64,000 nt of DNA from an uncultured bacterium (GTDB lineage Bacteria > Cyanobacteriota > Vampirovibrionia > Gastranaerophilales > Gastranaerophilaceae), in the NCBI GenBank assembly GCA_949296425.1, contig CASFPN010000023.1, positions 1-64,000 of the forward strand. The letters are read 5' to 3'. The position numbers were made by a program, and so were the translations under genes. The notes beneath the pieces were generated by a model. That model had not been told where the DNA came from. It made no database searches and saw nothing but the letters and a program-made list of their open reading frames with translations. Of the stretch, positions 1-64,000 are shown piece by piece. Each line of letters begins with the position of its first letter. Position 1 is the stretch's first letter.

Positions 1-398
1 AGGAAGAATCTAACCCTGGTTCTTATTCTCCTTATGGCATAAATTCATACAATTTTTCCAGTTTTGCACTTCTGTTGTCAGACGGTGCTGTTGTATATCT
101 TGGAGAAAGTCATAACGGGCCATGGGTGGTAGTTGATGTGAATAATTTTCGAACAGGCCCTAATGAATTCGGGCGTGATGTGTTTGTTGCCCGCGTATTT
201 TCAAACATAAAAACCGGCAAGCATTATCTGAGTCCAATGGGTGCTGAAGGGACTTTTTCACCTGATGACATAAACGGTGATGAAAAATGTGAATGCTCAA
301 AAGATCAAGGGGTAAAAACAGGTAACTATTTTATAGGTGTTGGTTCAAAATATATAATCTCCGGTGTTTGTTGTTCCGCTAAATATTTGATGGAATAA
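1..398 (+). CDS. Prepilin-like (pseudopilin) protein, C-terminal part, cut by window start
   Basis: The reading frame is open from base 3 to a TAA at 396-398, so only the C-terminal ~131 residues are present. No start or prepilin cleavage segment is visible. It is assigned by likeness to the gene at 39862-40803: both have a 'LLSDG/LLADG' stretch, then a D-V-N-x(5)-G-P-N-x(2)-G-x-D core, then P-x-G-A-E-G-T, and both end in C-S-A-K-Y-L-[ML]-E. The Asp/Asn-rich core resembles a Ca-binding loop as in some T2SS major pseudopilins; this is inference. It ends directly against the convergent glycosyltransferase gene. The upstream half would tell whether it has a long leader with a C/G tract. Confidence 0.8.
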   Translation, partial: EESNPGSYSPYGINSYNFSSFALLLSDGAVVYLGESHNGPWVVVDVNNFRTGPNEFGRDVFVARVFSNIKTGKHYLSPMGAEGTFSPDDINGDEKCECSKDQGVKTGNYFIGVGSKYIISGVCCSAKYLME

Positions 399-1403
399 TT
401 ATAATAACACAACTTTTACAATATCTTCAGCTGAAATTTTTAAACAGTCTAAGCTTTCACAGGTAGTTTGTCTGTGCTGCCACAGACATGGTTTTAACGG
501 ACAATTGTCATGAGCCTTTATCGGTGTTACAAGGTCTGATTGAGGAATCAATTTTTTATCGTCTGTTGGCCCGAAAATAACATAAGTACGTGTTTTCATA
601 GCTACTCCGACATGCAAAGGCGCAGAATCAGAACAGATAAACTTTTCCGCTTTCCCTATCAGTACCGCTAAATCTTTAAGACTTTTTGTTTTACCGTAAA
701 AATCATCTATTTTCCCTTTTACACAATCGCGTGAGACTAAAAATTTACTTTTTTGCTTTATTGTTTCAATTACCTCTTTATCATCTGGTCCGCCAGCCAA
801 AATAACATGTTTCCCGTTCTCAACAAGCATATCAACAGTTTTCGCCCAAATTTCAGCTGAAACAGTTTTAATCATTCCTTTTTGAATGCTCATTTTACTG
901 ACTCCCGGATGGATAAGAACAGAATTTGCAATTTTTTCCTGCTGTTCTACATTAATTTCAGGCAAATAAGTTTTATATTCGGTTAGAGGTGTTACAAGGT
1001 CATGGTACATTGCACAGGCATATTGATTTTTATTCAACGGCACAGTTTTTGTAAGCAGAATTCTGCTTAACTTGCCTGTATCATAGCCAAAACGTTTTTT
1101 GATACCTGTTAGTGTCAAAAGGATACTGATTAATTTATTTCCGCCGGATGAGATAACAATGTCAAAATTACCTCTGCGAGCTTTATACACAAGTTTTAAC
1201 AATTGCGCATACTTATTTTTTCCTTTTATATCAATCAACATTAAATCATCTATTACCTCCGTTAAATCTTTTACACTTTTGCTCCTTGGCTCAAGCGCCA
1301 GTGTTATTTTTGAATCCGGAAATTTCTTTTTTAATGATATAAGAGCGGGAAGAAAAAATATTTCATCACCAATCCCGCCAAAGTTTATTGCTAAAATCTT
1401 CAT
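399..1403 (-). CDS. Glycosyltransferase family 9 (heptosyltransferase-like)
   Basis: A 334-residue protein with the GT-B layout of ADP-heptose:LPS heptosyltransferases. The N-terminal N-F-G-G-I-G-D-E loop (residues 7-14) binds near the acceptor, I-H-P-G lies at ~164-167, and the donor-site C-S-D-S-A-P-L-H-V-G segment at ~257-266 is the GT9 signature. It probably adds a sugar to envelope polysaccharide or LPS core; the exact sugar cannot be read. The ATG at 1403 is chosen because M-K-I-L-A-I-N-F-G-G is a typical GT9 start and a TATAAT lies only 6 bases upstream; a TTG five codons further up would lie inside that box. It converges with the prepilin gene. Confidence 0.85.
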   Translation of the reverse strand: MKILAINFGGIGDEIFFLPALISLKKKFPDSKITLALEPRSKSVKDLTEVIDDLMLIDIKGKNKYAQLLKLVYKARRGNFDIVISSGGNKLISILLTLTGIKKRFGYDTGKLSRILLTKTVPLNKNQYACAMYHDLVTPLTEYKTYLPEINVEQQEKIANSVLIHPGVSKMSIQKGMIKTVSAEIWAKTVDMLVENGKHVILAGGPDDKEVIETIKQKSKFLVSRDCVKGKIDDFYGKTKSLKDLAVLIGKAEKFICSDSAPLHVGVAMKTRTYVIFGPTDDKKLIPQSDLVTPIKAHDNCPLKPCLWQHRQTTCESLDCLKISAEDIVKVVLL

Positions 1404-1409
1404 ATCAAA

Positions 1410-1415
1410 ATTATA
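1410..1415 (-). promoter_or_regulatory. -10 box for the GT9 gene, leaderless geometry
   Basis: On the minus strand TATAAT is followed by six bases (TTTGAT) and then the ATG at 1403. Transcription from this box would begin at or next to the A of the start codon. No Shine-Dalgarno sequence is present. A good -35 hexamer is not obvious. Confidence 0.5.
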
Positions 1416-1445
1416 CAATAAAAAAACTTTTGTTCATTTGTGAAC

Positions 1446-1474
1446 TTGTTTCATAATCAGTTTTATATTAATAT
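1446..1474 (+). promoter_or_regulatory. Promoter of yifB, leaderless geometry
   Basis: TTGTTT (1446-1451), a 17-base spacer, then TAATAT (1469-1474), followed by six bases and the ATG at 1481. There is no Shine-Dalgarno motif. A perfect inverted repeat GTTCA-TTTG-TGAAC (1432-1445) abuts the -35 box and lies between the two divergent genes, so it could be an operator. Confidence 0.45.
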
Positions 1475-1480
1475 AAGTTT

Positions 1481-2998
1481 ATGGTAAACAAGGTTACAAG
1501 TGCAACTGTAATAGGTCTTAATGCTTATAAAGTTACCGTTGAAACAGACGTATTAAACGGTCTGCCTGGGTTTGCCATTGTCGGCCTTCCTGATACCGCA
1601 ATAAATGAAGCTCGCGATAGAGTTAGATCGGCCATAAAAAATACGGGCTATACTTTTCCGGCAAAAAAAGTCGTAATAAATCTTGCTCCGGCTGATTTAA
1701 AAAAAGAAGGCTCAAATTTCGATCTGCCCATTGCAATGGGACTTCTTGTCGAAGAAGGTATTCTGGAAGAAGACAAAATAAATGATTATGCATTTATAGG
1801 CGAATTGTCTCTGGATGGAGTGCTACGCGGAGTAACAGGAGTTTTACCGTTAGTCTTAGGGTTAAAAGATGCCGGTGTGAAAAATGTTTTTGTTCCCCGC
1901 GTAAATGCTTGTGAAGCTGCTCTTGCAGGCGGTATTAATGTCTTTGCCGCAGAACATCTGGCAGATGTAGTAAATCATTTTGCGGATACTCCGATAAAAC
2001 CGACTGTTATTGACATTGATAATTATCTTATAAAAAAATCCGGTGAAGATTATCTCTATGATTTCAAAGATGTAAAAGGACAGCAAAAAGCAAAAAGAGC
2101 CTTAGAAATAGCTGCTGCCGGCGCTCACAATATGTTAATGACAGGCTCTCCCGGGTCAGGGAAAACGCTTATGGCAAAATGCTTTGCATCTATTTTACCC
2201 CCGCTTGAACTGCAGGAAGCATTAGAACTGACAAAAATTTACAGTATATCAGGACTTTTGCCGCCGGATGAACCGTTAATGACCAAACGACCTTTCAGAG
2301 CTGTTCACCATACAGCCTCCGCAAACGGTATAATAGGCGGCGGTTCAAATCCAAAACCCGGAGAAATTACGCTTGCCCACAGAGGAGTTTTATTTTTGGA
2401 CGAAATGGTTGAATTTCCGCGCAATGTGCTTGAAGTTTTACGCCAGCCTCTGGAAGACGGAGAAATTGTTATTGCACGTGCCAAACATTCAATAAAATAT
2501 CCGGCAAAATTCATGCTTCTCGGAGCAATGAACCCTTGCCCATGCGGTTATTTAGGAGATAAAGAAAAACAGTGTACCTGTACAGAATTCCAGATAAACC
2601 GTTATCAATCAAGGCTTTCAGGACCATTGCTGGACAGAATTGATTTGCAGGTTGAAGTCCCGCGGCTGACCCCGCAAGAACTCCTAAACATAGAACCTTC
2701 ATCAGAATCTTCAAAAGACATTAGAGAAAGAGTTATAAAAGCACGAAAAATTCAGACAGAACGATATAAAAACGATGGAATTTTAACAAATTCCGAACTT
2801 AATTCAAAGTTGATCAAAAAATACTGTAAACTAGACAAAGCATCAATGGATATGCTAAAACTTGCCGCAGTAAAATATCAATTATCAGGCCGGAAATACG
2901 ACAGGATTTTAAAACTTTCACGCACAATTGCTGATCTCGAAGGCACTGTTGATATTAAACAAACTCATGTTATGCAGGCTCTGCAATACAGAATATAA
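1481..2998 (+). CDS. yifB: YifB/ComM family Mg-chelatase-like AAA+ ATPase
   Basis: 505 residues, the usual length for the family. The N-terminal ChlI-type domain (~20-140) precedes a Walker A G-S-P-G-S-G-K-T at 222-229 and a Walker B G-V-L-F-L-D-E near 297-303. A Cys cluster N-P-C-P-C-G...C-T-C at ~351-367 is the small zinc insertion typical of the family, and a Mg-chelatase C-terminal helical domain follows (~410-500). ComM members are hexameric helicases that promote branch migration during natural transformation; others have no proven role. comF is also in the window but 43 kb away. Strong family call; the transformation role is inferred. Confidence 0.92.
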   Translation: MVNKVTSATVIGLNAYKVTVETDVLNGLPGFAIVGLPDTAINEARDRVRSAIKNTGYTFPAKKVVINLAPADLKKEGSNFDLPIAMGLLVEEGILEEDKINDYAFIGELSLDGVLRGVTGVLPLVLGLKDAGVKNVFVPRVNACEAALAGGINVFAAEHLADVVNHFADTPIKPTVIDIDNYLIKKSGEDYLYDFKDVKGQQKAKRALEIAAAGAHNMLMTGSPGSGKTLMAKCFASILPPLELQEALELTKIYSISGLLPPDEPLMTKRPFRAVHHTASANGIIGGGSNPKPGEITLAHRGVLFLDEMVEFPRNVLEVLRQPLEDGEIVIARAKHSIKYPAKFMLLGAMNPCPCGYLGDKEKQCTCTEFQINRYQSRLSGPLLDRIDLQVEVPRLTPQELLNIEPSSESSKDIRERVIKARKIQTERYKNDGILTNSELNSKLIKKYCKLDKASMDMLKLAAVKYQLSGRKYDRILKLSRTIADLEGTVDIKQTHVMQALQYRI

Positions 2999-3018
2999 AA
3001 TTTTATATGGCAACGAAA

Positions 3019-3720
3019 TCAAATACCAACGCTCAATCCAGCACAAATATTTATTGACTGTCCCGTTATACCTTTTGCATCTTCTGAAATTAAATATTTA
3101 CACAGTTTTGCAACTTCTTCAGGCTTTACAAATCTCTTTTGCGGAATTGTATCTATTATTTCTTCTTTTGAAAACTCACTTTCTTCAATGGATGACATCC
3201 CAAGTTCCGTTTCAACCCAGCCGGGATTTATCGTGTTTACGGTAATATTATATTCTGCAAGTTCAAGCGCGAGAGCTTTTGTCAACCCGATAAGTCCAGA
3301 TTTTGACGATGAATAAATGCTCGCATAAGCTTCGCCCATAACACCGGAAATTGATCCTATATTGATAATTCTTCCCCACCTCTGACCTTTCATGTGAGGA
3401 ATTGCTTTTGATACAAGATATGCAGGAGCTATCAGGTTTGTCTGATAAAGTCTTTGAATATCAGCTATATCCATAGTTTCAAGCCCGCCATAAATATATT
3501 CGCCCGCGTTATTGATTAACACATCTATATTTTTTTCTTCAATAAATTTTGCAAGTATATTTATATCTTTTGATAAATCACACACACAAAAGCCTTTTAC
3601 ATTACACGCAGCAAGGGCATGTTCATTTCTGCCCGTCACAAAAACTTCGCCTGCAGATTGAAGCTCTCGTGCTATTGCATTGCCTATTCCTTTTGATGCA
3701 CCTGTTACTAATATATTCAT
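3019..3720 (-). CDS. Short-chain dehydrogenase/reductase (SDR)
   Basis: 233 residues with a classical SDR fold: the nucleotide loop T-G-A-S-K-G-I-G (6-13), N-N-A-G (70-73), the catalytic Ser in I-G-S-I-S (~123), and Y136-x-x-x-K140. C-terminal P-G-W-V-E-T follows the catalytic segment. The substrate is unknown; it resembles FabG-like 3-oxoacyl reductases, but no fatty acid genes are nearby. The ATG at 3720 is chosen because it forms an ATGA overlap with the tcdA stop, indicating translational coupling. It is last in the minus-strand run nrtR-like > secG > tcdA > SDR and converges with yifB. Confidence 0.85.
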   Translation of the reverse strand: MNILVTGASKGIGNAIARELQSAGEVFVTGRNEHALAACNVKGFCVCDLSKDINILAKFIEEKNIDVLINNAGEYIYGGLETMDIADIQRLYQTNLIAPAYLVSKAIPHMKGQRWGRIINIGSISGVMGEAYASIYSSSKSGLIGLTKALALELAEYNITVNTINPGWVETELGMSSIEESEFSKEEIIDTIPQKRFVKPEEVAKLCKYLISEDAKGITGQSINICAGLSVGI

Positions 3721-4487
3721 GATTTGTACTCCTTTAAAAAATTCTGCACAATAAAGGATGCCATAAATATTCCGGCACAACTTGCCACAAAAGGTGTTGA
3801 GGACGGGGTAATTTTTGTAAATTCAATATTTTCACCTGATTTGGTCAATATTTTTTCTGTTGACGAAATTTTTTGTTTTACAAAGGGCTTTTCCCGACTT
3901 GCAACAACTGTTATACCCTTTTCAATCCCGCATTTCTTAAGCTGATAAATTATATTTGATACAAACGGCGCGTTTTTATTTTCTATTTCAGAAATATCGC
4001 AAATATATAATTTGGTCGGATCAACTCTATTGCCGGCTCCCATTGAACTTATTACAGGAATATTTGATTTTACGCAGGTTTCCAGCAGATTAATTTTTGA
4101 GCGCATTGTGTCAATAGCATCGGCAGCATAATCAATATTGATTGAAGGAGCGACAAGCAAACCGGCCGAAGTGTTATTCTCAGAATAAAAATCATCAATT
4201 ACATTCAGCTTTATACACGGATTTATGTCTTTAAGCCTTTGTTCGAAAAGTTTTGCCTTACTTTGGCCTATAGTTGAATGCATTGCAACAAGCTGTCTAT
4301 TAATATTTGACGGTGAAACATTATCAAAATCAATTATCGTAAGCTGACCGATACCGGCTCTGACAAGCGCTTCCGCACAATAACCACCGACCCCGCCAAG
4401 TCCGAAAACAGCCACATGTTTTAAAGAGAGAAGTCTTTGTTTATCTTCTCCCCAAAAAAGTTCGTTGCGCGAAAAAATATTTTCCAT
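3717..4487 (-). CDS. tcdA: tRNA threonylcarbamoyladenosine dehydratase (ThiF/E1-like)
   Basis: 256 residues of the ThiF/MoeB E1-like superfamily. The ATP-binding G-L-G-G-V-G-G lies at 29-35, then D-F-D-x-V-x-x-S-N-I-N-R-Q (~53-65), the Arg/Asp arrangement of adenylating enzymes. The length, and the C-terminal T-P-S-S-T-P-F-V-A-S segment without a UBL-activating zinc domain, fit TcdA/CsdL. TcdA dehydrates t6A37 to cyclic ct6A in ANN-decoding tRNAs, using ATP. No csdA/csdE partner is visible here. It lies downstream of secG and shares an ATGA with the SDR gene. Confidence 0.85.
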   Translation of the reverse strand: MENIFSRNELFWGEDKQRLLSLKHVAVFGLGGVGGYCAEALVRAGIGQLTIIDFDNVSPSNINRQLVAMHSTIGQSKAKLFEQRLKDINPCIKLNVIDDFYSENNTSAGLLVAPSINIDYAADAIDTMRSKINLLETCVKSNIPVISSMGAGNRVDPTKLYICDISEIENKNAPFVSNIIYQLKKCGIEKGITVVASREKPFVKQKISSTEKILTKSGENIEFTKITPSSTPFVASCAGIFMASFIVQNFLKEYKS

Positions 4488-4501
4488 TTAAACCCTTACC
4501 C

Positions 4502-4536
4502 GAATTTTAACTTTCTCGCAATTCAAGTTAAAATTC
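4502..4536 (-). promoter_or_regulatory. Perfect 12-bp stem-loop between secG and tcdA
   Basis: GAATTTTAACTT (4502-4513) and AAGTTAAAATTC (4525-4536) are perfect inverted repeats around an 11-base loop. In the direction of transcription no T-run follows (the next bases are GGGTAAGGG), so it does not look like an intrinsic terminator. It may be an mRNA processing or stabilising structure inside the operon. Confidence 0.45.
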
Positions 4537-4571
4537 AATCCTCTCCTGCATCGGGCGAGGAACAAATTATT

Positions 4572-4799
4572 CTATTTTATTATTCCAAAGCCGAGAAGGA
4601 ATGTGCAAACCAAAAATACACCAGAAACTATTCCGGTTAATTTATTTAAGCCTTTTTCCGCACTCTTTTGTGAAGCAAAAACATGAGAGGCACCGCCCAT
4701 GCCTGCAATTCCGTCCCCTTTAGGTGAATGCAGTAATATCAATACTATCAAAAGTAAAGCTGAAATTATTTGTACAGCCCAAACTATATTAATTAACAT
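4572..4799 (-). CDS. secG: Preprotein translocase subunit SecG
   Basis: 75 residues, the normal SecG size. Two hydrophobic segments (about 3-22 and 54-73) flank a short cytoplasmic loop containing the family motif H-S-P-K-G-D-G...G-G-A-S (~24-38). SecG joins SecY and SecE in the inner membrane and assists SecA-driven export. The start codon abuts the stop codon of the upstream Nudix gene, so the two are almost certainly co-transcribed. Confidence 0.9.
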   Translation of the reverse strand: MLINIVWAVQIISALLLIVLILLHSPKGDGIAGMGGASHVFASQKSAEKGLNKLTGIVSGVFLVCTFLLGFGIIK

Positions 4800-5486
4800 T
4801 TATTTTTTCTCCTTGTTTTTAGAAATAAAATGAGCTCTTTTCGAGTTCAATTTAATATTTTCGAAAGTATAAAGCCGTGCAGGTCTCTTTGACGAAGATT
4901 TTGTATATTCGTTAAGTTCAATCAAACCTTCCGTTGCAAGGGCTTTCTTTCTGAAATTCCTTTTATCAAGCTTTTTACCCATAATAAGTTCGTAAGCTTT
5001 TTGCATTTCGGTAAGTGTAAACTTTTCATTTAAAAGCTGATAAGCTACAGGGCAAAGTTCCAATCTTTCGCGAGTTCTTTTTAACGAGTATTCAATGATT
5101 TCTTTGTGGTCAAATGCTAATGGCGGTAAATCAGATATTTTGTGCCAACCCAATTCCGGAGTCGTGACAACTTGAATGTCCTCTGCTCTGACAAGTGCAA
5201 AATATGCACATGTTATAACCCTTGAATTAGGATGGCGTAGAGGATCTCCAAATGTATAAAGCTGTTCAAGATAAATGTTATCTACATTTGTACGTTCTTT
5301 CAATATTCTCAATGCCGCCTGATCAAGATTTTCAGATAGTCTGACATAACCTCCCGGAATTGCCCATTTATCTTTAAACGGTTCATTGGTACGCTTTACA
5401 AGCAAAACATGGAGCGCATCATTTTTCATTGTTACAATAACAACGTCCACAGTAATTTCATGAGTTTTAGTTTCGTTAAAAATCAT
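4800..5486 (-). CDS. Nudix-domain protein with C-terminal winged helix (NrtR-like)
   Basis: 228 residues: an N-terminal Nudix fold (~8-140) with P-G-G-Y-V-R (44-49), and a C-terminal segment (~150-220) that resembles the winged-helix domain of NrtR regulators. The Nudix box is degenerate: against GX5EX7REUXEEXGU it has E52 and E64, but Ile61, Arg65 and Asn67 replace two catalytic Glu and a Gly. Loss of hydrolase residues with retained ligand pocket is typical of NrtR, which binds ADP-ribose and controls NAD synthesis. nadA is in the window (49.9 kb). A regulator is more likely than an enzyme, but its targets are unproven. Confidence 0.75.
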   Translation of the reverse strand: MIFNETKTHEITVDVVIVTMKNDALHVLLVKRTNEPFKDKWAIPGGYVRLSENLDQAALRILKERTNVDNIYLEQLYTFGDPLRHPNSRVITCAYFALVRAEDIQVVTTPELGWHKISDLPPLAFDHKEIIEYSLKRTRERLELCPVAYQLLNEKFTLTEMQKAYELIMGKKLDKRNFRKKALATEGLIELNEYTKSSSKRPARLYTFENIKLNSKRAHFISKNKEKK

Positions 5487-5506
5487 ATTATCTCTACCCT
5501 TAGCTT

Positions 5507-5529
5507 AATAATATAATAAAAATATTATT
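5507..5529. promoter_or_regulatory. AT-rich inverted repeat upstream of the NrtR-like gene
   Basis: AATAATAT (5507-5514), 7 bases, ATATTATT (5522-5529), just upstream of the NrtR-like start. It could be an autoregulatory operator, but such AT-only palindromes also occur by chance in this base composition. Confidence 0.2.
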
Positions 5530-5640
5530 TTACATTAGTTAATAGAAGATTTATATTAACAAATTTTAACATGAGCATTTTTTTTATCAATTAATTATAT
5601 ATAAAATACTTATTAAATATAAGGGGTAAAATTAAGGGAT

Positions 5641-6507
5641 ATGGGAAACTTAACTTATATAAATAATAATATATTTATAGGAAGACCGTACAGACATCAC
5701 AGGTTTATACCGATGTGGCATCATTGCGGATGGAATTCGTTTAATAATTATGCAATCGGCTTCGGACTTCTTAGCGCGAGTTTGAATATGTCACTGCAAA
5801 AATATCAGCCTTGTACGCAATATCGCCCGATATCACCTTCAACACAATATATTATACCATATAATAACGATTTTTATAATATGCAGAATCAGATGACATA
5901 TGTCCCTTCATTTGAACAAATATCACAGTACAGATTGCCCAAAATAAACATTAATAACTATAATCCTACAGTAAAATTTGATTCAGACACTTACTTAAAT
6001 TTAAATCCCACCAGACGTGGGAATGATCCACAACCATCAACAAAATTAAATAAGCAAACCGCAGATTCAGATAAAACATTAGGTAATTCCAAAAAGAAAA
6101 ATAAAACAACAATAACAAAAAATGAAATTGTCAGTCTTGCATGCGAAATAGCAGATAAATACGGCGTTGATAAACAGCTTGTACTTGCGATGATTAATCA
6201 GGAATCACGATTTAATCCGAAAGCTGAATCCCATGCAGGAGCTAAAGGCTTGATGCAGCTTATGCCGGCGACTGCAAAATATCTCGGTGTCACTGATCCG
6301 TTTGATCCGGAAGAAAATCTTGAAGGCGGAATAAAATATATTAAACGTCTTCTTGATAAATATAACGGCGACGTCAAACTTGCTCTGGCTGCATACAATG
6401 CAGGAGAAGGCAATGTCGCAAGATATAAAGGAATCCCGCCTTTTAAAGAAACTCAAAATTATGTAAGGGATATCTATAATAATTACAAAAATTATACCAT
6501 TGCTTAA
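5641..6507 (+). CDS. Lytic transglycosylase, SLT domain
   Basis: 288 residues with a C-terminal goose-lysozyme/SLT domain (~160-285). The catalytic Glu is E188 in [17 protein letters not shown] (203-211) and A-A-Y-N-A-G-E-G (~254-261) are the other signature blocks. It cleaves peptidoglycan strands to 1,6-anhydro-muropeptides. The first ~150 residues are low complexity, rich in Asn, Tyr and Gln, with no clear signal peptide; a short hydrophobic patch at ~38-50 is the only membrane candidate, so the export route is unclear. An AAGGG precedes the ATG. It lies just upstream of minC, which may link wall cleavage with division. Confidence 0.85.
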
Positions 6508-6590
6508 ACAAACTAAATAATCCATTGATGTTCAAAAATGTTTCATGTATGTTCATGAAATATATTGAAGATTTGCAGAAAGGTGCAGCA

Positions 6591-7631
6591 ATGGATAAGG
6601 GATATATTGAAAACGGCTTTATAGTAGATGTTTCAAATGCGAATAAAACTTCCGAAATAATTTATGAATTGAGCAGAATTCTTGATTTGCCGGACGCACA
6701 AAGTAAAAAAGTATGCCTTAAATTAGGTTCTGTTGATTTGACATCAACCGAACTTACAAGTATCAAGGCGCTTGTCGAATCAATGAATTCAGAAATAGAA
6801 TTTATCAGCACAAGTTCAGACGAAACTGTAAAATCAGCAGAAAATTTGAATATAAAAGTTTCTGCTATTGAAAATAAAGTTCCGCTTCCCGAATTTAATG
6901 CAGATCAGGAAAAAGTTAACAAAGAACTTGAAAAAGCATTAGATAAAATTTTCGGAGATGAAACCGCTGAAATCAAAACTTTTGCCCAGGAAGAAGATAT
7001 TCAAAAATTAAAAGAAGAAACTTCTGACCAAAATTTTGCTAATATTGATAATACGATTGATACTAAATCACAGGATATACCATCGGAAAATCGGCTGGAA
7101 ACTATTGATAAATCAAAACTTGAACCAATCAATGACAATGCTGCTGTAGAAAATATCGAAAGCGAACTTGAAAATTTTAATAACCAGCTTGAAAATGCAA
7201 ACAAAATTGAAGGCGATGAATTGGAAGAAGTTGATTTTAATCTTGATGATTTAAGAAAATCTTTAAGGGAAACAGAAAAACTGCCGACCCTTTACATTCA
7301 AAGGACATTGCGCTCAGGGCAAAGCATAACATCGGACGGCAATATAGTAATAATCGGAGATGTTAACCCCGGTTCAGAAATTATTGCCAAAGGAGATATT
7401 ACTGTTTGGGGGATTTTAGGCGGAATTGCACACGCAGGCAGCGATGGGAATCAATATGCAAGAATACGCGCATTAAAAATGAATGCCATTCAATTAAGAA
7501 TAGCCGATATTTTTGCAAGACGACCGGATAATATAAATATTCCCTATATTCAAAAAACTGATACGTTTATTCCGGAGGAAGCATGTATCAGAAAAAAACA
7601 AATTATTATACATAAAATACATGAAGCATAA
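6591..7631 (+). CDS. minC: Septum site-determining protein MinC
   Basis: 346 residues. The C-terminal beta-helix domain (~240-320) carries the family pattern R-T-L-R-S-G-Q, I-V-I-I-G-D-V-N-P-G-S-E-I-I-A-x-G-D-I and W-G-x-L-x-G-x-A-H-A-G. The N-terminal ~100 residues fit the FtsZ-inhibiting domain. A long Glu/Asn-rich linker (~105-230) makes it well over 200-270 residues, the usual size. MinC is carried by MinD to the membrane and blocks FtsZ assembly away from midcell. The ATG at 6591 follows AGAAAGG at a proper distance; an in-frame ATG at 6525 lacks one. It is followed after 11 bases by minD. Confidence 0.88.
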   Translation: MDKGYIENGFIVDVSNANKTSEIIYELSRILDLPDAQSKKVCLKLGSVDLTSTELTSIKALVESMNSEIEFISTSSDETVKSAENLNIKVSAIENKVPLPEFNADQEKVNKELEKALDKIFGDETAEIKTFAQEEDIQKLKEETSDQNFANIDNTIDTKSQDIPSENRLETIDKSKLEPINDNAAVENIESELENFNNQLENANKIEGDELEEVDFNLDDLRKSLRETEKLPTLYIQRTLRSGQSITSDGNIVIIGDVNPGSEIIAKGDITVWGILGGIAHAGSDGNQYARIRALKMNAIQLRIADIFARRPDNINIPYIQKTDTFIPEEACIRKKQIIIHKIHEA

Positions 7632-7642
7632 AAGGAGAAATA

Positions 7643-8458
7643 ATGAGCGGTAGAGTTATCGTAATAACGTCCGGAAAAGGCGGGGTCGGAAAGACTACTA
7701 CTAATGCCAATATCGGAACAGCTCTGGCAAGAGCCGGGAAAAAAGTAGTAATGATTGATACCGACCTGGGTTTAAGAAATCTGGATCTTTTACTCGGACT
7801 TGAAAACAGAATTGTTTACACTATAGTAGATGTCGTTGAAGAACGTTGTAAATTGAAACAGGCATTAGTTAAAGATAAAAAAAATCCAAACCTTTGTCTT
7901 TTAGCGGCTGCACAAACCCGTGATAAATCAGCTGTAACAGAAGAACAATTAAAAGATATATGCGAAAAACTTCAAAAAGACTTTGATTTTATTCTTGTTG
8001 ACTGTCCCGCAGGAATTGAGCAGGGTTTCCAAAATGCAGTTGCCGGAGCCTCTGAAGCTATTGTTGTTACAACACCCGAGATGTCTGCTGTACGTGATGC
8101 TGATAGAATTATAGGGCTTTTAGAAGCAAAAGAAGAAATTAAATCTTATAAACTGTTGATAAACAGAGTTCGCCCGAACCTTATTAAATCAAATGACATG
8201 ATGAGTGTAGATGACGTCGTTGAAATACTTTCAGCCGATTTAATCGGTATAATTCCGGAAGATACTGGAATTATAACCTCAACAAACAAAGGCGAACCTA
8301 TCGTAAACGATGAAAAATCTCTTGCCGGTAAAGCTTACAACAATGTAGCAAGAAGAATAATCGGTGAAGATGTCCCGTTTTTGAATTTAGAAGAACCTCA
8401 AGGCGTAATGGCTAAAATTAAAAAGTTCTTCTCCGGCTTAAAAGGAGGGGAAAAGTAA
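7643..8458 (+). CDS. minD: Septum site-determining ATPase MinD
   Basis: 271 residues, standard for MinD. A deviant Walker A G-K-G-G-V-G-K-T-T lies at 11-19, D-T-D-L-G-L-R-N-L-D at ~40-49, and D-C-P-A-G-I-E at ~120-126. The C-terminal V-M-A-K-I-K-K-F-F-S-G-L-K is the amphipathic membrane-targeting helix. ATP-bound MinD dimers sit on the membrane, recruit MinC and are released by MinE. An AGGAG lies five bases before the ATG. The order minC-minD-minE matches Cyanobacteria and other bacteria. Confidence 0.97.
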   Translation: MSGRVIVITSGKGGVGKTTTNANIGTALARAGKKVVMIDTDLGLRNLDLLLGLENRIVYTIVDVVEERCKLKQALVKDKKNPNLCLLAAAQTRDKSAVTEEQLKDICEKLQKDFDFILVDCPAGIEQGFQNAVAGASEAIVVTTPEMSAVRDADRIIGLLEAKEEIKSYKLLINRVRPNLIKSNDMMSVDDVVEILSADLIGIIPEDTGIITSTNKGEPIVNDEKSLAGKAYNNVARRIIGEDVPFLNLEEPQGVMAKIKKFFSGLKGGEK

Positions 8459-8459
8459 A

Positions 8460-8945
8460 ATGATTTTAGCAAATTTATATAACAAAGTTTTAGGTTTTTT
8501 CCGCCAGACAGAAAAAGAAGCAGAAGAATCTTCAAAAGATACGGCCTGCAACAGACTGCGTGTTGTTCTTATGCAGGACAGAACAAATCTTACGCCTGAG
8601 CTTATGGAACGTATGCGCAAAGAACTTGTTGAACTTCTTTCAAAATACGTTGAAATGGATAAAGAAGCTCTTGAGCTTAATCTTGAACAAGACGGAGATC
8701 AGGTTGCTTTAATGCTTTCAATTCCTGTTATCAGAGCAAAAGATGAAGAAGAAATAAAAGCAGCACTTGAGGCTGAGGACAAAGAAGAAAAAACGTCTGA
8801 AGAAGAAAGTGATGAAAAATCTGAAAATGAAACTGAAGAAGAAAACCTTGATGATGACGAAGATTTAGACGAAGATACAGAAGCTGAAGAAAATCTTGAA
8901 GATGAACCTGAAAACTCTGATAAGGAGAAAGAAACAGGGAAGTAA
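8460..8945 (+). CDS. minE: Cell division topological specificity factor MinE with acidic tail
   Basis: 161 residues. The first ~95 match MinE: an amphipathic N-terminus, the anti-MinCD segment with R-L-R-V-V-L-M-Q-D-R (~31-40), then L-T-P-E-L-M-E-R-M-R-K-E-L-V-E-L-L-S-K-Y-V and a dimerisation strand ending near V-I-R-A-K. MinE stimulates MinD ATPase. The last ~65 residues are almost entirely Glu, Asp, Lys, Ser and Asn and have no counterpart in the ~90-residue family. The start is one base after the minD stop, so it is coupled. The tail is read through without a stop and codes in the same frame. Confidence 0.88.
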   Translation: MILANLYNKVLGFFRQTEKEAEESSKDTACNRLRVVLMQDRTNLTPELMERMRKELVELLSKYVEMDKEALELNLEQDGDQVALMLSIPVIRAKDEEEIKAALEAEDKEEKTSEEESDEKSENETEEENLDDDEDLDEDTEAEENLEDEPENSDKEKETGK

Positions 8946-9049
8946 AAACGCCTTCCCCTTAATAGGGTGTTTTCAATCAGATTTTTAATCAAAATTTCCA
9001 GATGTGAGATGCTGAAAATAAATTCAGCATGACTCTATATTTATTATTT

Positions 9050-9075
9050 GTCATCCCGAACTCGTTTCGGGATCT
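9050..9075. repeat. Dispersed palindrome (REP-like)
   Basis: CCCGAA-CTCG-TTTCGGG stem inside a GTCATCC...GGATCT frame. The same ~25-base element recurs about ten times in the window. Confidence 0.7.
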
Positions 9076-9100
9076 TTTATTGTATTGCGCTATTTTTTTT

Positions 9101-9112
9101 GGGGGGGGGGGG
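9101..9112. repeat. G12 homopolymer tract after T8, non-coding
   Basis: Twelve G follow eight T. Unlike the other tracts in the window it is not placed after an ATG leading into a prepilin. Flanking ATTGCGCTAT (left) and ATATCGCAAT (right) are near-perfect inverted repeats. Confidence 0.85.
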
Positions 9113-9334
9113 ACTTATATCGCAATTTACATTAAAAATAACTAAAATGTCACCCCTAAAATAAATTCAGGGCAGGCTCTGAACTCGTTTGACAGCTTTT
9201 GCCGAAATCTTTGATTTCGTACAAAATGTCCCAATGCGGGTAGGGTATTGTCCTTGGTAAGATTCCGAAACAAGTTCGGAATGACATTATGACTGCTTTT
9301 CAGAATATTTCGGGTGAACTGCAATATAAATTCC
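9113..9334. mobile_element. Possible MITE-like element
   Basis: The left end ACTTATATCGCAATTTACA and the right end (complement GGAATTTATATTGCAGTTCAC) form imperfect terminal inverted repeats. The ends resemble those at 55878-56021. It contains the palindromes at 9261-9285 and no gene. No target duplication is evident. Confidence 0.3.
9261..9285. repeat. Dispersed palindrome (REP-like)
   Basis: ATTCCGAAACAAGTTCGGAATGAC is the reverse orientation of the element at 9050. Its translation gives V-I-P-N-L-F-R-N-L, the sign of such repeats in spurious reading frames. Confidence 0.65.
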
Positions 9335-9346
9335 TATTTTTCCCTA

Positions 9347-9374
9347 TTGCAAAATTAAAAAAAAAGTTTATAAT
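9347..9374 (+). promoter_or_regulatory. Promoter of the prepilin gene with C9 tract
   Basis: TTGCAA (9347-9352), 16 bases, TATAAT (9369-9374). An AGGAGG (9385-9390) and an ATG (9398) follow at correct distances, so expression is expected to start ahead of the C tract. Confidence 0.5.
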
Positions 9375-9424
9375 AATAAGAAAAAGGAGGATGAAAAATG
9401 TTAATATCACAAGCTTTCAGATTG

Positions 9425-9433
9425 CCCCCCCCC
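9425..9433 (+). repeat. C9 tract in prepilin leader (putative phase-variation switch)
   Basis: Nine C lie 27 bases after the ATG at 9398. With nine C this ATG reads into a stop at 9461. With 8 or 11 C it joins the FTLAEV frame. Confidence 0.7.
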
Positions 9434-9446
9434 GCAAGCGTGCCGC

Positions 9447-10181
9447 TTGACCCGTCATATTAGATGGTTTAAAAATTTTTACAACTATTCATTTGGTTTT
9501 ACACTTGCTGAAGTTTTAATTACTCTGGGAATTATCGGGGTAGTTGCAGCACTGACTTTGCCGACAGTAATCAATAATGCACAAAACAGACAGCTTGAAA
9601 CAGGATTAAAAAAGGGATATTCAACATTAGCACAAGCCTTAAAAATGTATGAACAAGAAAATGGAGAACCAATAAAAGGCTATGAAGAAGGTATACATTT
9701 AAAAAAATTTTTAATGACTTACGTAAATGTTGTTAAAGATTGTGGAAAAGGTACAGGAGATAAGTCCTGTATACCTAATAAAGCTTATGTAAATAATCCA
9801 GACAATTATAAAGCAGTTTACCAAAACTATAACGGTACGAATGAAATCCCTTATTCATTAATTGATGACGGGCAATTTGTAATTAATGACGGTATGCTGG
9901 TCTTAATAGAAAATGATGGCGCCACTGACAATAAACCATGCCTTTATATTTCTATAGATGTAAACGGTTACAATAAACGTCCAAATCGTTTGGGCCAAGA
10001 TTTATTTATGTTTCAGATAAATAATGAAGGGCAATTAGTTCCAATGGGTGCAAAAGATACTGACTTTTACAGTGAAAACGATGAATATTGCTCCAATGTA
10101 TCAAAATCAGAGGCTAACGGCTTAGGCTGTACAGCAAAAGCCCTTTCAGACAAAGATTTTTTCAAAAATCTTCCGCGCTAA
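9447..10181 (+). CDS. Prepilin-like protein, leader out of frame (phase-off state)
   Basis: 244 residues if started at TTG 9447. F-T-L-A-E-V-L-I-T-L-G-I-I-G-V-V-A-A-L-T begins at residue 18 after ...S-F-G, a proper type IV prepilin/T2SS cleavage site (Gly at -1, Glu at +5). The mature part has paired Cys, a D-V-N-G-Y-N-K-R-P-N-R-L-G-x-D core and a C-terminal G-C-T-x-K-A-L segment. No Shine-Dalgarno precedes the TTG. The expected start is ATG 9398 behind AGGAGG, which is out of frame because of the C9 tract. The protein is probably made only when tract length changes, or weakly from the TTG. Close relatives are at 32676 and 33624. Confidence 0.85.
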   Translation: MTRHIRWFKNFYNYSFGFTLAEVLITLGIIGVVAALTLPTVINNAQNRQLETGLKKGYSTLAQALKMYEQENGEPIKGYEEGIHLKKFLMTYVNVVKDCGKGTGDKSCIPNKAYVNNPDNYKAVYQNYNGTNEIPYSLIDDGQFVINDGMLVLIENDGATDNKPCLYISIDVNGYNKRPNRLGQDLFMFQINNEGQLVPMGAKDTDFYSENDEYCSNVSKSEANGLGCTAKALSDKDFFKNLPR

Positions 10182-10222
10182 ATTAAAGGTTTACAAATCT
10201 ATACATTTTTCAAATATCACTG

Positions 10223-10251
10223 TTGACAGCCCGTTTTGTTTGTTTTAACAT
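10223..10251 (+). promoter_or_regulatory. Promoter of the ribosomal protein block
   Basis: Consensus TTGACA (10223-10228), 17 bases, TAACAT (10246-10251), about 100 bases before rpsJ. The remaining leader carries no recognisable riboswitch. Confidence 0.6.
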
Positions 10252-10350
10252 TGGTATGCTTGGAATAATGTATTTACACAATATCCGAAATATTTGTTGA
10301 ATAGCAGGTTCCAGGCAGTGTAATACAAAAAAATAAAAAAAGGAATACAA

Positions 10351-10668
10351 ATGGCAACTACACAAAGACAAAGAATCAGAGTTTGTTTGAAAGCTTATGA
10401 TCACAAATTAATCGACGTATCTTCAGACAAAATCGTAGAAACAGCAAAAAGAACAGATGCTAAAGTAGCAGGCCCTATTCCTTTACCTACAAAAAGACGT
10501 ATATACTGCGTTTTGCGTTCACCCCACGTTGATAAAAAATCCCGTGAACATTTTGAAATGAGAACTCATAAACGTATTATTGATATATACGAACCTACTC
10601 AACAAACAGTTGAAGAATTAGGAAGATTAGACCTTCCTGCAGGTGTAGATATTGAAGTTAAACTTTAA
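10351..10668 (+). CDS. rpsJ: 30S ribosomal protein S10
   Basis: 105 residues with the S10 signature [10 protein letters not shown] at the N-terminus and the middle [24 protein letters not shown]. It binds 16S rRNA in the 30S head and, with NusB, takes part in antitermination. The gene opens the block here; fus and tuf are not upstream. AGGAATACAA precedes the ATG. A 316-base spacer separates it from rplC, very long for this junction. Confidence 0.97.
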
Positions 10669-10984
10669 TACTTTACTCTTTTGAAAATTAAATAAGCATT
10701 ATGCATGTAATGTGAACTACAACCGAACAGGGACAACAAAGGGGCAACCTTTGGGATAAACCTGAATCGGAACAGCAAAAAAGCTGTAGAGGTGAAAGTC
10801 CTCAAAAATTAGGTAAAGAAGTAGCGCTCGCAAGAGAAGACGAATTTTGGCAAGTGTGCCGTGTGGTGGAAGCCACCCAACACGCCCTAGCGAGAAACTT
10901 GATGCAACGGAATAAATTTGTAAAATTTATGTAGTGGAATGAAAAGTTTCGAGTTGCCAATAATTCGAGAAAGAAAGGACAAAT
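10669..10984 (+). other. 316-base spacer between rpsJ and rplC with structured, partly repeated sequence
   Basis: No gene. It is G-richer than the flanking genes and carries hairpins: GAGG-TGAAAGT-CCTC near 10781-10801 and GTGTGGTGG...CCACCCAACAC near 10861-10882. TTTCGAGTTGCCAATAATTC (10947-10966) recurs exactly at 12960-12979 before rplB. The GAGGTGAAAGTCCTC hairpin recalls bacterial group II introns, but no intron reverse transcriptase, domain V or boundaries are seen. It could be a leader RNA, a decayed element or a repeat family. Confidence 0.4.
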
Positions 10985-11620
10985 ATGACACTAGGTGTAA
11001 TAGGAAAGAAACTTGGAATGACTCAAATCTTTGATGATCAAGGTTTGGCAATTCCCGTAACTGTAATTAAAGTTGACCCGATTGTGGTAACTCAGGTAAA
11101 AACAATTGAAACTGACGGTTACAATGCAATTCAGGTAGGTACGATTGCAGCTAAAGAAAAACACTTAACTAAAGCTGAAATCGGCCACTTTAAGAAAAAT
11201 AATCTTGAAAACTTCAGACACCTTCAGGAATTCAGAGTTGACAATCCTCAAGATTATAAAGTAGGTGACAAAATTGAATTATCAGTTCTTGATAATGTCG
11301 AAAAAGTAGACGTTACAGGAAAATCAATAGGTAAAGGTTTCCAGGGTACCGTAAAAAGATGGAACTTCTCAAGAGGACCGATGGGACACGGTTCTAAAAA
11401 CCACAGAGAACCAGGTTCAATCGGGGCAGGTACAACTCCTTCTCGTGTTATTAAAGGCAAAAGAATGGCCGGTAACATGGGCAATGAAAGAGTTACAATA
11501 ACTAAATTGAAATTAGTTAAAGTTGATTCAGCAAACAGCTTAGTATTAATCAAAGGTTCAGTACCGGGCTGTGAAGGTAGATTAGTTACAATAGTTCCGA
11601 CAAGAACTAAGTGGAATTAG
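10985..11620 (+). CDS. rplC: 50S ribosomal protein L3
   Basis: 211 residues. G-V-I-G-K-K-L-G-M-T-Q-I-F at the start and the W-x-x-S-R-G-P-M-G-H-G-S-K-N-H-R-E-P-G-S-I-G loop (~119-140) that reaches the peptidyl transferase centre are diagnostic. An early 23S rRNA assembly protein. GAAAGGAC precedes the ATG. A 224-base spacer with GTGCCGTGTGAG-type repeat sequence follows before rplD. Confidence 0.97.
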   Translation: MTLGVIGKKLGMTQIFDDQGLAIPVTVIKVDPIVVTQVKTIETDGYNAIQVGTIAAKEKHLTKAEIGHFKKNNLENFRHLQEFRVDNPQDYKVGDKIELSVLDNVEKVDVTGKSIGKGFQGTVKRWNFSRGPMGHGSKNHREPGSIGAGTTPSRVIKGKRMAGNMGNERVTITKLKLVKVDSANSLVLIKGSVPGCEGRLVTIVPTRTKWN

Positions 11621-11844
11621 CGGATTTTGTGTAGGGTGCCGTGTGAGTGCGAAGCACGAACCCAACCCGAAGTAGCGAGGGCAAAAGCGAATGTCAGTAA
11701 AACGAAATGAGCGGCTTGTCCGAGTGAAACAATAATCCAAGATAAAATAACAGAACAAGTTTTAAAAATCCCGGGTTGCCATATAAAACGGAAAAATCCG
11801 AAAGAGGTAACAGGCTGTAGATTAGATATAAAGGAAAAACAAAA

Positions 11845-12471
11845 ATGTCAAAAGAAATATTAAGCACAACAGGTGAAAAATTAGGCGAAATCACATTGAA
11901 TGAAAACGTATTTGGTGTAGAACCTAATATCCATGTAATGCACCTCGCATTAAGAAGACAATTAAACAATGCACGCCAAGGTTCTGCCTGCGCTAAAACA
12001 AGAGCAGAAGTATCAGGCGGCGGCAAAAAACCCTGGAAACAAAAAGGTACAGGCAGAGCGAGAGCAGGTTCTCTTCGTTCACCATTGTTTGCAGGCGGCG
12101 GCGTAATCTTCGGACCAAAACCGAGAAGCTATGCATTTAATATGCCTCAAAAAGCAAGACAATTAGCTATCAAATCAGCATTGTCTGCAAGAAGCGAACA
12201 AATGGTTGTCGTAAAAGACTTCTCAACAATCACTGAACCTAAAACAAAATTAATGGTAAGTGCATTAAAATCATTAAAAGTTACAGGTAAAATTCTAATC
12301 GTTGCAGATGTTAAAGCTGAAGAAAACAAAAATTTAGAACTCTCAGCAAGAAACATCCCGAGCGTAAAAATCATTTTACCTTCAAATCTAAATGTAAAAG
12401 ATTTACTGGAAGCTGATTCTGTTGTAATTACCGAATCCGCTGTTAAAGATATAACAGAAAAGTTAAGCTAA
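11845..12471 (+). CDS. rplD: 50S ribosomal protein L4
   Basis: 208 residues. The exit-tunnel loop is clear: G-G-G-K-K-P-W-K-Q-K-G-T-G-R-A-R-A-G-S (~53-71) and P-L-F-A-G-G-G-V-I-F-G-P-K-P-R (~75-89). L4 of gamma-proteobacteria represses its own operon, but no E. coli-like S10 leader is visible here. AAAGGAAAAAC precedes the ATG. A dispersed palindrome sits in the 83-base spacer before rplW. Confidence 0.96.
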   Translation: MSKEILSTTGEKLGEITLNENVFGVEPNIHVMHLALRRQLNNARQGSACAKTRAEVSGGGKKPWKQKGTGRARAGSLRSPLFAGGGVIFGPKPRSYAFNMPQKARQLAIKSALSARSEQMVVVKDFSTITEPKTKLMVSALKSLKVTGKILIVADVKAEENKNLELSARNIPSVKIILPSNLNVKDLLEADSVVITESAVKDITEKLS

Positions 12472-12504
12472 TGCAGCCGAAGAAATGAGGCGTACAGAAG
12501 CTTA

Positions 12505-12526
12505 ATCCCGAACTTGTTTCGGGACC
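12505..12526. repeat. Dispersed palindrome between rplD and rplW
   Basis: ATCCCGAACTTGTTTCGGGA stem, same family as 9050. It has no T-run, so it need not stop transcription. Confidence 0.65.
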
Positions 12527-12554
12527 TCATTTAAAAATTATAAAGGAAAAAATA

Positions 12555-12863
12555 ATGAGTAAAGCAAGAACAAACACAGAAAAATTATATGATGTAATCA
12601 AAAAACCTATCATCACAGAAAAGTCAGTAGGTGCTACATCTATGGGACAATACACATTTGAAGTGGTAAAAGACGCTACAAAAGTTGAAATTGCTCAGGC
12701 AGTAGAATTGGCTTTCCCTGGAAGAAAGGTTAAAAAAGTAAGAACAGTTTATATGCCATCTCATGAAAAAAGAATGGGATATAAATTCGGAAGAACAGAT
12801 TCTTCAAAAAAAGCAATCGTAACAATAGAAGGCGATCCGATTGAAGAATTAATCGGTGCATAG
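12555..12863 (+). CDS. rplW: 50S ribosomal protein L23
   Basis: 102 residues with the family N-terminus I-K-K-P-I-I-T-E-K-S and the F-P-G-R-K-V-K-K-V-R-T block in the middle. L23 lies at the exit tunnel and is the docking site for trigger factor and SRP. AAAGGAAAAAATA precedes the ATG. The 190-base spacer before rplB holds a hairpin-rich repeat. Confidence 0.95.
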   Translation: MSKARTNTEKLYDVIKKPIITEKSVGATSMGQYTFEVVKDATKVEIAQAVELAFPGRKVKKVRTVYMPSHEKRMGYKFGRTDSSKKAIVTIEGDPIEELIGA

Positions 12864-12959
12864 CTGATTTTGACCAGTGCACCGTGTTAGCCCTGGTGAG
12901 CACAGTTTGAATGCAAGCTAGGAAAACCCGGCACATTTCAACTAGAAATTTTATAAAAA

Positions 12960-12979
12960 TTTCGAGTTGCCAATAATTC
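12960..12979 (+). repeat. Second copy of a 20-bp spacer repeat
   Basis: TTTCGAGTTGCCAATAATTC is identical to 10947-10966. Both lie 18-75 bases before the ribosome binding site of a large ribosomal protein gene (rplC and rplB), and both are preceded by a GTG-x-CCGTGT... hairpin region. Confidence 0.7.
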
Positions 12980-13053
12980 AAAATAATAAAAAAAGGGGCG
13001 GAAGGCATAAGTCCCAAGAAAAGTACAAAGCCAATTAAAGGAGAAAAATAAAA

Positions 13054-13881
13054 ATGGCAATCAGAAAAATAAACCCTACATCTCCAGGCCAAAGAGGGAT
13101 GACAAAAAGTGATTATCAAGAAATCACTTGCACAACTCCTGAAAAATCATTGTTAAAATCATTGAAAAAAACAGCAGGAAGAAATAATACCGGAAGAATT
13201 ACATGCCGTCATAAAGGTGGCGGTGTAAAGAGATCTTACCGTATAATAGATTTCAAGCGCGAAAAATTCGGCGTACCGGCAACTGTAAAAACTATTGAAT
13301 ACGACCCGAACAGAAACGTTAGAATTTCTTTAGTATATTACGCAGACGGTGAAAAAAGATATATCTTAACACCGGAAGGACTTAATGTAGGTGACGTAAT
13401 TGTTTCAGGGCCGGAAGCTCCTGTTCAGACAGGTAACGCTTTACCGCTTGAATTAATTCCGTTAGGTACAATTGTTCACAATATTGAACTTACACCAGGT
13501 CGTGGCGGCGTTATGGTTAGATCTGCAGGAAATGCAGCTCAGGTAATGGCTAAAGAAGGCAATTACGTAACAATTAAATTACCGTCTTCCGAAATGAGAA
13601 TGGTAAGAAAAGAATGCATGGCTACAATCGGTACTTTAGGTAACTCTGAATTCAAAAACCTCTCTATCGGTAAAGCCGGAAGAAAGCGTTACTTAGGAAT
13701 TAGACCAACAGTACGTGGTGTTACAATGAACCCTTGCGATCACCCTCACGGCGGTGGTGAAGGTAAAACAGGTCCCGGCGGACACCCGAAAACACCTTGG
13801 GGTAAACCGGCTCTGGGATATAAGACAAGAAAACTCGGAAAAGCTTCTGATAAATTAATTGTCAGAAGACGTAAAAAGTAA
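13054..13881 (+). CDS. rplB: 50S ribosomal protein L2
   Basis: 275 residues. [16 protein letters not shown] (~49-64) and the C-terminal R-G-V[14 protein letters not shown] (~220-236), whose His is important for peptidyl transfer, are diagnostic. The usual N-D of V-A-M-N-P-V-D-H-P is N-P-C-D here, with Cys replacing Val. AAAGGAGAAAAATA precedes the ATG. Confidence 0.97.
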
Positions 13882-13969
13882 TAATAGTGGTTGAAATATA
13901 AAAAAACATTCAACTATAAACTATTAAACTAAATGATAAACTACCAATAAAAATAAGAAAGGTAATAGA

Positions 13970-14251
13970 ATGGCACGTTCATTAAAAAAAGGTCCATACG
14001 TAGAAGAAGCTCTACAAAATAAAATTACAAAAATGAATGCAAACTCTGAAAAAAAAGTAATTAAAACTTGGTCCAGAGCATCTATGATTGTACCTGACAT
14101 GTTAGGACACACCATCGCTGTTCACAACGGGAAAACTCACGTTCCCGTGTATGTAACAGAACAGATGATCGGTCACAAATTAGGTGAGTTTGCTCCTACA
14201 AGACTTTTCAAAGGTCACGCAGGTTCAGACAAAACCGCTAAACGCAAATAA
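13970..14251 (+). CDS. rpsS: 30S ribosomal protein S19
   Basis: 93 residues. [11 protein letters not shown] at the start and the basic [23 protein letters not shown]-type region (written here in part) plus [10 protein letters not shown] near the C-terminus are diagnostic. It contacts S13 and 16S rRNA in the head. AAAGGTAATAGA precedes the ATG. Confidence 0.96.
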
Positions 14252-14272
14252 GGCAGCCGTATAAATCGGATC

Positions 14273-14314
14273 TGTCATCCCGAATGCAGGATTGAACTTC
14301 AGGTTTCGGGATCT
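14273..14314. repeat. Dispersed palindrome between rpsS and rplV
   Basis: GTCATCCCGAA...TTTCGGGATCT with an extended inner segment containing TTGAACTTCAGG. It fills much of the 103-base spacer. Confidence 0.65.
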
Positions 14315-14354
14315 CATAAAAAGAGATAACCAAGAAAAAATAAGGAAAATAACA

Positions 14355-14699
14355 ATGGAAGCTAAAGCAAGACAAACAGATATTAAAATGACAGCAAGAA
14401 AACTTCGCAGAGTAATCAACGAAGTTAGAGGAAAATCTGTCGTTGAAGCTCAGGATATGTTGCGTTTTATGCCTTATTTTGCAGCAAGAGTGGTTGAAAA
14501 GAACTTGAAAGCCGCTGTTGCAAATGCACAGGAAAAATACGGCGTAGGTGCTGAATCACTAAGAGTTTCAGAAATCTTCGCAGATGAAAGCGTTACATAC
14601 AAAAGAGCCAGAACAAGAGCGCAAGGTCGTATGTACAAAAGACTTAAACGCACTTCTCATTTGACATTAAAAGTGAGCGATATCACTGTTAAAAAGTAG
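14355..14699 (+). CDS. rplV: 50S ribosomal protein L22
   Basis: 114 residues. The start is ATG 14355, 7 bases after AAGGAAAAT; an in-frame ATG at 14292 would translate the palindrome and is rejected. T-A-R-K-L-R-R-V-I-N-E-V-R-G-K-S at the N-terminus and R-A-R-T-R-A-Q-G-R-M-Y-K-R-L-K-R-T at the C-terminal hairpin lining the exit tunnel are diagnostic. Confidence 0.95.
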   Translation: MEAKARQTDIKMTARKLRRVINEVRGKSVVEAQDMLRFMPYFAARVVEKNLKAAVANAQEKYGVGAESLRVSEIFADESVTYKRARTRAQGRMYKRLKRTSHLTLKVSDITVKK

Positions 14700-14723
14700 T
14701 AGTAATAACAAAAGGTAAATAAA

Positions 14724-15455
14724 ATGGGACAAAAAACACATCCAAAAGGATTTAGAATCGGTATAATTCAACCCTGGGTAAGCACATGGTTTGCTAAGGT
14801 TAAAGATTATAGCGAATTCGTTGCAGAAGATGCAAAAATCAGAAAATTTATTAAGAAAAAACTTTATACAGCAGGTATTTCTAAGATATTAATATCAAGA
14901 AAAGCACAAAATATAACCGTAACGGTTGTAACTGCTAAACCCGGCATAGTTGTAGGCAGAGGCGGTCAGGGTATTGATGATTTGAAAAAGGATGTTTCAA
15001 AATACATCGGTAAACCTGTTGTTATCAACGTTGTAGAAGTTGCAAGAATTGATGCGGATGCACAGCTTGTAGCAGAAGCAATTGCCCAGCAATTAGAAAA
15101 ACGTGTAGCTTTCAGACGTGCAATGAAGCAGGCAATGCAACGCACAATGAGAGCAGGGGCTCAAGGGATTAAAGTTATGGTATCAGGCCGTTTGGGCGGT
15201 GCTGAAATCGCTCGTTCGGAATGGGCAAAAGAAGGAAGAATTCCTCTTCAGACACTCAGAGCTGACGTAGATTACGGCTTCACCGAAGCTGATACTATTA
15301 TGGGTAAAATCGGTGTTAAGGTTTGGATTTTCAAAGGTGATTTGATGCCAGGCGAAAAAGCAGATCAAAACATTAAAGCTAAAAATGGAAAAGAAGGTTC
15401 AGACAAAGGGATGAGACGTCCAAGACGCAGAATTTCCACTGAAGCTGCCGAATAA
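14724..15455 (+). CDS. rpsC: 30S ribosomal protein S3
   Basis: 243 residues. [14 protein letters not shown] at the start, the KH domain with [12 protein letters not shown] (~73-84), and the C-terminal domain with [15 protein letters not shown] (~152-166). S3 lines the mRNA entry site and has helicase activity with S4. The 24-base spacer to rplV is one of the few normal ones in the block. Confidence 0.97.
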
Positions 15456-15491
15456 CAATTAAGTAAAGAAAAATAAATGGAGTAAAATAAA

Positions 15492-15911
15492 ATGTTACAG
15501 CCTAAAAAAACTAAATACCGCAAAATGATGAAAGGCAGAATGAAAGGCACTGAAACCAGAGGAACTAAATTAGAATTTGGCGGATATGCACTTCAAGCTG
15601 TTGAACCGGGCTGGATTACCAGCAGACAAATCGAGGCTGCACGTCGTGCGATGACTCGTGAAATCAAACGTGGCGGTAACGTTTGGATTAAAATATTCCC
15701 GGATAAACCAATTACTGCAAAACCTGCTGAAACCCGTATGGGTTCTGGTAAAGGTAACTTGGAATACTGGGTTGCAGTTGTTAAGCCAAACAGAATTTTG
15801 TTTGAACTTGATTACTTCGACAGAAGTGTTGCAGTTCATGCACTTGAATTGGCTGCTCAAAAACTGCCTATTAAAGTTAAAGTAGTAGAAAAAGCTAAGT
15901 TGGAAGCGTAA
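15492..15911 (+). CDS. rplP: 50S ribosomal protein L16
   Basis: 139 residues. [11 protein letters not shown]-x-K-G-R-M-K-G at the N-terminus, [11 protein letters not shown] (~57-67) and [15 protein letters not shown] (~82-96) are diagnostic. L16 organises the A-site region of 23S rRNA. A GGAG 8 bases upstream fits the start. Confidence 0.96.
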
Positions 15912-15940
15912 TAACGCTTAAAACTATAAGGGAAATAACG

Positions 15941-16138
15941 ATGAAACTAAATGAAATGCGCGAAAAATCAGTTGAAGAACTGCAGAGTGCAATAGTTGAT
16001 TGGAAAAAGGATTTGTTTAACTACAAATTGCAGCTTTCCACTCATAAATTGGAAAATACAGCATTGATTTCCAAAACAAAAAGACTTATAGCACAAGCAA
16101 AAACTGTTATAAAAGAAAAAGAAAGCGCTGCCGTATAA
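15941..16138 (+). CDS. rpmC: 50S ribosomal protein L29
   Basis: 65 residues forming two helices: [14 protein letters not shown] at the start, and [15 protein letters not shown] in the middle. Sits next to L23 at the tunnel exit. AAGGGAAATAACG precedes the ATG. Confidence 0.92.
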
Positions 16139-16166
16139 CGGAAGCTTTCAAAGGAGAAAAGACAAA

Positions 16167-16412
16167 ATGCCTAAAAAAGAAAAACAAGGTGTTGTAATCA
16201 GTAACAAAATGGATAAAACAATAGTAGTTAAAGTTGCAGATTATGAACCACACCCTAAATACAAAAAGATTATAGAATCAAATAAACACTATAAAGCTCA
16301 TGATGAAGGCAATGTTTGCAATGAAGGCGATGTTGTAAGAATCGTTGAATCAAGACCTATTTCAGGAGGCAAACGCTGGACATTAGCTGAAGTAGTTGAA
16401 AAAGCACGTTAA
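16167..16412 (+). CDS. rpsQ: 30S ribosomal protein S17
   Basis: 81 residues with the OB-fold pattern [23 protein letters not shown]-x(7)-K-A-H-D-E, and [15 protein letters not shown]. An early assembly protein of the 30S body. AAAGGAGAAAAGAC precedes the ATG. A 154-base spacer with palindromes follows. Confidence 0.95.
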
Positions 16413-16447
16413 TTCTTAATGAGCCTTAGCGAATTTAGAAGTAACGT

Positions 16448-16490
16448 GTCCTGAACTTGTTTCAGGATCTCCGAAACTTTGTTTCGGTCA
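16448..16490. repeat. Two adjacent dispersed palindromes between rpsQ and rplN
   Basis: TCCTGAACTTGTTTCAGGA is followed at once by CCGAAACTTTGTTTCGG. The first is the CTGAAC variant of the family; the second is shorter. Confidence 0.65.
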
Positions 16491-16566
16491 GCACCCGGAC
16501 ATCATTATATAAACTAATGCGCTGTCAACCAAGTAAAACATTCTTTAAAAATAAAGGAAAAGAACA

Positions 16567-16935
16567 ATGATACAACAAGAAACAAGACTAGAAGTAGCAG
16601 ATAATACAGGTGCAAAAGAACTTTTATGCATTCGCGTAATGGGAAGTTCTAACAAAAAATTTGCTGCAGTAGGCGATGAAATCGTTGCAGCAGTAAAAGA
16701 TGCTAACCCGAATATGCCTGTAAAAAAATCTGAAGTTGTTAGAGCTGTTGTAGTTAGAACCAAAGCTGATATCAAACGTGCAGACGGCTCTGTTATCAGA
16801 TTTGACGAAAATGCGGCAGTAATTATCAACAAAGACGGCAACCCGAGAGGAACACGTGTTTTCGGACCTGTTGCCCGTGAATTAAGAGACAAAGGATATA
16901 TGAAAATAGTTTCTTTGGCTCCGGAAGTTATTTAG
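16567..16935 (+). CDS. rplN: 50S ribosomal protein L14
   Basis: 122 residues. [19 protein letters not shown] at the start and [17 protein letters not shown] (~98-114) are diagnostic. L14 forms an intersubunit bridge and binds ribosome silencing factor. AAAGGAAAAGAACA precedes the ATG. Confidence 0.97.
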
Positions 16936-16972
16936 TTCTAGACTTGCTTTCAGCAAGTCGTAGAAATAAATA

Positions 16973-16995
16973 ATCCCGTGCTTGACACGGGATCT
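16973..16995. repeat. Dispersed palindrome between rplN and rplX
   Basis: ATCCCGTGCTTGACACGGGA: same frame as the CCCGAAC family but with a changed stem (CCCGTG/CACGGG), the pairing kept by compensating changes. A separate hairpin GACTTGC-TTTCA-GCAAGTC lies at 16940-16959. Confidence 0.6.
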
Positions 16996-17031
16996 CCTGA
17001 AAAGAAAATTAAAAACAAAAGGAATACAAAA

Positions 17032-17367
17032 ATGACAAAGAAAAAATTGCATGTAAAAAATACTGACAGAGTAATGATTATTGCAGGCAAAGATAAAGGA
17101 AAAGCCGGAAACATTAAAAAAGTAAATGTTTCAGAAGGCACTGTTACTGTTGAAGGTTTAAATATGGTAACCAAAGCCCAAAAACCTCAACCTATGGCAG
17201 GTATCCAAGGCGGATTAATCAAAATTGAAGCACCTGTAGATGCTTCTAATGTTATGGTTGTCTGCCCAGCTTGCGACAAACCGACAAGGATCAAACACGA
17301 AGTCGTTGACGGCAAAAAAGTGCGTGTTTGTAAAAAATGTGGTGAACAATTAGATGCTAAATTATAA
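17032..17367 (+). CDS. rplX: 50S ribosomal protein L24
   Basis: 111 residues. The KOW motif is in V-M-I-I-A-G-K-D-K-G-K-A-G-N-I-K-K-V (~13-30). C-P-A-C and C-K-K-C pairs in the C-terminal part (~79-103) form a zinc-ribbon-like arrangement seen in many bacterial L24. The ATG at 17032 follows AAAGGAATAC; an ATG at 16978 lies in the palindrome and is rejected. Initiates 50S assembly. Confidence 0.94.
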   Translation: MTKKKLHVKNTDRVMIIAGKDKGKAGNIKKVNVSEGTVTVEGLNMVTKAQKPQPMAGIQGGLIKIEAPVDASNVMVVCPACDKPTRIKHEVVDGKKVRVCKKCGEQLDAKL

Positions 17368-17412
17368 TTAGTGTTATAATTATGGTATCGCAGAATTAAG
17401 GAAACTAAGAAA

Positions 17413-17970
17413 ATGACAACTAAAACCAAAAATTTAAAAGCGAAATATCAAGAAGACGTAATTCCTGCATTAAAGGAAAAATTCGGCTATAAAAATGTTA
17501 ACCAGATACCTAAACTTCACAAAATCGTTTTGAATATGGGTGTTGGAGAAGCTTCTCATAACTCAAAAATTGCAGAAGCAATTGAAGCACAATTAACTAA
17601 AATAGCAGGACAAAAATGCGTAGTTACCAAAGCTAAAAAATCCATTGCATCTTATAAATTAAGAGAAGGAATGCCGGTTGGAGCCATGGTTACATTACGC
17701 GGTGAAAGAATGTATGACTTCTTACAAAAACTTATATGTGTGGTTCTTCCACGTATTCGAGACTTCAGAGGCGTAAGCCCGAAAAGTTTTGACGGCCGCG
17801 GCAACTATACATTAGGTTTGAAAGAACAAGCATTATTTCCTGAAATCAGCTATGAAGAAGTTGATTTAGTTAAAGGAATGAACGTATCAGTAATCACAAC
17901 TGCTGAAACTGATGATGAAGCACGTGAATTGTTGAGATTACTCGGAATGCCTTTCAAAGGATTAAAATAA
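17413..17970 (+). CDS. rplE: 50S ribosomal protein L5
   Basis: 185 residues. [18 protein letters not shown] (~29-46), [15 protein letters not shown] (~83-97) and the R-I-R-D-F-R-G-V-S block (~115-123) are diagnostic. L5 joins 5S rRNA to the central protuberance. AAGGAAACTAAGAA precedes the ATG. Confidence 0.97.
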
Positions 17971-18039
17971 AACACTATTTTGAACCTGTTTCAAAATTTA
18001 AATAAGATAACAATAAATAAAACATAAAAGGAGAAATTC

Positions 18040-18246
18040 ATGGCTAAAAAAGCGATGATAAACAAAGAACTTAGACGCGAAAAACTTGTTGCAGCCGGCA
18101 AATACCCTGCAGTAAGACTTCATAACAGATGCAGCATCTGCGGAAGACCTCACGGTTACCACAGAGATTTCGGTCTTTGCAGAATTTGTTTAAGAAAAAT
18201 GGCTCACGAAGGTTTACTTCCCGGCGTTACAAAAGCAAGCTGGTAG
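18040..18246 (+). CDS. rpsN: 30S ribosomal protein S14, zinc-binding type
   Basis: 68 residues. C31-S-I-C34 and C47-R-I-C50 form the zinc site of the short S14 form; [21 protein letters not shown] is the family core (given here by residue). G-V-T-K-A-S-W is the usual C-terminus. AAAGGAGAAATTC precedes the ATG. A 492-base gene-free stretch with a terminator follows. Confidence 0.95.
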
Positions 18247-18420
18247 GGAGCGTAGCGCAAGTGAGCTGAGGGCGACGGCTTTGCAGTGTCGGCTTGCGAG
18301 AACAAGACGAGCAGGCTAGACCTGTTAATAGCGAACGAGTAAGAGCCGCTCCACCCGCTACTCAGTTTTTGCATAAATCTTAAGGCAATTACTAAAGAAG
18401 GAACATAGTCGCTCCACCCG
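18247..18420. repeat. Long spacer repeat, copy 1 (after rpsN)
   Basis: Begins at the rpsN stop codon with GGAGCGTAGCGCAAGTGAGC and includes GCGAACGAGTAAGAGCCGCTCC. About 175 bases are closely repeated at 19137-19316 after rpsH. GGAGCG...CGCTCC at the ends of the inner part can pair. It has no coding frame of note. Confidence 0.75.
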
Positions 18421-18511
18421 TCAGTCGTACTGAGGCTAAGGAAGTTCAGTGATAAAAAGGGTAAGTGACTGAGAGGTGAAACGGCGGCGTTGCAGACCAG
18501 TAAATTTTACA

Positions 18512-18565
18512 ACAATAAAAAACCAAAGGACCGAGGGATGCGGTCTTTTTTGGTTTTATATTGTT
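18512..18565 (+). terminator. Intrinsic terminator-like hairpin between rpsN and rpsH
   Basis: Long imperfect stem: ACAATA...ACCAAAGGACCG pairs with CGGTCTTTTTTGGTTTTATA...TGT around a 7-base loop, with a T6 run in the descending arm. It suggests that at least part of transcription ends after rpsN, with a new start before rpsH. Confidence 0.5.
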
Positions 18566-18738
18566 AATAAAAATTAAAATTATTATTGAAAATTTAGTAT
18601 TTTTATGATAAATTAAGTATACAGTTCCAGACTGCTGAAACAAGCTTCAATATGAAGCAAAAATTAATTCAGTAAGTGGTGTAATAGTTAAATCAAGGAT
18701 ACTGCCTTTAACTGGAGGTAAGTCCGGAGGTATTTTAA
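18566..18738 (+). promoter_or_regulatory. Leader region of rpsH
   Basis: No gene. AT-rich first half that could hold a promoter, then a hairpin GCTTCA-ATA-TGAAGC (18645-18659) and a strong CCGGAGGTATTTTAA ribosome binding site. A GGAGGT...ACTGCCT pairing could fold around the site. No S8 target could be proven by eye. Confidence 0.3.
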
Positions 18739-19137
18739 ATGTCAATGACAGATCCTATAGCAGATATGCTAACAAGAATCCGAAATGCTAATCAGGTTTC
18801 ACACCCATCAGTTTCAATGCCGGCTTCTAAATTAAAAGTTCAATTGGCTAAACTTTTAAAAGAAGAAGGATTCATAACTGACTACAGCGTTAAAGATGAA
18901 GGTAAATTCAAGGTTTTGGAAATCGTTCTGAAATACGATGCAAAAAACAAACCTATCATTACTAAATTAGAAAGAATTTCTAAACCCGGTTTAAGAAACT
19001 ACAGCAAAGCCAAAAACCTTCCTAAAGTATTGGGTGGTATGGGTATTGCTATAGTTTCGACCAGCAAAGGTCTTTTAACAGACAGAAAAGCTCGCAAAGA
19101 AAACATTGGCGGAGAAGTTCTCTGCTACGTATACTAG
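18739..19137 (+). CDS. rpsH: 30S ribosomal protein S8
   Basis: 132 residues. [15 protein letters not shown] near the start and [18 protein letters not shown] near the C-terminus (the usual S-T-S-x-G-[LV]-M-x-x-x-E-A) are diagnostic. A central 16S rRNA binder and, in E. coli, the spc operon repressor. It is isolated by long repeat-bearing spacers on both sides (492 and 296 bases). Confidence 0.96.
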
Positions 19138-19316
19138 GAGCGTAGCGCAAGTGAGCTGAAGGCGATGGCTTTGCAGTGTCGGCTTGAGAGAATAAGACGA
19201 GCAGGCAAAGACTAGACACGTTAATAGCGAACGAGTAAGAGCCGCTCCAGCCGCCACTCAGGGGTTGCATAAATCTTTAAGGCAATGGCTAAAGAGGAGC
19301 TTAGCCGCTCCATCCA
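19137..19316. repeat. Long spacer repeat, copy 2 (after rpsH)
   Basis: Starts in the rpsH stop codon with GGAGCGTAGCGCAAGTGAGC, like copy 1 at 18247, and stays closely similar to GCCGCTCCA near 19316. The two copies bracket rpsH as a direct repeat, so recombination between them could delete or amplify rpsH. The rest of the 296-base spacer to rplF shows nothing else. Confidence 0.75.
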
Positions 19317-19433
19317 CTACTTAGAGTTTTATATAAATTGTAACTATATTGGCGGCAAAAATTTTTGTTTAAGTTCAATTGGTAGAAAAGCTTAAACATT
19401 GTACACAATATATACCAAAAGGAGAAAATTAAA

Positions 19434-19973
19434 ATGTCACGTATTGGTAAAAAACCTATCGAGATTCCGCAAGGAGTGGAAGTTAAAATAGAAGGCCACA
19501 CAGTTACTGTAAAAGGCCCTCACGGAACAGAAGTTGTTGAAATTCGTCCTGAAATTGAAGTAAAAGTTGAAGACAATCACATTCTACTCTCCAAAGTAGG
19601 TGATTCAAGAGAAACTGATGCTTTATACGGACTTTCAAGAACTTTAGTTGCAAATGCTGTTCACGGTGTAAAAGAACAGTTTGAAAAGAAATTAGAAATA
19701 CAAGGTGTTGGTTACCGTGCTAACATGGAAGGTAAAAACTTAAACCTTTCATTAGGTTATTCTCACCCTGTTATCGTTGAACCGCCTGAAGGAATTACAA
19801 TTTCCGTTGAAGCTAACACAAAAATCAGTGTAAAAGGTTCTAATAAACAAACTGTCGGCGATGTTGCAGCATTCATAAGATCTAAACGCCCGCCTGAAGT
19901 TTACAAAGGAAAAGGTGTTAGATACGAAGGCGAACACATTAGACGTAAAGCCGGCAAAGCAGGTAAAAAGTAA
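19434..19973 (+). CDS. rplF: 50S ribosomal protein L6
   Basis: 179 residues in two similar domains. S-R-I-G-K-K-P-I at the start, G-V-G-Y-R-A and N-L-S-L-G-Y-S-H-P-V at mid-length, and R-x-K-R-P-P-E-V-Y-K-G-K-G-V-R-Y near the C-terminus are diagnostic. Lies near the sarcin-ricin loop. AAAGGAGAAAATTAAA precedes the ATG. Confidence 0.97.
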   Translation: MSRIGKKPIEIPQGVEVKIEGHTVTVKGPHGTEVVEIRPEIEVKVEDNHILLSKVGDSRETDALYGLSRTLVANAVHGVKEQFEKKLEIQGVGYRANMEGKNLNLSLGYSHPVIVEPPEGITISVEANTKISVKGSNKQTVGDVAAFIRSKRPPEVYKGKGVRYEGEHIRRKAGKAGKK

Positions 19974-20106
19974 GATAGCCGTTGGCGAACGAAAGTGAGC
20001 CATATGAATATCTTATCCTCAACTTCAGGATTGCAAAACAAAGCCCGTATAAACCCTTGAAGTGGTTTTTCAAGAAGGTTTGGGTAAACAAGAAAGGAAA
20101 ATAAAA

Positions 20107-20475
20107 ATGATTAAACAAGAAGCCAGAAAACCAAAAATTCAAAAAAGACACAGAACTATAAGAGTTAAATTATCAGGAACAGCTGAATTTCCGAGATTAG
20201 CTGTTTTCAGAAGCACAAAACATATTTACGCTCAATTAATTGACGACGTAAATCATGTAACTCTTGCATCAGCATCTTCCAATGATAAAGATTTAAAAGC
20301 AAAATTATCACACGGCGGAAACATTGAAGCTGCAAAAGTTGTCGGTGAAGCTATTGCGCAAAAAGCTAAAAAAGCAGGCATTGAATGCGTTGTATTTGAC
20401 CGCGGCGGTTTCTTATACCACGGCCGTGTTGCTGCTTTAGCTGATGCAGCCAGAGAAGCTGGCTTGATGTTCTAA
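20107..20475 (+). CDS. rplR: 50S ribosomal protein L18
   Basis: 122 residues. [23 protein letters not shown]-type N-terminal core (partly written) and [21 protein letters not shown] near the C-terminus are diagnostic. Binds 5S rRNA. ATG 20107 follows AAAGGAAAATAAA; an earlier in-frame GTG/ATG-type extension has no such site. This is the last ribosomal gene here: rpsE, rpmD, rplO and secY, usual next genes, are absent. Confidence 0.95.
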
Positions 20476-20534
20476 ACAGCCGCTTAGGTTTGTAGAAATC
20501 TTTGATAATATACAGAAAAACATTTTGTCTCCCC

Positions 20535-20590
20535 TGTCATCCTGAACTTGTTTCAGGATCTACAGAGATGTTGAAATAAATTCAACATGA
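20535..20590. repeat. Dispersed palindromes between rplR and dnaJ
   Basis: GTCATCCTGAACTTGTTTCAGGATCT, then TGTTGAAATAAATTCAACATGAC. The outer GTCAT...ATGAC also pair. No T-run, but it separates rplR from a gene that is not ribosomal. Confidence 0.65.
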
Positions 20591-20686
20591 CAAAATGTTT
20601 TTCTCTTATTTTAATACTTAAAAAATAATTAATTATTTCAGGTTTTCACATTTTTTATATTATTATATATACTAGGAGATACTATA

Positions 20687-21730
20687 ATGGAATACAAAGA
20701 TTACTACGATATATTGGGCGTAAAACGCGATGCAACGGATGCAGAAATAAAATCAGCTTACAGAAAACTTGCGCGCAAATATCACCCTGATGTTAATAAA
20801 ACCAAAGAGGCTGAAAGTAAATTTAAAGATATAAATGAAGCCTATGAAGTATTAGGCGACAAACAAAAAAGACAACGGTATGACAGTTTAGGTTCCAATT
20901 GGCAGGGCGGACAGAGCTGGACCCCTCCTCCGGGATTTGAACAATACGGTTTTGGCGGCGGTCAGGGAGGAAATTATCAAAGTTTCAACTTTAACGGTCA
21001 AGATTTAGGCGGTTTCTCTGACTTTTTTAGCTCATTATTCGGCGATATGATGGGCAGCGGAGCCAGAACACAGGGGATGAATTTTGGAGGTTTTGATTTT
21101 GGCGGTTCGGCGCAACAACAAAGAACAACACGCCGCAGAAATGCTCAACAGCCAAATGGGGAAAACCTTGATATTACAATGAATTTAAACATAACGGTAA
21201 AAGATATTTTCGAACAAAAACCAATTACCGTTAAATTTAATAATCTTGAACGCTGTACAAAATGTTCAGGCAGCGGAGGCTATTGCAGTGAATGCGGCGG
21301 TACAGGTTTTAAATCGGAACCAAAATCCATTAAGGTTAAACTTCCTCCAAATATCACAGAAGGCCAGAAAGTTAGAATTAAAGGTGAAGGCAAATCAGAT
21401 TCCTACGGCAGAAAAGGCGATTTGTATCTGATTGTTAATATCAAAGACAAAGAATATGAAGTTAGCGGCTCTGATTTGACTAAAGAAATAGAAATAACAC
21501 CTCCGGAAGCTGTTTTAGGCTGCAAAAAAGAAATAGAAACGCTACACGGCAAAATCAGCATTAAGATTCCTCCAAAAACTTCCTCCGGTCAATCTTTAAG
21601 GCTTAAAGATTTAGGACTGCCTAAAAAAGGCGGAGGATACGGCAATCTTAATGCTAAAATTAAAATAGTTATACCGAAAAATTTATCAGATAAGCAAATA
21701 GAATTGTATAAAAAAATTGCAGAATTATAA
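20687..21730 (+). CDS. DnaJ-family co-chaperone with reduced zinc domain
   Basis: 347 residues. J domain at 5-66 with H33-P34-D35, a G/F-rich region (~70-145, many G-G-F and F-N-G), then the C-terminal substrate domains. The zinc domain is halved: only C190-x-x-C193-x-G-x-G and C200-x-x-C203-x-G-x-G remain, where DnaJ has four such motifs and two zinc ions. That places it between DnaJ and CbpA. It would stimulate Hsp70 ATPase and pass on substrates. A separate full-length dnaJ probably exists elsewhere. AGGAG lies 9 bases upstream of the ATG. Confidence 0.9.
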
Positions 21731-21745
21731 AATATATCAGGCGGG

Positions 21746-21985
21746 TTAAAATTTTATAGGATAGTCATCTGAAAATCTTAACCCGTCCTCTATAAATAGC
21801 TGCGAACAAGCAATATTAACCACTCCTCCAAGTTCATTTGATTTACATGCATTAATTAAATCAGCTCTAGTGTTATATCTTTTTCGCTCGGTTCGCGTCA
21901 TTGGAGCTAATCCTGACAATATTTCTTTTAGTGCATTGAGTATTAATGTTTGCGGGTTGAAATTGAAATTAGTTTTTACCGCCAA
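21746..21985 (-). CDS. Probable 3' part of a frameshifted prepilin gene
   Basis: 79 residues from a TTG at 21985, overlapping the end of the upstream prepilin by 17 bases in another frame. It has no Shine-Dalgarno site. Its end, ...N-A-C-K-S-N-E-L-G-G...A-C-S-Q-L-F-I-E-D-G-L-R-F, aligns by eye with the C-terminus of the prepilin at 29672 (N-G-C-L-A-D-G...G-C-F-L-Y-L-Q-N-N-G-F-K-I). Removing one A from the A5 run before the upstream stop fuses both frames as ...L-V-G-G-K-T-N-F-N-F. A free-standing small gene is less likely. Confidence 0.5.
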   Translation of the reverse strand: MAVKTNFNFNPQTLILNALKEILSGLAPMTRTERKRYNTRADLINACKSNELGGVVNIACSQLFIEDGLRFSDDYPIKF

Positions 21986-23147
21986 CTAATTCTACCTTAC
22001 GATTTTGAGATAAATTGTCGGTAATTATTGAAAATGCACCATTATATATACCAACAGAACACCCATTCGGCAGAGTAAACCATTTTCCATGATAAACAGC
22101 TGCGATTACACCTTCATCATTAATTGCATTACTTATCAATGTTAAATACCAGAGTGGATATGAATGATCATATTCTTTGAATACTTTAATGTTATTACTT
22201 TTAATAACATCTTCATACAATGAATCAGCACATTCCTGCAAATGCGTAGCTGTTGATGGACAAATATTGCTATGCATTGTGATTACGTAATAAGAGCTAA
22301 AAGGAATTCCTGCTTCCGCAATCAATTTTGACGTTGCATTAGATAAAATTGAATAAGTTTGTTTTAATTTCGTTTCCGTAACTTGTTTACGATAATTTGA
22401 TATTAATACAGACATTGTTAAAGCTGCAACCACACCGATGATGCCGAGGGTGATTAGAACCTCAGCCAGAGTAAACGCGGCTCGTTTTTTTAGTGAAGAG
22501 TGAAGTGTGTCATTACGAGGCAGCGTTCCGTTGCACCCGACACCTGGGTTTTGCATTGCATTTTCTATGTCATTACAAGGAGAATGCGACGCATTCGACG
22601 TAGTAATCTCATTCATATTGCAGCTATATTGCGATTGCGACGGTCGTTTCACTTCCTCGCAATAACAGAATTGCGCAGCTCCCTCTCCTATGGGAGAGGG
22701 TTGGGGTGAGGGCTGATTTGTTTTAGATATATTTTGCGATTGCGGATCAGCTTCGCTGTCCGCAATGACGGAAACAGATGTTTGTTCAGAAGAACAGAAG
22801 ATAGGAGGGCAGAAAGGCAGGTTAAATTTAGAAGCAAAGATGCCAAGAGGCATAGAGGCAAAGCTATTATCTATAATAAATTTTGTCCGAGTTTTACCAA
22901 AATCGCTATTGAAACTTGCCTGCTCTCCTGACTTCTTGACCTCCGGACATCCAACAAGCCCCTCACCTGTCCTGCGGACACCCTCTCCCCAATGGGGCGA
23001 GGGAACAATTTTTACGATACTTCTTAGTGCCTTAGTGACATAGTATCTTACGAGATTTAAATAGCTTGACTTCCTGACATCTTGACTTATCTCTAGCTCA
23101 GAAGTGCCCCCCCCCCGGGGTTGTTTAATAAATTTTAACATTTCCAT
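21969..23147 (-). CDS. Prepilin-like protein with 224-residue leader, G10 tract in frame (phase-on)
   Basis: 392 residues from ATG 23147, behind GGAGGTGTT. The F-T-L-A-E-V-L-I-T-L cleavage segment starts only at residue 225 (Ala at -1). The leader begins M-E-M-L-K-F-I-K-Q-P-R-G-G-G, encoded across a G10 tract, and then runs through dispersed repeats translated as P-H-W-G-E-G, P-S-P-I-G-E-G and similar, without a stop. The first ~110 bases of the leader match those of the gene at 39862. The mature part (168 residues) lacks the D-V-N-G...P-N-x-x-G-x-D core of its relatives and seems cut by a frameshift. Such a leader may not be processed; a later start is possible. Confidence 0.65.
   Translation of the reverse strand: MEMLKFIKQPRGGGTSELEISQDVRKSSYLNLVRYYVTKALRSIVKIVPSPHWGEGVRRTGEGLVGCPEVKKSGEQASFNSDFGKTRTKFIIDNSFASMPLGIFASKFNLPFCPPIFCSSEQTSVSVIADSEADPQSQNISKTNQPSPQPSPIGEGAAQFCYCEEVKRPSQSQYSCNMNEITTSNASHSPCNDIENAMQNPGVGCNGTLPRNDTLHSSLKKRAAFTLAEVLITLGIIGVVAALTMSVLISNYRKQVTETKLKQTYSILSNATSKLIAEAGIPFSSYYVITMHSNICPSTATHLQECADSLYEDVIKSNNIKVFKEYDHSYPLWYLTLISNAINDEGVIAAVYHGKWFTLPNGCSVGIYNGAFSIITDNLSQNRKVELVGGKN
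23007..23116 (-). repeat. 110-bp prepilin leader repeat, copy 1, ending in C10
   Basis: Differs from 40750-40859 at about 10 of 110 positions, same length, same orientation, both ending in ten C on the plus strand. It encodes K-S-S-Y-L-N-L-V-R-Y-Y-x-T-K-A-L-R-S-I-V (20 residues). Confidence 0.85.
23107..23116 (-). repeat. G10 (sense) tract in prepilin leader
   Basis: Ten G on the coding strand, 31 bases after ATG 23147. The tract is in frame with the distant FTLAEV segment at ten, and out of frame at nine or eleven. Confidence 0.75.
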
Positions 23148-23274
23148 AACACCTCCATAGAAATTCCTTATTTTTGATTATAACATAACTGGAAGCAAAC
23201 TTCAATAAACTAAATAAATCATTGACACAAAAATGTATTAAATGAGAAAATAATGGTAAAAGGGGGATATTTTT

Positions 23275-24378
23275 ATGACAAAAGAAACTTTTTTACACGA
23301 CAAACATATAGCTCTTGGGGCCAAAATGGTTGATTTTGCAGGCTGGGAAATGCCTGTTCAGTACACTTCAATCATTGAAGAACACAAAACTGTCCGTGAA
23401 AATGTCGGTCTGTTTGATGTTTCACACATGGGAGAAGTGTTTGTGTCAGGAAAAGATTCGGTCGAGTTTCTAAATAAAATTGTTCCTCAGGATATTTCCA
23501 AATTAAACTATGAAAAAGCTGTTTATTGCCAGTTGACAAATAAAAACGGCGGTCTCATCGATGATTTAATTATATACAAACTCGGCATTTTAGAATACCT
23601 TGTTATTTGTAACGCATCAAGAATTGATGAGGATTTAAACTGGATGGTCAGAAATAGTAAGGAATTTGATGTAAAAATAGATAATCAGTCCCATAATTAC
23701 TCACTTCTAGCTGTTCAAGGGCCGAAAGCAGATGAATTAATGCGGAAATTAGGACTTTCTACTCATCAGGAATCTTTTACAATAAAGCCCGATTCTATTG
23801 CAGGAATTAAAGTTTTCGTATCGCGTACAGGATATACAGGAGAAGACGGTTATGAAATCCTTGTTGAAAATAAAAATTCAGAATACATGTGGGATAAAAT
23901 TCTTGAAGAAGGCTCAACGTTTGGAATAAAACCTATAGGACTTGGGGCGCGTGACACATTGCGCTTAGAAGCTGCACTACACCTGTATGGGAATGACTTA
24001 GACGAAAACACTACACCTGTTGAAGCCGGATTAAGCTGGTCAATTCCAAAAGATAAACAGGGATATTACAACGGTAAAGAAATAATTGAAGAACAGCTTA
24101 AACAAGGCGGCAAAAAGAAACTTGTGGGATTAAAAATGCTTGACAAATCAATTGCACGACACGAATATGAAGTTTATTATAAAGGTGAAAAAACAGGCGT
24201 AATTACAAGCGGTGCGCCTTCTCCAATGCTCGGGGCAAATATTGCACTTGCTTATGTAAACAATAATGACGAAATTTGCACAGGTACAATTGTTCAGGTT
24301 ATGATAAGAGAAAAACTTCATGACGCAGAAATTGTAAAACGGCCTTTTATACAAAAAAGAAACAAAGTAAAGTTATAA
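23275..24378 (+). CDS. gcvT: Aminomethyltransferase (glycine cleavage T protein)
   Basis: 367 residues, usual for GcvT. L-H-D-K-H-I-A-L-G-A-K-M-V-D-F-A-G-W-E-M-P near the start, G-L-F-D-V-S-H-M-G-E, and the C-terminal G-L-G-A-R-D-T-L-R-L-E-A (~222-233) are diagnostic. It moves the methylene group from the lipoyl arm of GcvH to tetrahydrofolate, releasing ammonia. AGGGGGAT precedes the ATG. The operon continues gcvH (17-base gap) and gcvPA. No glycine riboswitch was recognised in the 127-base upstream region. Confidence 0.95.
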   Translation: MTKETFLHDKHIALGAKMVDFAGWEMPVQYTSIIEEHKTVRENVGLFDVSHMGEVFVSGKDSVEFLNKIVPQDISKLNYEKAVYCQLTNKNGGLIDDLIIYKLGILEYLVICNASRIDEDLNWMVRNSKEFDVKIDNQSHNYSLLAVQGPKADELMRKLGLSTHQESFTIKPDSIAGIKVFVSRTGYTGEDGYEILVENKNSEYMWDKILEEGSTFGIKPIGLGARDTLRLEAALHLYGNDLDENTTPVEAGLSWSIPKDKQGYYNGKEIIEEQLKQGGKKKLVGLKMLDKSIARHEYEVYYKGEKTGVITSGAPSPMLGANIALAYVNNNDEICTGTIVQVMIREKLHDAEIVKRPFIQKRNKVKL

Positions 24379-24394
24379 GAAACGGAGAATTTAT

Positions 24395-24781
24395 ATGATT
24401 ATACCTGAAAACCTATTATGTTCAAAATCACATGAATACTTGTTTGACAACGGAGACAAAACATACACAATCGGTTTAACAGATTATGCTGTTGAACAGC
24501 TTGGAGATATTGTATTTTTAGAACTTCCGGAGGTCGGCAGCGAATTTAAAAAAGGCGATACATTTGCCACTGTAGAATCTGTTAAAGCCGCATCGGAAAT
24601 TTATATGCCTGTAAGCGGCAAAATTATAGAAATTAATACTAACGCTGTTGAAACTCCTGAAATTTTAAACGAGGACAGTTTTGATAAAGGCTGGCTTGTT
24701 AAAATTGAACCAACCGGAAATCTTGAAACTGAACAGGCAGACTTACTTGAATATGAAGATTACAAAGAAGAACTGGAATAA
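24395..24781 (+). CDS. gcvH: Glycine cleavage system H protein
   Basis: 128 residues. The lipoyl attachment site is K64 in V-E-S-V-K-A-A-S-E. Preceded by G-D-I-V-F-L-E-L-P-E-V-G and followed by V-S-G-K-I-I-E-I-N, all typical. It shuttles the aminomethyl group between P and T proteins. It lies between gcvT and gcvPA with gaps of 16 and 3 bases. Confidence 0.96.
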   Translation: MIIPENLLCSKSHEYLFDNGDKTYTIGLTDYAVEQLGDIVFLELPEVGSEFKKGDTFATVESVKAASEIYMPVSGKIIEINTNAVETPEILNEDSFDKGWLVKIEPTGNLETEQADLLEYEDYKEELE

Positions 24782-24784
24782 TTA

Positions 24785-26023
24785 ATGAAAAATTTTTTAG
24801 TACACAGTGAAGATATAAAACATGAAATGCTTGAAAGTATAGGAATTTCAAGTATAGAAGATTTATTTAAACAAATTCCCGCGCAGGCGCGTATGACAAA
24901 AATAAACCTAGAACCGGCTTTGAGTGAAATGGAAACACAAAAACGGATAAAATCGCTGGCACGTAAAAATAATACCGATTTTACAACGTTTCTCGGTGCT
25001 GGTGTTTACAACAAATTTGTGCCGGCTTGTATTTCACAGGTTGCAAACAGATTTGAATTTTTGACAGCTTATACTCCTTATCAACCTGAAATTTCCCAAG
25101 GAACACTTCAGGTTATGTACGAATTTCAAACAATGATTTGCAGGCTTACCGGAATGGATATATCAAATGCCACTGTGTATGACGGGGCAACAGCATGCGC
25201 CGAAGCTATTTTAATGGCGGTCAGAATCTCAAAAAAGGACAAGGTTCTTGTATCAAATAAACTTAATCCTGAATATATCAGGGTAATAAACACATACTGT
25301 CAATCCGGTAATATTGAACTTCAAATGTTTGATAAAATCCCTGAGCATACCTCTGATTTTGCCTGCGTAATGGTTCAAAATCCTGATTTTTACGGGGAAC
25401 TTACGCAAATACCTTCTGTTGATACAATATTAGTTGTATGTACAAATGTTTCAGCACTGGCGCTGATTGAACCGCCTGTTCAGGCTGATATTGTTGTCGG
25501 CGATATACAGACGCTGGGTCTGCCAATGTCATTTGGCGGTCCTTATGCAGGATTTATTGCCTGCAAAGAAAAATATTTACGTCAGATTCCGGGAAGACTT
25601 GCCGGCAGAACAGTTGATGCTGACGGTAATACTGCTTATTGTCTTACCATTCAAACAAGAGAACAGCATATAAAAAGAGAAAAAGCAACAAGTAACATTT
25701 GTTCAAATCAGGCGCTTATGGGACTTTGCGCCACTCTTTATTTGACAGTTACGGGAGAAAAAGGTTTTAAGCAAGCATCGTATTTGTCAGCTCTAATGGC
25801 ACACAAGTTATCCGAAAAACTTGCACAAAAAGGGATAAAAACGTTAAATAAGAACTTCTTCAACGAATTTGTTATTGAAGTGAGTGATTCTGATAAACTC
25901 CTTACAAAACTCAAAGAAAACAGAATTATAGGCGGATTAAAACTTGACAATAATCATATTCTTGTCGCCGCAACAGAAATGATTACTGATGAAGATATTG
26001 ATAAATATTTACAATGTACTTAA
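24785..26023 (+). CDS. gcvPA: Glycine dehydrogenase (decarboxylating) subunit 1
   Basis: 412 residues, within the range of the split alpha subunit. F-L-G-A-G-V-Y-N-K-F-V-P-A near 75, Y-T-P-Y-Q-P-E-I-S-Q-G-T-L-Q (~97-110), and R-E-Q-H-I-K-R-E-K-A-T-S-N-I-C (~293-307) are signature segments. The PLP-binding subunit 2 (gcvPB) is expected next but is absent; the following gene is on the other strand. Either gcvPB is elsewhere or the P protein is incomplete. Confidence 0.94.
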   Translation: MKNFLVHSEDIKHEMLESIGISSIEDLFKQIPAQARMTKINLEPALSEMETQKRIKSLARKNNTDFTTFLGAGVYNKFVPACISQVANRFEFLTAYTPYQPEISQGTLQVMYEFQTMICRLTGMDISNATVYDGATACAEAILMAVRISKKDKVLVSNKLNPEYIRVINTYCQSGNIELQMFDKIPEHTSDFACVMVQNPDFYGELTQIPSVDTILVVCTNVSALALIEPPVQADIVVGDIQTLGLPMSFGGPYAGFIACKEKYLRQIPGRLAGRTVDADGNTAYCLTIQTREQHIKREKATSNICSNQALMGLCATLYLTVTGEKGFKQASYLSALMAHKLSEKLAQKGIKTLNKNFFNEFVIEVSDSDKLLTKLKENRIIGGLKLDNNHILVAATEMITDEDIDKYLQCT

Positions 26024-26364
26024 GCCTGTTTAAAAGTATTATAAAACACCAAAAATGCTTTTTTAGGGCTTTCAAACCTTTTTACGGAACAACCTTTTAA
26101 AAAATACATCACATCATCTGTTTCAATCATTAAATCAATTCTTTTTCTTGAACTATTCCATTTAATAAGAAAATCAGAAATAACATTATCCGCATCAGCG
26201 ACTTTTATTTCTATCAAACCGTTAGATTGAGTCACATTTGGTCTTCTGACTTCTTTTTCATCTATATAAACAGTAGAAAAATTTTGCGTGTTTGCCGGAG
26301 GATTATCAATTTTAGCCCTAAAAGACAAATTTGAATCCAGTTCCGTAATTGTAACATCCTGCAT
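26020..26364 (-). CDS. Hypothetical protein, 114 residues
   Basis: Not recognised. No signal peptide, no membrane segment, mostly predicted beta (alternating hydrophobic residues such as F-S-T-V-Y-I-D and L-I-E-I-K-V). A lone Cys near the C-terminus. It overlaps the gcvPA stop by four bases in convergent orientation. The ATG at 26364 has a weak GAGGATATAA upstream. Compact and charged, so it is likely a real cytoplasmic protein, but the function is unknown. Confidence 0.55.
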   Translation of the reverse strand: MQDVTITELDSNLSFRAKIDNPPANTQNFSTVYIDEKEVRRPNVTQSNGLIEIKVADADNVISDFLIKWNSSRKRIDLMIETDDVMYFLKGCSVKRFESPKKAFLVFYNTFKQA

Positions 26365-26494
26365 ATTTATATCCTCAAAATTTAAAACAGTTATACATAT
26401 TTATATAAAGAAAAGAATATAAAATCAAGCATTATAAATAAAATAAAAAACATTTCAATATTTTTATTATAAAATTATCATATAAGGGGAAAAG

Positions 26495-28237
26495 ATGAAA
26501 AAAACTATTTATATTATTTTATTTATTTTGGGATGTTTGCTGCTTTTTTCCCTTAATTGCTTTACAGTAACTGTATTTTTTAACCCCGATACAAATACAA
26601 ATTGTCTGCGTTGGATTACACCGGTTATTAAAGAATTAAATCATAGCATAAATGAAAGCATAAAAACTTTAAATTTAGAAGATAAAAATATAAAATTATT
26701 ATATACAAACGCATACGGATCCGGTTTTTTAAAACATAATAAAATTCCAAATGATCTTGATTTTGCCGTTGGAATTAATTTAGGAACATACGATTTTGAC
26801 GGAACAAATGAAGATGCAATAACTAAAAGTATCTTTGACACAATACGGTCTTTTGAGGTGTCATTGTATTACAATCTTGACGAAAAATTTTATACACCAT
26901 ATTCAAAAATCAGTTCTCTTAATCTTTTGTCTGAGGAGCTTAACGGAAAAGATTTGTTTTCTGATTCAATAAAGCATATCGTAAAAAATAAAGACTACAT
27001 TCTCTACACAAAAAAACAGTTGGAAAATACAGATTCTTCTGAATACATAACATTTCCTTTTATAATGAAATCCAACGAAATTTTAATTGAAGACCTGCCG
27101 CCTGTAACATTGTATTCAGCAAATATAAAATACAGCAGTCTGGATAAAGATTATCCTAAAGAAATAACTATAGTTCCGGATTACATTTTTACATTAAACG
27201 ATACGCAAACAGGTAAAAATTATGTTGTAACCATTGTCGCGGAAAGTTTTAAAGGCCAGCGTCTGCAACTGTCTAGACGGTTTTATGTGCCGCAAATTTT
27301 TACGGAAACATCACACGATTACTTTAAAACATTATCGTTTCTTTATGATGACGAAAAATATATTGAATACAGGTTATATAACTTTGAACGTCTTTTGAAT
27401 GAACTGTCAAACTTAAATTTAACAAATGACAGACCTGTAAAAAAATTGAAAAGGATTTTACAGATTGAGAATTTGATAAAGCCTGCATTAAATATAAAAA
27501 CCTGTAATTTAATAGAAAATATAATTGAAGAAAATTTGAATTCTGAGGAAGTTCAGGCACTGAATGAATATTCAAATATATATGGCAACCTGCTTACTAT
27601 TATGCAGACTCCGAAAATATTCTTTGATATGCAGAATAATAATGAAATACAAAAATGTTATAATATAATGAAAGAAGATTTAAATTCAATTAAAAACAGT
27701 AAAAACATTGACAAAACCGCTTTAGAAAATCTTACGGAATACACAAATACTGAATTTTCCCAAATTACACAAATAAAAACTCAACAGGAATTAATAAAAT
27801 TTTTGAATGAAACATTTATAAATGCGGAATCAACAACACAAAATATGCAAGATTGTTTCATATCAGTAATCAAAAACCGCCACGAACAAGAAAACTTCGT
27901 CCAAGAAGCCGAAAACGTATTTATCCGTTCAGGCTTTCACAAAATTGATATGGGCTGGCTTGACAAGGATCTGATAGGGATAGTAGAAGACGATTTTACA
28001 AAAAATTTATCAGAAGAACAATTAAAACAAATGGCAAAAGAAAATAATCTTGCAGACGTAAATTATGTATTAATTCCGCAGGAACATCTGAATAAAATCT
28101 ATGTAAAACACTCTCGTTATGTACGTTTTAAACCTACCAAAAAAGAAAATGAAAATTGGAATATCCTAAAATCACAGTTATTAAAAGACAAAAAAAACTT
28201 TTCCCCTAAATACAGGTTTGTATTCAGCATAAAATAA
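26495..28237 (+). CDS. Membrane-anchored protein of unknown function with nucleotidyltransferase-like motif
   Basis: 580 residues. An N-terminal K-K-T-hydrophobic segment (~4-28) is a signal anchor that should put the rest outside the cytoplasm. At ~65-85 the segment Y-G-S-G-F-L-K-H-N-K-I-P-N-D-L-D-F fits hG-S-x10-D-h-D-h of Pol-beta-type nucleotidyltransferases exactly in spacing. The remainder (~270-490) is helical with long Asn/Glu/Leu-rich stretches. A real transferase outside the cytoplasm would lack nucleotide supply, so the motif may be coincidental, or topology is reversed. AAGGGGAAAAG precedes the ATG. It converges with the flippase gene, overlapping 14 bases. Confidence 0.7.
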   Translation: MKKTIYIILFILGCLLLFSLNCFTVTVFFNPDTNTNCLRWITPVIKELNHSINESIKTLNLEDKNIKLLYTNAYGSGFLKHNKIPNDLDFAVGINLGTYDFDGTNEDAITKSIFDTIRSFEVSLYYNLDEKFYTPYSKISSLNLLSEELNGKDLFSDSIKHIVKNKDYILYTKKQLENTDSSEYITFPFIMKSNEILIEDLPPVTLYSANIKYSSLDKDYPKEITIVPDYIFTLNDTQTGKNYVVTIVAESFKGQRLQLSRRFYVPQIFTETSHDYFKTLSFLYDDEKYIEYRLYNFERLLNELSNLNLTNDRPVKKLKRILQIENLIKPALNIKTCNLIENIIEENLNSEEVQALNEYSNIYGNLLTIMQTPKIFFDMQNNNEIQKCYNIMKEDLNSIKNSKNIDKTALENLTEYTNTEFSQITQIKTQQELIKFLNETFINAESTTQNMQDCFISVIKNRHEQENFVQEAENVFIRSGFHKIDMGWLDKDLIGIVEDDFTKNLSEEQLKQMAKENNLADVNYVLIPQEHLNKIYVKHSRYVRFKPTKKENENWNILKSQLLKDKKNFSPKYRFVFSIK

Positions 28238-29657
28238 ATTTTCGCCCGCTCCATATAAAAGAGTAATTAACACATATAAATAACAGTATTTTTATAAAAG
28301 ATAAATGTTCACAAAGTTTATAAGTCAAACTATTAACTATTGCAAGACTTAACAATCCTAAACCTATCAGAGCACAAATTGTTTTGACAACTTTTTTTAA
28401 ATCAATGTAATTTAATGATTTAAAATTGATAAAAGTACTTGTTATTATCAAAATAAGGACAGACACCAGCATAACTGCACCTGCAGCAGCTAAACCGAAT
28501 GCCGGAATCAACAAAATATCAGCAGCAAAAGAAAACAGGCAGACTATAAGTGTAATAAACATTTCAATATATGTTTTATTTTTAAGATGATACTTTATAT
28601 TTATAAGTTTCATAAATTCATGGAGAAATACTGTTATCACAAAAAACGGCAGAACAACCGCTGCTGAAGAAAAAGATTCCGGGAAAAACGTATCGACCCA
28701 GATTTTTGCATAAAAGCATAAAGCGCTCAAGACAGGTATAAAAAGAACGCAATAAAGTTGAATTGTATTTGTAAAAAACGGTTTAATATCTTTTTTAAGT
28801 TCGTAACGGCTTATTATAAGTGGAAAAACCGAAAAAAGGAAAAGTGTCAGAAAAGGTTTGATAATTGAATTTCCGAGCATCCATGACATTCCGGCTACAG
28901 CAGTCTGCAAAAACATTCCATGATTCTGGAACACAAATTTGTTAATATTTAATATCGTCCATATAGCGGTATTTGTAACCACAAGCGGAAGTGAATATTG
29001 CAAAATCTCACGGATTATTGACTTATCTAAACTTAATGATATCTTACAATTCAATCTTATCTGGTTAATAATGAAAACATCAATTAACATCATTGAAACA
29101 GTCATTGCAATAAGAACAGCTGTAAGTTTATCAGTAAAATTTATAAGAGTCAGAAACAGCAAAATCAGAGAAAGCTGATAGAAAAATATAGAAAAATTAT
29201 ACAAATTGTTTTTGTTAACCACTCTCAAAATCTGATACAGAAACTGTCGTATTCCGCATGGAATGAGAAGAAAAATCGTGATAAAAAATAAGTCTGGAGG
29301 CATTGAAAACATTTTACAAAATTTTGTGTTAAAAATTAATGACAAAATAAACAGTAAAAGGTAAACAATAATACCAACCGTAAGCAAAACGGAAAAAAAG
29401 TCATCCAATCTGCGCTCCAGCTTATATTTTGTATAAAACCTCAACGCAGCTTTTGATATCCAGTCAAATGAACAGGTACAGGAAAGGTTTAATGTTTCAA
29501 CGGCTATCTGGTATACACTAATTTCATTTGCCGACATAATATGCGCAAAAAAAGGTATTATAATAATAGAATTTACAATTATTAAAATACGAGACAGTAT
29601 ATAGTCAGAAAGTTTTTTGAGTATTAAAACATAATTTTTCCTGTAAACCTCATACAC
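28224..29657 (-). CDS. Oligosaccharide flippase (Wzx/MATE-like)
   Basis: 477 residues with about 12-14 hydrophobic helices, starting with R-I-L-I-I-V-N-S-I-I-I-I-P-F-F (~24-38) and Y-Q-I-A-V-E-T-L after it. The layout matches polysaccharide biosynthesis proteins of the MOP superfamily, which move lipid-linked glycans across the inner membrane. It could also be a teichuronic/exopolysaccharide exporter; no specific motif settles the substrate. No glycan gene cluster is adjacent, though the GT9 gene at 399-1403 may act in the same envelope route. Starts 15 bases downstream of the prepilin at 29672. Confidence 0.8.
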   Translation of the reverse strand: MYEVYRKNYVLILKKLSDYILSRILIIVNSIIIIPFFAHIMSANEISVYQIAVETLNLSCTCSFDWISKAALRFYTKYKLERRLDDFFSVLLTVGIIVYLLLFILSLIFNTKFCKMFSMPPDLFFITIFLLIPCGIRQFLYQILRVVNKNNLYNFSIFFYQLSLILLFLTLINFTDKLTAVLIAMTVSMMLIDVFIINQIRLNCKISLSLDKSIIREILQYSLPLVVTNTAIWTILNINKFVFQNHGMFLQTAVAGMSWMLGNSIIKPFLTLFLFSVFPLIISRYELKKDIKPFFTNTIQLYCVLFIPVLSALCFYAKIWVDTFFPESFSSAAVVLPFFVITVFLHEFMKLINIKYHLKNKTYIEMFITLIVCLFSFAADILLIPAFGLAAAGAVMLVSVLILIITSTFINFKSLNYIDLKKVVKTICALIGLGLLSLAIVNSLTYKLCEHLSFIKILLFICVNYSFIWSGRKFILC

Positions 29658-29671
29658 TTATTAAACCTTTA

Positions 29672-30478
29672 CTAATAATCAATCTTAAACCCGTTGTTTT
29701 GCAGATATAAGAAACAACCGCTCCCATAAGAATTCCCATCAGCTAAACAGCCATTAACTCTTCCATTAATTTCTTCATTATCCCTATGTTCAGGATTTAA
29801 TTCACTTATAGAACCGTCATAATATATACTAAATACAAACGAATCATAGCCATATCTATTAGGTCCTCTTTTGCCGTTTAAATCAAGTTGAACATTGACA
29901 GGTACAGATGGACCTCCGGCCATAACGCATATACTTGTGCCGTCTGCTAAAACCCTGCAACTATCCTTAAATTTGTCTGAATTCCAAGTGGAAGTAAACG
30001 TGAATTTATGATCTGCTCTTGCGCTTCTATATTCTTGCGCAAAACATTGATCGGCAGTCTGGCAGATATCAGCCACATTAAAGTATTTATCCAAAAATTT
30101 ACCGCCTAAAATATATGCTTCATTGCTATAATCCTCGCCGGAAGATAATAAACTTGTCAGAGAAACCTTTTGAACACGCTCGTCAGACAGCAGCCTCATT
30201 ACTGCATGATCCATAAGAGAAGCTATACGTCTTATACTGACTTCAAACCGGCTTTTCTGGTAGTTTGTTACCAATGTTGAAATTGTCAGAACAGAAATAA
30301 CACCGATAATTCCAATACCAACTAAAAGCTCTGCAAGCGTAAAGCCGCATTTATACGATGTCTTATAACAGGGTTTGCAAAGGTTAGATACAACTTTCTT
30401 GCATTCCTTATAAACAGCACTTACTGATGGCAGAAACAAACACTGTAACCCTGAGCCGTTTTGTTCATTTATTCCCAT
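29672..30478 (-). CDS. Prepilin-like protein, 45-residue leader without C/G tract
   Basis: 268 residues from ATG 30478 with AAGGAGGAACTA before it. F-T-L-A-E-L-L-V-G-I-G-I-I-G-V-I-S-V-L-T starts at residue 46 after Cys-Gly. The leader contains four Cys and several Lys but no homopolymer. The mature part has D-L-N-G-K-R-G-P-N-R-Y-G-Y-D near 196-209 and ends in G-C-F-L-Y-L-Q-N-N-G-F-K-I. It may be processed by a prepilin peptidase if the long leader is tolerated. The flippase gene follows at 14 bases, possibly co-transcribed. Confidence 0.85.
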   Translation of the reverse strand: MGINEQNGSGLQCLFLPSVSAVYKECKKVVSNLCKPCYKTSYKCGFTLAELLVGIGIIGVISVLTISTLVTNYQKSRFEVSIRRIASLMDHAVMRLLSDERVQKVSLTSLLSSGEDYSNEAYILGGKFLDKYFNVADICQTADQCFAQEYRSARADHKFTFTSTWNSDKFKDSCRVLADGTSICVMAGGPSVPVNVQLDLNGKRGPNRYGYDSFVFSIYYDGSISELNPEHRDNEEINGRVNGCLADGNSYGSGCFLYLQNNGFKIDY

Positions 30479-30607
30479 TAGTTCCTCCTTATAATTGTAT
30501 TACATTCTCTCTCTATTATAATACCCGCCGATTTTTTTGCAAACACTAAAAAGTATTAAAATCCGAAAGTCCCAACAAAAAGCATTGAATATCTTTTTCG
30601 TATTAAA

Positions 30608-30680
30608 TGGGCGATACGTGACTCGAACACGTGACCCTCACAACGTCAATGTGATGCGCTACCAACTGCGCTAATCGCCC
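30608..30680 (-). tRNA. tRNA-Val (GAC)
   Basis: Acceptor GGGCGAT/ATCGCCC, D arm GCGC...GCGC, anticodon stem TCACA/TGTGA with loop TTGACGT (anticodon GAC), T arm ACGTG-TTCGAGT-CACGT, discriminator A. All arms pair perfectly. CCA is not encoded. The remaining spacer (30479-30607, 30681-30806) shows no further gene. Confidence 0.95.
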
Positions 30681-30806
30681 ATAAATATTAATATACCACA
30701 AAAATTTTATTTTTGTGAAAATACGCTACTCCTATCTCAAAACAATTATCAATTGTTTTGCCCGGCAAAATGCCAATCAGCAATGATTTCAATGTACAAC
30801 TAACAC

Positions 30807-31508
30807 CTAAAAATGCATAGCATCTACTTGTTTTAAAATACTTTGAATATCTTTTAACAACTCACTTTCCATAAACAACAATTCCTGTTTATTGCATACA
30901 TCTTTTTCATATTTTATTTTAGCTAATTTTGCCATTACAACCTTGTTAAAAGATAAAAATTCAGAACAATGTTCAATAATATCAACAGCTCTATAAGGAA
31001 CCGGACGATCATGTAGTCTTAAAACAGATCGGAAAATAACTATCAAAGTTTTTATAACATTATTTAAAACCTTTTTCATTTCCCTGTCAGAACAAATATT
31101 TATTAAAAAATTGTTTTTATATTTTAAAAGCAGACTCTTAAGCTCTGATTCACATTCCAACCGCAAAAAATATTTATTTATACCTATTGAAGGAATCAAA
31201 TCTTCACCGTAAATCATACGGTAGTTTTCCTTAATGTCTGCATATTCAATAGCATAAACATCAAAAGACGAATACCATTCTTCCCTGTTCATTATAACCG
31301 GAATAGGATTTTTTGCCTTTACCCAATTTTTAACGGGTTTTGATATAGCGTACAAATTTTCTGCAGTAAGCTGGTTTGTTACAATCATAAGATTAAGGTT
31401 ATTCTTTGCATCTTCAACATTTGCCTGAGAACCGAATGCAAACACAGAAAGTAAATTATCACCTAAATTAATTTTTAATTCTTCAATAAATTTATCCAGA
31501 TTTTTCAT
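30807..31508 (-). CDS. Degenerate nucleotidyltransferase-like protein
   Basis: 233 residues. The N-terminal region resembles a small Pol-beta nucleotidyltransferase: F-A-F-G-S-Q-A-N (~24-31), but the catalytic D-x-D is replaced by N-L-N in N-N-L-N-L-M-I-V (~37-44). A helical C-terminal half (~120-233) with Y-G-E-D-L before it is like that of two-domain nucleotidyltransferases. Catalysis is unlikely. Cytoplasmic, no membrane segments. It stands alone between tRNA-Val and a TPM protein. Confidence 0.6.
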   Translation of the reverse strand: MKNLDKFIEELKINLGDNLLSVFAFGSQANVEDAKNNLNLMIVTNQLTAENLYAISKPVKNWVKAKNPIPVIMNREEWYSSFDVYAIEYADIKENYRMIYGEDLIPSIGINKYFLRLECESELKSLLLKYKNNFLINICSDREMKKVLNNVIKTLIVIFRSVLRLHDRPVPYRAVDIIEHCSEFLSFNKVVMAKLAKIKYEKDVCNKQELLFMESELLKDIQSILKQVDAMHF

Positions 31509-31557
31509 TTTTAACCTCTCTTAGATTTAAATATTTGTTTTATTTTTCTTAAAGTTT

Positions 31558-32253
31558 TTACCAGCTTCCAGAGCAGCCGCTTCCGCCGAAACCTCCGCCG
31601 CCTCCGAATCCGCCGAAACTGCCGGAGCTGAATCTGCCGCGACGCGGAGAGCATAATGCTCCTAATATAACAATAGGCCATGCCCACCATGGAATATCGC
31701 CGTCCTTGGAAGAAGTACCGGAAGAAGCTGCTTTAGGAGGACAAATACCTTGTTTTTTAATTTTTACACCCTCTGCCTGCGCAACAGTCTGCGCTAATAA
31801 GTAAGTACCTCTTCTTATACCTAATTCATAATTATTCTGCTTATAATAGGGCAAAATATCATTATTCATTATATTTTCAAGGGTGCTCACTGGAATTTTA
31901 CTTTCAAGCCCTAACCCCTGCTCAATACGCATTCTGCGCTCAGTTAACGCTGTTAAATAAACCATACCGTTATTTTTGCCGACAGCTCCAAGTTTGTACG
32001 ACCTTCCGATATCAAGGGCTACATCTTCAACAGTCCTGCCATTCAAGGAAGGCAATGTCACAACAACAAGATCTGCTCCGGATTTTTTCTGCAAATCCCA
32101 CAGTGTCATATTCAAATCATTCTCAACCTCTTCTGAGAGTAGATTTGCTTCATCCGCGATAAAACCGTTAAATTTTAATGTAATATCAGCATTTGCACTC
32201 AAAGGCAAAAACACTAAAAGAAATAATATAAATAACCAACTCTTCTTAAACAT
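31558..32253 (-). CDS. TPM-domain protein (YgcG family), secreted, Gly-rich tail
   Basis: 231 residues. Signal peptide M-F-K-K-S-W-L-F-I-L-F-L-L-V-F-L-P-L-S-A-N-A (1-22). TPM fold (~28-160): F-I-A-D-E-A-N-L-L-S near the start, G-A-D-L-V-V-V-T-L-P-S-L-N-G and R-R-M-R-I-E-Q-G-L-G-L-E are the family blocks. One hydrophobic segment W-W-A-W-P-I-V-I-L-G-A-L (~190-201), then a tail of F-G-G-x-G-G-G-G-F. Family roles include photosystem repair (TLP18.3) and membrane maintenance; here it is unknown. Confidence 0.88.
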   Translation of the reverse strand: MFKKSWLFILFLLVFLPLSANADITLKFNGFIADEANLLSEEVENDLNMTLWDLQKKSGADLVVVTLPSLNGRTVEDVALDIGRSYKLGAVGKNNGMVYLTALTERRMRIEQGLGLESKIPVSTLENIMNNDILPYYKQNNYELGIRRGTYLLAQTVAQAEGVKIKKQGICPPKAASSGTSSKDGDIPWWAWPIVILGALCSPRRGRFSSGSFGGFGGGGGFGGSGCSGSW

Positions 32254-32348
32254 ATTAAAATTATATCTGTATATAAATTTTATGTCAAGAGTTAATAAAA
32301 GGTGGTTATATATTTTTTCACCAAATGTTATTAAGAGATAAACATATT

Positions 32349-32375
32349 GTCATTGTGAGCTTGTTTCGGAATTTT
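32349..32375. repeat. Dispersed palindrome, decayed
   Basis: GTCATTGTGAGCTTGTTTCGGAATTT keeps the family frame but pairs poorly. It lies in the spacer between the TPM gene and the XRE regulator. Confidence 0.4.
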
Positions 32376-32393
32376 TATCAAGATTCTGAATAT

Positions 32394-32612
32394 CTATTCA
32401 AAATCAAACAGCACTTTTATTGGCAAATTAAGAGCATTCGAAATTTTTATTAAAGTTTTCAAACCCGGCTTATTTATATTAACCTCAATTTTTCCTAAAT
32501 AATCCAAGCTTATTCCGGATAATTCCGCAAGTTTTTCCTGCGTAAGATTGGCTTTTTCTCTCAGAAATTTTATTTGTTTCCCTAACCTTATATAAAGTTC
32601 TTGTTCATCCAT
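32394..32612 (-). CDS. XRE-family HTH regulator
   Basis: 72 residues, a bare Cro/C1-type HTH: L-G-K-Q-I-K-F-L-R-E-K-A-N-L-T-Q-E-K-L-A-E-L-S-G (part, ~9-32), then the recognition helix I-S-L-D-Y-L-G-K-I-E. It is divergent from the prepilin at 32676 with only 63 bases between, containing operator-like repeats. Autorepression and control of the prepilin are likely. Nothing else in the protein could sense a ligand. Confidence 0.88.
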   Translation of the reverse strand: MDEQELYIRLGKQIKFLREKANLTQEKLAELSGISLDYLGKIEVNINKPGLKTLIKISNALNLPIKVLFDFE

Positions 32613-32621
32613 TTGACAATT

Positions 32622-32665
32622 TTACTGGATATAGTACCATAATATTACTGGATATTTACCAGTAA
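32622..32665. promoter_or_regulatory. Operator pair between XRE regulator and prepilin
   Basis: TTACTGG-ATATTTA-CCAGTAA (32645-32665) is a perfect inverted repeat. A second site TTACTGGATATAGTACCATAA (32622-32642, listed by its halves TTACTGG and CCATAA) is imperfect. TTGACA (32613-32618) just upstream could be the -35 box of the prepilin promoter, with CATAAT at 32638 as a -10 (19-base spacer), so the sites would cover the promoter. Confidence 0.55.
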
Positions 32666-32675
32666 AGGAGAATTC

Positions 32676-33371
32676 ATGAAACCTGGTTTTACAATTGCAG
32701 AAGTATTAATTACACTCGGAATTGTTGGCATCACTGCGGCACTGACTTTACCTGCGATAATTAATAACACACAAAATAAGCAGCTTGAAACAGCCTTAAA
32801 AAAGGCATATTCTACAATAAATCAGGGTCTGCTGCTGTATGAAAATGAAAACGGACAGCCAATAACTCCAACTGCAACAAGACATAGTGTGAAACCAGCA
32901 TTAATGAAATACATAAAAACAGTCAAAGACTGTGGAACAGGTTCTACAGGAGAAGTAGCAAAGGCTTGTGTACCAAATAATTCATTTGTTGAAAATCCTG
33001 ATGACGAGAAAGATGTTTACAAAACATATAATGGGGATTACAGTATTACTTTATCGGCATTCGATGACGGACAGTTCATAATGAATGACGGAATGCTTGT
33101 ATTAATAGAAAATTCCGGTTCTATTTCTCATCAACGTGTTTGGATTTCAGTGGACGTAAACGGTTATAACAAAAGACCAAACCGTTTAGGCAAGGATTTA
33201 TTCATGTTTCAGATAAGTAATAGTGGACAATTGCTCCCTATGGGCGCCAAAGGTACAAATTACTACAGCGAAACAGAAGAATATTGTTCAGAAAATGACA
33301 TTCCAATGAACGGGGCAGGCTGTACTCAAAAAGCATTAACAGATCCAAAATTCTGGAAAAATTTGCCTTAA
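32676..33371 (+). CDS. Prepilin-like protein, canonical short leader
   Basis: 231 residues. M-K-P-G then F-T-I-A-E-V-L-I-T-L-G-I-V-G-I-T-A-A-L-T: cleavage after Gly4, Glu at +5. Mature part shares A-I-I-N-N-T-Q-N-K-Q-L-E, paired Cys, D-V-N-G-Y-N-K-R-P-N-R-L-G-K-D-L-F-M-F and the end K-F-W-K-N-L-P with the genes at 9447 and 33624. AAAGGAGAATTC precedes the ATG. It is divergent from an XRE regulator and behind operator-like repeats. No C/G tract. Exported by a T2SS/T4P-like machine; role unknown. Confidence 0.92.
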   Translation: MKPGFTIAEVLITLGIVGITAALTLPAIINNTQNKQLETALKKAYSTINQGLLLYENENGQPITPTATRHSVKPALMKYIKTVKDCGTGSTGEVAKACVPNNSFVENPDDEKDVYKTYNGDYSITLSAFDDGQFIMNDGMLVLIENSGSISHQRVWISVDVNGYNKRPNRLGKDLFMFQISNSGQLLPMGAKGTNYYSETEEYCSENDIPMNGAGCTQKALTDPKFWKNLP

Positions 33372-33426
33372 ATTAGCAAAAAATTTTTGTATAAACTGCA
33401 ATATAAATCCTTAAAAAAATAAAAAA

Positions 33427-33497
33427 AGGCGACACCCAGATTCGAACTGGGGATAAGAGCTTTGCAGGCTCCTGCCTTACCACTTGGCCATGTCGCC
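33427..33497 (-). tRNA. tRNA-Cys (GCA)
   Basis: Acceptor GGCGACA/TGTCGCC, D arm GCC...GGC, anticodon stem GGAGC/GCTCT with loop CTGCAAA (anticodon GCA), T arm with TTCGAAT, and T at the discriminator position as usual for tRNA-Cys. CCA is not encoded. It lies between two prepilin genes. Confidence 0.93.
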
Positions 33498-33623
33498 TCA
33501 ACCTGTTCTTTTATGATAAAAAAGACATGAAGAAAAGTCAAGATATTGACAAACCTTGTAAAATCATAAATAATAAAAGAAAAATCAGGAGGTATGAAAT
33601 ATGTTATTTAGAGAAGCTTTGAA

Positions 33624-34463
33624 GTGCCCCCCCCCCGCAAACATGTCCACATATCAAGGATTTTGGGATTAAGCATTTACAAATTTTGTAAAAAATGCTA
33701 TACTAGTGACATGATACATCACTTTAATAAGAGTTTTAATTTAACAAAAATTTGCATTCCTAGGCCTGAAAGTACTATGCACTTGGTCTACTCCAACAAT
33801 ATTCGTCATTGCGCGTTTACCTTAGCAGAAGTTCTTATTACCCTTGGAATTATCGGTGTTGTTGCTGCATTAACTTTACCTGCGGTAATTAATAACACAC
33901 AAAATAAGCAGCTTGAAGCCGGACTAAAAAAAGGAGCATCTGAAATTGCTCAAGCTCTAATTATGCATCAGGCAGATACAGGTAATACAATTACTTCAAA
34001 CACTGAAAAATGGATTTTAAAATCCGCTATTAAGGATTACTTTAAAGGAAGCGAAGATTGCGGCTTCGGTTCACAAGATTTAGCAACTGCATGCGTCGGT
34101 AATAATTCAGATATTTATAAAAATTTTAACAATACAGCGACAATAAACTTGGGCTATTTTGATGACGGACAAATTATATTGCCCGATGGGGTATTTATTG
34201 CTATTGAAAATTCTACACCAGGAAGAGTTTATATTTCAATTGATGTAAACGGTTTTAAGAAAAAACCAAACAGGCTCGGTCATGATTTATTCATGTTCGA
34301 AATTGATAATGAAGGAAAACTTTTGCCTATGGGAGCCAAAGATACTGACTATTACAGCGAAAATGATACTTATTGTTCTCATTCTTCAAATAGTAATATG
34401 AATGGAGCTGCATGCACCCAAAAAGCATTAACTGATTCAAAATTCTGGAAAAATTTACCTTGA
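33624..34463 (+). CDS. Prepilin-like protein, leader out of frame (phase-off)
   Basis: 279 residues if started at GTG 33624, inside the tract region and without a ribosome site. F-T-L-A-E-V-L-I-T-L-G-I-I-G-V-V-A-A-L-T starts at residue ~66 after Cys-Ala. ATG codons at ~33711 and 33777 are later alternatives but also lack good sites. The intended start is probably ATG 33601, giving a ~75-residue leader that starts M-L-F-R-E-A-L-K. The mature part has D-V-N-G-F-K-K-K-P-N-R-L-G-H-D and ends K-F-W-K-N-L-P. A close paralogue of 32676. Confidence 0.82.
   Translation: MPPPRKHVHISRILGLSIYKFCKKCYTSDMIHHFNKSFNLTKICIPRPESTMHLVYSNNIRHCAFTLAEVLITLGIIGVVAALTLPAVINNTQNKQLEAGLKKGASEIAQALIMHQADTGNTITSNTEKWILKSAIKDYFKGSEDCGFGSQDLATACVGNNSDIYKNFNNTATINLGYFDDGQIILPDGVFIAIENSTPGRVYISIDVNGFKKKPNRLGHDLFMFEIDNEGKLLPMGAKDTDYYSENDTYCSHSSNSNMNGAACTQKALTDSKFWKNLP
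33627..33636 (+). repeat. C10 tract in prepilin leader
   Basis: Ten C, 26 bases after ATG 33601, which has AGGAGG (33587-33592) eight bases before it. At ten C the frame runs to a stop near 33670. At 8 or 11 C it enters the FTLAEV frame. TTGACA at 33546 may be the -35 box. Confidence 0.75.
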
Positions 34464-34481
34464 ATTAACAATAAGCATAAC

Positions 34482-34513
34482 AGAACCGCTTATTAAATAA
34501 GCGGTTCTTTTTT
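34482..34513 (+). terminator. Intrinsic terminator after prepilin
   Basis: AGAACCGCTTATT-A-AATAAGCGGTTCT followed by T6. It serves the plus-strand prepilin, and its A-rich left side may serve adhE in the other direction. Confidence 0.85.
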
Positions 34514-34539
34514 ATTCAATATCTTTATTTACAAACACA

Positions 34540-37215
34540 TTATTTTTTAGTCGGGTAGTAATCTCTTACAATCCCTTCGTAAGCGTCTTTGTAAATAGCC
34601 TTAATATCTTCCATCAACGGATAAGCAGGGTTTGCACCGGTACATTGATCGTCGAATGCCAATTCAACCATTTCATCTAACTTAGCATTGAAGTCAGCTT
34701 CTTTTACACCAAAGTCTTTGATTGAATTTGGAAGATTAATAGCTTTCATTAATTTGTCGATTGCTGCGATTAAAAGTTCAACTTTTTCATCGTCATTTTT
34801 TCCGCCCAAACCGAGTTCATCAGCAATTTGAGCATATTTTGCTTTCGCATTCGGGAATTTGTACTGCGGGAAGATACATTGTTTTTTCGGGCAATCAACA
34901 GCGTTGTATTTAATTACCTGTCTGATTAACAGAGCGTTTGCAACGCCGTGAGGCACGTTAAACATAGCACCGAGTTTGTGAGCCATTGAGTGACACAAAC
35001 CTAAGAATGCGTTTGCAAAAGCCATACCTGCAATTGTTGCAGCGTAGTGCATTTTTTCTCTAGCAATCGGATCATTTGCACCTTCTGACCAAGATCTTTC
35101 AAGGTACTTGAAGACAAGCTTTGTAGCTTCTAGAGCATTTGAATTTGTGAAGTTTGTAGCCATAGCAGATACATAAGCTTCAATTGAGTGAACAAGTGCA
35201 TCAATACCTGATGCTGCAGTAAGACCTTTCGGCATACCGTCTACAAAGTTCGGGTCAATGATTGCCATATTCGGTGTCAGAGCGTAATCTGCAATTGCAT
35301 ATTTTACATGAGTTTCATCATCAGTGATAATTGCAAACGGAGTAACTTCTGAACCTGTACCGGAAGTTGTAGGAATTGCAACCATTGTTGCCTTCTTGCC
35401 TAATTCAGGGATTCTGCATATTCTCTTTCTGATATCCATAAATCTCATTGAAATATCTTCAAACACTGTATCAGGCTGTTCATACATCAACCACATAATC
35501 TTAGCGGCATCCATCGGAGACCCGCCGCCAAGTGATATGATGACATCCGGTTCATAAGGTCTGATAATTTCCATTGCCTGATTGATCGTTGATAATGTAG
35601 GATCAGGTTTTACATCAAAGAAAATTTGATGATCAATACCAACTTCATCCAACACATTGACAATATGATCAACAGCACCGGAATTAAACAGGAATCTGTC
35701 AGTTACAATAAAGGCGCGTTTTTTGCCTTCAAGTTCGCGAAGTGCAAGATCAACAGCACCTCTTTTAAAGTAAACTTTTGGCGGAACTTTGAACCAGAGC
35801 ATGTTTTCTCTCCTTTCTGCAACTGTCTTGTAGTTAAGTAAGTTTTCAACACCGATATTACCGGATATTGCGTTTTTACCCCATGAACCGCAGCCAAGTG
35901 ACAATGACGGTTCTAGTTTGAAGTTATATAAATCACCGATACCGCCTTGAGCTGAAGGGGAGTTAATTAAAACACGGCAAGCCGGCATTTTTTCAGCAAA
36001 TTTATCAACTCTTTCCTGATGGCGTGTATCTGTGTAAAGATCTGCAGAATGGCCTGCACCGCCTTTTGAAACAAGTTCATACGTCATTTCTGTTGCTTCA
36101 TCAAAATCTTTTGCTTTATACATTGTCAAAATCGGTGACAATTTTTCTCTTGAAAAAGGATCTTCCCAATCAACAGCAGGTCTTTCTGCCAGAAGAATTT
36201 TTGCGGTTGCCGGGACTTCAAATCCAGCAAGTTCTGCAATTTTGTGAGCGCTCTGTCCTACGATATCAGGATGGGCTGTTCCGCGTTTCGGATCAATAAA
36301 CGGAAGATCTATCATTTTCTTTTCATCAGCCTGACTTAACAAGTAAGCACCTCTGTAGATAAATTCTTTTTTAACTTCTTCATAAACTTTATCTACAACG
36401 ATTACGGACTGTTCAGAAGCACAAATCATACCGTTATCAAAAGTTTTTGACATCATAATTGAAGATACTGCCATTTTGATATCTGCAGTTTCATCAATAA
36501 CTGCAGCAGCGTTACCCGGGCCTACACCTAATGCGGGGTTTCCTGATGAATAAGCTGCTTTAACCATTCCGGGGCCGCCTGTTGCTAATATACAAGCAAT
36601 AGACTGGTGTTTCATCAACTGATTAGACAAATCAATAGAAGGAACATCAATCCAACCGATTATATCTTCCGGAGCACCAGCTTTAACAGCAGCGTCCAAA
36701 ACTACTTTTGCAGCTGCAATTGTACATTTTGTAGCTCTCGGGTGCGGTGAAAAAATAATTGCATTTCTTGTTTTTAATGCTATTAATGATTTAAATATTG
36801 CAGTTGAAGTCGGGTTTGTTGTCGGTACAATACCGGCTATTACACCTAAAGGTTCTGCAACAATTTTGATTCCGTTAGTTTTGTCTTCTTTAATTATTCC
36901 GCAAGTTTTAGCGTTTTTGTGTTTGTTATAGATATATTCGGAAGCAAAGTGATTTTTAATAATTTTGTCTTCCAAAACACCCATACCTGTTTCTTCAACA
37001 GCCATTCTTGCAAGTGGTATACGAGCCTTATCTGCTGCCGTAGCTGCAGCTTTAAATATAGCATCAACCTTTTCCTGCGGGAATGAGGAATAAATCTTTT
37101 GAGCTTTCTTAACTCTTTCAATCAGCAATTCCAATTGCTCAGCGTTGTCAACCAGATTAGACTTATTCAAAGTCTTTTCCAGATTTTCAACGGTCTTTTT
37201 GCTTTTCGTTGTCAT
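34540..37215 (-). CDS. adhE: Bifunctional acetaldehyde-CoA/alcohol dehydrogenase
   Basis: 891 residues, normal for AdhE. The N-terminal CoA-acylating aldehyde dehydrogenase (~1-450) has its catalytic Cys in F-D-N-G-M-I-C-A-S-E-Q-S (~255). The C-terminal iron alcohol dehydrogenase (~470-885) has G-G-G-S-P-M-D-A-A-K, G-S-E-V-T-P, and the metal-binding H-S-M-A-H-K-L-G and P-H-G-V-A-N-A. It reduces acetyl-CoA to ethanol with two NADH, a mark of fermentative life. AAGGAGATATTAA precedes the ATG. A 400-base spacer lies upstream. Confidence 0.97.
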   Translation of the reverse strand: MTTKSKKTVENLEKTLNKSNLVDNAEQLELLIERVKKAQKIYSSFPQEKVDAIFKAAATAADKARIPLARMAVEETGMGVLEDKIIKNHFASEYIYNKHKNAKTCGIIKEDKTNGIKIVAEPLGVIAGIVPTTNPTSTAIFKSLIALKTRNAIIFSPHPRATKCTIAAAKVVLDAAVKAGAPEDIIGWIDVPSIDLSNQLMKHQSIACILATGGPGMVKAAYSSGNPALGVGPGNAAAVIDETADIKMAVSSIMMSKTFDNGMICASEQSVIVVDKVYEEVKKEFIYRGAYLLSQADEKKMIDLPFIDPKRGTAHPDIVGQSAHKIAELAGFEVPATAKILLAERPAVDWEDPFSREKLSPILTMYKAKDFDEATEMTYELVSKGGAGHSADLYTDTRHQERVDKFAEKMPACRVLINSPSAQGGIGDLYNFKLEPSLSLGCGSWGKNAISGNIGVENLLNYKTVAERRENMLWFKVPPKVYFKRGAVDLALRELEGKKRAFIVTDRFLFNSGAVDHIVNVLDEVGIDHQIFFDVKPDPTLSTINQAMEIIRPYEPDVIISLGGGSPMDAAKIMWLMYEQPDTVFEDISMRFMDIRKRICRIPELGKKATMVAIPTTSGTGSEVTPFAIITDDETHVKYAIADYALTPNMAIIDPNFVDGMPKGLTAASGIDALVHSIEAYVSAMATNFTNSNALEATKLVFKYLERSWSEGANDPIAREKMHYAATIAGMAFANAFLGLCHSMAHKLGAMFNVPHGVANALLIRQVIKYNAVDCPKKQCIFPQYKFPNAKAKYAQIADELGLGGKNDDEKVELLIAAIDKLMKAINLPNSIKDFGVKEADFNAKLDEMVELAFDDQCTGANPAYPLMEDIKAIYKDAYEGIVRDYYPTKK

Positions 37216-37617
37216 AATTTAATATCTCCTTATGCTATGCATGTAAATAAAAAGTCTTTATTTTTTATTCGTGATTTATTTCACAATTACATTATAAAAC
37301 AACATTTTTCAAAAAGCAAGTGTATTTTTTACAATCTTTATACAAATTTAATATTTTCATAAGGAATGCTATCAGTATACTTCTCTCTCTTGAGAGAGAG
37401 GAGAAAGAGTGTTTTTATTATGCTGAACTCGTTTCAGAATCACTTTACCGCTCATACAGCATCCGATTTGCGGATGTTTCATTAAGTGCTGATATTAGCG
37501 CTAATGCGCACCGTAATGACTTATTATCTTATTCACCTATTTAATTATTAAACTTCACATAACATACCTTATGTAAACCATATTTACAATAATCAAAAAA
37601 TATAATATATTAATATT
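37216..37617. other. Gene-free spacer upstream of adhE
   Basis: No gene supported. The first ~100 bases should hold the adhE promoter. A CTCTCTTGAGAGAG palindrome (37385-37398), a dispersed palindrome (37420-37443) and a CATCCGATTTGCGGATG hairpin (37459-37475) are present. A plus-strand frame across them is made of repeat peptides and rejected. Confidence 0.6.
37420..37443. repeat. Dispersed palindrome
   Basis: ATGCTGAACTCGTTTCAGAAT, the CTGAAC variant of the family, partly decayed. Confidence 0.5.
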
Positions 37618-38319
37618 ATGAATATTTTTCAGCAAATTATCTATTTTTTTCTGCAAATGCATGAAAAAGCACTCAGTAAAAAACTTAGCAGACATTTAAA
37701 AACATCAAGCAGAAATTCCACTTCAAAAACAGTGCTTTCAAAGGGTGTAACCTTGACTTTGAACGCTGAAACAGAAAAAAACAAAGAACTTGTCAAAAAA
37801 AACGTAGCAGATATTGTTAAAAGCTGTTACTATGACCCGACAAAACTTTTAACATATATTGAAAGCAGAGGAACAAAAGTCGTAAAACTTGATAATGCTG
37901 ACAAAATTCTTGCAGTAATCAAAGAAGAAGAAGGACTTGTAACCGAATTAAAAGGGATTGAGGCAATTTATATTAATCTCATTACAAATTCAGGATTCTC
38001 CCTTAAATCAAAACCTATGTTTGTCCTGAGAAACGGAAATATCGACCCTTACTATATGGCGCACCAGTTTTATAAGTGGTACGCGCTTGAAATGAAGCTT
38101 CCGGGATTTGATTTTATTTCACAAAAACTTTTTAAAATATATTTAAATTCAGATGAGGCAATACTTTCCAATCTCAATCTTGATGAAATGACGGGACTAA
38201 AAGAAGCAATTAACCGTGATCAGGAAGCTACCAATTTTGCCCTTGAAATAGCAAAATCAAAAGAAGGGGCAAAAAATGTCCTTGATAAAATTAAAAACAA
38301 CGGTGGAGCTAACATATAG
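37618..38319 (+). CDS. Hypothetical protein, 233 residues
   Basis: Not recognised. A short hydrophobic N-terminus (I-I-Y-F-F-L) is not a convincing signal peptide. The rest is basic at 18-40, then mixed alpha/beta with W and Y clusters (A-H-Q-F-Y-K-W-Y-A-L-E-M-K-L-P-G, ~145-160). No Cys pairs beyond one Cys. No Shine-Dalgarno precedes the ATG; a TATAAT lies at ~37605, so the mRNA may be nearly leaderless. It ends four bases from a truncated prepilin on the other strand. Confidence 0.6.
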   Translation: MNIFQQIIYFFLQMHEKALSKKLSRHLKTSSRNSTSKTVLSKGVTLTLNAETEKNKELVKKNVADIVKSCYYDPTKLLTYIESRGTKVVKLDNADKILAVIKEEEGLVTELKGIEAIYINLITNSGFSLKSKPMFVLRNGNIDPYYMAHQFYKWYALEMKLPGFDFISQKLFKIYLNSDEAILSNLNLDEMTGLKEAINRDQEATNFALEIAKSKEGAKNVLDKIKNNGGANI

Positions 38320-38457
38320 ATACTAGAAATCCAGTGTATCCCAGTAACCTTTTGAGGTTATAGCAGTAACCGCACCGATTACGCCAAGGATGATGAGAAC
38401 TTCGGCAAGAGTAAAGGCTGCTTTGCGTTTATTGTTATAGACTTTGCATCTGGTTAC

Positions 38458-38484
38458 GAGATCCTGCAATAAATTCAGGATGAC
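38458..38484. repeat. Dispersed palindrome inside the prepilin remnant leader
   Basis: GATCCTGCAATAAATTCAGGATGAC: pairs as ATCCTG...CAGGAT. It is translated in the leader. Confidence 0.6.
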
Positions 38485-38542
38485 TATAATTACTTGTGCT
38501 CCTGCCTTCTTGCCATTTAAACTTCCGGTTAGCCGAGAATTG

Positions 38543-38552
38543 CCCCCCCCCC
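38543..38552 (-). repeat. G10 (sense) tract in remnant leader
   Basis: Ten G on the coding strand 30 bases after ATG 38582. Placed like the tracts at 23107 and 40850. Confidence 0.75.
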
Positions 38553-38678
38553 GAGTTGTCTAGCAAATCTTAATGTTTTCATACAGCTTCATTTCATTAT
38601 CAGGTATCTATAAATTAGTTCACTTATATAACATATCTGATAAGTTAAGTAAAGTGTATGAATAAACTTAGAACTATT

Positions 38679-39065
38679 TTAACTTGCTGACGTTGTAAAG
38701 CGGAAGTCTTCACTCCACGTTTTAAAACCGCCTTCCAAAAGCATAACGGGATAACCGTAATCAGCCAAAATCAAACAAGCTTCAGCACCCAGATGACACT
38801 GCTGGTTATAACAATAAATCACAGTAATTTCATCTTTTGAAAGCTTATCGGTATTATTGTCCAATTCCTCTTTCGGTATAGAGATTGCTCCAGGAATATG
38901 CGAAATTTCATAATCAGCACTAAGCCTGACATCAACCAGTTTAACCTTGTTTTCTTCTAACAGATCTTTCAACTCTACAGGTCCTAGAGTAAATGCAAGC
39001 ATTTTGGAGAAAAAACATCTTGCTTTTTCCGGATCAAAGCGTATTTCTTTAATTTTTTCGTTCAT
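38679..39065 (-). CDS. Rhodanese-domain sulfurtransferase
   Basis: 128 residues, one rhodanese domain (~28-125). V-K-L-V-D-V-R (41-47), I-P-G-A-I-S-I-P (57-64) and the active-site loop C85-Y-N-Q-Q-C90-H are visible; the catalytic Cys is C85. It probably carries persulfide sulfur. The N-terminal ~25 residues are extra. Its ribosome site lies in a hairpin (39077-39100). Partner genes are not evident; tcdA/csd-type pathways would be possible users but lie far away. Confidence 0.88.
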   Translation of the reverse strand: MNEKIKEIRFDPEKARCFFSKMLAFTLGPVELKDLLEENKVKLVDVRLSADYEISHIPGAISIPKEELDNNTDKLSKDEITVIYCYNQQCHLGAEACLILADYGYPVMLLEGGFKTWSEDFRFTTSAS

Positions 39066-39076
39066 AAACTTAATAT

Positions 39077-39100
39077 CCTTTCTGTTGTTACACAGAAAGG
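39077..39100 (-). promoter_or_regulatory. 5'-UTR hairpin covering the Shine-Dalgarno of the rhodanese gene
   Basis: In sense, CCTTTCTGT-GTAACA-ACAGAAAGG is a perfect 9-bp stem, and AAAGGA in the right arm is the only Shine-Dalgarno site for ATG 39065 (~11 bases away). Folding would hide it. Confidence 0.5.
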
Positions 39101-39186
39101 ATAAATCAAGTTATGAAATAATTACTTAGCAACATGGTTATAATCGATGAAGCAAGTTTTACGGGGTAAAAGACGAGGGAGTAAAA

Positions 39187-39474
39187 TTAGCCTAAAAATG
39201 AGATATGTTTAGGACTTTTACTTGCCCTGTCATAATCGGGTGAAAATAGTATATTATAAGTCTTGCGAAGTTTAGCGCCTAAGGCCTTAAACATATTCGG
39301 ATTTTGAACCATATCCGCTCTTTGAGTACGATGCAAATCGTTTTCAAAGTTAATTTTCGCATTTGGATTTTGTAGCGCAAGAATCGCTACACTCGGGGTT
39401 ATGTTATTTAAATTACCTTCACCGAAAGTAATTGTTTTAATTGAATTTAATTTTACAGGATTAATTGTTATCAT
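39187..39474 (-). CDS. Hypothetical protein, 95 residues
   Basis: Not recognised. M-I-T-I-N-P-V-K...I-T-F-G-E-G recalls the start of the protein at 58940 (M-T-I-R-P-I-T-P-V-S-F-G). Basic, with no membrane segment or signal peptide; many Asn. GAGGAGGAAAGAT precedes the ATG, so it is well translated. Three evenly spaced AAGTGTT half-sites lie upstream, suggesting tight control. Confidence 0.65.
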   Translation of the reverse strand: MITINPVKLNSIKTITFGEGNLNNITPSVAILALQNPNAKINFENDLHRTQRADMVQNPNMFKALGAKLRKTYNILFSPDYDRASKSPKHISFLG

Positions 39475-39501
39475 ATCTTTCCTCCTCTCGTGAGGTTTAT
39501 T

Positions 39502-39532
39502 AAGTGTTCATTTAACACTTCATCTAACACTT
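39502..39532. promoter_or_regulatory. Triple half-site operator AAGTGTT/AACACTT
   Basis: AAGTGTT (39502), AACACTT (39514), AACACTT (39526), each start 12 bases apart, upstream of the 95-residue gene. AAGTG/CACTT also recurs at 39623-39647, 39773-39780 and 52882-52911, next to a ribbon-helix-helix gene and a prepilin promoter. Confidence 0.5.
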
Positions 39533-39795
39533 TTAATATAAACTATAAAAAAGATTTTGTCAACCCCTATTATAAACTTTTATTAAGAGGGGCCCAAACT
39601 GGCTCTAATACAGTATTTTTAGAATAAGTGTAATAATGGCACTTATTTAAAATTTTTATACTTTTATTTGTTTATCCAATAAAAAACATGCTAAAGCATG
39701 CTTTTAAAAGAAAAATTTATTAGATTTTATCCGGTTCTCATAAATAGCCTACACGGGTAATTGTAAAAATAACACTTATTATCTTAAATAATTAC
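39533..39795. other. Gene-free stretch with inverted repeats
   Basis: No gene. It has AATAAGTG-N9-CACTTATT (39623-39647) and a hairpin ACATGC-TAAA-GCATG near 39687. TTGTAA (39761-39766), 17 bases, TTAAAT (39784-39789) forms a weak plus-strand promoter with CACTTATT in its spacer. Confidence 0.4.
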
Positions 39796-39863
39796 ATAAA
39801 TCTTTTTCATACTTCCAGCTATTCTTAATTCCAACAGGGAGCTATAAAGCTCCCGTTTTTTTT
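39796..39863 (+). ncRNA. Possible small RNA ending at an orphan terminator
   Basis: The weak promoter at 39761-39789 would start a ~68-base RNA that ends in the hairpin GGGAGCT-ATAA-AGCTCCC plus T8. No plus-strand gene lies upstream to need this terminator. The 3' end touches the stop codon of the convergent prepilin. Not matched to any RNA family. Confidence 0.25.
39837..39863 (+). terminator. Intrinsic terminator, plus-strand orientation
   Basis: GGGAGCT-ATAA-AGCTCCC, G, T8. The T-run is on the plus strand, so it serves plus-strand transcription; for the prepilin on the minus strand no T-run follows the stem. Confidence 0.8.
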
Positions 39864-40803
39864 ATTCAAGCAGATACTTAGCCGAACATCCTGCACCTGC
39901 AGCTTCCGCAAAATTTGTCGCTTGTGATTTCCCTATATCTTTTGAACACCCTGAAGCTCCATAAGAAGGGTCATCATAGCCTAAAGTTCCTTCAGCACCG
40001 GAGGGAAGCATTCTATTTTCCCATAACTGTGCACCAAAAAGGTCTTTCCCGACCATATTAGGCCCTTTTTTATATCCGTTAACATCCACTATTATCCATG
40101 GACGGCCCCATAAGCCGCCCATATAAATAACAGAGCCGTCAGCTAAAAGTATCATTTGAGTAGCCAGATTATAATAACCTAACTTACCTACTCTATAAGG
40201 CTTACCATCATATAATCTGTCATCTGGTTCTGCTCCCAAGGGATCATAACCTTGGTCATGTCCCCAAACATAAGTATCTTTCCAAGCAACACATATTCTG
40301 GTATAGAGTCCGCTCGTTCCTGCTCCGGAACAATAATCCAGAACTTTTAATTTAGAAATAAATGCTTTAACAAATTCAGGATTGTAATAATTAGAATCTA
40401 AAACAGTGTTAGGGTTTCCATTTGAACACTGAAGCGGGTTATACCTGTTATGAGTTGCACAAACATCTATACCGTCAGCTTTTACAGCATTAAATGCTGC
40501 ATTGATAACAGCATAAGATTTTTTCCATCTTGCAATATTTTGTCTGTCCTGTATTTTTGAAATTATAACGGGCATAGTTATTGCTGCAACAATACCTATG
40601 ATGCCGAGGGTGATTAAGACCTCGGACAAAGTAAACGCATATTTAGACGATAAGAAGTGAGGACGATAAGTTCGTTTCGGATTTTTATATTTATCCTTAT
40701 CCACTGTGTGGGAAAAGGTGGTACGAAGTACCGGATGAGGGGTGGGGAAAATTTTTACGATACTTCTTAATGCCTTAGTGCCATAGTATCTTACGAGATT
40801 CAA
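39862..40803 (-). CDS. Prepilin-like protein, leader out of frame (phase-off)
   Basis: 313 residues if started at TTG 40803. F-T-L-S-E-V-L-I-T-L-G-I-I-G-I-V-A-A-I-T starts at residue ~58 after Tyr-Ala. The better start is the ATG at ~40886 (M-K-K-I-K-T-M-S-F), which hits a stop after the G10 tract; at 8 or 11 G it reads through into this frame. The mature part holds six or more Cys, D-V-N-G-Y-K-K-G-P-N-M-V-G-K-D-L-F and ends C-S-A-K-Y-L-L-E, like the partial gene at 1-398. The leader is shared with 21969-23147. Confidence 0.82.
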   Translation of the reverse strand: MNLVRYYGTKALRSIVKIFPTPHPVLRTTFSHTVDKDKYKNPKRTYRPHFLSSKYAFTLSEVLITLGIIGIVAAITMPVIISKIQDRQNIARWKKSYAVINAAFNAVKADGIDVCATHNRYNPLQCSNGNPNTVLDSNYYNPEFVKAFISKLKVLDYCSGAGTSGLYTRICVAWKDTYVWGHDQGYDPLGAEPDDRLYDGKPYRVGKLGYYNLATQMILLADGSVIYMGGLWGRPWIIVDVNGYKKGPNMVGKDLFGAQLWENRMLPSGAEGTLGYDDPSYGASGCSKDIGKSQATNFAEAAGAGCSAKYLLE

Positions 40804-40859
40804 ATAGCTTGACTTCTTGACCTCTTGATTTCTGCCTAGCTCAGGAGTGCCCCCCCCCC
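40750..40859 (-). repeat. 110-bp prepilin leader repeat, copy 2, ending in C10
   Basis: About 91% identical to 23007-23116 and equal in length. Contains the C10 tract at 40850-40859. Confidence 0.85.
40850..40859 (-). repeat. G10 (sense) tract in prepilin leader
   Basis: Ten G on the coding strand, 27 bases after the ATG at about 40886. Off at ten; on at 8 or 11. Confidence 0.75.
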
Positions 40860-40905
40860 GAAGCTCATTGTTTTAATCTTTTTCATAAAAACTCTTTTCT
40901 TTTTA

Positions 40906-42174
40906 TTAAATATTTGGCAAGTCACCTTTTACGTCAGCTTTTACATCGGAATCAAGTTTAAAAACCGAATGCAGTGATTTTACGGCTAAAGCAGCCTGCT
41001 CTTTGTCAACAAGACAGCTTATCTTAATTTCACTGGTTGAAATCATACGAATATTTATACCATTTTCAGCAAGAGTTTCAAACATTGTAGATGCGACCCC
41101 CGGCCTGTCTATCATACCGGCACCTACAATTGAAACTTTTGCGATATTTTCATCAACTTCAATATCGCCTGTTGCCCCGATTTCAGTCTTTAAACTTTCA
41201 AGAGCGGCAATTGTTTTGTGTAAATCGGCTTTATCCACAGTAAAAGCAATATCATTTGTGTTGGAAACTTTTCTAGCATACGATTGAATAATCATATCAA
41301 CTGAAATATTTTCCTGTGCAAGCTTGCTGAATAATTTTGCAGCAACACCCGGTTTGTCCGGGACATCACAAACTACGATTCTTGCTTGTGACAAATCCTG
41401 CGCTACACCTGCAACCGGTTTGTTTAACTCCATTTTTTCAACTCCTAATATTAAAGTACCTAAATTATCAAGTTTAAAACTGCTTCTTACACGAAGCGGA
41501 ACATTGTTGAGCTTTGCTGTTTCAACACTGCGCGGGTGTAAAACATTTGCACCTGCATGCGCAAGTTCAAGCATTTCTTCGTAAGAAATCTCTTTTAATT
41601 TGGAAGCATGCGGAACAACTCTCGGATCTGTGGTATAAACACCTTCAACATCAGTATAAATGTCACATCTTTCAGCGTTTAAAGCTGCAGCTAATGCAAC
41701 TGCAGAAGTGTCTGAACCGCCTCTGCCGAGTGTCGTTATTTCTCCGTCCTCTGTTACACCTTGAAAACCTGCAATTACAATAATTTTACCGTTTTTTAAA
41801 TCTCGTTTAAGTTTTTCCGTTTTAATGCCTAAAATTCTTGCTTTTGAGTGAATATTCTCAGTCATAATCCCTATTTGCATGGCATTATAGCTTACGGCGT
41901 CATATCCTTGAGCCTGAACAGCCATAGCAAGCAGAGCTATAGATACACCCTCTCCGGTCGAAAGAAGCATGTCCATTTCTCTTTCAGAAGGATTTGGGGA
42001 TAAATCTTTTGCCATTTTCACTAAATGATCCGTTGTGTGCCCCATAGCCGAAACTACGACTACAACATCATTTCCGTTTTCTTTTTCTTTTATTACGATT
42101 TTGGCAACATTTTTTATTTTATCTGTATCTGCTACCGAGGTTCCGCCAAATTTTTGAACAATAATTTTTCTCAA
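40906..42174 (-). CDS. lysC: Aspartate kinase with two ACT domains
   Basis: 422 residues. The kinase part starts V-Q-K-F-G-G-T-S-V-A (4-13) and has G-R-G-G-S-D-T-S-A-V-A-L-A (~150-162). Two ACT domains (~265-340 and 345-410) include I-S-V-D-M-I-I-Q and G-I-N-I-R-M-I-S-T-S-E-I-K-I-S, where Lys and Thr bind for feedback. First step of the Lys/Thr/Met pathway. It lies downstream of the TPR gene on the same strand with an 18-base gap. Confidence 0.96.
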   Translation of the reverse strand: MRKIIVQKFGGTSVADTDKIKNVAKIVIKEKENGNDVVVVVSAMGHTTDHLVKMAKDLSPNPSEREMDMLLSTGEGVSIALLAMAVQAQGYDAVSYNAMQIGIMTENIHSKARILGIKTEKLKRDLKNGKIIVIAGFQGVTEDGEITTLGRGGSDTSAVALAAALNAERCDIYTDVEGVYTTDPRVVPHASKLKEISYEEMLELAHAGANVLHPRSVETAKLNNVPLRVRSSFKLDNLGTLILGVEKMELNKPVAGVAQDLSQARIVVCDVPDKPGVAAKLFSKLAQENISVDMIIQSYARKVSNTNDIAFTVDKADLHKTIAALESLKTEIGATGDIEVDENIAKVSIVGAGMIDRPGVASTMFETLAENGINIRMISTSEIKISCLVDKEQAALAVKSLHSVFKLDSDVKADVKGDLPNI

Positions 42175-42192
42175 AGTTTATTCTTCTCTTTC

Positions 42193-43674
42193 TTAACTGT
42201 TGTGCAAAAGCTTTTCCAATGCAGCTTTTTGCTCAGGGTATTGAAACAAGTCCGGATTAATTTCTTCTATTTTTTGTGCTATTTTAATTGTTTCTTTAAC
42301 ATTATATTCATAAACTTCATCTTTGACAAGTACGTAATTGACATAAAACAACATATTCAAAACATCAATATTATTTTCATCGGCTTTCAAGGCCTTTCGC
42401 AGCTTCCTTCTTGCTTCATCAAACTCTGAATTTGAGATCAGGTATTTTGAATAATCCATAAATGCCGAAATATACTTAGGATTTCGGTTTATTGCAGCTT
42501 CGTAATAATCTTTAACTTTTGTATCATTATTTTTCTTTTCATGGCATTTTGCAAGATAATACAAATTTACACAGTTTTCATCATCACTTTTAAACAACTC
42601 TATAGCAGAGTCGATATTATTATTTTCAAAATCTATTATGCCAAGCGCCTGCTTTACAACAAGGTTTTCAGGTTGTTCCTCCAAAACTTTCGTTAATAAA
42701 GGTTTTGCTTCATCAAATTCCTTGCGCTTTACGCAGCATAATCCCAGATTTGCAATGATTTCAGGATTATCTTTATCCATTTCCGCGGCTTTTAATAATT
42801 TTAATTTTGCATCGTTATAGTTTTCAAATTTTTCAAGAATTTTTGCCCATTCAAGATAAAGATTAGGGGAATTAAGGTTTCTTTGCTCTGCTTTTTCAAA
42901 ACATTCCAGAGATTTCTCTTTATCAAAATTATTTGCGTAAAGCTGCCCTAGAAGTATGTATGCAGGCAGCATGTTTTGATTGTATTCAAGAGATTTTTTG
43001 GCATAATGAACAGCACTTGATATGTCGTTTTTCAAAGCTTTCAAACGTGCGAATTCAAATGTATTGCTCTCATTCGGGCAAACATTTGCAAGAAATGTAA
43101 GTTTCATTTCCGCTTTATCATACATTTCAAGTTTTATTTCCATAACGGCACACAGAAAAACTGCAGAAAAGTTATAACGGTTTATTTTAGAAGCAATCAT
43201 AAATTTTTCACGCGCCTGAGAATATTTCTGTTGTTTCATAAGGGCCATGCCCCATCCGGTAAAGGTATCTGTGTTTGTTCCTTGAATTTTATCTGCATTT
43301 TCAAATGATTTTTCTGCCTGTTCAAATTTATTCTGTGTTATCAGTGCAAAACCAAGTTTTTGCCATATAGTTTTATCATGTGGATCCAAATCTGCTGACA
43401 TCTGGTAATTTTCAACGGCACATGAAGGATTCCCGAGTTTTTCGTAAACTACACCAAGATATTTATAAACAAGCGCATCTTTTTGAGGGAGTGAAAGCGC
43501 CTTTTCAAGTATTGATTTTGCTTCCTCAAATTTATTTTGCGCTATGAGTTTTTTCGCTCTGCTGACACAAGAATATGATGGCAGTGATTGAATTACCGAA
43601 TCTTTTTTATAGTTATCAATCGAACTGCTTATTTCTTTGATTTTATTTAACAGCTGAATTAACCGATTAAACAA
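42193..43674 (-). CDS. Tetratricopeptide repeat protein
   Basis: 493 residues of consecutive ~34-residue TPR units from ~30 to 450: L-G-V-V-Y-E-K-L-G, L-G-F-A-L-I-T-Q-N-K-F-E-Q-A-E-K-S-F and Y-I-L-L-G-Q-L-Y-A-N are examples. No signal peptide or membrane segment. A protein-interaction scaffold; partners unknown. The TTG start at 43674 follows AGAGGTG at 6 bases and overlaps the phosphatase gene by 16 bases, a coupled arrangement. Followed by lysC. Confidence 0.82.
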   Translation of the reverse strand: MFNRLIQLLNKIKEISSSIDNYKKDSVIQSLPSYSCVSRAKKLIAQNKFEEAKSILEKALSLPQKDALVYKYLGVVYEKLGNPSCAVENYQMSADLDPHDKTIWQKLGFALITQNKFEQAEKSFENADKIQGTNTDTFTGWGMALMKQQKYSQAREKFMIASKINRYNFSAVFLCAVMEIKLEMYDKAEMKLTFLANVCPNESNTFEFARLKALKNDISSAVHYAKKSLEYNQNMLPAYILLGQLYANNFDKEKSLECFEKAEQRNLNSPNLYLEWAKILEKFENYNDAKLKLLKAAEMDKDNPEIIANLGLCCVKRKEFDEAKPLLTKVLEEQPENLVVKQALGIIDFENNNIDSAIELFKSDDENCVNLYYLAKCHEKKNNDTKVKDYYEAAINRNPKYISAFMDYSKYLISNSEFDEARRKLRKALKADENNIDVLNMLFYVNYVLVKDEVYEYNVKETIKIAQKIEEINPDLFQYPEQKAALEKLLHNS

Positions 43675-44141
43675 TCCGTCACCTCTCTGAAAGCGCCATC
43701 ACCGGCATTATTTTGCGTAATTTGAATTCCCTCCACAGACTTTACCTTTTCTACGGAATGAGGAACGGTAATTTTATATTTCGCATACTTCAAACACTCT
43801 ATATCGTTGATGTCATCTCCGATGTAAAGAAATTCGTCTTTTGACAAATTGTATTTATCAACAATATTTTTAAGCACATCAATTTTAATTCTTATATTTT
43901 GATGAACTTCGTCCACCGCGAATTTTTTGGCCAGAATTTCAATGGCTGCGTTACTTTCACCTGAAATTATAGCGATTTTATATCCGTTCTTTTTCAAAAG
44001 CGAAAAAGCCATGATATCTTTAAAATTAAGCTTCCTTGTCATAGTAAAATCGTCTTTTATATAAACACAATTGTCTGTGACAACTCCGTCAAAATCCGTA
44101 ATAACCATTTTTATTGTGTCCGGTAATTTTAATTTGCCCAT
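43659..44141 (-). CDS. KdsC-like HAD phosphatase
   Basis: 160 residues, C0-type HAD without cap. Motif I is I-T-D-F-D-G-V-V-T-D (~14-23), motif II I-I-S-G-E-S (~57-62), Lys in motif III and I-G-D-D-I-N-D (~112-118) as motif IV. It matches 3-deoxy-manno-octulosonate 8-phosphate phosphatase (Kdo for LPS); N-acylneuraminate-type phosphatases are close alternatives, and no kdsA/kdsB is near. ATG 44141 is chosen over a TTG two codons earlier. Confidence 0.82.
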   Translation of the reverse strand: MGKLKLPDTIKMVITDFDGVVTDNCVYIKDDFTMTRKLNFKDIMAFSLLKKNGYKIAIISGESNAAIEILAKKFAVDEVHQNIRIKIDVLKNIVDKYNLSKDEFLYIGDDINDIECLKYAKYKITVPHSVEKVKSVEGIQITQNNAGDGAFREVTDCLIG

Positions 44142-44196
44142 ATACAAAATATCCCTTATCTGTTATAATTTTAGCATAAAGAGAGGGAAAAACAAA

Positions 44197-45468
44197 ATGC
44201 TGTGGTATATTTTAAATTTAAGTATTATTTTAATATTTCTCGTGTTGTTTCTTTTTGCCAGACAGACAAACAGACGCTGGTCAAAAATTAATGATTATTT
44301 AGGCATGGTTACAAACACTGTAAATTCAGTACGTTATGGAAATTTATCCACAAAAATTGAAGAAATTAACCATCCGACTTACAAAAATGTAACAGAAAGT
44401 ATTAACAGAATGGTCGAAACACTCAACGACAGAGAAAAAATGATTGTTGAATATCAGAGCGAATTAATGCGTCAAAACAAACTTCTTGAATCCGTGATAA
44501 ATTCCCTCTCTGACGGTATTTTAATTGTTAACGACAAATTTAATATACTAAGGGCGACACCTAAAGTAAGCACCTGGTTCGGCTGTAAAGGACAAGAAAT
44601 TGTAGGTTCAAATATCTTTGAATATATTCAAATCAGCGACGATACACCGCTTGAACGCGTCAAAAATAAAGACGTTTTTATTAAACATACCCCGACAAAC
44701 AATTTTATAATGAATGTTATAAAACTTACGCTTGATGATGATAAAAAACGTTATGTAATTCTTATAAAAGATGTCACTAAAGAACGGGAAATTGAAACTT
44801 TGAAAGAAGATTTTGTTGCGACATTAACCCATGATCTGAAAGTCCCGATTGTAGCTGAATCCAATATTATAAACTTCCTGCTTAACGGCACGTTCGGAGA
44901 AATTACCGAAAAACAGGAACTGGCGCTGCATAATATGAAAAAATCTAATGAGGAGCTTGTAGAGCTTGTACAGATAATACTTGAAACATATAAGATAAAA
45001 GAAACAGGTATTAAACTACTTAAAGAAAACATAATGCTGAATAAATTTATATGTGATATTATCGAGAATACACAACCGATAGCCAATAATTCAGGAATTA
45101 CAATATATTTTACCCCCTCAAGAGATATAAAAGTCACAGCAGATCCGCTTCAGCTTGAAAGAGTTATAAAAAACCTTATCTCAAATGCCATATCTCACAG
45201 CAACACAAAAGACAGGATAGATATTAAAACCGGAGAAATACCGGGATTTATAACAATTTCAATTATAGATTACGGTCAGGGAATACCGCCTGAAGAAATA
45301 AAGCTCATATTTAATAAATATTATTCGGCTGCAAAAAAATTCAGAAAAATAGGAACAGGTCTCGGACTTTACCTTTCACAACAAATAGTAAAATCCCATG
45401 GCGGAGAAATTATTGTCGAAAGTGAAGAAAACGTAAGAACGGAATTTTGCATAAAACTACCAATGTAA
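44197..45468 (+). CDS. Sensor histidine kinase, orphan
   Basis: 423 residues. One N-terminal membrane segment (~3-20), a HAMP-like/coiled part (~30-95), a PAS domain (~97-195, with G-I-L-I-V-N-D), HisKA with the phospho-acceptor H212 in L-T-H-D-L-K-V-P, and HATPase: N-L-I-S-N-A-I-S-H-S (N box), D-Y-G-Q-G-I-P (G1) and G-T-G-L-G-L-Y (G2). The periplasmic part is nearly absent, so it likely senses inside the cell or in the membrane. No response regulator is adjacent. AGAGGGAAAAAC precedes the ATG; TATAAT at 44164-44169. Confidence 0.9.
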   Translation: MLWYILNLSIILIFLVLFLFARQTNRRWSKINDYLGMVTNTVNSVRYGNLSTKIEEINHPTYKNVTESINRMVETLNDREKMIVEYQSELMRQNKLLESVINSLSDGILIVNDKFNILRATPKVSTWFGCKGQEIVGSNIFEYIQISDDTPLERVKNKDVFIKHTPTNNFIMNVIKLTLDDDKKRYVILIKDVTKEREIETLKEDFVATLTHDLKVPIVAESNIINFLLNGTFGEITEKQELALHNMKKSNEELVELVQIILETYKIKETGIKLLKENIMLNKFICDIIENTQPIANNSGITIYFTPSRDIKVTADPLQLERVIKNLISNAISHSNTKDRIDIKTGEIPGFITISIIDYGQGIPPEEIKLIFNKYYSAAKKFRKIGTGLGLYLSQQIVKSHGGEIIVESEENVRTEFCIKLPM

Positions 45469-45493
45469 ATTTAGTAAGACTTACTTTTTGTTA

Positions 45494-45499
45494 TATAAT
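45494..45499 (+). promoter_or_regulatory. -10 box for comF, leaderless geometry
   Basis: TATAAT followed by TTAATT and the ATG at 45506, the same spacing as the GT9 gene. No Shine-Dalgarno site. The -35 is weak (TTAGTA). Confidence 0.45.
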
Positions 45500-45505
45500 T
45501 TAATT

Positions 45506-46153
45506 ATGCACAAATTCTTTGAAAATCTTCTTGATTGGATTTACAAAAAGAAATGCTACTTTTGCAAAAGTTCAAAAGAAGCAGTAAAAATGTGTTCTGT
45601 CTGTTATGATACACTTGATTATCTGCCGGTGAAAGTAAACAGAATTATTGAAGGCAAAAAAGTTTACTGCGCCGGAATTTATTCCAAAAATCTTCAAAAA
45701 CTTATAAGAGGATTAAAATACCATAACCAGCCGGATTTAGCATTTTATCTTGCAAAATTTATGTGGGAATACTTTGAAAAAATTACAGACGAAAATTGTT
45801 TTGAAGTGGTGCCTGTTCCTATTTTTCCCAAAAGAGAGAAAAAACGGAAATACAACCACATGAACCTTGTTGGAGAAGAATTCTGCAGGTTTTCAAAAAA
45901 TGAATTTAATAAAGATTTAATAACAAGAATCAAAGATACAAAGCCTCAATACAAGCTTAAACGCAATGAAAGACTGGTAAATCTCTCAAGTGCGTTCAAA
46001 GTTACTAAAGAAAACTACAAAGGTAAAACCGTTCTTTTGATAGATGATATCTGTACAACAGGAGCAACTTTTGAAGAAATGATAAAAGAATTAACCAAAA
46101 ACGGTATAACCAATATAGTATGCCTTGCAGCCACAACACCGTTTGAAAATTGA
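45506..46153 (+). CDS. comF: ComF-family phosphoribosyltransferase-like protein
   Basis: 215 residues. An N-terminal zinc finger with C-x-x-C and C-x-x-C (~14-33), and a PRT domain with the PRPP loop V-L-L-I-D-D-I-C-T-T-G-A-T (~177-189). In Bacillus and Haemophilus ComF proteins are needed for DNA uptake. yifB/comM and pilus genes in the window fit a transformation system, but that is inference. A TTG six codons earlier would lie in the -10 box. Followed by a 108-residue gene overlapping or abutting its stop. Confidence 0.88.
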   Translation: MHKFFENLLDWIYKKKCYFCKSSKEAVKMCSVCYDTLDYLPVKVNRIIEGKKVYCAGIYSKNLQKLIRGLKYHNQPDLAFYLAKFMWEYFEKITDENCFEVVPVPIFPKREKKRKYNHMNLVGEEFCRFSKNEFNKDLITRIKDTKPQYKLKRNERLVNLSSAFKVTKENYKGKTVLLIDDICTTGATFEEMIKELTKNGITNIVCLAATTPFEN

Positions 46154-46161
46154 GAATCAAA

Positions 46162-46476
46162 ATGATATTACAGGAATTTTCAAAATATATTCAATCAAAA
46201 AATGAAGATATTATAAATAACAAAACAACTTCCACAAAAATTTTATGCGAGTGGATAAAGCTTGTTATTCATAAAAATCCAAAAAACAATGCAGACAAAA
46301 TTGTCCATAAAGAAATCATGCTTGCACAAAATAAATCCGGAGACTTTTTAATCACGGGAAAATCAGAAAGCGGCAGAACTCTCATAAATGCTCTTTTTAA
46401 CTATGCTCAAAGCTATGAACATTATATTATGAGCAAATGGCTTGAAAATAAAAAACCTGAAGATTTTCAAAAATAA
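46162..46476 (+). CDS. Hypothetical protein, 104 residues
   Basis: Not recognised. Rich in Lys, Asn and Ile, no membrane segment. It follows comF at 8 bases (a TTG at 46150 overlapping the comF stop is an alternative start, adding four residues), so it is likely co-transcribed. F-L-I-T-G-K-S-E-S-G-R-T-L-I-N-A (~71-86) superficially looks like a P-loop but lacks G-K-[ST] in the correct order. Possible small conserved partner of ComF. Confidence 0.6.
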   Translation: MILQEFSKYIQSKNEDIINNKTTSTKILCEWIKLVIHKNPKNNADKIVHKEIMLAQNKSGDFLITGKSESGRTLINALFNYAQSYEHYIMSKWLENKKPEDFQK

Positions 46477-46552
46477 TTACCCTATAGGACAATTTCATTT
46501 TTATTTTTAGAAAACTAAAATATCAATAAATCAAAAGAGGAGTTGATATTAC

Positions 46553-47410
46553 ATGAAAAATGCGATTTTCCAAACACCAATCTGCCAGCTTAAAGAATTA
46601 AACAACCTTTTTATAGAACTAACCGAAAAAAATTGTAATCAACATTGCAAACATTGCTACATAGATTTTCCGCTAAGCAAAAATATTAAAGACTTTATTC
46701 CGGTTGAAACAGTTAAAAATGCCCTTGCAGACACAAAATGCGAAAATATACAATGCATTTATCTTACAGGTGCAGAACCAATGACACATCCTGATTTTAA
46801 TTCTATATTAAGAACATGTCTAAAACGCTCAAATGTATGTATATTTACTAACGGAACATTTATAAACGAGAAAAAAGTCCGATTTTTAAAACGAGTTGAA
46901 GAAGAAAGTTCTTTTGAAATTATTTTTAAATTGAGTATAGACCATTACAATGAAATCAAAAATGACGACATAAGAGGCAGAGGATCGTACAGACAAAGTA
47001 TCCATGCAATAAAAAGTCTTGTTAAATACGGATTTAATCCAATTATTTGCATAACAAATTACTATAATGAAGATAAAAAAACATTGCTTAACGAATTCAA
47101 GCAAGTATGTCTGAAAGTAGGATTTAATGCAAAAGACAGCAATTTTACAATAAATCATTTTTACGACAAAAACAAACCATTTGAAGACCTGCCAGAACTA
47201 AACTGGAACAGTTTAGACTGTGAATACGGAAGAATTTTGACTGCTAAAGGCATCTACACCTGTCCCTTCCTTGCAAATGATCACAGGGGCAGATGCGGAT
47301 CTGATTTTAAAGATTACGCAAAACATAATTCACTTGAAACAGCACTTTGTTCAACATGCATAAAAAATAAAGACAAATTATTCGGAATAAATTACGAACT
47401 GTTTGAATAA
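46553..47410 (+). CDS. Radical SAM enzyme with C-terminal Cys cluster
   Basis: 285 residues. The [4Fe-4S] site is C28-N-Q-H-C32-K-H-C35, then L-T-G-A-E-P (a G-G-E-P variant, ~77-82) and T-N-G-T. C-terminal Cys at ~222, 235, 246 and C-S-T-C (~265-268) suggest an auxiliary SPASM/twitch-type cluster, as in peptide-modifying enzymes. No precursor peptide gene was recognised close by, and the 76-base gap upstream is too short. Substrate unknown. AGAGGAGTTGATATTAC precedes the ATG. Confidence 0.85.
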   Translation: MKNAIFQTPICQLKELNNLFIELTEKNCNQHCKHCYIDFPLSKNIKDFIPVETVKNALADTKCENIQCIYLTGAEPMTHPDFNSILRTCLKRSNVCIFTNGTFINEKKVRFLKRVEEESSFEIIFKLSIDHYNEIKNDDIRGRGSYRQSIHAIKSLVKYGFNPIICITNYYNEDKKTLLNEFKQVCLKVGFNAKDSNFTINHFYDKNKPFEDLPELNWNSLDCEYGRILTAKGIYTCPFLANDHRGRCGSDFKDYAKHNSLETALCSTCIKNKDKLFGINYELFE

Positions 47411-47412
47411 TT

Positions 47413-48123
47413 TTATTGTGTAGCTTCTGGAGATATTCCTCCGGATGTGTCAACTTTTTGAGGCGACGGCACTTTTGAAGAAGCAGCGTTATTTTCCTCT
47501 TTAGGTGCTGCAGAAGCAGCAGGAATATAACTTGAAGGATCTCTTTGTGCGTACAATTTTATTTGTAGTTTAATCAACAATATTCTTTTGTTTTTCTCAT
47601 AAGGTAAAATTTGTATTGATTGAATTTCCAGATAATGTTCATGTTTGTACAAATCTCTTAATAGGTTTTCAAAATCAGAGTAATTTGCGATCATCTCGGC
47701 AGTAACACGACAAACCTGATATTTTTCGGGAACATTTTTTACAAAATTATCATCCTTTGGATCATATTCATAAACAATTGAACGCGTTTTGATTTTATTT
47801 TCCCTGATAAGCTGCAAAATTTCGCCGAATTCGTCAGAAATAGCAGCTTCTGTATCCAAGCCTAACGTTACAGGTTTAAAAAATTGTTTAGGGAGATTTT
47901 CATTTTCAATTTTTCTTCTTTCTGCATCAGCACGCAAATTTGCGAGTTTTCGCTCAGCATCAGCAAGAACTCCGGATTGCGTTTTTTGCTGTTCCTGAAT
48001 TTCTATTATTTTTTGTACATGCGGAACAGTTTGATATATCAAATAAGCAATTAAAGCTACGGCAGCAAAAAGAATAACTACTGCTATTTGAAACTTCTTC
48101 ATATATAAATTATAATTTTCCAC
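47413..48123 (-). CDS. PilO-like type IV pilus inner-membrane protein
   Basis: 236 residues. One N-terminal membrane segment (~12-30, A-V-V-I-L-F-A-A-V-A-L-I-A-Y-L-I), a coiled-coil (~38-75) and a PilO ferredoxin-like domain (~85-195); a Pro/Ser/Ala-rich tail follows. The layout and place directly after pilMN mark it as PilO, although overall sequence is diverged. It would form the alignment complex with PilN linking the pilus motor to the outer membrane part. Convergent with the radical SAM gene. Confidence 0.75.
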   Translation of the reverse strand: MENYNLYMKKFQIAVVILFAAVALIAYLIYQTVPHVQKIIEIQEQQKTQSGVLADAERKLANLRADAERRKIENENLPKQFFKPVTLGLDTEAAISDEFGEILQLIRENKIKTRSIVYEYDPKDDNFVKNVPEKYQVCRVTAEMIANYSDFENLLRDLYKHEHYLEIQSIQILPYEKNKRILLIKLQIKLYAQRDPSSYIPAASAAPKEENNAASSKVPSPQKVDTSGGISPEATQ

Positions 48124-48155
48124 GATTAGCGTTCCTTACTTATTATTTACCTTGA

Positions 48156-49820
48156 TTACTTTTTTTTGGATTTTGTTCCGTTTTTATCATCCGTTTGATT
48201 CTTAGGGAACAGACTATCAATCAGCGAGCTGACTTCACCATCACTCATATTAGTAATTTCAAACTCATAATCAGTAGGCTGGTTAGGGTCAATCGTAACT
48301 GCCTCATCTATTGAATTCGTTTTCATTTCGAGTTTATGAAGTCTTAATTGAGTATTAATCAATGAATCTTTCATATTCCTAAAGAAGGTGTAAATGTCTT
48401 CCACATTTTCGCAGCAGCCTCTTATGTCAAATTTGCCATCATCTTTTGCTACAAAAGAGGTTATCCATAAACGTCTTGGGACAGATTCTCCAAGTGCAGT
48501 ATAAGCTATCAATTTTGTTCTGTTATAACCAAGCACCTTCTTAATTTCTGCATTTGCGTCAAAATCGTTCAGCCTGTTTTGTTCTTCCTGAATTCTTGTA
48601 ATTTCATTATTAGTCTGTTCTATTTTTGCATTCAATTCATTTAAAACTGTTTGTTTTTGGGTTTCAATCATAGGAATAATTATATAAACCGCTAACACAG
48701 GCAATATAAGTAATATAGAAATTAGAACAGCAATATTTCTGGCAGCATTCGGAGAAATATCAAACTCATGAGAACCCAATACAACATGAACCAGTTCATT
48801 AGGATCTTCTACTCCTGATTCTGATGTTTTTGTCAGAAAATTAAACTTAACAGGCATATTGACAGCAGAGCTTACCGCTATACCTATAGCTTCCAGAGAA
48901 ATTTTATGAGCAGTTTCTTCCAAAACTTCCAAACTGACCGGGATAGGAACATCTTTTTTGAAATCATTATTGTCATAATAATTTACCATCCCAGTAAAGT
49001 TTATACGCTTGGAAAGAAGCTCAGCACTGACCATATCAGTTGTTGAAATTATGTACAGATAACTTGCAGGATAACTCATCAAAGTTATTTGTGCCGAAGC
49101 ATTTATCGCATTGTAAATTTCATCCCCTTCAAACGATTTTATCGCAAGAGGTTCTTCATAATATTCAACAATATTTTTTCCTACCATGGAACATATAGCA
49201 TAACCGTTTTGATTAATAAGCATCAAATTCCACGATACATTATCCTGCATTTGAGTTTCAGCTAAACCCGTAAATGAAAGCGCTCTTAATAAAGAAGTTA
49301 ATGAAATTTCGACCCCGACAAGATTAATACCCAGTTCAGCCAGAGCATTTTTTAAATCTTCTATTACATTTTTTTGAACAGCAGAATAAAATAATTTCCT
49401 TGAATCACCCGATTGTAATGTAGAAGCATCACACCAGCTGACTACCGGTTCATATCTTTTAAAAATATATGATTGCTCGACCTCTGATATCAAAGCCTCT
49501 TCAACAGCGTCATCCGCAAGCAAAATAGGTAATTCTTTGCTGCCGAAAAGAACCATCGGTAAATTTAATACAACATTACTTTTCGGATTAATTTTTAATT
49601 CAGAAAATAAATCCGTAACGGCAAATTTAAATTCTTCAATACCGGCAATTTCTCTTAAAGATTCGTTATATTCCAGCGGTCTGTATGAATAATTTACAAC
49701 TGTACGCGTGTTTATATCAATTTGAATAAGTTCCAGCCCTACCCCCGGAGTTACGGACAAATAAACAATATCCTTACGGCCGCCTAAACCTAATTGTGAA
49801 AGTATATTTTCTAAATCCAT
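48156..49820 (-). CDS. PilM-PilN fusion protein
   Basis: 554 residues. Residues 1-~340 look like PilM, an actin-fold cytoplasmic protein (V-Y-L-S-V-T-P near the start, G-V-E-I-S-L-T-S-L-L-R-A-L near 169-181). A membrane segment at ~361-384 is followed by a coiled-coil (~386-415) and a PilN-type periplasmic domain (~430-520) with V-P-R-R-L-W-I-T-S. PilM normally binds the short cytoplasmic N-terminus of PilN; fusion would fix that contact. Acts with PilO and with the prepilins in this window by inference. Confidence 0.78.
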   Translation of the reverse strand: MDLENILSQLGLGGRKDIVYLSVTPGVGLELIQIDINTRTVVNYSYRPLEYNESLREIAGIEEFKFAVTDLFSELKINPKSNVVLNLPMVLFGSKELPILLADDAVEEALISEVEQSYIFKRYEPVVSWCDASTLQSGDSRKLFYSAVQKNVIEDLKNALAELGINLVGVEISLTSLLRALSFTGLAETQMQDNVSWNLMLINQNGYAICSMVGKNIVEYYEEPLAIKSFEGDEIYNAINASAQITLMSYPASYLYIISTTDMVSAELLSKRINFTGMVNYYDNNDFKKDVPIPVSLEVLEETAHKISLEAIGIAVSSAVNMPVKFNFLTKTSESGVEDPNELVHVVLGSHEFDISPNAARNIAVLISILLILPVLAVYIIIPMIETQKQTVLNELNAKIEQTNNEITRIQEEQNRLNDFDANAEIKKVLGYNRTKLIAYTALGESVPRRLWITSFVAKDDGKFDIRGCCENVEDIYTFFRNMKDSLINTQLRLHKLEMKTNSIDEAVTIDPNQPTDYEFEITNMSDGEVSSLIDSLFPKNQTDDKNGTKSKKK

Positions 49821-49931
49821 AATTTCTTTTTCTTATAATTATTTACTCTATCGTATTTTTATTATACAATATATTTTACTGAGTTCATAAATTTAACATA
49901 AATTTACACTAAATGGAGGACGAGCTGCTAA

Positions 49932-50852
49932 ATGAATTACATAACCGAAATACAAAAACTAAAAAAAGAAAAAAATGCTGTTGTCCTTGCGCATTGTTAT
50001 CAAAACATTGAAATTGACAATATTGCCGATTACGTTGGCGATTCGCTTTATCTAAGCCAAATGGCAGCAAAAACCAATGCTGATATAATTCTTTTTGCTG
50101 GAGTCTATTTTATGGCACAAACAGCAAAAATTCTGTGCCCTGATAAAAAAGTTCTTCTGCCTGATATAAAAGCCGGCTGTGCAATGGCTGATATGATAAA
50201 TTTATCCCAATTAAGAGAATTTAAGCAAAAACATAACGGGATTCCTGCAGTATGTTATATAAATTCAACAGCTGAAGTAAAATCTGAATGTGACATTTGC
50301 TGCACAAGCTCAAATGCTGTTGAAATTGTTGACAGCCTGAACTCTGAAAAAGTACTTTTCCTCCCTGACAAAAACCTCGGCAGATGGGTTGAAAAACAAC
50401 TCGGGGATGTAGAAGTTATAACATACGACGGCTGCTGTCCAATTCACCATAACATAACCGTTGAGGATGTTGTGCAAATTAGAAAAGAAAACCCCGGAAT
50501 TAAACTTCTTGCTCATCCCGAATGCAAAGAAGAAGTAACTTCTCTTGCTGATTTTACAGGAAGCACAACAGGAATTATGAATTTTGTCAAAAACAGTTCG
50601 GATAAAAAATTTATTATAGCTACAGAAAAAGGGGTAACAGACAGACTTAAACGTGATTACCCGCAAAAAGAATTTATAATAATAAAAGACAATCTTATTT
50701 GCGAAAGCATGAAACTCAATACCTTGCATGATATTTATAATTCACTCAAAAATGAAACTTATGAAATCAAGGTAGATAAAGATATTTCACAAAAAGCCCT
50801 CAATTGTATTGAAAGAATGCTCAACGCTTCAAAAACAGGAGCAGCAAAGTAA
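49932..50852 (+). CDS. nadA: Quinolinate synthase
   Basis: 306 residues. A-H-C-Y-Q-N-I-E-I at the start, D-S-L-Y-L-S-Q-M-A-A (~38-47), L-P-D-I-K-A-G-C-A-M-A-D-M, H-P-E-C near 197-200, and G-S-T-T-G-I-M are signatures. Three conserved Cys hold the [4Fe-4S] cluster. It condenses iminoaspartate with DHAP for NAD synthesis. GGAGG lies 12 bases before the ATG. nadB and nadC are not here. The stop overlaps the start of rlmB by one base. Confidence 0.95.
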   Translation: MNYITEIQKLKKEKNAVVLAHCYQNIEIDNIADYVGDSLYLSQMAAKTNADIILFAGVYFMAQTAKILCPDKKVLLPDIKAGCAMADMINLSQLREFKQKHNGIPAVCYINSTAEVKSECDICCTSSNAVEIVDSLNSEKVLFLPDKNLGRWVEKQLGDVEVITYDGCCPIHHNITVEDVVQIRKENPGIKLLAHPECKEEVTSLADFTGSTTGIMNFVKNSSDKKFIIATEKGVTDRLKRDYPQKEFIIIKDNLICESMKLNTLHDIYNSLKNETYEIKVDKDISQKALNCIERMLNASKTGAAK

Positions 50853-51589
50853 TGGATAATATAATATTCGGTAAAAATGCGGTAATGGAAGCTCTTATCT
50901 CGGGCGAAAGAGATATTAATAAAATTCTTATCTCAAACAACATTCATTCAGATAACAAACTTAATAAAATCAAAGAACTTGCAAAATCAAACGGAATAGT
51001 TTTTCAGTTTGTTGCAAAAGAAAAATTTCTTCCATATGCACAATTTAACCATCAGGGAATAATTGCCCAAATATCACCGGTTAAATATTTGGATTTAGAC
51101 GACTTTTTAGAAGAAACTCATGAAAATAATTCTCTTGTAATTCTTGACGGAGTTGAGGATTCTCATAATTTGGGAGCTATAATACGAACCTGTGTATGTG
51201 CCGGAGTTTCGGGAATAATTATTCCTTCCAGAAGAAATGTTCAGGTTAATGCAACGGTTGAAAAGACAAGCGCAGGGGCAATCAACCATATTCCGATTAT
51301 TAAAGTCAACAGTCTGGTTAATGCAGTTCAAAAATTAAAAAATTCAGACTGGTGGGTAGTTGCAACAGATGCAAGTGCAAAAGATAATTACTATGATATT
51401 AATTATAATAATATGAATTTTGCAATAATTATGGGCGCAGAACATGCGGGAGTTTCAAAATCCCTTCTTAAACTGTCGGATTTTACGGTAAAAATTCCCA
51501 TGCTCAAAGATTTTAATTCGTTAAATGTTTCAAATGCGCTAAGCGCGATAATTTTTGAAACAGTACGGCAAAAACTTACAAAAAAATAA
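50852..51589 (+). CDS. rlmB: SpoU/TrmH-family 23S rRNA methyltransferase (RlmB-like)
   Basis: 245 residues. A substrate-binding N-terminal domain (I-I-F-G-K-N-A-V-M-E-A-L near the start) and the SPOUT knot: D-S-H-N-L-G-A-I-I-R-T (motif 1), I-I-M-G-A-E-H-A-G-V (motif 2) and P-M-L...L-N-V-S-N-A-L-S-A (motif 3). It 2'-O-methylates G2251 in 23S rRNA or a similar site. Coupled to nadA (stop/start overlap TAATG). Metabolic link to nadA is not evident. Confidence 0.92.
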   Translation: MDNIIFGKNAVMEALISGERDINKILISNNIHSDNKLNKIKELAKSNGIVFQFVAKEKFLPYAQFNHQGIIAQISPVKYLDLDDFLEETHENNSLVILDGVEDSHNLGAIIRTCVCAGVSGIIIPSRRNVQVNATVEKTSAGAINHIPIIKVNSLVNAVQKLKNSDWWVVATDASAKDNYYDINYNNMNFAIIMGAEHAGVSKSLLKLSDFTVKIPMLKDFNSLNVSNALSAIIFETVRQKLTKK

Positions 51590-51659
51590 ATATAGTCCAA
51601 ATATTTGATTGCAAAATTTTATTATAAAAAGTATTATAAAATTGAGAGAGAATTTGCAA

Positions 51660-52661
51660 ATGAAAAAAGAATTAGAAAAATACGGACTTTTAACTGAAGA
51701 TATATCGGATGAAGATGTAGATTTCCACTCGATAGAAATTCCAGATGGAGAGGAAGATGTACTTGAATCCGTTGAAGACCCGAAAGTGCAGGAAAATCTG
51801 TCAAGCGTAAATTCGGATGACAGTGTAAGAATTTACCTGCAACAAATCGGCAAAATCCCGCTTCTTTCAACAGAACAGGAGCTTGATCTGGCAAAAAAAA
51901 TCTATGAAGAGCATGACGATTTTTCAAAAAACCTGCTTGTAAATGCCAACTTACGACTTGTTGTAAGTATTGCTAAAAAATATATAGGCAGAGGTCTGTC
52001 TTTTCTTGATTTAATTCAGGAAGGCAATATGGGTCTTATGAAAGCCGCAGGCAGATTTGACTATACCAAAGGTTACAAATTCTCAACTTATGCAACATGG
52101 TGGATTCAGCAGTCAATTACCCGTGCAATTGCGGATAAAGCAAGAATTATAAGACTCCCTATTCACATGATAGAATCTCTTGGGAAAATCCGACGTGCGA
52201 CAATAGATTTAACAACTGAATTGGGACACTCTCCCACAAAACAGGAAATAGCTTACAGATTAGGAGTTCCTGTAAACAAGTTAACCCAGATAATTAAATC
52301 AGCTCAATCAACAATAAGTATGGAAACTCCGGCTAATTCATCGGAGGATTCATCCAAAATCGCGGATTTTATAGTTGACGAAGATTCAATAACACCTGAC
52401 AGCAGGGTTTCTCAGGAAAATCTTTTTGATGATATAAGAAAGATGCTTAACCAGTTAAGCCCGAAAGAACGTGATGTTCTCATTCTGCGTTACGGACTTG
52501 ACAGCAACGGAACTAAAAAAACTCTTGATGAAATAGGTTCACAATACGGGGTTTCAAGAGAGCGTATAAGACAAATTGAAAACAGAGCAATTGCAAAACT
52601 CAAAAAACTCTGTAAAAACAAAAAACTCTCAGTGGGTTTAAAAAATTATTTTGGAGAATAA
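51660..52661 (+). CDS. rpoD: RpoD-type sigma factor
   Basis: 333 residues. Region 1.2 ([11 protein letters not shown]), regions 2.1-2.4 ([11 protein letters not shown] and [14 protein letters not shown]), region 3 and region 4.2 HTH ([20 protein letters not shown]) are all present. No long region 1.1, so it could be a primary or a group 2 sigma factor as in Cyanobacteria. ATG 51660 follows GAGAGAG; an upstream in-frame ATG lacks a site. Followed by an antisense regulator gene. Confidence 0.93.
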
Positions 52662-52662
52662 A

Positions 52663-52824
52663 TTAATCTTTATCCAAATTTTCAAGGGCATATTCACAGC
52701 ATTGTTTAACAAGATTATTCAGTGAAATCTTTTTATTCTGCGCTATGGTCTGTAACTTTTCAACCAGATCAACAGGCAGTCTGAATGTCTTATTAACCAT
52801 TTCTTCTCGTACAATTTTAAACAT
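52663..52824 (-). CDS. Small ribbon-helix-helix regulator, 53 residues
   Basis: M-F-K-I-V-R-E-E-M-V then N-K-T-F-R-L-P-V-D-L-V-E-K-L-Q-T-I-A (the RHH beta strand and first helix), K-I-S-L-N-N-L-V-K-Q-C-C-E-Y-A (second helix). Arc/MetJ/CopG-type. GGAG lies 8 bases before the ATG. It is divergent from the prepilin at 52959, with AAGTG/CACTT half-sites between. No toxin gene is next to it, so a stand-alone repressor is more likely than an antitoxin. It converges with rpoD, one base apart. Confidence 0.8.
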   Translation of the reverse strand: MFKIVREEMVNKTFRLPVDLVEKLQTIAQNKKISLNNLVKQCCEYALENLDKD

Positions 52825-52881
52825 CTTTACTCCAATAAAATTTTAACAAATTTTTATACCAATACAAATACGCGATTTGAT

Positions 52882-52925
52882 AAGTGCAAATTACACTTGT
52901 ATTTTTAAGTGCAATATTGTATAAT
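52882..52925 (+). promoter_or_regulatory. Prepilin promoter with AAGTG/CACTT operator
   Basis: AAGTG (52882), CACTT (52894), AAGTG (52907). TTGTAT (52897-52902), 17 bases, TATAAT (52920-52925) is the likely promoter, overlapped by the half-sites. First two sites are 12 bases apart, as at 39502-39532. Confidence 0.55.
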
Positions 52926-52958
52926 AATATTTAACCGAAGAAAGTTTAAGGAGGGAGA

Positions 52959-53639
52959 ATGGAAAAAGGTTTTACATTAGCGGAAACTTTAATAACTCTT
53001 GGAATAATCGGTGTTGTTGCGGCTATGACAATTCCGACAGTAGTATCAAAATTTCAGGAAAAAGTTTTAAAATCACAGTTTAAAGCCACATATTCACTAT
53101 TAAATCAGGCGCTTAGACTAACCAACTATGAAAGTGGGACCGACTACTACAAATGTTACTCCCTCCAAGGTACAGAAAATGGCGTACAATATTTTGTATA
53201 TGATGAATGCAAAGAATTTTATAAAAGTTTTTTTAGCCATTTAAAACAAATAGAATGGGAAAAAGGTAACAAAGTACCTGTGCCTTACAAAGGAAAAGCT
53301 GAAGTTCTCGCAGAAGGAGGCGATGTGACAAATTCGGCGTGCAGTTTTAGCTATGTTGCTCCGATTGAAAGGCATACTCTTGCAAACGGAAGCAGATTAT
53401 ATTTAAGCGATACTAACAAAAACACTCATATGAATTTATTTATGACGGTAGATATAAACGGTGAAAAGGGGCCTAACAAGTGGGGGTATGATGTTTTTTA
53501 TTTAAGTCCGACTAAAAGAGCAAACGGATCTTTGAGAATTGATGAGGCAATATGTGTTATGTGGGAAAAGGGCGGGAAAAGAGCTGCAAATATGCTTTAT
53601 GATATTGACGAAGTATCAAAAGACTGGTTTATCTATTAA
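52959..53639 (+). CDS. Prepilin-like protein, canonical short leader
   Basis: 226 residues. M-E-K-G then F-T-L-A-E-T-L-I-T-L-G-I-I-G-V-V-A-A-M-T: cleavage after Gly4. Mature part has four or more Cys, D-I-N-G-E-K-G-P-N-K-W-G-Y-D near 168-181, and a C-terminal segment without the K-F-W-K or A-K-Y-L ends of its relatives. AAGGAGGGAGA precedes the ATG. Divergent from an RHH regulator and likely repressed by it. Confidence 0.92.
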   Translation: MEKGFTLAETLITLGIIGVVAAMTIPTVVSKFQEKVLKSQFKATYSLLNQALRLTNYESGTDYYKCYSLQGTENGVQYFVYDECKEFYKSFFSHLKQIEWEKGNKVPVPYKGKAEVLAEGGDVTNSACSFSYVAPIERHTLANGSRLYLSDTNKNTHMNLFMTVDINGEKGPNKWGYDVFYLSPTKRANGSLRIDEAICVMWEKGGKRAANMLYDIDEVSKDWFIY

Positions 53640-53640
53640 A

Positions 53641-53667
53641 AAAGACCTCCTTAAAAAGGAGGTCTTT
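53641..53667. terminator. Bidirectional intrinsic terminator
   Basis: AAAGACCTCCTT-AAA-AAGGAGGTCTTT between the convergent prepilin and rpsA genes. A- and T-runs flank both sides only moderately. Confidence 0.75.
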
Positions 53668-53688
53668 AGATTTCTTTATAAGTTGCAA

Positions 53689-54765
53689 CTATTCAGCATC
53701 CTTATTGATGTCTTTAATACTCAGTGCAATTCTGTGTTCCTGCGGAGTGAATTTCTTGATAAGAACTTCTACGCTGTCGCCAACCTTAAATGTATTGAAT
53801 GGATTTACATTTTCTTCAGCCATTTCAGAAACAGGAAGTAAAGCTTCAACTCCCGGGAAAATATTAATAAATGCGCCGAAACCGGTTACTTTATTAACAG
53901 TCCCTTTTATAACCTGTCCTTCTTCAAACTGTCCTTCAATTTGATGCCAAGGATCTTCGCCCATTCTCTTTAATGACAGGGAAATTCTCTTTAATTCATT
54001 ATCAATTTTGATAATTTTAACTTCAATAGTATCTCCAAGTGAAATAACATCTGAAGGATGTTTAATTCTTGACCAGGAAATTTCAGATATGGGAAGAAGT
54101 CCGTCAATGCCGTTAATGTCAACAAATGCGCCAAAATCAGCTATTCTTACAACTTCACCTTTAACAACCTGTCCTTCTTCAAGTTCAGATAAAATGTTAT
54201 CTACAACCTGATCGCGCTGTTCAGCAACAGCCTGTCTTTGAGAAAGTATAAGTTTATTTTTCTTTGGATCAGCTTCTAAAACTTTCACTTCTATTTTTGT
54301 ATCAATTAAACCGTCAAAAGGAGTTCCGGTTCTTAACTGAGAAGAAGGAATAAAGCCTTTTAAATCGGCAACATCAACCAATACACCGCCTTTGACAATT
54401 GAAACAACTTTTGCAAGGATTGTATCTCCCTGAATTTTTGCGTCATTAAGCTGTGCCCAGGCTTGCGCATTAGCAAGTCTTTTCAATGAAAGAATCATAC
54501 CGTCTTCATCGTTTTCTTCTTTAAGAACATAAAATTCTCTTTCATCACCGATTTCCAAAGAATCAACTCCTTCGGAAGAAGAAAGTTCTTTTAAAGGCAA
54601 AAATGCTTCTGTTTTAGCACCTTTAACGCTTATTAAATAACCGTCGTTTTCTTTTTTCATAACTGTACCTTCAACGATATCAGCTACAGAAAAAGATTTT
54701 GAAAAAGATTCTTCCAATAATTTTTCAAATTCATCTAAATTTGTGTTTTCCAATGTTGTTGTCAT
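53689..54765 (-). CDS. rpsA: S1 RNA-binding domain protein (ribosomal protein S1)
   Basis: 358 residues with four S1 domains at about 15-85, 98-165, 183-252 and 268-338; domains 3 and 4 are the most regular (G-E-V-V-R-I-A-D-F-G-A-F-V-D-I and G-T-V-N-K-V-T-G-F-G-A-F-I). Fewer domains than E. coli S1 (six), as in Cyanobacteria and Gram-positives. It helps mRNA binding to the 30S. ATG 54765 is chosen (AAAGGA upstream); an ATG 16 codons earlier gives an odd Lys-rich extension. ispH lies just upstream on the same strand. Confidence 0.9.
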   Translation of the reverse strand: MTTTLENTNLDEFEKLLEESFSKSFSVADIVEGTVMKKENDGYLISVKGAKTEAFLPLKELSSSEGVDSLEIGDEREFYVLKEENDEDGMILSLKRLANAQAWAQLNDAKIQGDTILAKVVSIVKGGVLVDVADLKGFIPSSQLRTGTPFDGLIDTKIEVKVLEADPKKNKLILSQRQAVAEQRDQVVDNILSELEEGQVVKGEVVRIADFGAFVDINGIDGLLPISEISWSRIKHPSDVISLGDTIEVKIIKIDNELKRISLSLKRMGEDPWHQIEGQFEEGQVIKGTVNKVTGFGAFINIFPGVEALLPVSEMAEENVNPFNTFKVGDSVEVLIKKFTPQEHRIALSIKDINKDAE

Positions 54766-54815
54766 TATTTTATTTTTCCTTTCTTTATAGTACATTAATG
54801 GTTCCTGATACAAAT

Positions 54816-55715
54816 TCAGGAGGATGTTAATACATTTATAACTTTTTCAATAATATCCTGCGGAGTGGATGCCCCTGCTGTTATAGAAATTTTTTGTGAT
54901 TTTTCAATTAAATCTTTATAGTTGTTCATTTCATCCGCGTTTTCAATATGGATTGTGTTTGTAATATCTTTCAAAATATCGGCAAGATGAGTTGTGTTAG
55001 CACTTTTTTTAGACCCTACTACAATAACAAGGTCGCTTTTTCCGGCAAGCTCTCTTGCTTCTGCCTGGCGCATCGCAGTACTTTGGCAAATTGTATTTGC
55101 GATATGAATTTCTTTTGCAATTGAAGTAAGATATTCTACAACTTTATTTAAAGCCGTAATTCTTTGAGTTGTTTGAACAACAACGCCGACACGTTTATGT
55201 GATTTAATTTGTTCTTTATAAGGTTCAAGCTGCTCAGGATTAGCCGCAACAATTACATTATCAGACCAAAGTTTTGCATTCGCTTTAATAGCAATCACTT
55301 CTGGATGTTCTTCTTTTCCTACAATAACAACAAAATATCCGTCCTTTGCAAGTTCTATTGCCTTTTGCTGAACTTTTTTTACATCTGGACATGTAAGATC
55401 AACCGGTTCAAAACCTGCTTGTTTAATTTTTTCAATAACTTCGGGGCTTTCGCCATGACTTCTGATAACACAAATACCTTCTCCTTTTTCGGGAATCCCG
55501 GTTAATGTTTTAATCCCCAATTTTTCAAGCTCATAGATAACATGTGTGTTATGAATTAATTCACCTAGGACAAAAACATTTTTGTCAGGATTTTCGCATT
55601 TCAATTTTTTAACTGTTTCAACGGCTCTTTTCACGCCGTAACAAAATCCTGCGTATTTAGCTAATTTAATATCTTTTGCTATTTTTTCGGGCAATTTATA
55701 ATTGTCTTCTTTCAA
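54816..55715 (-). CDS. ispH: 4-hydroxy-3-methylbut-2-enyl diphosphate reductase
   Basis: About 299 residues. A-G-F-C-Y-G-V-K-R-A-V (first cluster Cys), H-N-T-H-V-I (His), R-S-H-G-E (His), D-L-T-C-P-D-V (second Cys), and N-T-I-C-Q-S-T (third Cys) form the iron-sulfur and active sites. Last step of the MEP pathway to IPP/DMAPP. The start is uncertain: TTG 55715 gives a near-normal length; the nearest upstream ATG (55832) adds ~39 residues including C-H-S-E-R-R, which resembles a translated dispersed repeat. Linked ispH-rpsA order also occurs elsewhere in bacteria. Confidence 0.9.
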   Translation of the reverse strand: MKEDNYKLPEKIAKDIKLAKYAGFCYGVKRAVETVKKLKCENPDKNVFVLGELIHNTHVIYELEKLGIKTLTGIPEKGEGICVIRSHGESPEVIEKIKQAGFEPVDLTCPDVKKVQQKAIELAKDGYFVVIVGKEEHPEVIAIKANAKLWSDNVIVAANPEQLEPYKEQIKSHKRVGVVVQTTQRITALNKVVEYLTSIAKEIHIANTICQSTAMRQAEARELAGKSDLVIVVGSKKSANTTHLADILKDITNTIHIENADEMNNYKDLIEKSQKISITAGASTPQDIIEKVINVLTSS

Positions 55716-55877
55716 TTGAACTCGCGATTTTTCCTTGAAATAAATTTTTAGGAAATTACTTTTATGAAATTCCAAAACACCAAAGTCAATCCGGCGTTCA
55801 GAATGGCAAAAAAATAAAAACCGCTGTATGTTCATTAAAATATAAACACCGGCAAAAATCAAGGGCTAAACATTGAG

Positions 55878-56021
55878 ACTTATATAGTTATATAGCAGTT
55901 TACGCTTAATAACACCTAAATTGTCACCCTGCAGCCGTTTCAGGGTCTGACTGCTATAAGATGCTGAAACAAGTTCAGCATCACGTTTTTACCAATAATT
56001 AGTGTAAACTGCGATATAAGT
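55878..56021. mobile_element. Possible MITE-like element
   Basis: 144 bases. The left end ACTTATATAG...GCAGTTTACGCTTAAT and the right end ATTAGTGTAAACTGCGATAT-AAGT are inverted repeats with a short insertion in the left arm. The inside holds two dispersed palindromes (55919-55985). No gene. Ends resemble those at 9113-9334 and a single end at ~33398. Confidence 0.4.
55919..55985. repeat. Two dispersed palindromes inside the MITE-like element
   Basis: GTCACCCTGCAGCCGTTTCAGGGTC and GATGCTGAAACAAGTTCAGCATCAC. Both are members of the window-wide family. Confidence 0.6.
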
Positions 56022-56034
56022 TTCTAAACATTAA

Positions 56035-58839
56035 TTAGGCTAAAATATTTCCGTATTTATCTTTTTTCAAAATATCTTTATAATCAAGACCTTCAGGGTT
56101 TGTTGCATAAGACTTGTTTTTTTGTGCGTCTTCACCGTAAGTAATGTCGTATTTTGACGCAATATTCTGATAACCGACATCTGATACGGCAAGAAAACTT
56201 ACTATTTTATCTATTTTCTGATTAACGTCATCCGGAAGCCCCATACCTAAAAGCATATCCGCCCTGTCTTTATCCTTAACAATAGCAGTAAATAAATTAC
56301 TGTCCATTCTTGCAATTGCGGTGTAAACCGATTTTTTCAGCATACCGTTTGGTAAAGATGAAAGCATTTTAATTTTTTCATCAAGCGGTAATTTTTTAAA
56401 GTAGTTAGCGAAATATTCTCTTTTCTGGCTTGAAGATAATGTTGCATACTCTTGAGGTGTTAATTTTGCACCGCTGAGAATCTTTTGCTGAAGCAATGCA
56501 GTATCGACTGAACCAGAAGAGTCTTCATTACCTGATTGAAAAATAAAGCTGTTTTCTTCTGCAGCCTGCATAACAATTCTCGGAATTTCCTGTTGAACAA
56601 CATCTGAAGAAGGGGAGTTTGTAATACTTTCAACAGCAGCTTCAATTGCATTTTGATTACCGGAAGCATATACAGAATCCATAGCATCAGCCTGAACACT
56701 AGGATCATAATTTCCGATATTTCCTGCCGCATGTTCCTGAACTTCAGAGTATTGAGAACCCATCATTTGGTTATGCATTGCAAGCTGATTTCCCTTATCA
56801 CAATCCTGAATTTGATCGGACAAGTTATTCAAATATTTAATTGCATCATCACCTTCAAAATATTCATTTAATCTGTTATATAATAAGTCAAATGCATCAT
56901 TTTGATTTTCACTTGCCATTGATGATACAGAACCGTTTTCAGAAGCATGCGCTGCCGCATCTTTATCACCGGTAATTGCAGTTTCATAAATCGGAATCTG
57001 GTTTTTTGTGTGGAAATCTCCGATATGATCGGTTGTATAATTTCTTACTTCTGTATTATAGACATCGCTTTGTTCAATACGTTGCTGTGCATTAAGCTGA
57101 TTATCCGGGTCTTCCATTGATATATTTATATCAATAGCATCATACACAAGTTTATTGGTACTGTCTATGTCAAAAGCCTTTGACTCAGCGAGTTCAACAT
57201 TGTCTTTTGAAACAACATCTTTTTGCTTATCCGTTCCTTTATTTTTATATATACGAGCCCTGTATTCTGCAGCATCAAGAACAAGATTTTTAGCATGCTT
57301 ATTTCCGTTTTTGGCAGTCTGTTTCATTGCTTCTGACTGAGCACTTAATTGTTCTACCGTAGTGTCAGCATCAACCGCAGCAGTACTTTCGGAAATCAAA
57401 TTTTCGTTTCCGTACAGACTTGTAAACTGATCACCGTAATGTTTCAAAATACCAACAGAACTTGTGTCATTATTAAAGTCCAAAAATGTGCTGATATATT
57501 TTTCTTTTTCGGCAGGAGATAATCCCTCTGTTTTTGATTCAATATATTTTATTGCAGCCGCACTTATTATTGAAGTGTCATTGCAATAACCGCTTATTGC
57601 ATTCTTAAATTCCTCAATATCATTATAGACACTTTTTTCATAGTCGGTTTCAGGTTTACGCATATTCGGAAGAACTTCTTCTTTCAAATATTTCGCATCA
57701 TCAGAATTTAAATAATTGTTAATCAAATTATATTTTTCTTGTTCTTCCGCGCTAAGAAGTTCTCCAGAATTGAGCTTTTGATTCAGTTTATTAAACTCAT
57801 TTTCCAACTCTGCCAGTTTTGCTGCTTTGGATTTATTTATAACATTTTTACCGTTGCCGCTGTCAAATTTACTTAATCTTTTAAAAACTTTTTCTTCTTT
57901 TTCAGATAAACCGGATTCTGCTTTTTTATCTTTAAGCTTATTTAAAAGTTCTTCAGTCGGATCTAAGTTACAATATTCGGCATACTTTGCAATATCCGAA
58001 ATTGAAGCATCTTCAGGGACACCTACACCGCGTTTTTTGAGAGAATCTACCATCTCCGACTTAATTAAGTCATTTGTAGACAAAAATTTCTGATCACTTG
58101 AATTGAGTGTATCCTTATTTTCTTTAAGATACTTCTCTGTAGCATCCATTTTAGCGTATTCATCCAAGCTGAAAAATTCTAAAATAGACATCTCTTGAGA
58201 GTTTGCAGTCTGAATAACTCTCATTATAGTGTCAATCACACCTATCTGTTCTTCATCAGACATACCGGAAACCGCGTTGAAAAAGCTATGGGCGATACTT
58301 TTTAATTTTTCATCAGAAGCCATGCCGGCATGCAGATTATTGATAAATTTCTGTTGTTCTTCCGGAGATAATTTATTCCACTCCTCAGGGGAATGAGAAA
58401 CCAAACCTTTTACGGTATTTCCATCTCTGTCTTTTATTCCGTAAATATAAATATTTTTTGCAAATTCATATGCGTTCAGTTTAATTTTGCCGTCTTTATC
58501 CTCTGAATTATATGCTGCTCTGTCAAAATCCAAAGAATTTGCATTACCATCTTTTTTTACATCAGGCTCCTGTGATACCGGTGCTTTCTGCAATCTAAAA
58601 CTTTTCACAATTTCTAATTGTTGTACAGTATCCATAGATACAAAATCGGGCACTGATGCTTGTATTGATTGAAGTTCATCTGAAGTTATATTTAAACGCT
58701 TCAGTAATTTTTGTTTTTCTTCATCAACCAAATCAATTTTCACATTAGAACCGCTGCCGGATACAGTTTGTGATACAGCAGGTTGTGCAACTGGACCTAT
58801 AGAATTTATATTTGTATTATTAATTTCAGAAAATGACAT
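56035..58839 (-). CDS. Large cytoplasmic-type protein of unknown function, 934 residues
   Basis: Not recognised. No signal peptide and no membrane segment; rich in Asn, Ser, Asp and Gln. A D-K-D-G-K-I loop (~112-117) is EF-hand-like. A short motif recurs: L-S-P-E-E-Q-Q-K-F-I-N-N-L (~150), L-S-A-E-E-Q-E-K-Y-N-L-I-N (~363), L-S-P-A-E-K-E-K-Y-I-S-T-F-L (~440) and L-T-P-Q-E-Y-A-T-L-S near 800, suggesting repeated helical units. It may be a scaffold or a secreted effector without classical signal. The gene at 58940 lies upstream on the same strand. Confidence 0.75.
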   Translation of the reverse strand: MSFSEINNTNINSIGPVAQPAVSQTVSGSGSNVKIDLVDEEKQKLLKRLNITSDELQSIQASVPDFVSMDTVQQLEIVKSFRLQKAPVSQEPDVKKDGNANSLDFDRAAYNSEDKDGKIKLNAYEFAKNIYIYGIKDRDGNTVKGLVSHSPEEWNKLSPEEQQKFINNLHAGMASDEKLKSIAHSFFNAVSGMSDEEQIGVIDTIMRVIQTANSQEMSILEFFSLDEYAKMDATEKYLKENKDTLNSSDQKFLSTNDLIKSEMVDSLKKRGVGVPEDASISDIAKYAEYCNLDPTEELLNKLKDKKAESGLSEKEEKVFKRLSKFDSGNGKNVINKSKAAKLAELENEFNKLNQKLNSGELLSAEEQEKYNLINNYLNSDDAKYLKEEVLPNMRKPETDYEKSVYNDIEEFKNAISGYCNDTSIISAAAIKYIESKTEGLSPAEKEKYISTFLDFNNDTSSVGILKHYGDQFTSLYGNENLISESTAAVDADTTVEQLSAQSEAMKQTAKNGNKHAKNLVLDAAEYRARIYKNKGTDKQKDVVSKDNVELAESKAFDIDSTNKLVYDAIDINISMEDPDNQLNAQQRIEQSDVYNTEVRNYTTDHIGDFHTKNQIPIYETAITGDKDAAAHASENGSVSSMASENQNDAFDLLYNRLNEYFEGDDAIKYLNNLSDQIQDCDKGNQLAMHNQMMGSQYSEVQEHAAGNIGNYDPSVQADAMDSVYASGNQNAIEAAVESITNSPSSDVVQQEIPRIVMQAAEENSFIFQSGNEDSSGSVDTALLQQKILSGAKLTPQEYATLSSSQKREYFANYFKKLPLDEKIKMLSSLPNGMLKKSVYTAIARMDSNLFTAIVKDKDRADMLLGMGLPDDVNQKIDKIVSFLAVSDVGYQNIASKYDITYGEDAQKNKSYATNPEGLDYKDILKKDKYGNILA

Positions 58840-58874
58840 AGTTAATATTCTCTAATTTTTCTCTCTTACCAATA

Positions 58875-58910
58875 TAAAAACATGCCAAAATCATGGATTT
58901 CAGCATGTTT
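58875..58910 (-). terminator. Terminator-like hairpin after the 243-residue gene
   Basis: In sense AAACATGC...GCATGTTT, then TTTAT. An 8-bp stem with a 17-base loop; moderate. Confidence 0.4.
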
Positions 58911-58939
58911 CCACATGTTTACAAAAATTTACAAATCAT

Positions 58940-59671
58940 TTAATAAATTCCACCGCCGGTAATTGCATCATAATAATCACGAGTTTCCTGATCACCGTCT
59001 ATAACTTTAGTTGATGTTTTAAATTCAACTATACCGGAACCTTTGAGGTAATTTGCCAAATAATCATAAAAGTCTTTTGATATTTCTTGTTCCAAATGGT
59101 CGGCCTTTCTTATAAACCCACCGGTATCATAAGGATTTCCGTCTAAGTCATGGAAGTTGGATCTTGCAAATTTTCCCGAACCGGATACAAAATAGCGTTC
59201 TGACTCTTTATCCTCAGAGCCTGAATACTTTCTTATTTCCTTACGTACTTCAAGTGCTTCAAGATCTATAAATTTTGAATATGCATATTTGCACTTTGTT
59301 CTTTTACCGTTAATCTTTTGTGTTCCTGTATCCCAGTCAACAAATGATAGATTTAATTTTTCAATAGTATTATCATCCCCGTCAGTACTGATAAAATTAA
59401 TTTCACATTTTGGCATTTCACCTAAAGCGTCAGGGATAGTAGCATTTTGAACTCTGCCTGACATAACAATCACTTCCTCTACAGGTTTTTGTGCATATAA
59501 ACTTACATTGCTATTGAGCGGGCTCATCGCAATTAGTGTTGCTAAAGGAATTGATCTTAATGTATTTTTTAAATAAGAAGGTCTGTAATTTTCGTTGTCT
59601 TTCCTGCCTTCAAATGTTAACCTGTTGTAATTTGCACCAAATGATACAGGCGTAATTGGTCTGATTGTCAT
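58940..59671 (-). CDS. Hypothetical protein, 243 residues
   Basis: Not recognised. The N-terminus has M-T-I-R-P-I-T-P-V-S-F-G-A-N and L-T-F-E-G-R, a pattern shared in part with the 95-residue protein at 39187. A weak hydrophobic stretch (~38-60, I-P-L-A-T-L-I-A-M-S-P-L) could be a late signal/anchor. The rest is charged with many Asp and Lys and a D-L-D-G-N-P-Y-D segment (~186-193) that could bind Ca. No enzyme motif seen. Confidence 0.7.
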   Translation of the reverse strand: MTIRPITPVSFGANYNRLTFEGRKDNENYRPSYLKNTLRSIPLATLIAMSPLNSNVSLYAQKPVEEVIVMSGRVQNATIPDALGEMPKCEINFISTDGDDNTIEKLNLSFVDWDTGTQKINGKRTKCKYAYSKFIDLEALEVRKEIRKYSGSEDKESERYFVSGSGKFARSNFHDLDGNPYDTGGFIRKADHLEQEISKDFYDYLANYLKGSGIVEFKTSTKVIDGDQETRDYYDAITGGGIY

Positions 59672-59904
59672 AGTCGTTTACCCCACTTTTTTTTATACTA
59701 CTACTCATATTTTTTGTATGTCATATTAAGGCAATAAAAAAAATTTTTTTGCCCTCAGAATTATTCATTAATTCCCCTATAGTTGTATTATAGCAAGACA
59801 TTTCGGAATTTGTAAAATAGTATATACGATATTAATATTTCTTTACACTTGCGCCCTTTTTTTGTTTGTTGTAACCTGCTATTGTAAATATTTGAGTATA
59901 GTAA

Positions 59905-59918
59905 CTGACAATTGTCAG
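59905..59918. promoter_or_regulatory. 14-bp perfect palindrome upstream of fbaA
   Basis: CTGACAATTGTCAG, about 30 bases before the fbaA ATG. Perfect symmetry suggests an operator in the leader or promoter region. The rest of the 275-base spacer (59672-59946) holds no gene. Confidence 0.4.
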
Positions 59919-59946
59919 AATATAGAATAAAAGAAGGAGAACTCAA

Positions 59947-60906
59947 ATGAGTGAAAGAAAATTAGTTGGAACAGAAGAAATGTTCAAAAAAGCACTCGCA
60001 GGCGGTTATGCTATAGGTGCTTACAATGTTAACAACATGGAAATTTTACAGGGTATTGCGGAAGCTGCTGAAGAAACTCAATCACCGATTATTTTACAGG
60101 TTTCTGCAGGTGCAAGAAAATACGCAAACCAAACTTATTTAATCAAATTGGTTGAAGCTGCTTTAGCTACAACTACAGTACCTATTGCTTTGCACTTAGA
60201 CCACGGTGCTGATTTCGAAATTTGTAAAGCTTGTATTGACGGCGGTTTTTCATCTGTTATGATTGACGGTTCCAGATTCCCGCTTGAAGAAAATATCAAA
60301 TTGACTAAACAGGTTGTTGATTATGCTCATGCTAGAGGCGTATCAGTTGAAGCAGAACTCGGAAAACTTGCCGGTGTTGAAGATGATGTAAAAGTTCATG
60401 CTAAAGATTCAACATACACAGATCCAGAAGAAGCAGCAAGATTTGTTAAAGAAACAGGATGCGATTCATTAGCAGTTGCTATCGGAACATCTCACGGCGC
60501 TTACAAATTCAAAGGCGAAGCTAAATTAGACTTTGAAAGACTTGCTGAAATCAAAAAAGCAGTTAATGCAGTTGTAGGTTATGATTATCCGTTAGTTCTT
60601 CACGGTTCATCATCTGTTCCTGCTGAATTCGTTGCTAAATGTAATAAATTTGGCGGTCAGCTGCCTGACGCACAGGGTGTTCCTGAAGAAATGCTTAACT
60701 ATGCTTCTAAACACGGTGTTGCTAAAATCAACATTGATACAGACTTGAGATTAGCTATGACTTCAACAATCAGAGAATTCTTTGTTGAACATCCTGAAAA
60801 ATTCGACCCGAGAGAATATATGGGACCGGGCAGAACTGCTGTTAAAGAAATGGTTATGCACAAAATGCGCGACGTTCTCGGAACTGCAGGACACGCTAAA
60901 GACTAG
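59947..60906 (+). CDS. fbaA: Class II fructose-bisphosphate aldolase
   Basis: 319 residues. A-G-G-Y-A-I-G-A-Y-N-V-N-N (~18-30), the zinc ligands in L-H-L-D-H-G-A (~80-86), G-T-S-H-G-A-Y-K (~179-186) and L-H-G-S-S-S-V-P (~216-223), and N-I-D-T-D-L-R-L near 257 are all typical. Cleaves FBP into GAP and DHAP in glycolysis. GAAGGAGAACTCAA precedes the ATG. Monocistronic with its own terminator. Confidence 0.96.
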   Translation: MSERKLVGTEEMFKKALAGGYAIGAYNVNNMEILQGIAEAAEETQSPIILQVSAGARKYANQTYLIKLVEAALATTTVPIALHLDHGADFEICKACIDGGFSSVMIDGSRFPLEENIKLTKQVVDYAHARGVSVEAELGKLAGVEDDVKVHAKDSTYTDPEEAARFVKETGCDSLAVAIGTSHGAYKFKGEAKLDFERLAEIKKAVNAVVGYDYPLVLHGSSSVPAEFVAKCNKFGGQLPDAQGVPEEMLNYASKHGVAKINIDTDLRLAMTSTIREFFVEHPEKFDPREYMGPGRTAVKEMVMHKMRDVLGTAGHAKD

Positions 60907-60928
60907 GAGCGTATACAATTAATAATAC

Positions 60929-60958
60929 AAAAAGACCGCTTATATAAGCGGTCTTTTT
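60929..60958 (+). terminator. Intrinsic terminator after fbaA
   Basis: AAAGACCGCTTA-TA-TAAGCGGTCTTT then TT-G-TT. A strong stem that may also serve the convergent LysM gene. Confidence 0.85.
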
Positions 60959-60974
60959 GTTATTAAAAATTATT

Positions 60975-61643
60975 CTATGGAACATCAATCTCTGTTAAAT
61001 CTAATTCCGCATCAGGAAGTAACATCGGAGCCGAATGCCAATTATCATCAGCCAGATTATAATCGTTCTTGTCCATAATTTCTGTTGCTAAATCTAAAAT
61101 TGCCTTATTTGACGGTATGTAACCTTGTTCATCTTTATGTTTTTCCATAAGCAATTCTTTTGCGATTTTCCAGAAAGAATCACCTTGTTTAACTTTGTAT
61201 TTGCCTTGATTATTTTCCGGTTGTTCTTGGTTCTGTTGAGCTTGTCTGAGGTCATTTAGTTCCTGTTTAACAGCTGCTGTTTCTTCTCTAGCTTCTTGAG
61301 CTTCTTGCTTAGATTGGGCAACTTCTTGTTGAAGAAGAGCATTCTTCTGCTGTTCTTCAGAAAGCTGAGTTTGAAGCCCATCTACTTTGTTGCTTTGGTA
61401 TACACCGTATCCAGTAGCCGCAACAGCAACTGCACTTGTAAAACCTATTGCACGATTCTTTACTGTATTTGTATGCTCAGCAGCACCCTGACGAACTAAT
61501 CTTGCAACTTTTCTTGGATTAACTTCACCATCACATACGCGAAATGAAAATCGTGTTAAATTTGCAACTTGTTTACCTTTATTACCTTTTGCAGCTTTAA
61601 ACGCATTAAATGCAGCTCTTGCTAATCTTGAAACTCCTGCCAT
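60975..61643 (-). CDS. LysM-domain membrane protein
   Basis: 222 residues. A basic N-terminus (1-62), a membrane segment (~64-84, G-F-T-S-A-V-A-V-A-A-T-G-Y-G-V-Y), a Gln/Glu-rich coiled-coil (~88-140), and a LysM-like domain (~147-215): Y-K-V-K-Q-G-D-S-F-W-K-I-A-K-E-L, ending P-M-L-L-P-D-A. LysM binds N-acetylglucosamine polymers such as peptidoglycan. The inner LysM loop is longer than usual. Probably links membrane and wall; exact role unknown. AAAGGAGATTAAAATT precedes the ATG. Confidence 0.8.
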   Translation of the reverse strand: MAGVSRLARAAFNAFKAAKGNKGKQVANLTRFSFRVCDGEVNPRKVARLVRQGAAEHTNTVKNRAIGFTSAVAVAATGYGVYQSNKVDGLQTQLSEEQQKNALLQQEVAQSKQEAQEAREETAAVKQELNDLRQAQQNQEQPENNQGKYKVKQGDSFWKIAKELLMEKHKDEQGYIPSNKAILDLATEIMDKNDYNLADDNWHSAPMLLPDAELDLTEIDVP

Positions 61644-61753
61644 AATTTTAATCTCCTTTTTCCTTAAAATATTTCCCCGTGAAAATCGATTTCCCCTATG
61701 CTTTTAATAAAAATTTTTTCAAGGAAAAATTGCCAAAAGCTCCCCATCCACAT

Positions 61754-61773
61754 CCTATCCTATCCTATCCTAT
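61754..61773. repeat. CCTAT microsatellite (four copies)
   Basis: Four perfect CCTAT units in the spacer upstream of the LysM gene. It could vary in length, but it is not in a coding frame. Confidence 0.75.
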
Positions 61774-61839
61774 GAGAAGTATAACAATGGTTTCAGGGTT
61801 TTTAAATCCATATTTACAATTCGTAACATAGTAAAAAAA

Positions 61840-63003
61840 CTATTTTTTTGATAAATATGCAAGTTCATCCGCTTTTGTCATATCAGGATTTTTTAATTTT
61901 AACTTTAATATTTCATCAAAAATTTTCTGATATTCGGGTGACGGAGCTAATCCAAGTTTCTGCAAATCTTTACCGGTTACGGATATTTTTATATTACACA
62001 AATTATCAAGATAATACCTTGCTCCAGCTTCATCTTTTAAAATTCCATACAGCAAAACACTTTCTATACTCGCGTTTTCAAATGCTTTATAAAGTTCAAA
62101 ATCACTGTTTAACCTTTCTTTCGGAACATTATCCAGAATTTTTTGTTCAACTTTTGTCAGAGGCAGACGTGACAAATCCCCGAGAACCCCTATATAAACC
62201 AGCCAAACATATTCAGGCCTATAGTCATTAATCATTTTTTCGATATTAACAGAAGGCATTTCAACATCATTTGGTGTAACGAGTTTATAAATATTTTCAT
62301 TAATAAATTTTTCAAATGCAAATTGCGAATTAAGGTTAAACGTTTCAATAAGTTCTTTTTTAACTCTTTTATAACTCATATCGTAATTTATATTTTCCAG
62401 ATAGTTTTGTTGTAATTGTTTTGTATGTTCTTCGAGTTCAAAGCCGAAACGGACGGAAAATTTAAGTGCTCTGATAATTCTTGTCGGATCGTCAATAAAA
62501 CTTTTGTCATGCAAAACACGGAGTTTTTTATTTTTCAAATCTTCAAGTCCACCTGTATAATCAACAATTTCGCCTGTTGTAACAGATTTGGCAAGCGCAT
62601 TTATAGTAAAATCGCGGCGCATAACATCTTCTTTCAATGAACATCCGATTTTATCAACAACAGGAAGATGCCCTTTGCGCGGGTAGCTTTCCGAACGTGT
62701 TGACGCAAAATCAACAATAGACTCTTCCCTCTCCATTGGAGAGGGTTGAATTTCGTCTTTATCAGAATAAGAAAGGCTGAAATTCGGGAGAGGGTCAATA
62801 TCCTGCTGTTTAATCTTCACCCTGACTGTTCCAAAATCGGGGTTTACCTGAACAACTTCGCCAAATTTTGAACAGTATTCAATTGCGTTTCCAACATAGG
62901 ATATGTCAATATCAAAAGACTCGCGCCCGAGAAGTTCATCTCTCACAACTCCGCCTATAAAAAACAGTTTGTTTGAATTATCCTTTATATTGATGATGTT
63001 CAT
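61840..63003 (-). CDS. CCA-adding enzyme / poly(A) polymerase family with in-frame repeat insertion
   Basis: 387 residues. F-F-I-G-G-V-V-R-D-E-L-L-G (~14-26) and D-I-D-I (31-34) are the class II nucleotidyltransferase site; E-D-V-M-R-R-D-F-T-I-N-A-L-A and D-P-T-R-I-I-R-A-L-K follow. Between K-Q-Q-D-I and V-D-F-A-S-T-R about 27 residues (~70-96, with P-L-P-N-F-S and Q-P-S-P-M-E-R-E) are extra and are encoded by a palindromic repeat. ATG 63003 is chosen from the promoter geometry. Likely matures tRNA 3' ends; neither tRNA in the window encodes CCA. Confidence 0.88.
   Translation of the reverse strand: MNIINIKDNSNKLFFIGGVVRDELLGRESFDIDISYVGNAIEYCSKFGEVVQVNPDFGTVRVKIKQQDIDPLPNFSLSYSDKDEIQPSPMEREESIVDFASTRSESYPRKGHLPVVDKIGCSLKEDVMRRDFTINALAKSVTTGEIVDYTGGLEDLKNKKLRVLHDKSFIDDPTRIIRALKFSVRFGFELEEHTKQLQQNYLENINYDMSYKRVKKELIETFNLNSQFAFEKFINENIYKLVTPNDVEMPSVNIEKMINDYRPEYVWLVYIGVLGDLSRLPLTKVEQKILDNVPKERLNSDFELYKAFENASIESVLLYGILKDEAGARYYLDNLCNIKISVTGKDLQKLGLAPSPEYQKIFDEILKLKLKNPDMTKADELAYLSKK
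62722..62796. repeat. Palindromic repeat inserted in a coding region
   Basis: CCCTCTCC-ATT-GGAGAGGG (62727-62745) and a further GGGAGAGGG near 62786-62794. The same CCCTCTCC-type element is in the prepilin leader near 22680-22712 and 22981-23000. Confidence 0.65.
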
Positions 63004-63010
63004 GTAAAGC

Positions 63011-63039
63011 ATTTTAGCGTAAAATGAATTTATTAACAA
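63011..63039 (-). promoter_or_regulatory. Promoter of the CCA-adding gene, leaderless geometry
   Basis: In sense TTGTTA (63039-63034), 17 bases, TAAAAT (63016-63011), 7 bases, ATG 63003. No Shine-Dalgarno site. Confidence 0.5.
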
Positions 63040-63173
63040 GTTAATAAATGAGGGTAAGAAGGTAAGAAGATAAGAGGGTAAGATATTTAATAAATTATTT
63101 TATGCGTCAGCACCTATACAAGCTTGCCCTTCTATCATCCTACCTTCTAATCCTCCTCTAATAAGGAGATTAC

Positions 63174-64000
63174 ATGCTACAGGAAGCTTCCCGCGCAATA
63201 AATTCAGCATTCAATAACAGTTTTATAAAAAAATTAAGCCAGTACCTTCACGACTGCGTAAGAGAAGAAGTTAAAAGCTCAACTTTTAGAAACCTGAAAG
63301 GTGACAAAGACAACAAATGGATTTTTCTTCAAGGTGACGAACAGCTATTTTCTTCGGGCGCTGAATATATTTCTCTTGACGGAAGCGACCCGAAGCTTAC
63401 AGAATTAATGATTCAGAGCGATCTGGGGCAGAAAGATAAATACCTTATTTACGGCTATCTTTTTCTTGTCGGCAAAAGCTCAAAATCAAAAAAACATAAC
63501 GAATTTTTGACTCCGCTTTTATATATGCCCTGCAAACTTGAGCGAAACGGCGTAAATATAAACTGTCTGCCGCTTGATGAAGTTTTATCGCTCAACACAG
63601 GCGCACTTGCAGCTTTAATGCGGAAAAACGATGATGAAGATGAAGTTGACCTGCTTCTTGAAGGTATTCTGGACGTTGTTCCTGATCTTCCTATAACAAA
63701 AGAAAAACTCGATATCTTCCTGACAACATTGAAATCTCTTGTTCCGGAAATTGAAATTGCCGAAAACCTCGGAGATTACAGAGAAGACGATAATATTACA
63801 AAGGCAAAAGATTTTTATAGAGAAAAAATAGACGGCGAAAACTTAGACGAAATTATTGAAGAAGAAACAGAGCAGGAAAAACAAAAAGTTAAACTGGAAA
63901 AAATTGCCGTAACTTACCAGAGCGCAATAATTTTGACCAAACGCCCGTCAGTAACTGCAGGTGTTTTGCATGAATTAACACAGATTTCTGAAAAACCGTC
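63174..64000 (+). CDS. Large protein, N-terminal part; possibly superfamily 1 helicase N-terminal region
   Basis: The frame is open from ATG 63174 (AAGGAGATTAC before it) to the window end, 275 residues and continuing. Segments Y-L-I-Y-G-Y-L-F-L-V-G-K and F-L-T-P-L-L-Y-M-P-C-K-L-E-R-N-G-V-N (~85-125), followed by an L-N-T-G-A-L-A-A-L stretch, resemble the region ahead of the helicase core in large DUF4011/AAA_11-type SF1 helicases. The end, P-S-V-T-A-G-V-L-H-E-L, fits as a linker. No Walker motif falls inside the window, so this call is tentative. Confidence 0.6.
   Translation, partial: MLQEASRAINSAFNNSFIKKLSQYLHDCVREEVKSSTFRNLKGDKDNKWIFLQGDEQLFSSGAEYISLDGSDPKLTELMIQSDLGQKDKYLIYGYLFLVGKSSKSKKHNEFLTPLLYMPCKLERNGVNINCLPLDEVLSLNTGALAALMRKNDDEDEVDLLLEGILDVVPDLPITKEKLDIFLTTLKSLVPEIEIAENLGDYREDDNITKAKDFYREKIDGENLDEIIEEETEQEKQKVKLEKIAVTYQSAIILTKRPSVTAGVLHELTQISEKP

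Follow-up and report, generated by a model that had tools for sequence, protein, structure and literature searches.

The stretch of Gastranaerophilales DNA analysed here (64,000 nt, hereafter the window) contains a pilin-like gene with a puzzling 5' region: a promoter-like sequence, a ribosome site and an ATG are followed by a run of nine C, and the reading frame that opens at the ATG ends shortly after the run. An earlier, sequence-only reading of the locus had described it as a switch in the off position. The question is whether this is so, and what such a run is for. The answer favoured here, with a probability of about 0.58, is that the C9 run belongs to a genus-wide repertoire of prepilin-like genes kept off by default through slippage phase variation. 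The source genome (G000; 2.0 Mb, 46 contigs) belongs to the Gastranaerophilales, which are non-photosynthetic relatives of cyanobacteria, and its congeners carry the names Gastranaerophilales or 'Fusobacterium sp. CAG:439'.

The C9 run and its reading frames

Direct reading placed the two promoter elements, the Shine-Dalgarno sequence, the ATG and the C9 run exactly where they had been reported (Table 1). The TTGCAA-16-TATAAT pair scores 10/12 as a promoter, but is weak evidence by itself because nine promoter-like matches occur around the gene, compared with 5.8 +/- 2.4 in shuffled sequence. With nine C, the frame of ATG 9398 reads MLISQAFRLPPPASVPLDPSY* and ends at TAG 9461, so the OFF state had been correctly recognised. 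With 8 or 11 C, it reads MLISQAFRLPPP(P)QACRLTRHI...GFTLAEV... and is fused to GFTLAEVLITLGIIGVVAALTLPT (from 9495), and lengths of 7, 10 and 12 C all lead to an early stop. The proposal that 8 C joins the pilin frame is thus sound but incomplete, as 11 C is ON too and the family norm of 10 is, like 9, OFF. The focal run is one base below that norm, and the closest ON length is 8 from C9 and 11 from C10. The C9 was seen in a single assembly, and may be either real variation or a homopolymer base-calling error. TTG 9447 is the sole ATG, GTG or TTG in the pilin frame ahead of the prepilin motif, and no Shine-Dalgarno sequence was found at it, in agreement with the earlier view that there is no credible alternative start.

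Table 1. Features of the focal locus and other C/G runs in pilin-like genes of the window
Feature	Position	Strand	Basis or remark
-35-like TTGCAA	9347..9352	+	read from sequence
-10-like TATAAT	9369..9374	+	16-nt spacer after TTGCAA
Shine-Dalgarno AGGAGG	9385..9390	+	read from sequence
Start ATG	9398-9400	+	read from sequence
OFF-frame ORF of 21 codons at nine C, ATG 9398 to TAG 9461-9463	9398..9463	+	frame reading
AGCT of conserved element, 13 nt upstream of C run	9412..9415	+	sequence and element statistics
C9 tract (family norm 10; ON at 8 or 11)	9425..9433	+	sequence, frame reading
Pilin-like ORF callable from TTG 9447 (N_methyl prepilin), 244 codons	9447..10181	+	ORF and profiles
Prepilin cleavage/methylation motif GFTLAEV	9495..9515	+	PF07963, TIGR02532
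C10 on +, G10 in minus-strand pilin-like gene	23107..23116		ON at 10, flank altered (C10-GGGG)
C10 in plus-strand pilin-like gene	33627..33636	+	OFF at 10, ON at 8/11
C10 on +, G10 in minus-strand pilin-like gene	38543..38552		would need 8/11
C10 on +, G10 in minus-strand pilin-like gene	40850..40859		would need 8/11

The predicted product is a prepilin-like protein. It matched PF07963 (24.2 bits) and TIGR02532 (20 bits) above cut-off, both covering the N-terminal GFxxxE cleavage/methylation segment of type IV prepilin-like proteins, and the gspG and ComGE models gave matches below cut-off only. Upstream of the gene, an intergenic T8-G12 homopolymer pair (window 9101-9112) lacks the motif described below, and is oriented opposite to the five motif-bearing runs of the contig.

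Tract-bearing prepilin genes of the genus

About 95 pilin-like matches and 93 C/G runs of at least 8 bases were found in G000, and in at least 57 of its pilins a C or G run closely follows an ATG that has a ribosome site. The usual layout is a ribosome site and ATG, some 21-33 nt, about ten C or G, and then the pilin frame. Run lengths are bimodal, with many G/C runs at 4-6, none at 7 and a peak at 10; this gap and peak, together with the same placement in dozens of pilin genes, mean that the focal run is not a chance occurrence. In the other congeneric genomes the length is nearly always exactly 10 (33 of 34 pilin tracts in G004, 20 of 21 in G007), and across species of the genus lengths of 9-12 occur, most being exactly 10, with 15 of 198 alleles ON. 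Statistics on length are drawn from G000, G004 and G007, because a set of the other loci had been chosen for C10. The motif around the run was present in most congeneric genomes and essentially absent from other genera of the order. One congener (G021) showed no run among the matches listed, with a scan pattern that misses some runs, and no viral or plasmid copies were found.

Assembly artefact as the sole cause was rejected, since the length is exactly 10 in separately assembled congeners and the non-motif runs of G000 span 8-12, and loss of mismatch repair was discarded because mutS1 and mutL are both present in the genome. Among G000 contigs C3, C5, C17, C21, C27, C29 and C31, several have their end 150-200 bases away from a tract; near-identical repeats in the 5' regions of the pilins are the probable cause, and such breaks may hide further pilin copies.

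Frame state of the tracts

For the genus, 198 distinct pilin tracts with an upstream ribosome site and ATG were tabulated, and 183 of these alleles were OFF. The focal gene, which had been singled out as the clearest off-state example, is therefore not exceptional. All tracts were OFF in G004 (34/34) and G007 (21/21), and seven of 57 were ON in G000, by way of 11 C/G or of flank changes. OFF frames reach a stop at a median of 8 nt past the run.

Of 185 ten-base runs, 171 need 11 (or 8) bases for the ON state (residue 2), where 84 would be expected if the phases of the two flanks were independent; the binomial P of ~1e-42 for this frame offset is overstated, as the genes are related. The (left, right) flank phases of the 171 were (0,1) in 101, (1,0) in 58 and (2,2) in 12, and common descent of a single frame was rejected because the one offset is reached by three phase combinations. 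Apart from selection for a deficit of one base, little would explain such compensation between flanks. The downstream ORFs are under purifying selection (median dN/dS 0.16, 39 pairs), which means that they are expressed at some time.

Slipped-strand contingency loci are recognised by a homopolymer that lies between start and body and sets the frame by its length, and by an intact downstream ORF under selection; both were found here. So was the combination of a fixed slippery run and a constant offset that is expected of programmed transcriptional slippage or -1 ribosomal frameshifting.

Strand polarity and the shared motif

The most unusual features of the tracts are their strand polarity and a shared DNA motif. 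Pairs of pilin tracts within G000 contigs had the same tract orientation in 88 of 88 cases, with the genes themselves in the same orientation in 60 of 88. In G007, which has long contigs, two changes of tract orientation fall at reversals of GC skew and third-codon-position skew, and G lies on the G-rich strand in 27/27 runs of at least 9 bases. As a result of this polarity, the runs are of C (encoding proline) in genes on one strand and of G (glycine) in genes on the other. The sole invariant direction is that of the chromosome strand, not of transcription, and the polarity with its skew-matched flips points to a process linked to DNA replication. Short G/C runs share the bias weakly, with G on the G-rich strand in a fraction of 0.59 at length 3 and 0.77 at length 5. 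GC skew alone was rejected as the cause, since this short-run bias, when extrapolated, falls short of complete polarity over so many sites, although it explains part of it. Genes overall prefer the G-rich strand, which carries G10. The ribosomal protein operon (window 10351-20000) lies on the C-rich strand, that is, in C-tract sense, in G000, G001, G004 and G007, and on the other strand in G010. Its position on the C-rich strand would be unusual if the G-rich strand were leading; equating the two is not proven, because four of the five genomes compared have the operon on the C-rich strand.

The motif can be written AGCY-N7-TG-C10-GA. On the C strand, AGCY starts 11-14 nt before the run in 19/27 C-type and 54/60 G-type genes, compared with 0/27 and 1/60 in control windows and 2 and 2 at the mirror position; purines at -7 to -4, TG before the run and GA after it make up the remainder. 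AGCY accompanies proline-coding and glycine-coding runs alike, but C-type genes have it on the side of the ATG and G-type genes on that of the pilin body; it also occurs at several spacings, hence in varied codon phases. This swap of sides and the varied phases make it look like a DNA signal rather than a protein signal. In G000, 58 of 65 motif-bearing runs are exactly 10 bases long, against 13 of 25 other runs. To call the focal run a switch is, then, to overstate what had been seen: the OFF frame stands, but a switch implies an observed change in length, and motif-bearing tracts are exactly 10 across species.

Comparison with known systems and proposed mechanism

Default-off slippage phase variation is favoured because the closest documented mechanism is the pilus switch of Bifidobacterium breve UCC2003 (PMC9187656). 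In its sortase-dependent pilus loci bbr_0113 (G11) and bbr_1889 (G10), the G run lies near the 5' end of the first pilin gene, is OFF in the reference and is turned ON by replication slippage; ON variants were enriched in mice, and at one locus 93% of the population was at G10 (PMC9187656). There too, in a gut commensal, a G run stands between a pilin ORF that lacks a usable downstream start and the upstream ORF that has the promoter, ribosome site and start (PMC9187656). The differences are that B. breve reaches ON by single-base slippage (-1+3n), and here ON lies at +1/-2; that it has one or two such loci per genome, for sortase pili, compared with dozens of type IV-like prepilin genes; and that the present runs may be C or G, share a flanking motif and keep a fixed chromosome-strand polarity. 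The comparison suggests phase variation of the Bifidobacterium kind, probably on a far larger scale.

Campylobacter jejuni NCTC11168 has 29 polyG/polyC loci of seven or more repeats (PMC4965091). Like the present tracts, these are long G/C runs inside surface-structure genes, in which the frame sets ON or OFF. The C. jejuni contingency loci show mixed ON and OFF states and belong to unrelated gene families, and they are not known to have strand polarity; the tracts described here belong to one gene family with one common offset, in a genome with MutS and MutL. Neisseria also combines pilus genes, a poly-G frame switch (pilC) and recombination among many pilin copies (antigenic variation of pilE), but with one or two expressed pilin loci plus silent cassettes, whereas here each gene has its own start, ribosome site and switch.

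Under the favoured reading, rare replication slippage would change C10 by +1 to 11 or by -2 to 8, and the focal C9 by -1 to 8 or by +2 to 11, and so join the frames in a few cells, with the result that each cell would display a small, randomly drawn part of a large pilin library. The slippage rate might be set, and the run kept near 10, by the conserved flank and the fixed orientation of the run to the replication strand. What the genome appears to contain is an extensive library of surface-fibre genes whose default state is OFF. If so, a common but little-studied gut lineage holds its largest surface-protein family as a default-off library with dozens of one-base switches, an extension of what is known from Bifidobacterium, with its one or two pilus switches, and the polarity and motif offer a natural experiment on replication direction and homopolymer stability. 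In ordinary annotation, nearly all of these pilins will either be given a false start or appear as broken genes.

Some observations sit uneasily with slippage. Plain slippage would not predict that motif-bearing runs are so uniform in length, nor that 9- or 12-base alleles, although also OFF, are rare. The genome encodes MutS and MutL, which some highly phase-variable bacteria lack, and selection for OFF alone could not separate ON-at-11 from ON-at-9/12, yet the count is 171 to 6.

Alternative explanations

The exact length of 10 in several species, the deficit of one base rather than two and the rarity of 9- or 12-base OFF alleles are what would be expected of programmed expression, in which a slipping RNA polymerase adds one base to part of the transcripts, or a -1 shift of ribosomes takes place on CCC/GGG codons, and every cell makes each of the prepilins in some amount from unchanged DNA. 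Polymerase slippage also agrees with a fixed run about as long as the RNA-DNA hybrid. Programmed expression does not, however, predict tracts oriented by chromosome strand irrespective of the direction of transcription, nor a motif upstream of the run in C-type and downstream in G-type transcripts, and seven G000 alleles are already ON at the DNA level; a study of bacterial transcriptional slippage analysed A/T runs, not G/C (PMC1088944). We regard this explanation as unlikely. The AGCY-N7-TG-C10-GA element might instead be a dedicated replication-polarised site at which a specific process makes single-base changes and so turns on one prepilin or another. A lagging-strand primer of 11-14 nt begun at AGCY, for instance, would end just at the run. 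This would amount to a targeted frame-editing system for the whole pilin repertoire, and we consider it decidedly doubtful. At least as doubtful is a role of the element in pilin recombination, as a polar site on the DNA of the Chi-like or fork-pausing kind, with the frame effect secondary. Such a site would account for an element that is conserved on the DNA whichever strand is coding and that keeps one orientation to the replication-associated strand, and the pilin genes are indeed mosaic: L070 (G-type) and L099 (C-type) are 88% identical over 404 nt from the prepilin motif, with unrelated 5' modules. It has no need, though, of a fairly constant distance after the ATG or of a one-base offset kept by compensating phases, and the sites cluster at pilin starts instead of being scattered over the genome.

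Two further explanations are very improbable. The runs could have arisen by mutation under strand skew, without function, in genes that are decaying, and the bias of G runs to the G-rich strand does grow with length even among short runs, but the low dN/dS, the placement shortly after the ATG, the frame compensation and the gap and peak in run length all disfavour this. Translation could also begin downstream of the tract, leaving it in a leader with no role in the frame, and TTG 9447 does open the long pilin-like ORF. That codon, however, has no ribosome site, some OFF alleles have less than 30 nt between tract and prepilin motif, and in 152 OFF alleles no pilin-frame start has a ribosome site; 74 have no ATG, GTG or TTG in the pilin frame at all, and so must be translated through the run.

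Tracts outside the pilins, and prepilin leaders

C10 is in frame at 10 in two non-pilin genes, so that this length has the opposite frame consequence outside the pilins. One is a membrane glycosyltransferase-like gene (L064, G000:C17:36599), where the in-frame C10 is conserved in L323 (G008); the two sequences are 90-100% identical in the 60 nt around the run and ~65-75% identical in most of the nearby sequence. The other is a glycogen-synthase-like gene, the orthologues of which have CCCC at that place. Among other non-pilin loci, C10/G10 runs were also seen at the start of a HipA-like gene (L042, G000:C6:17430) and between CMP-sugar-synthetase-like ORFs (L087, G000:C40:10642), all named by eye, and these two are possible further phase-variable loci. 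Between tract and prepilin motif, leaders of 20 to 640 nt were observed (L052, L057, L091 and the window near 23107), with translated repeat elements (NLFQDL-, PSPQPSPIGEG-like), and prepilin leaders seem to tolerate in-frame insertions.
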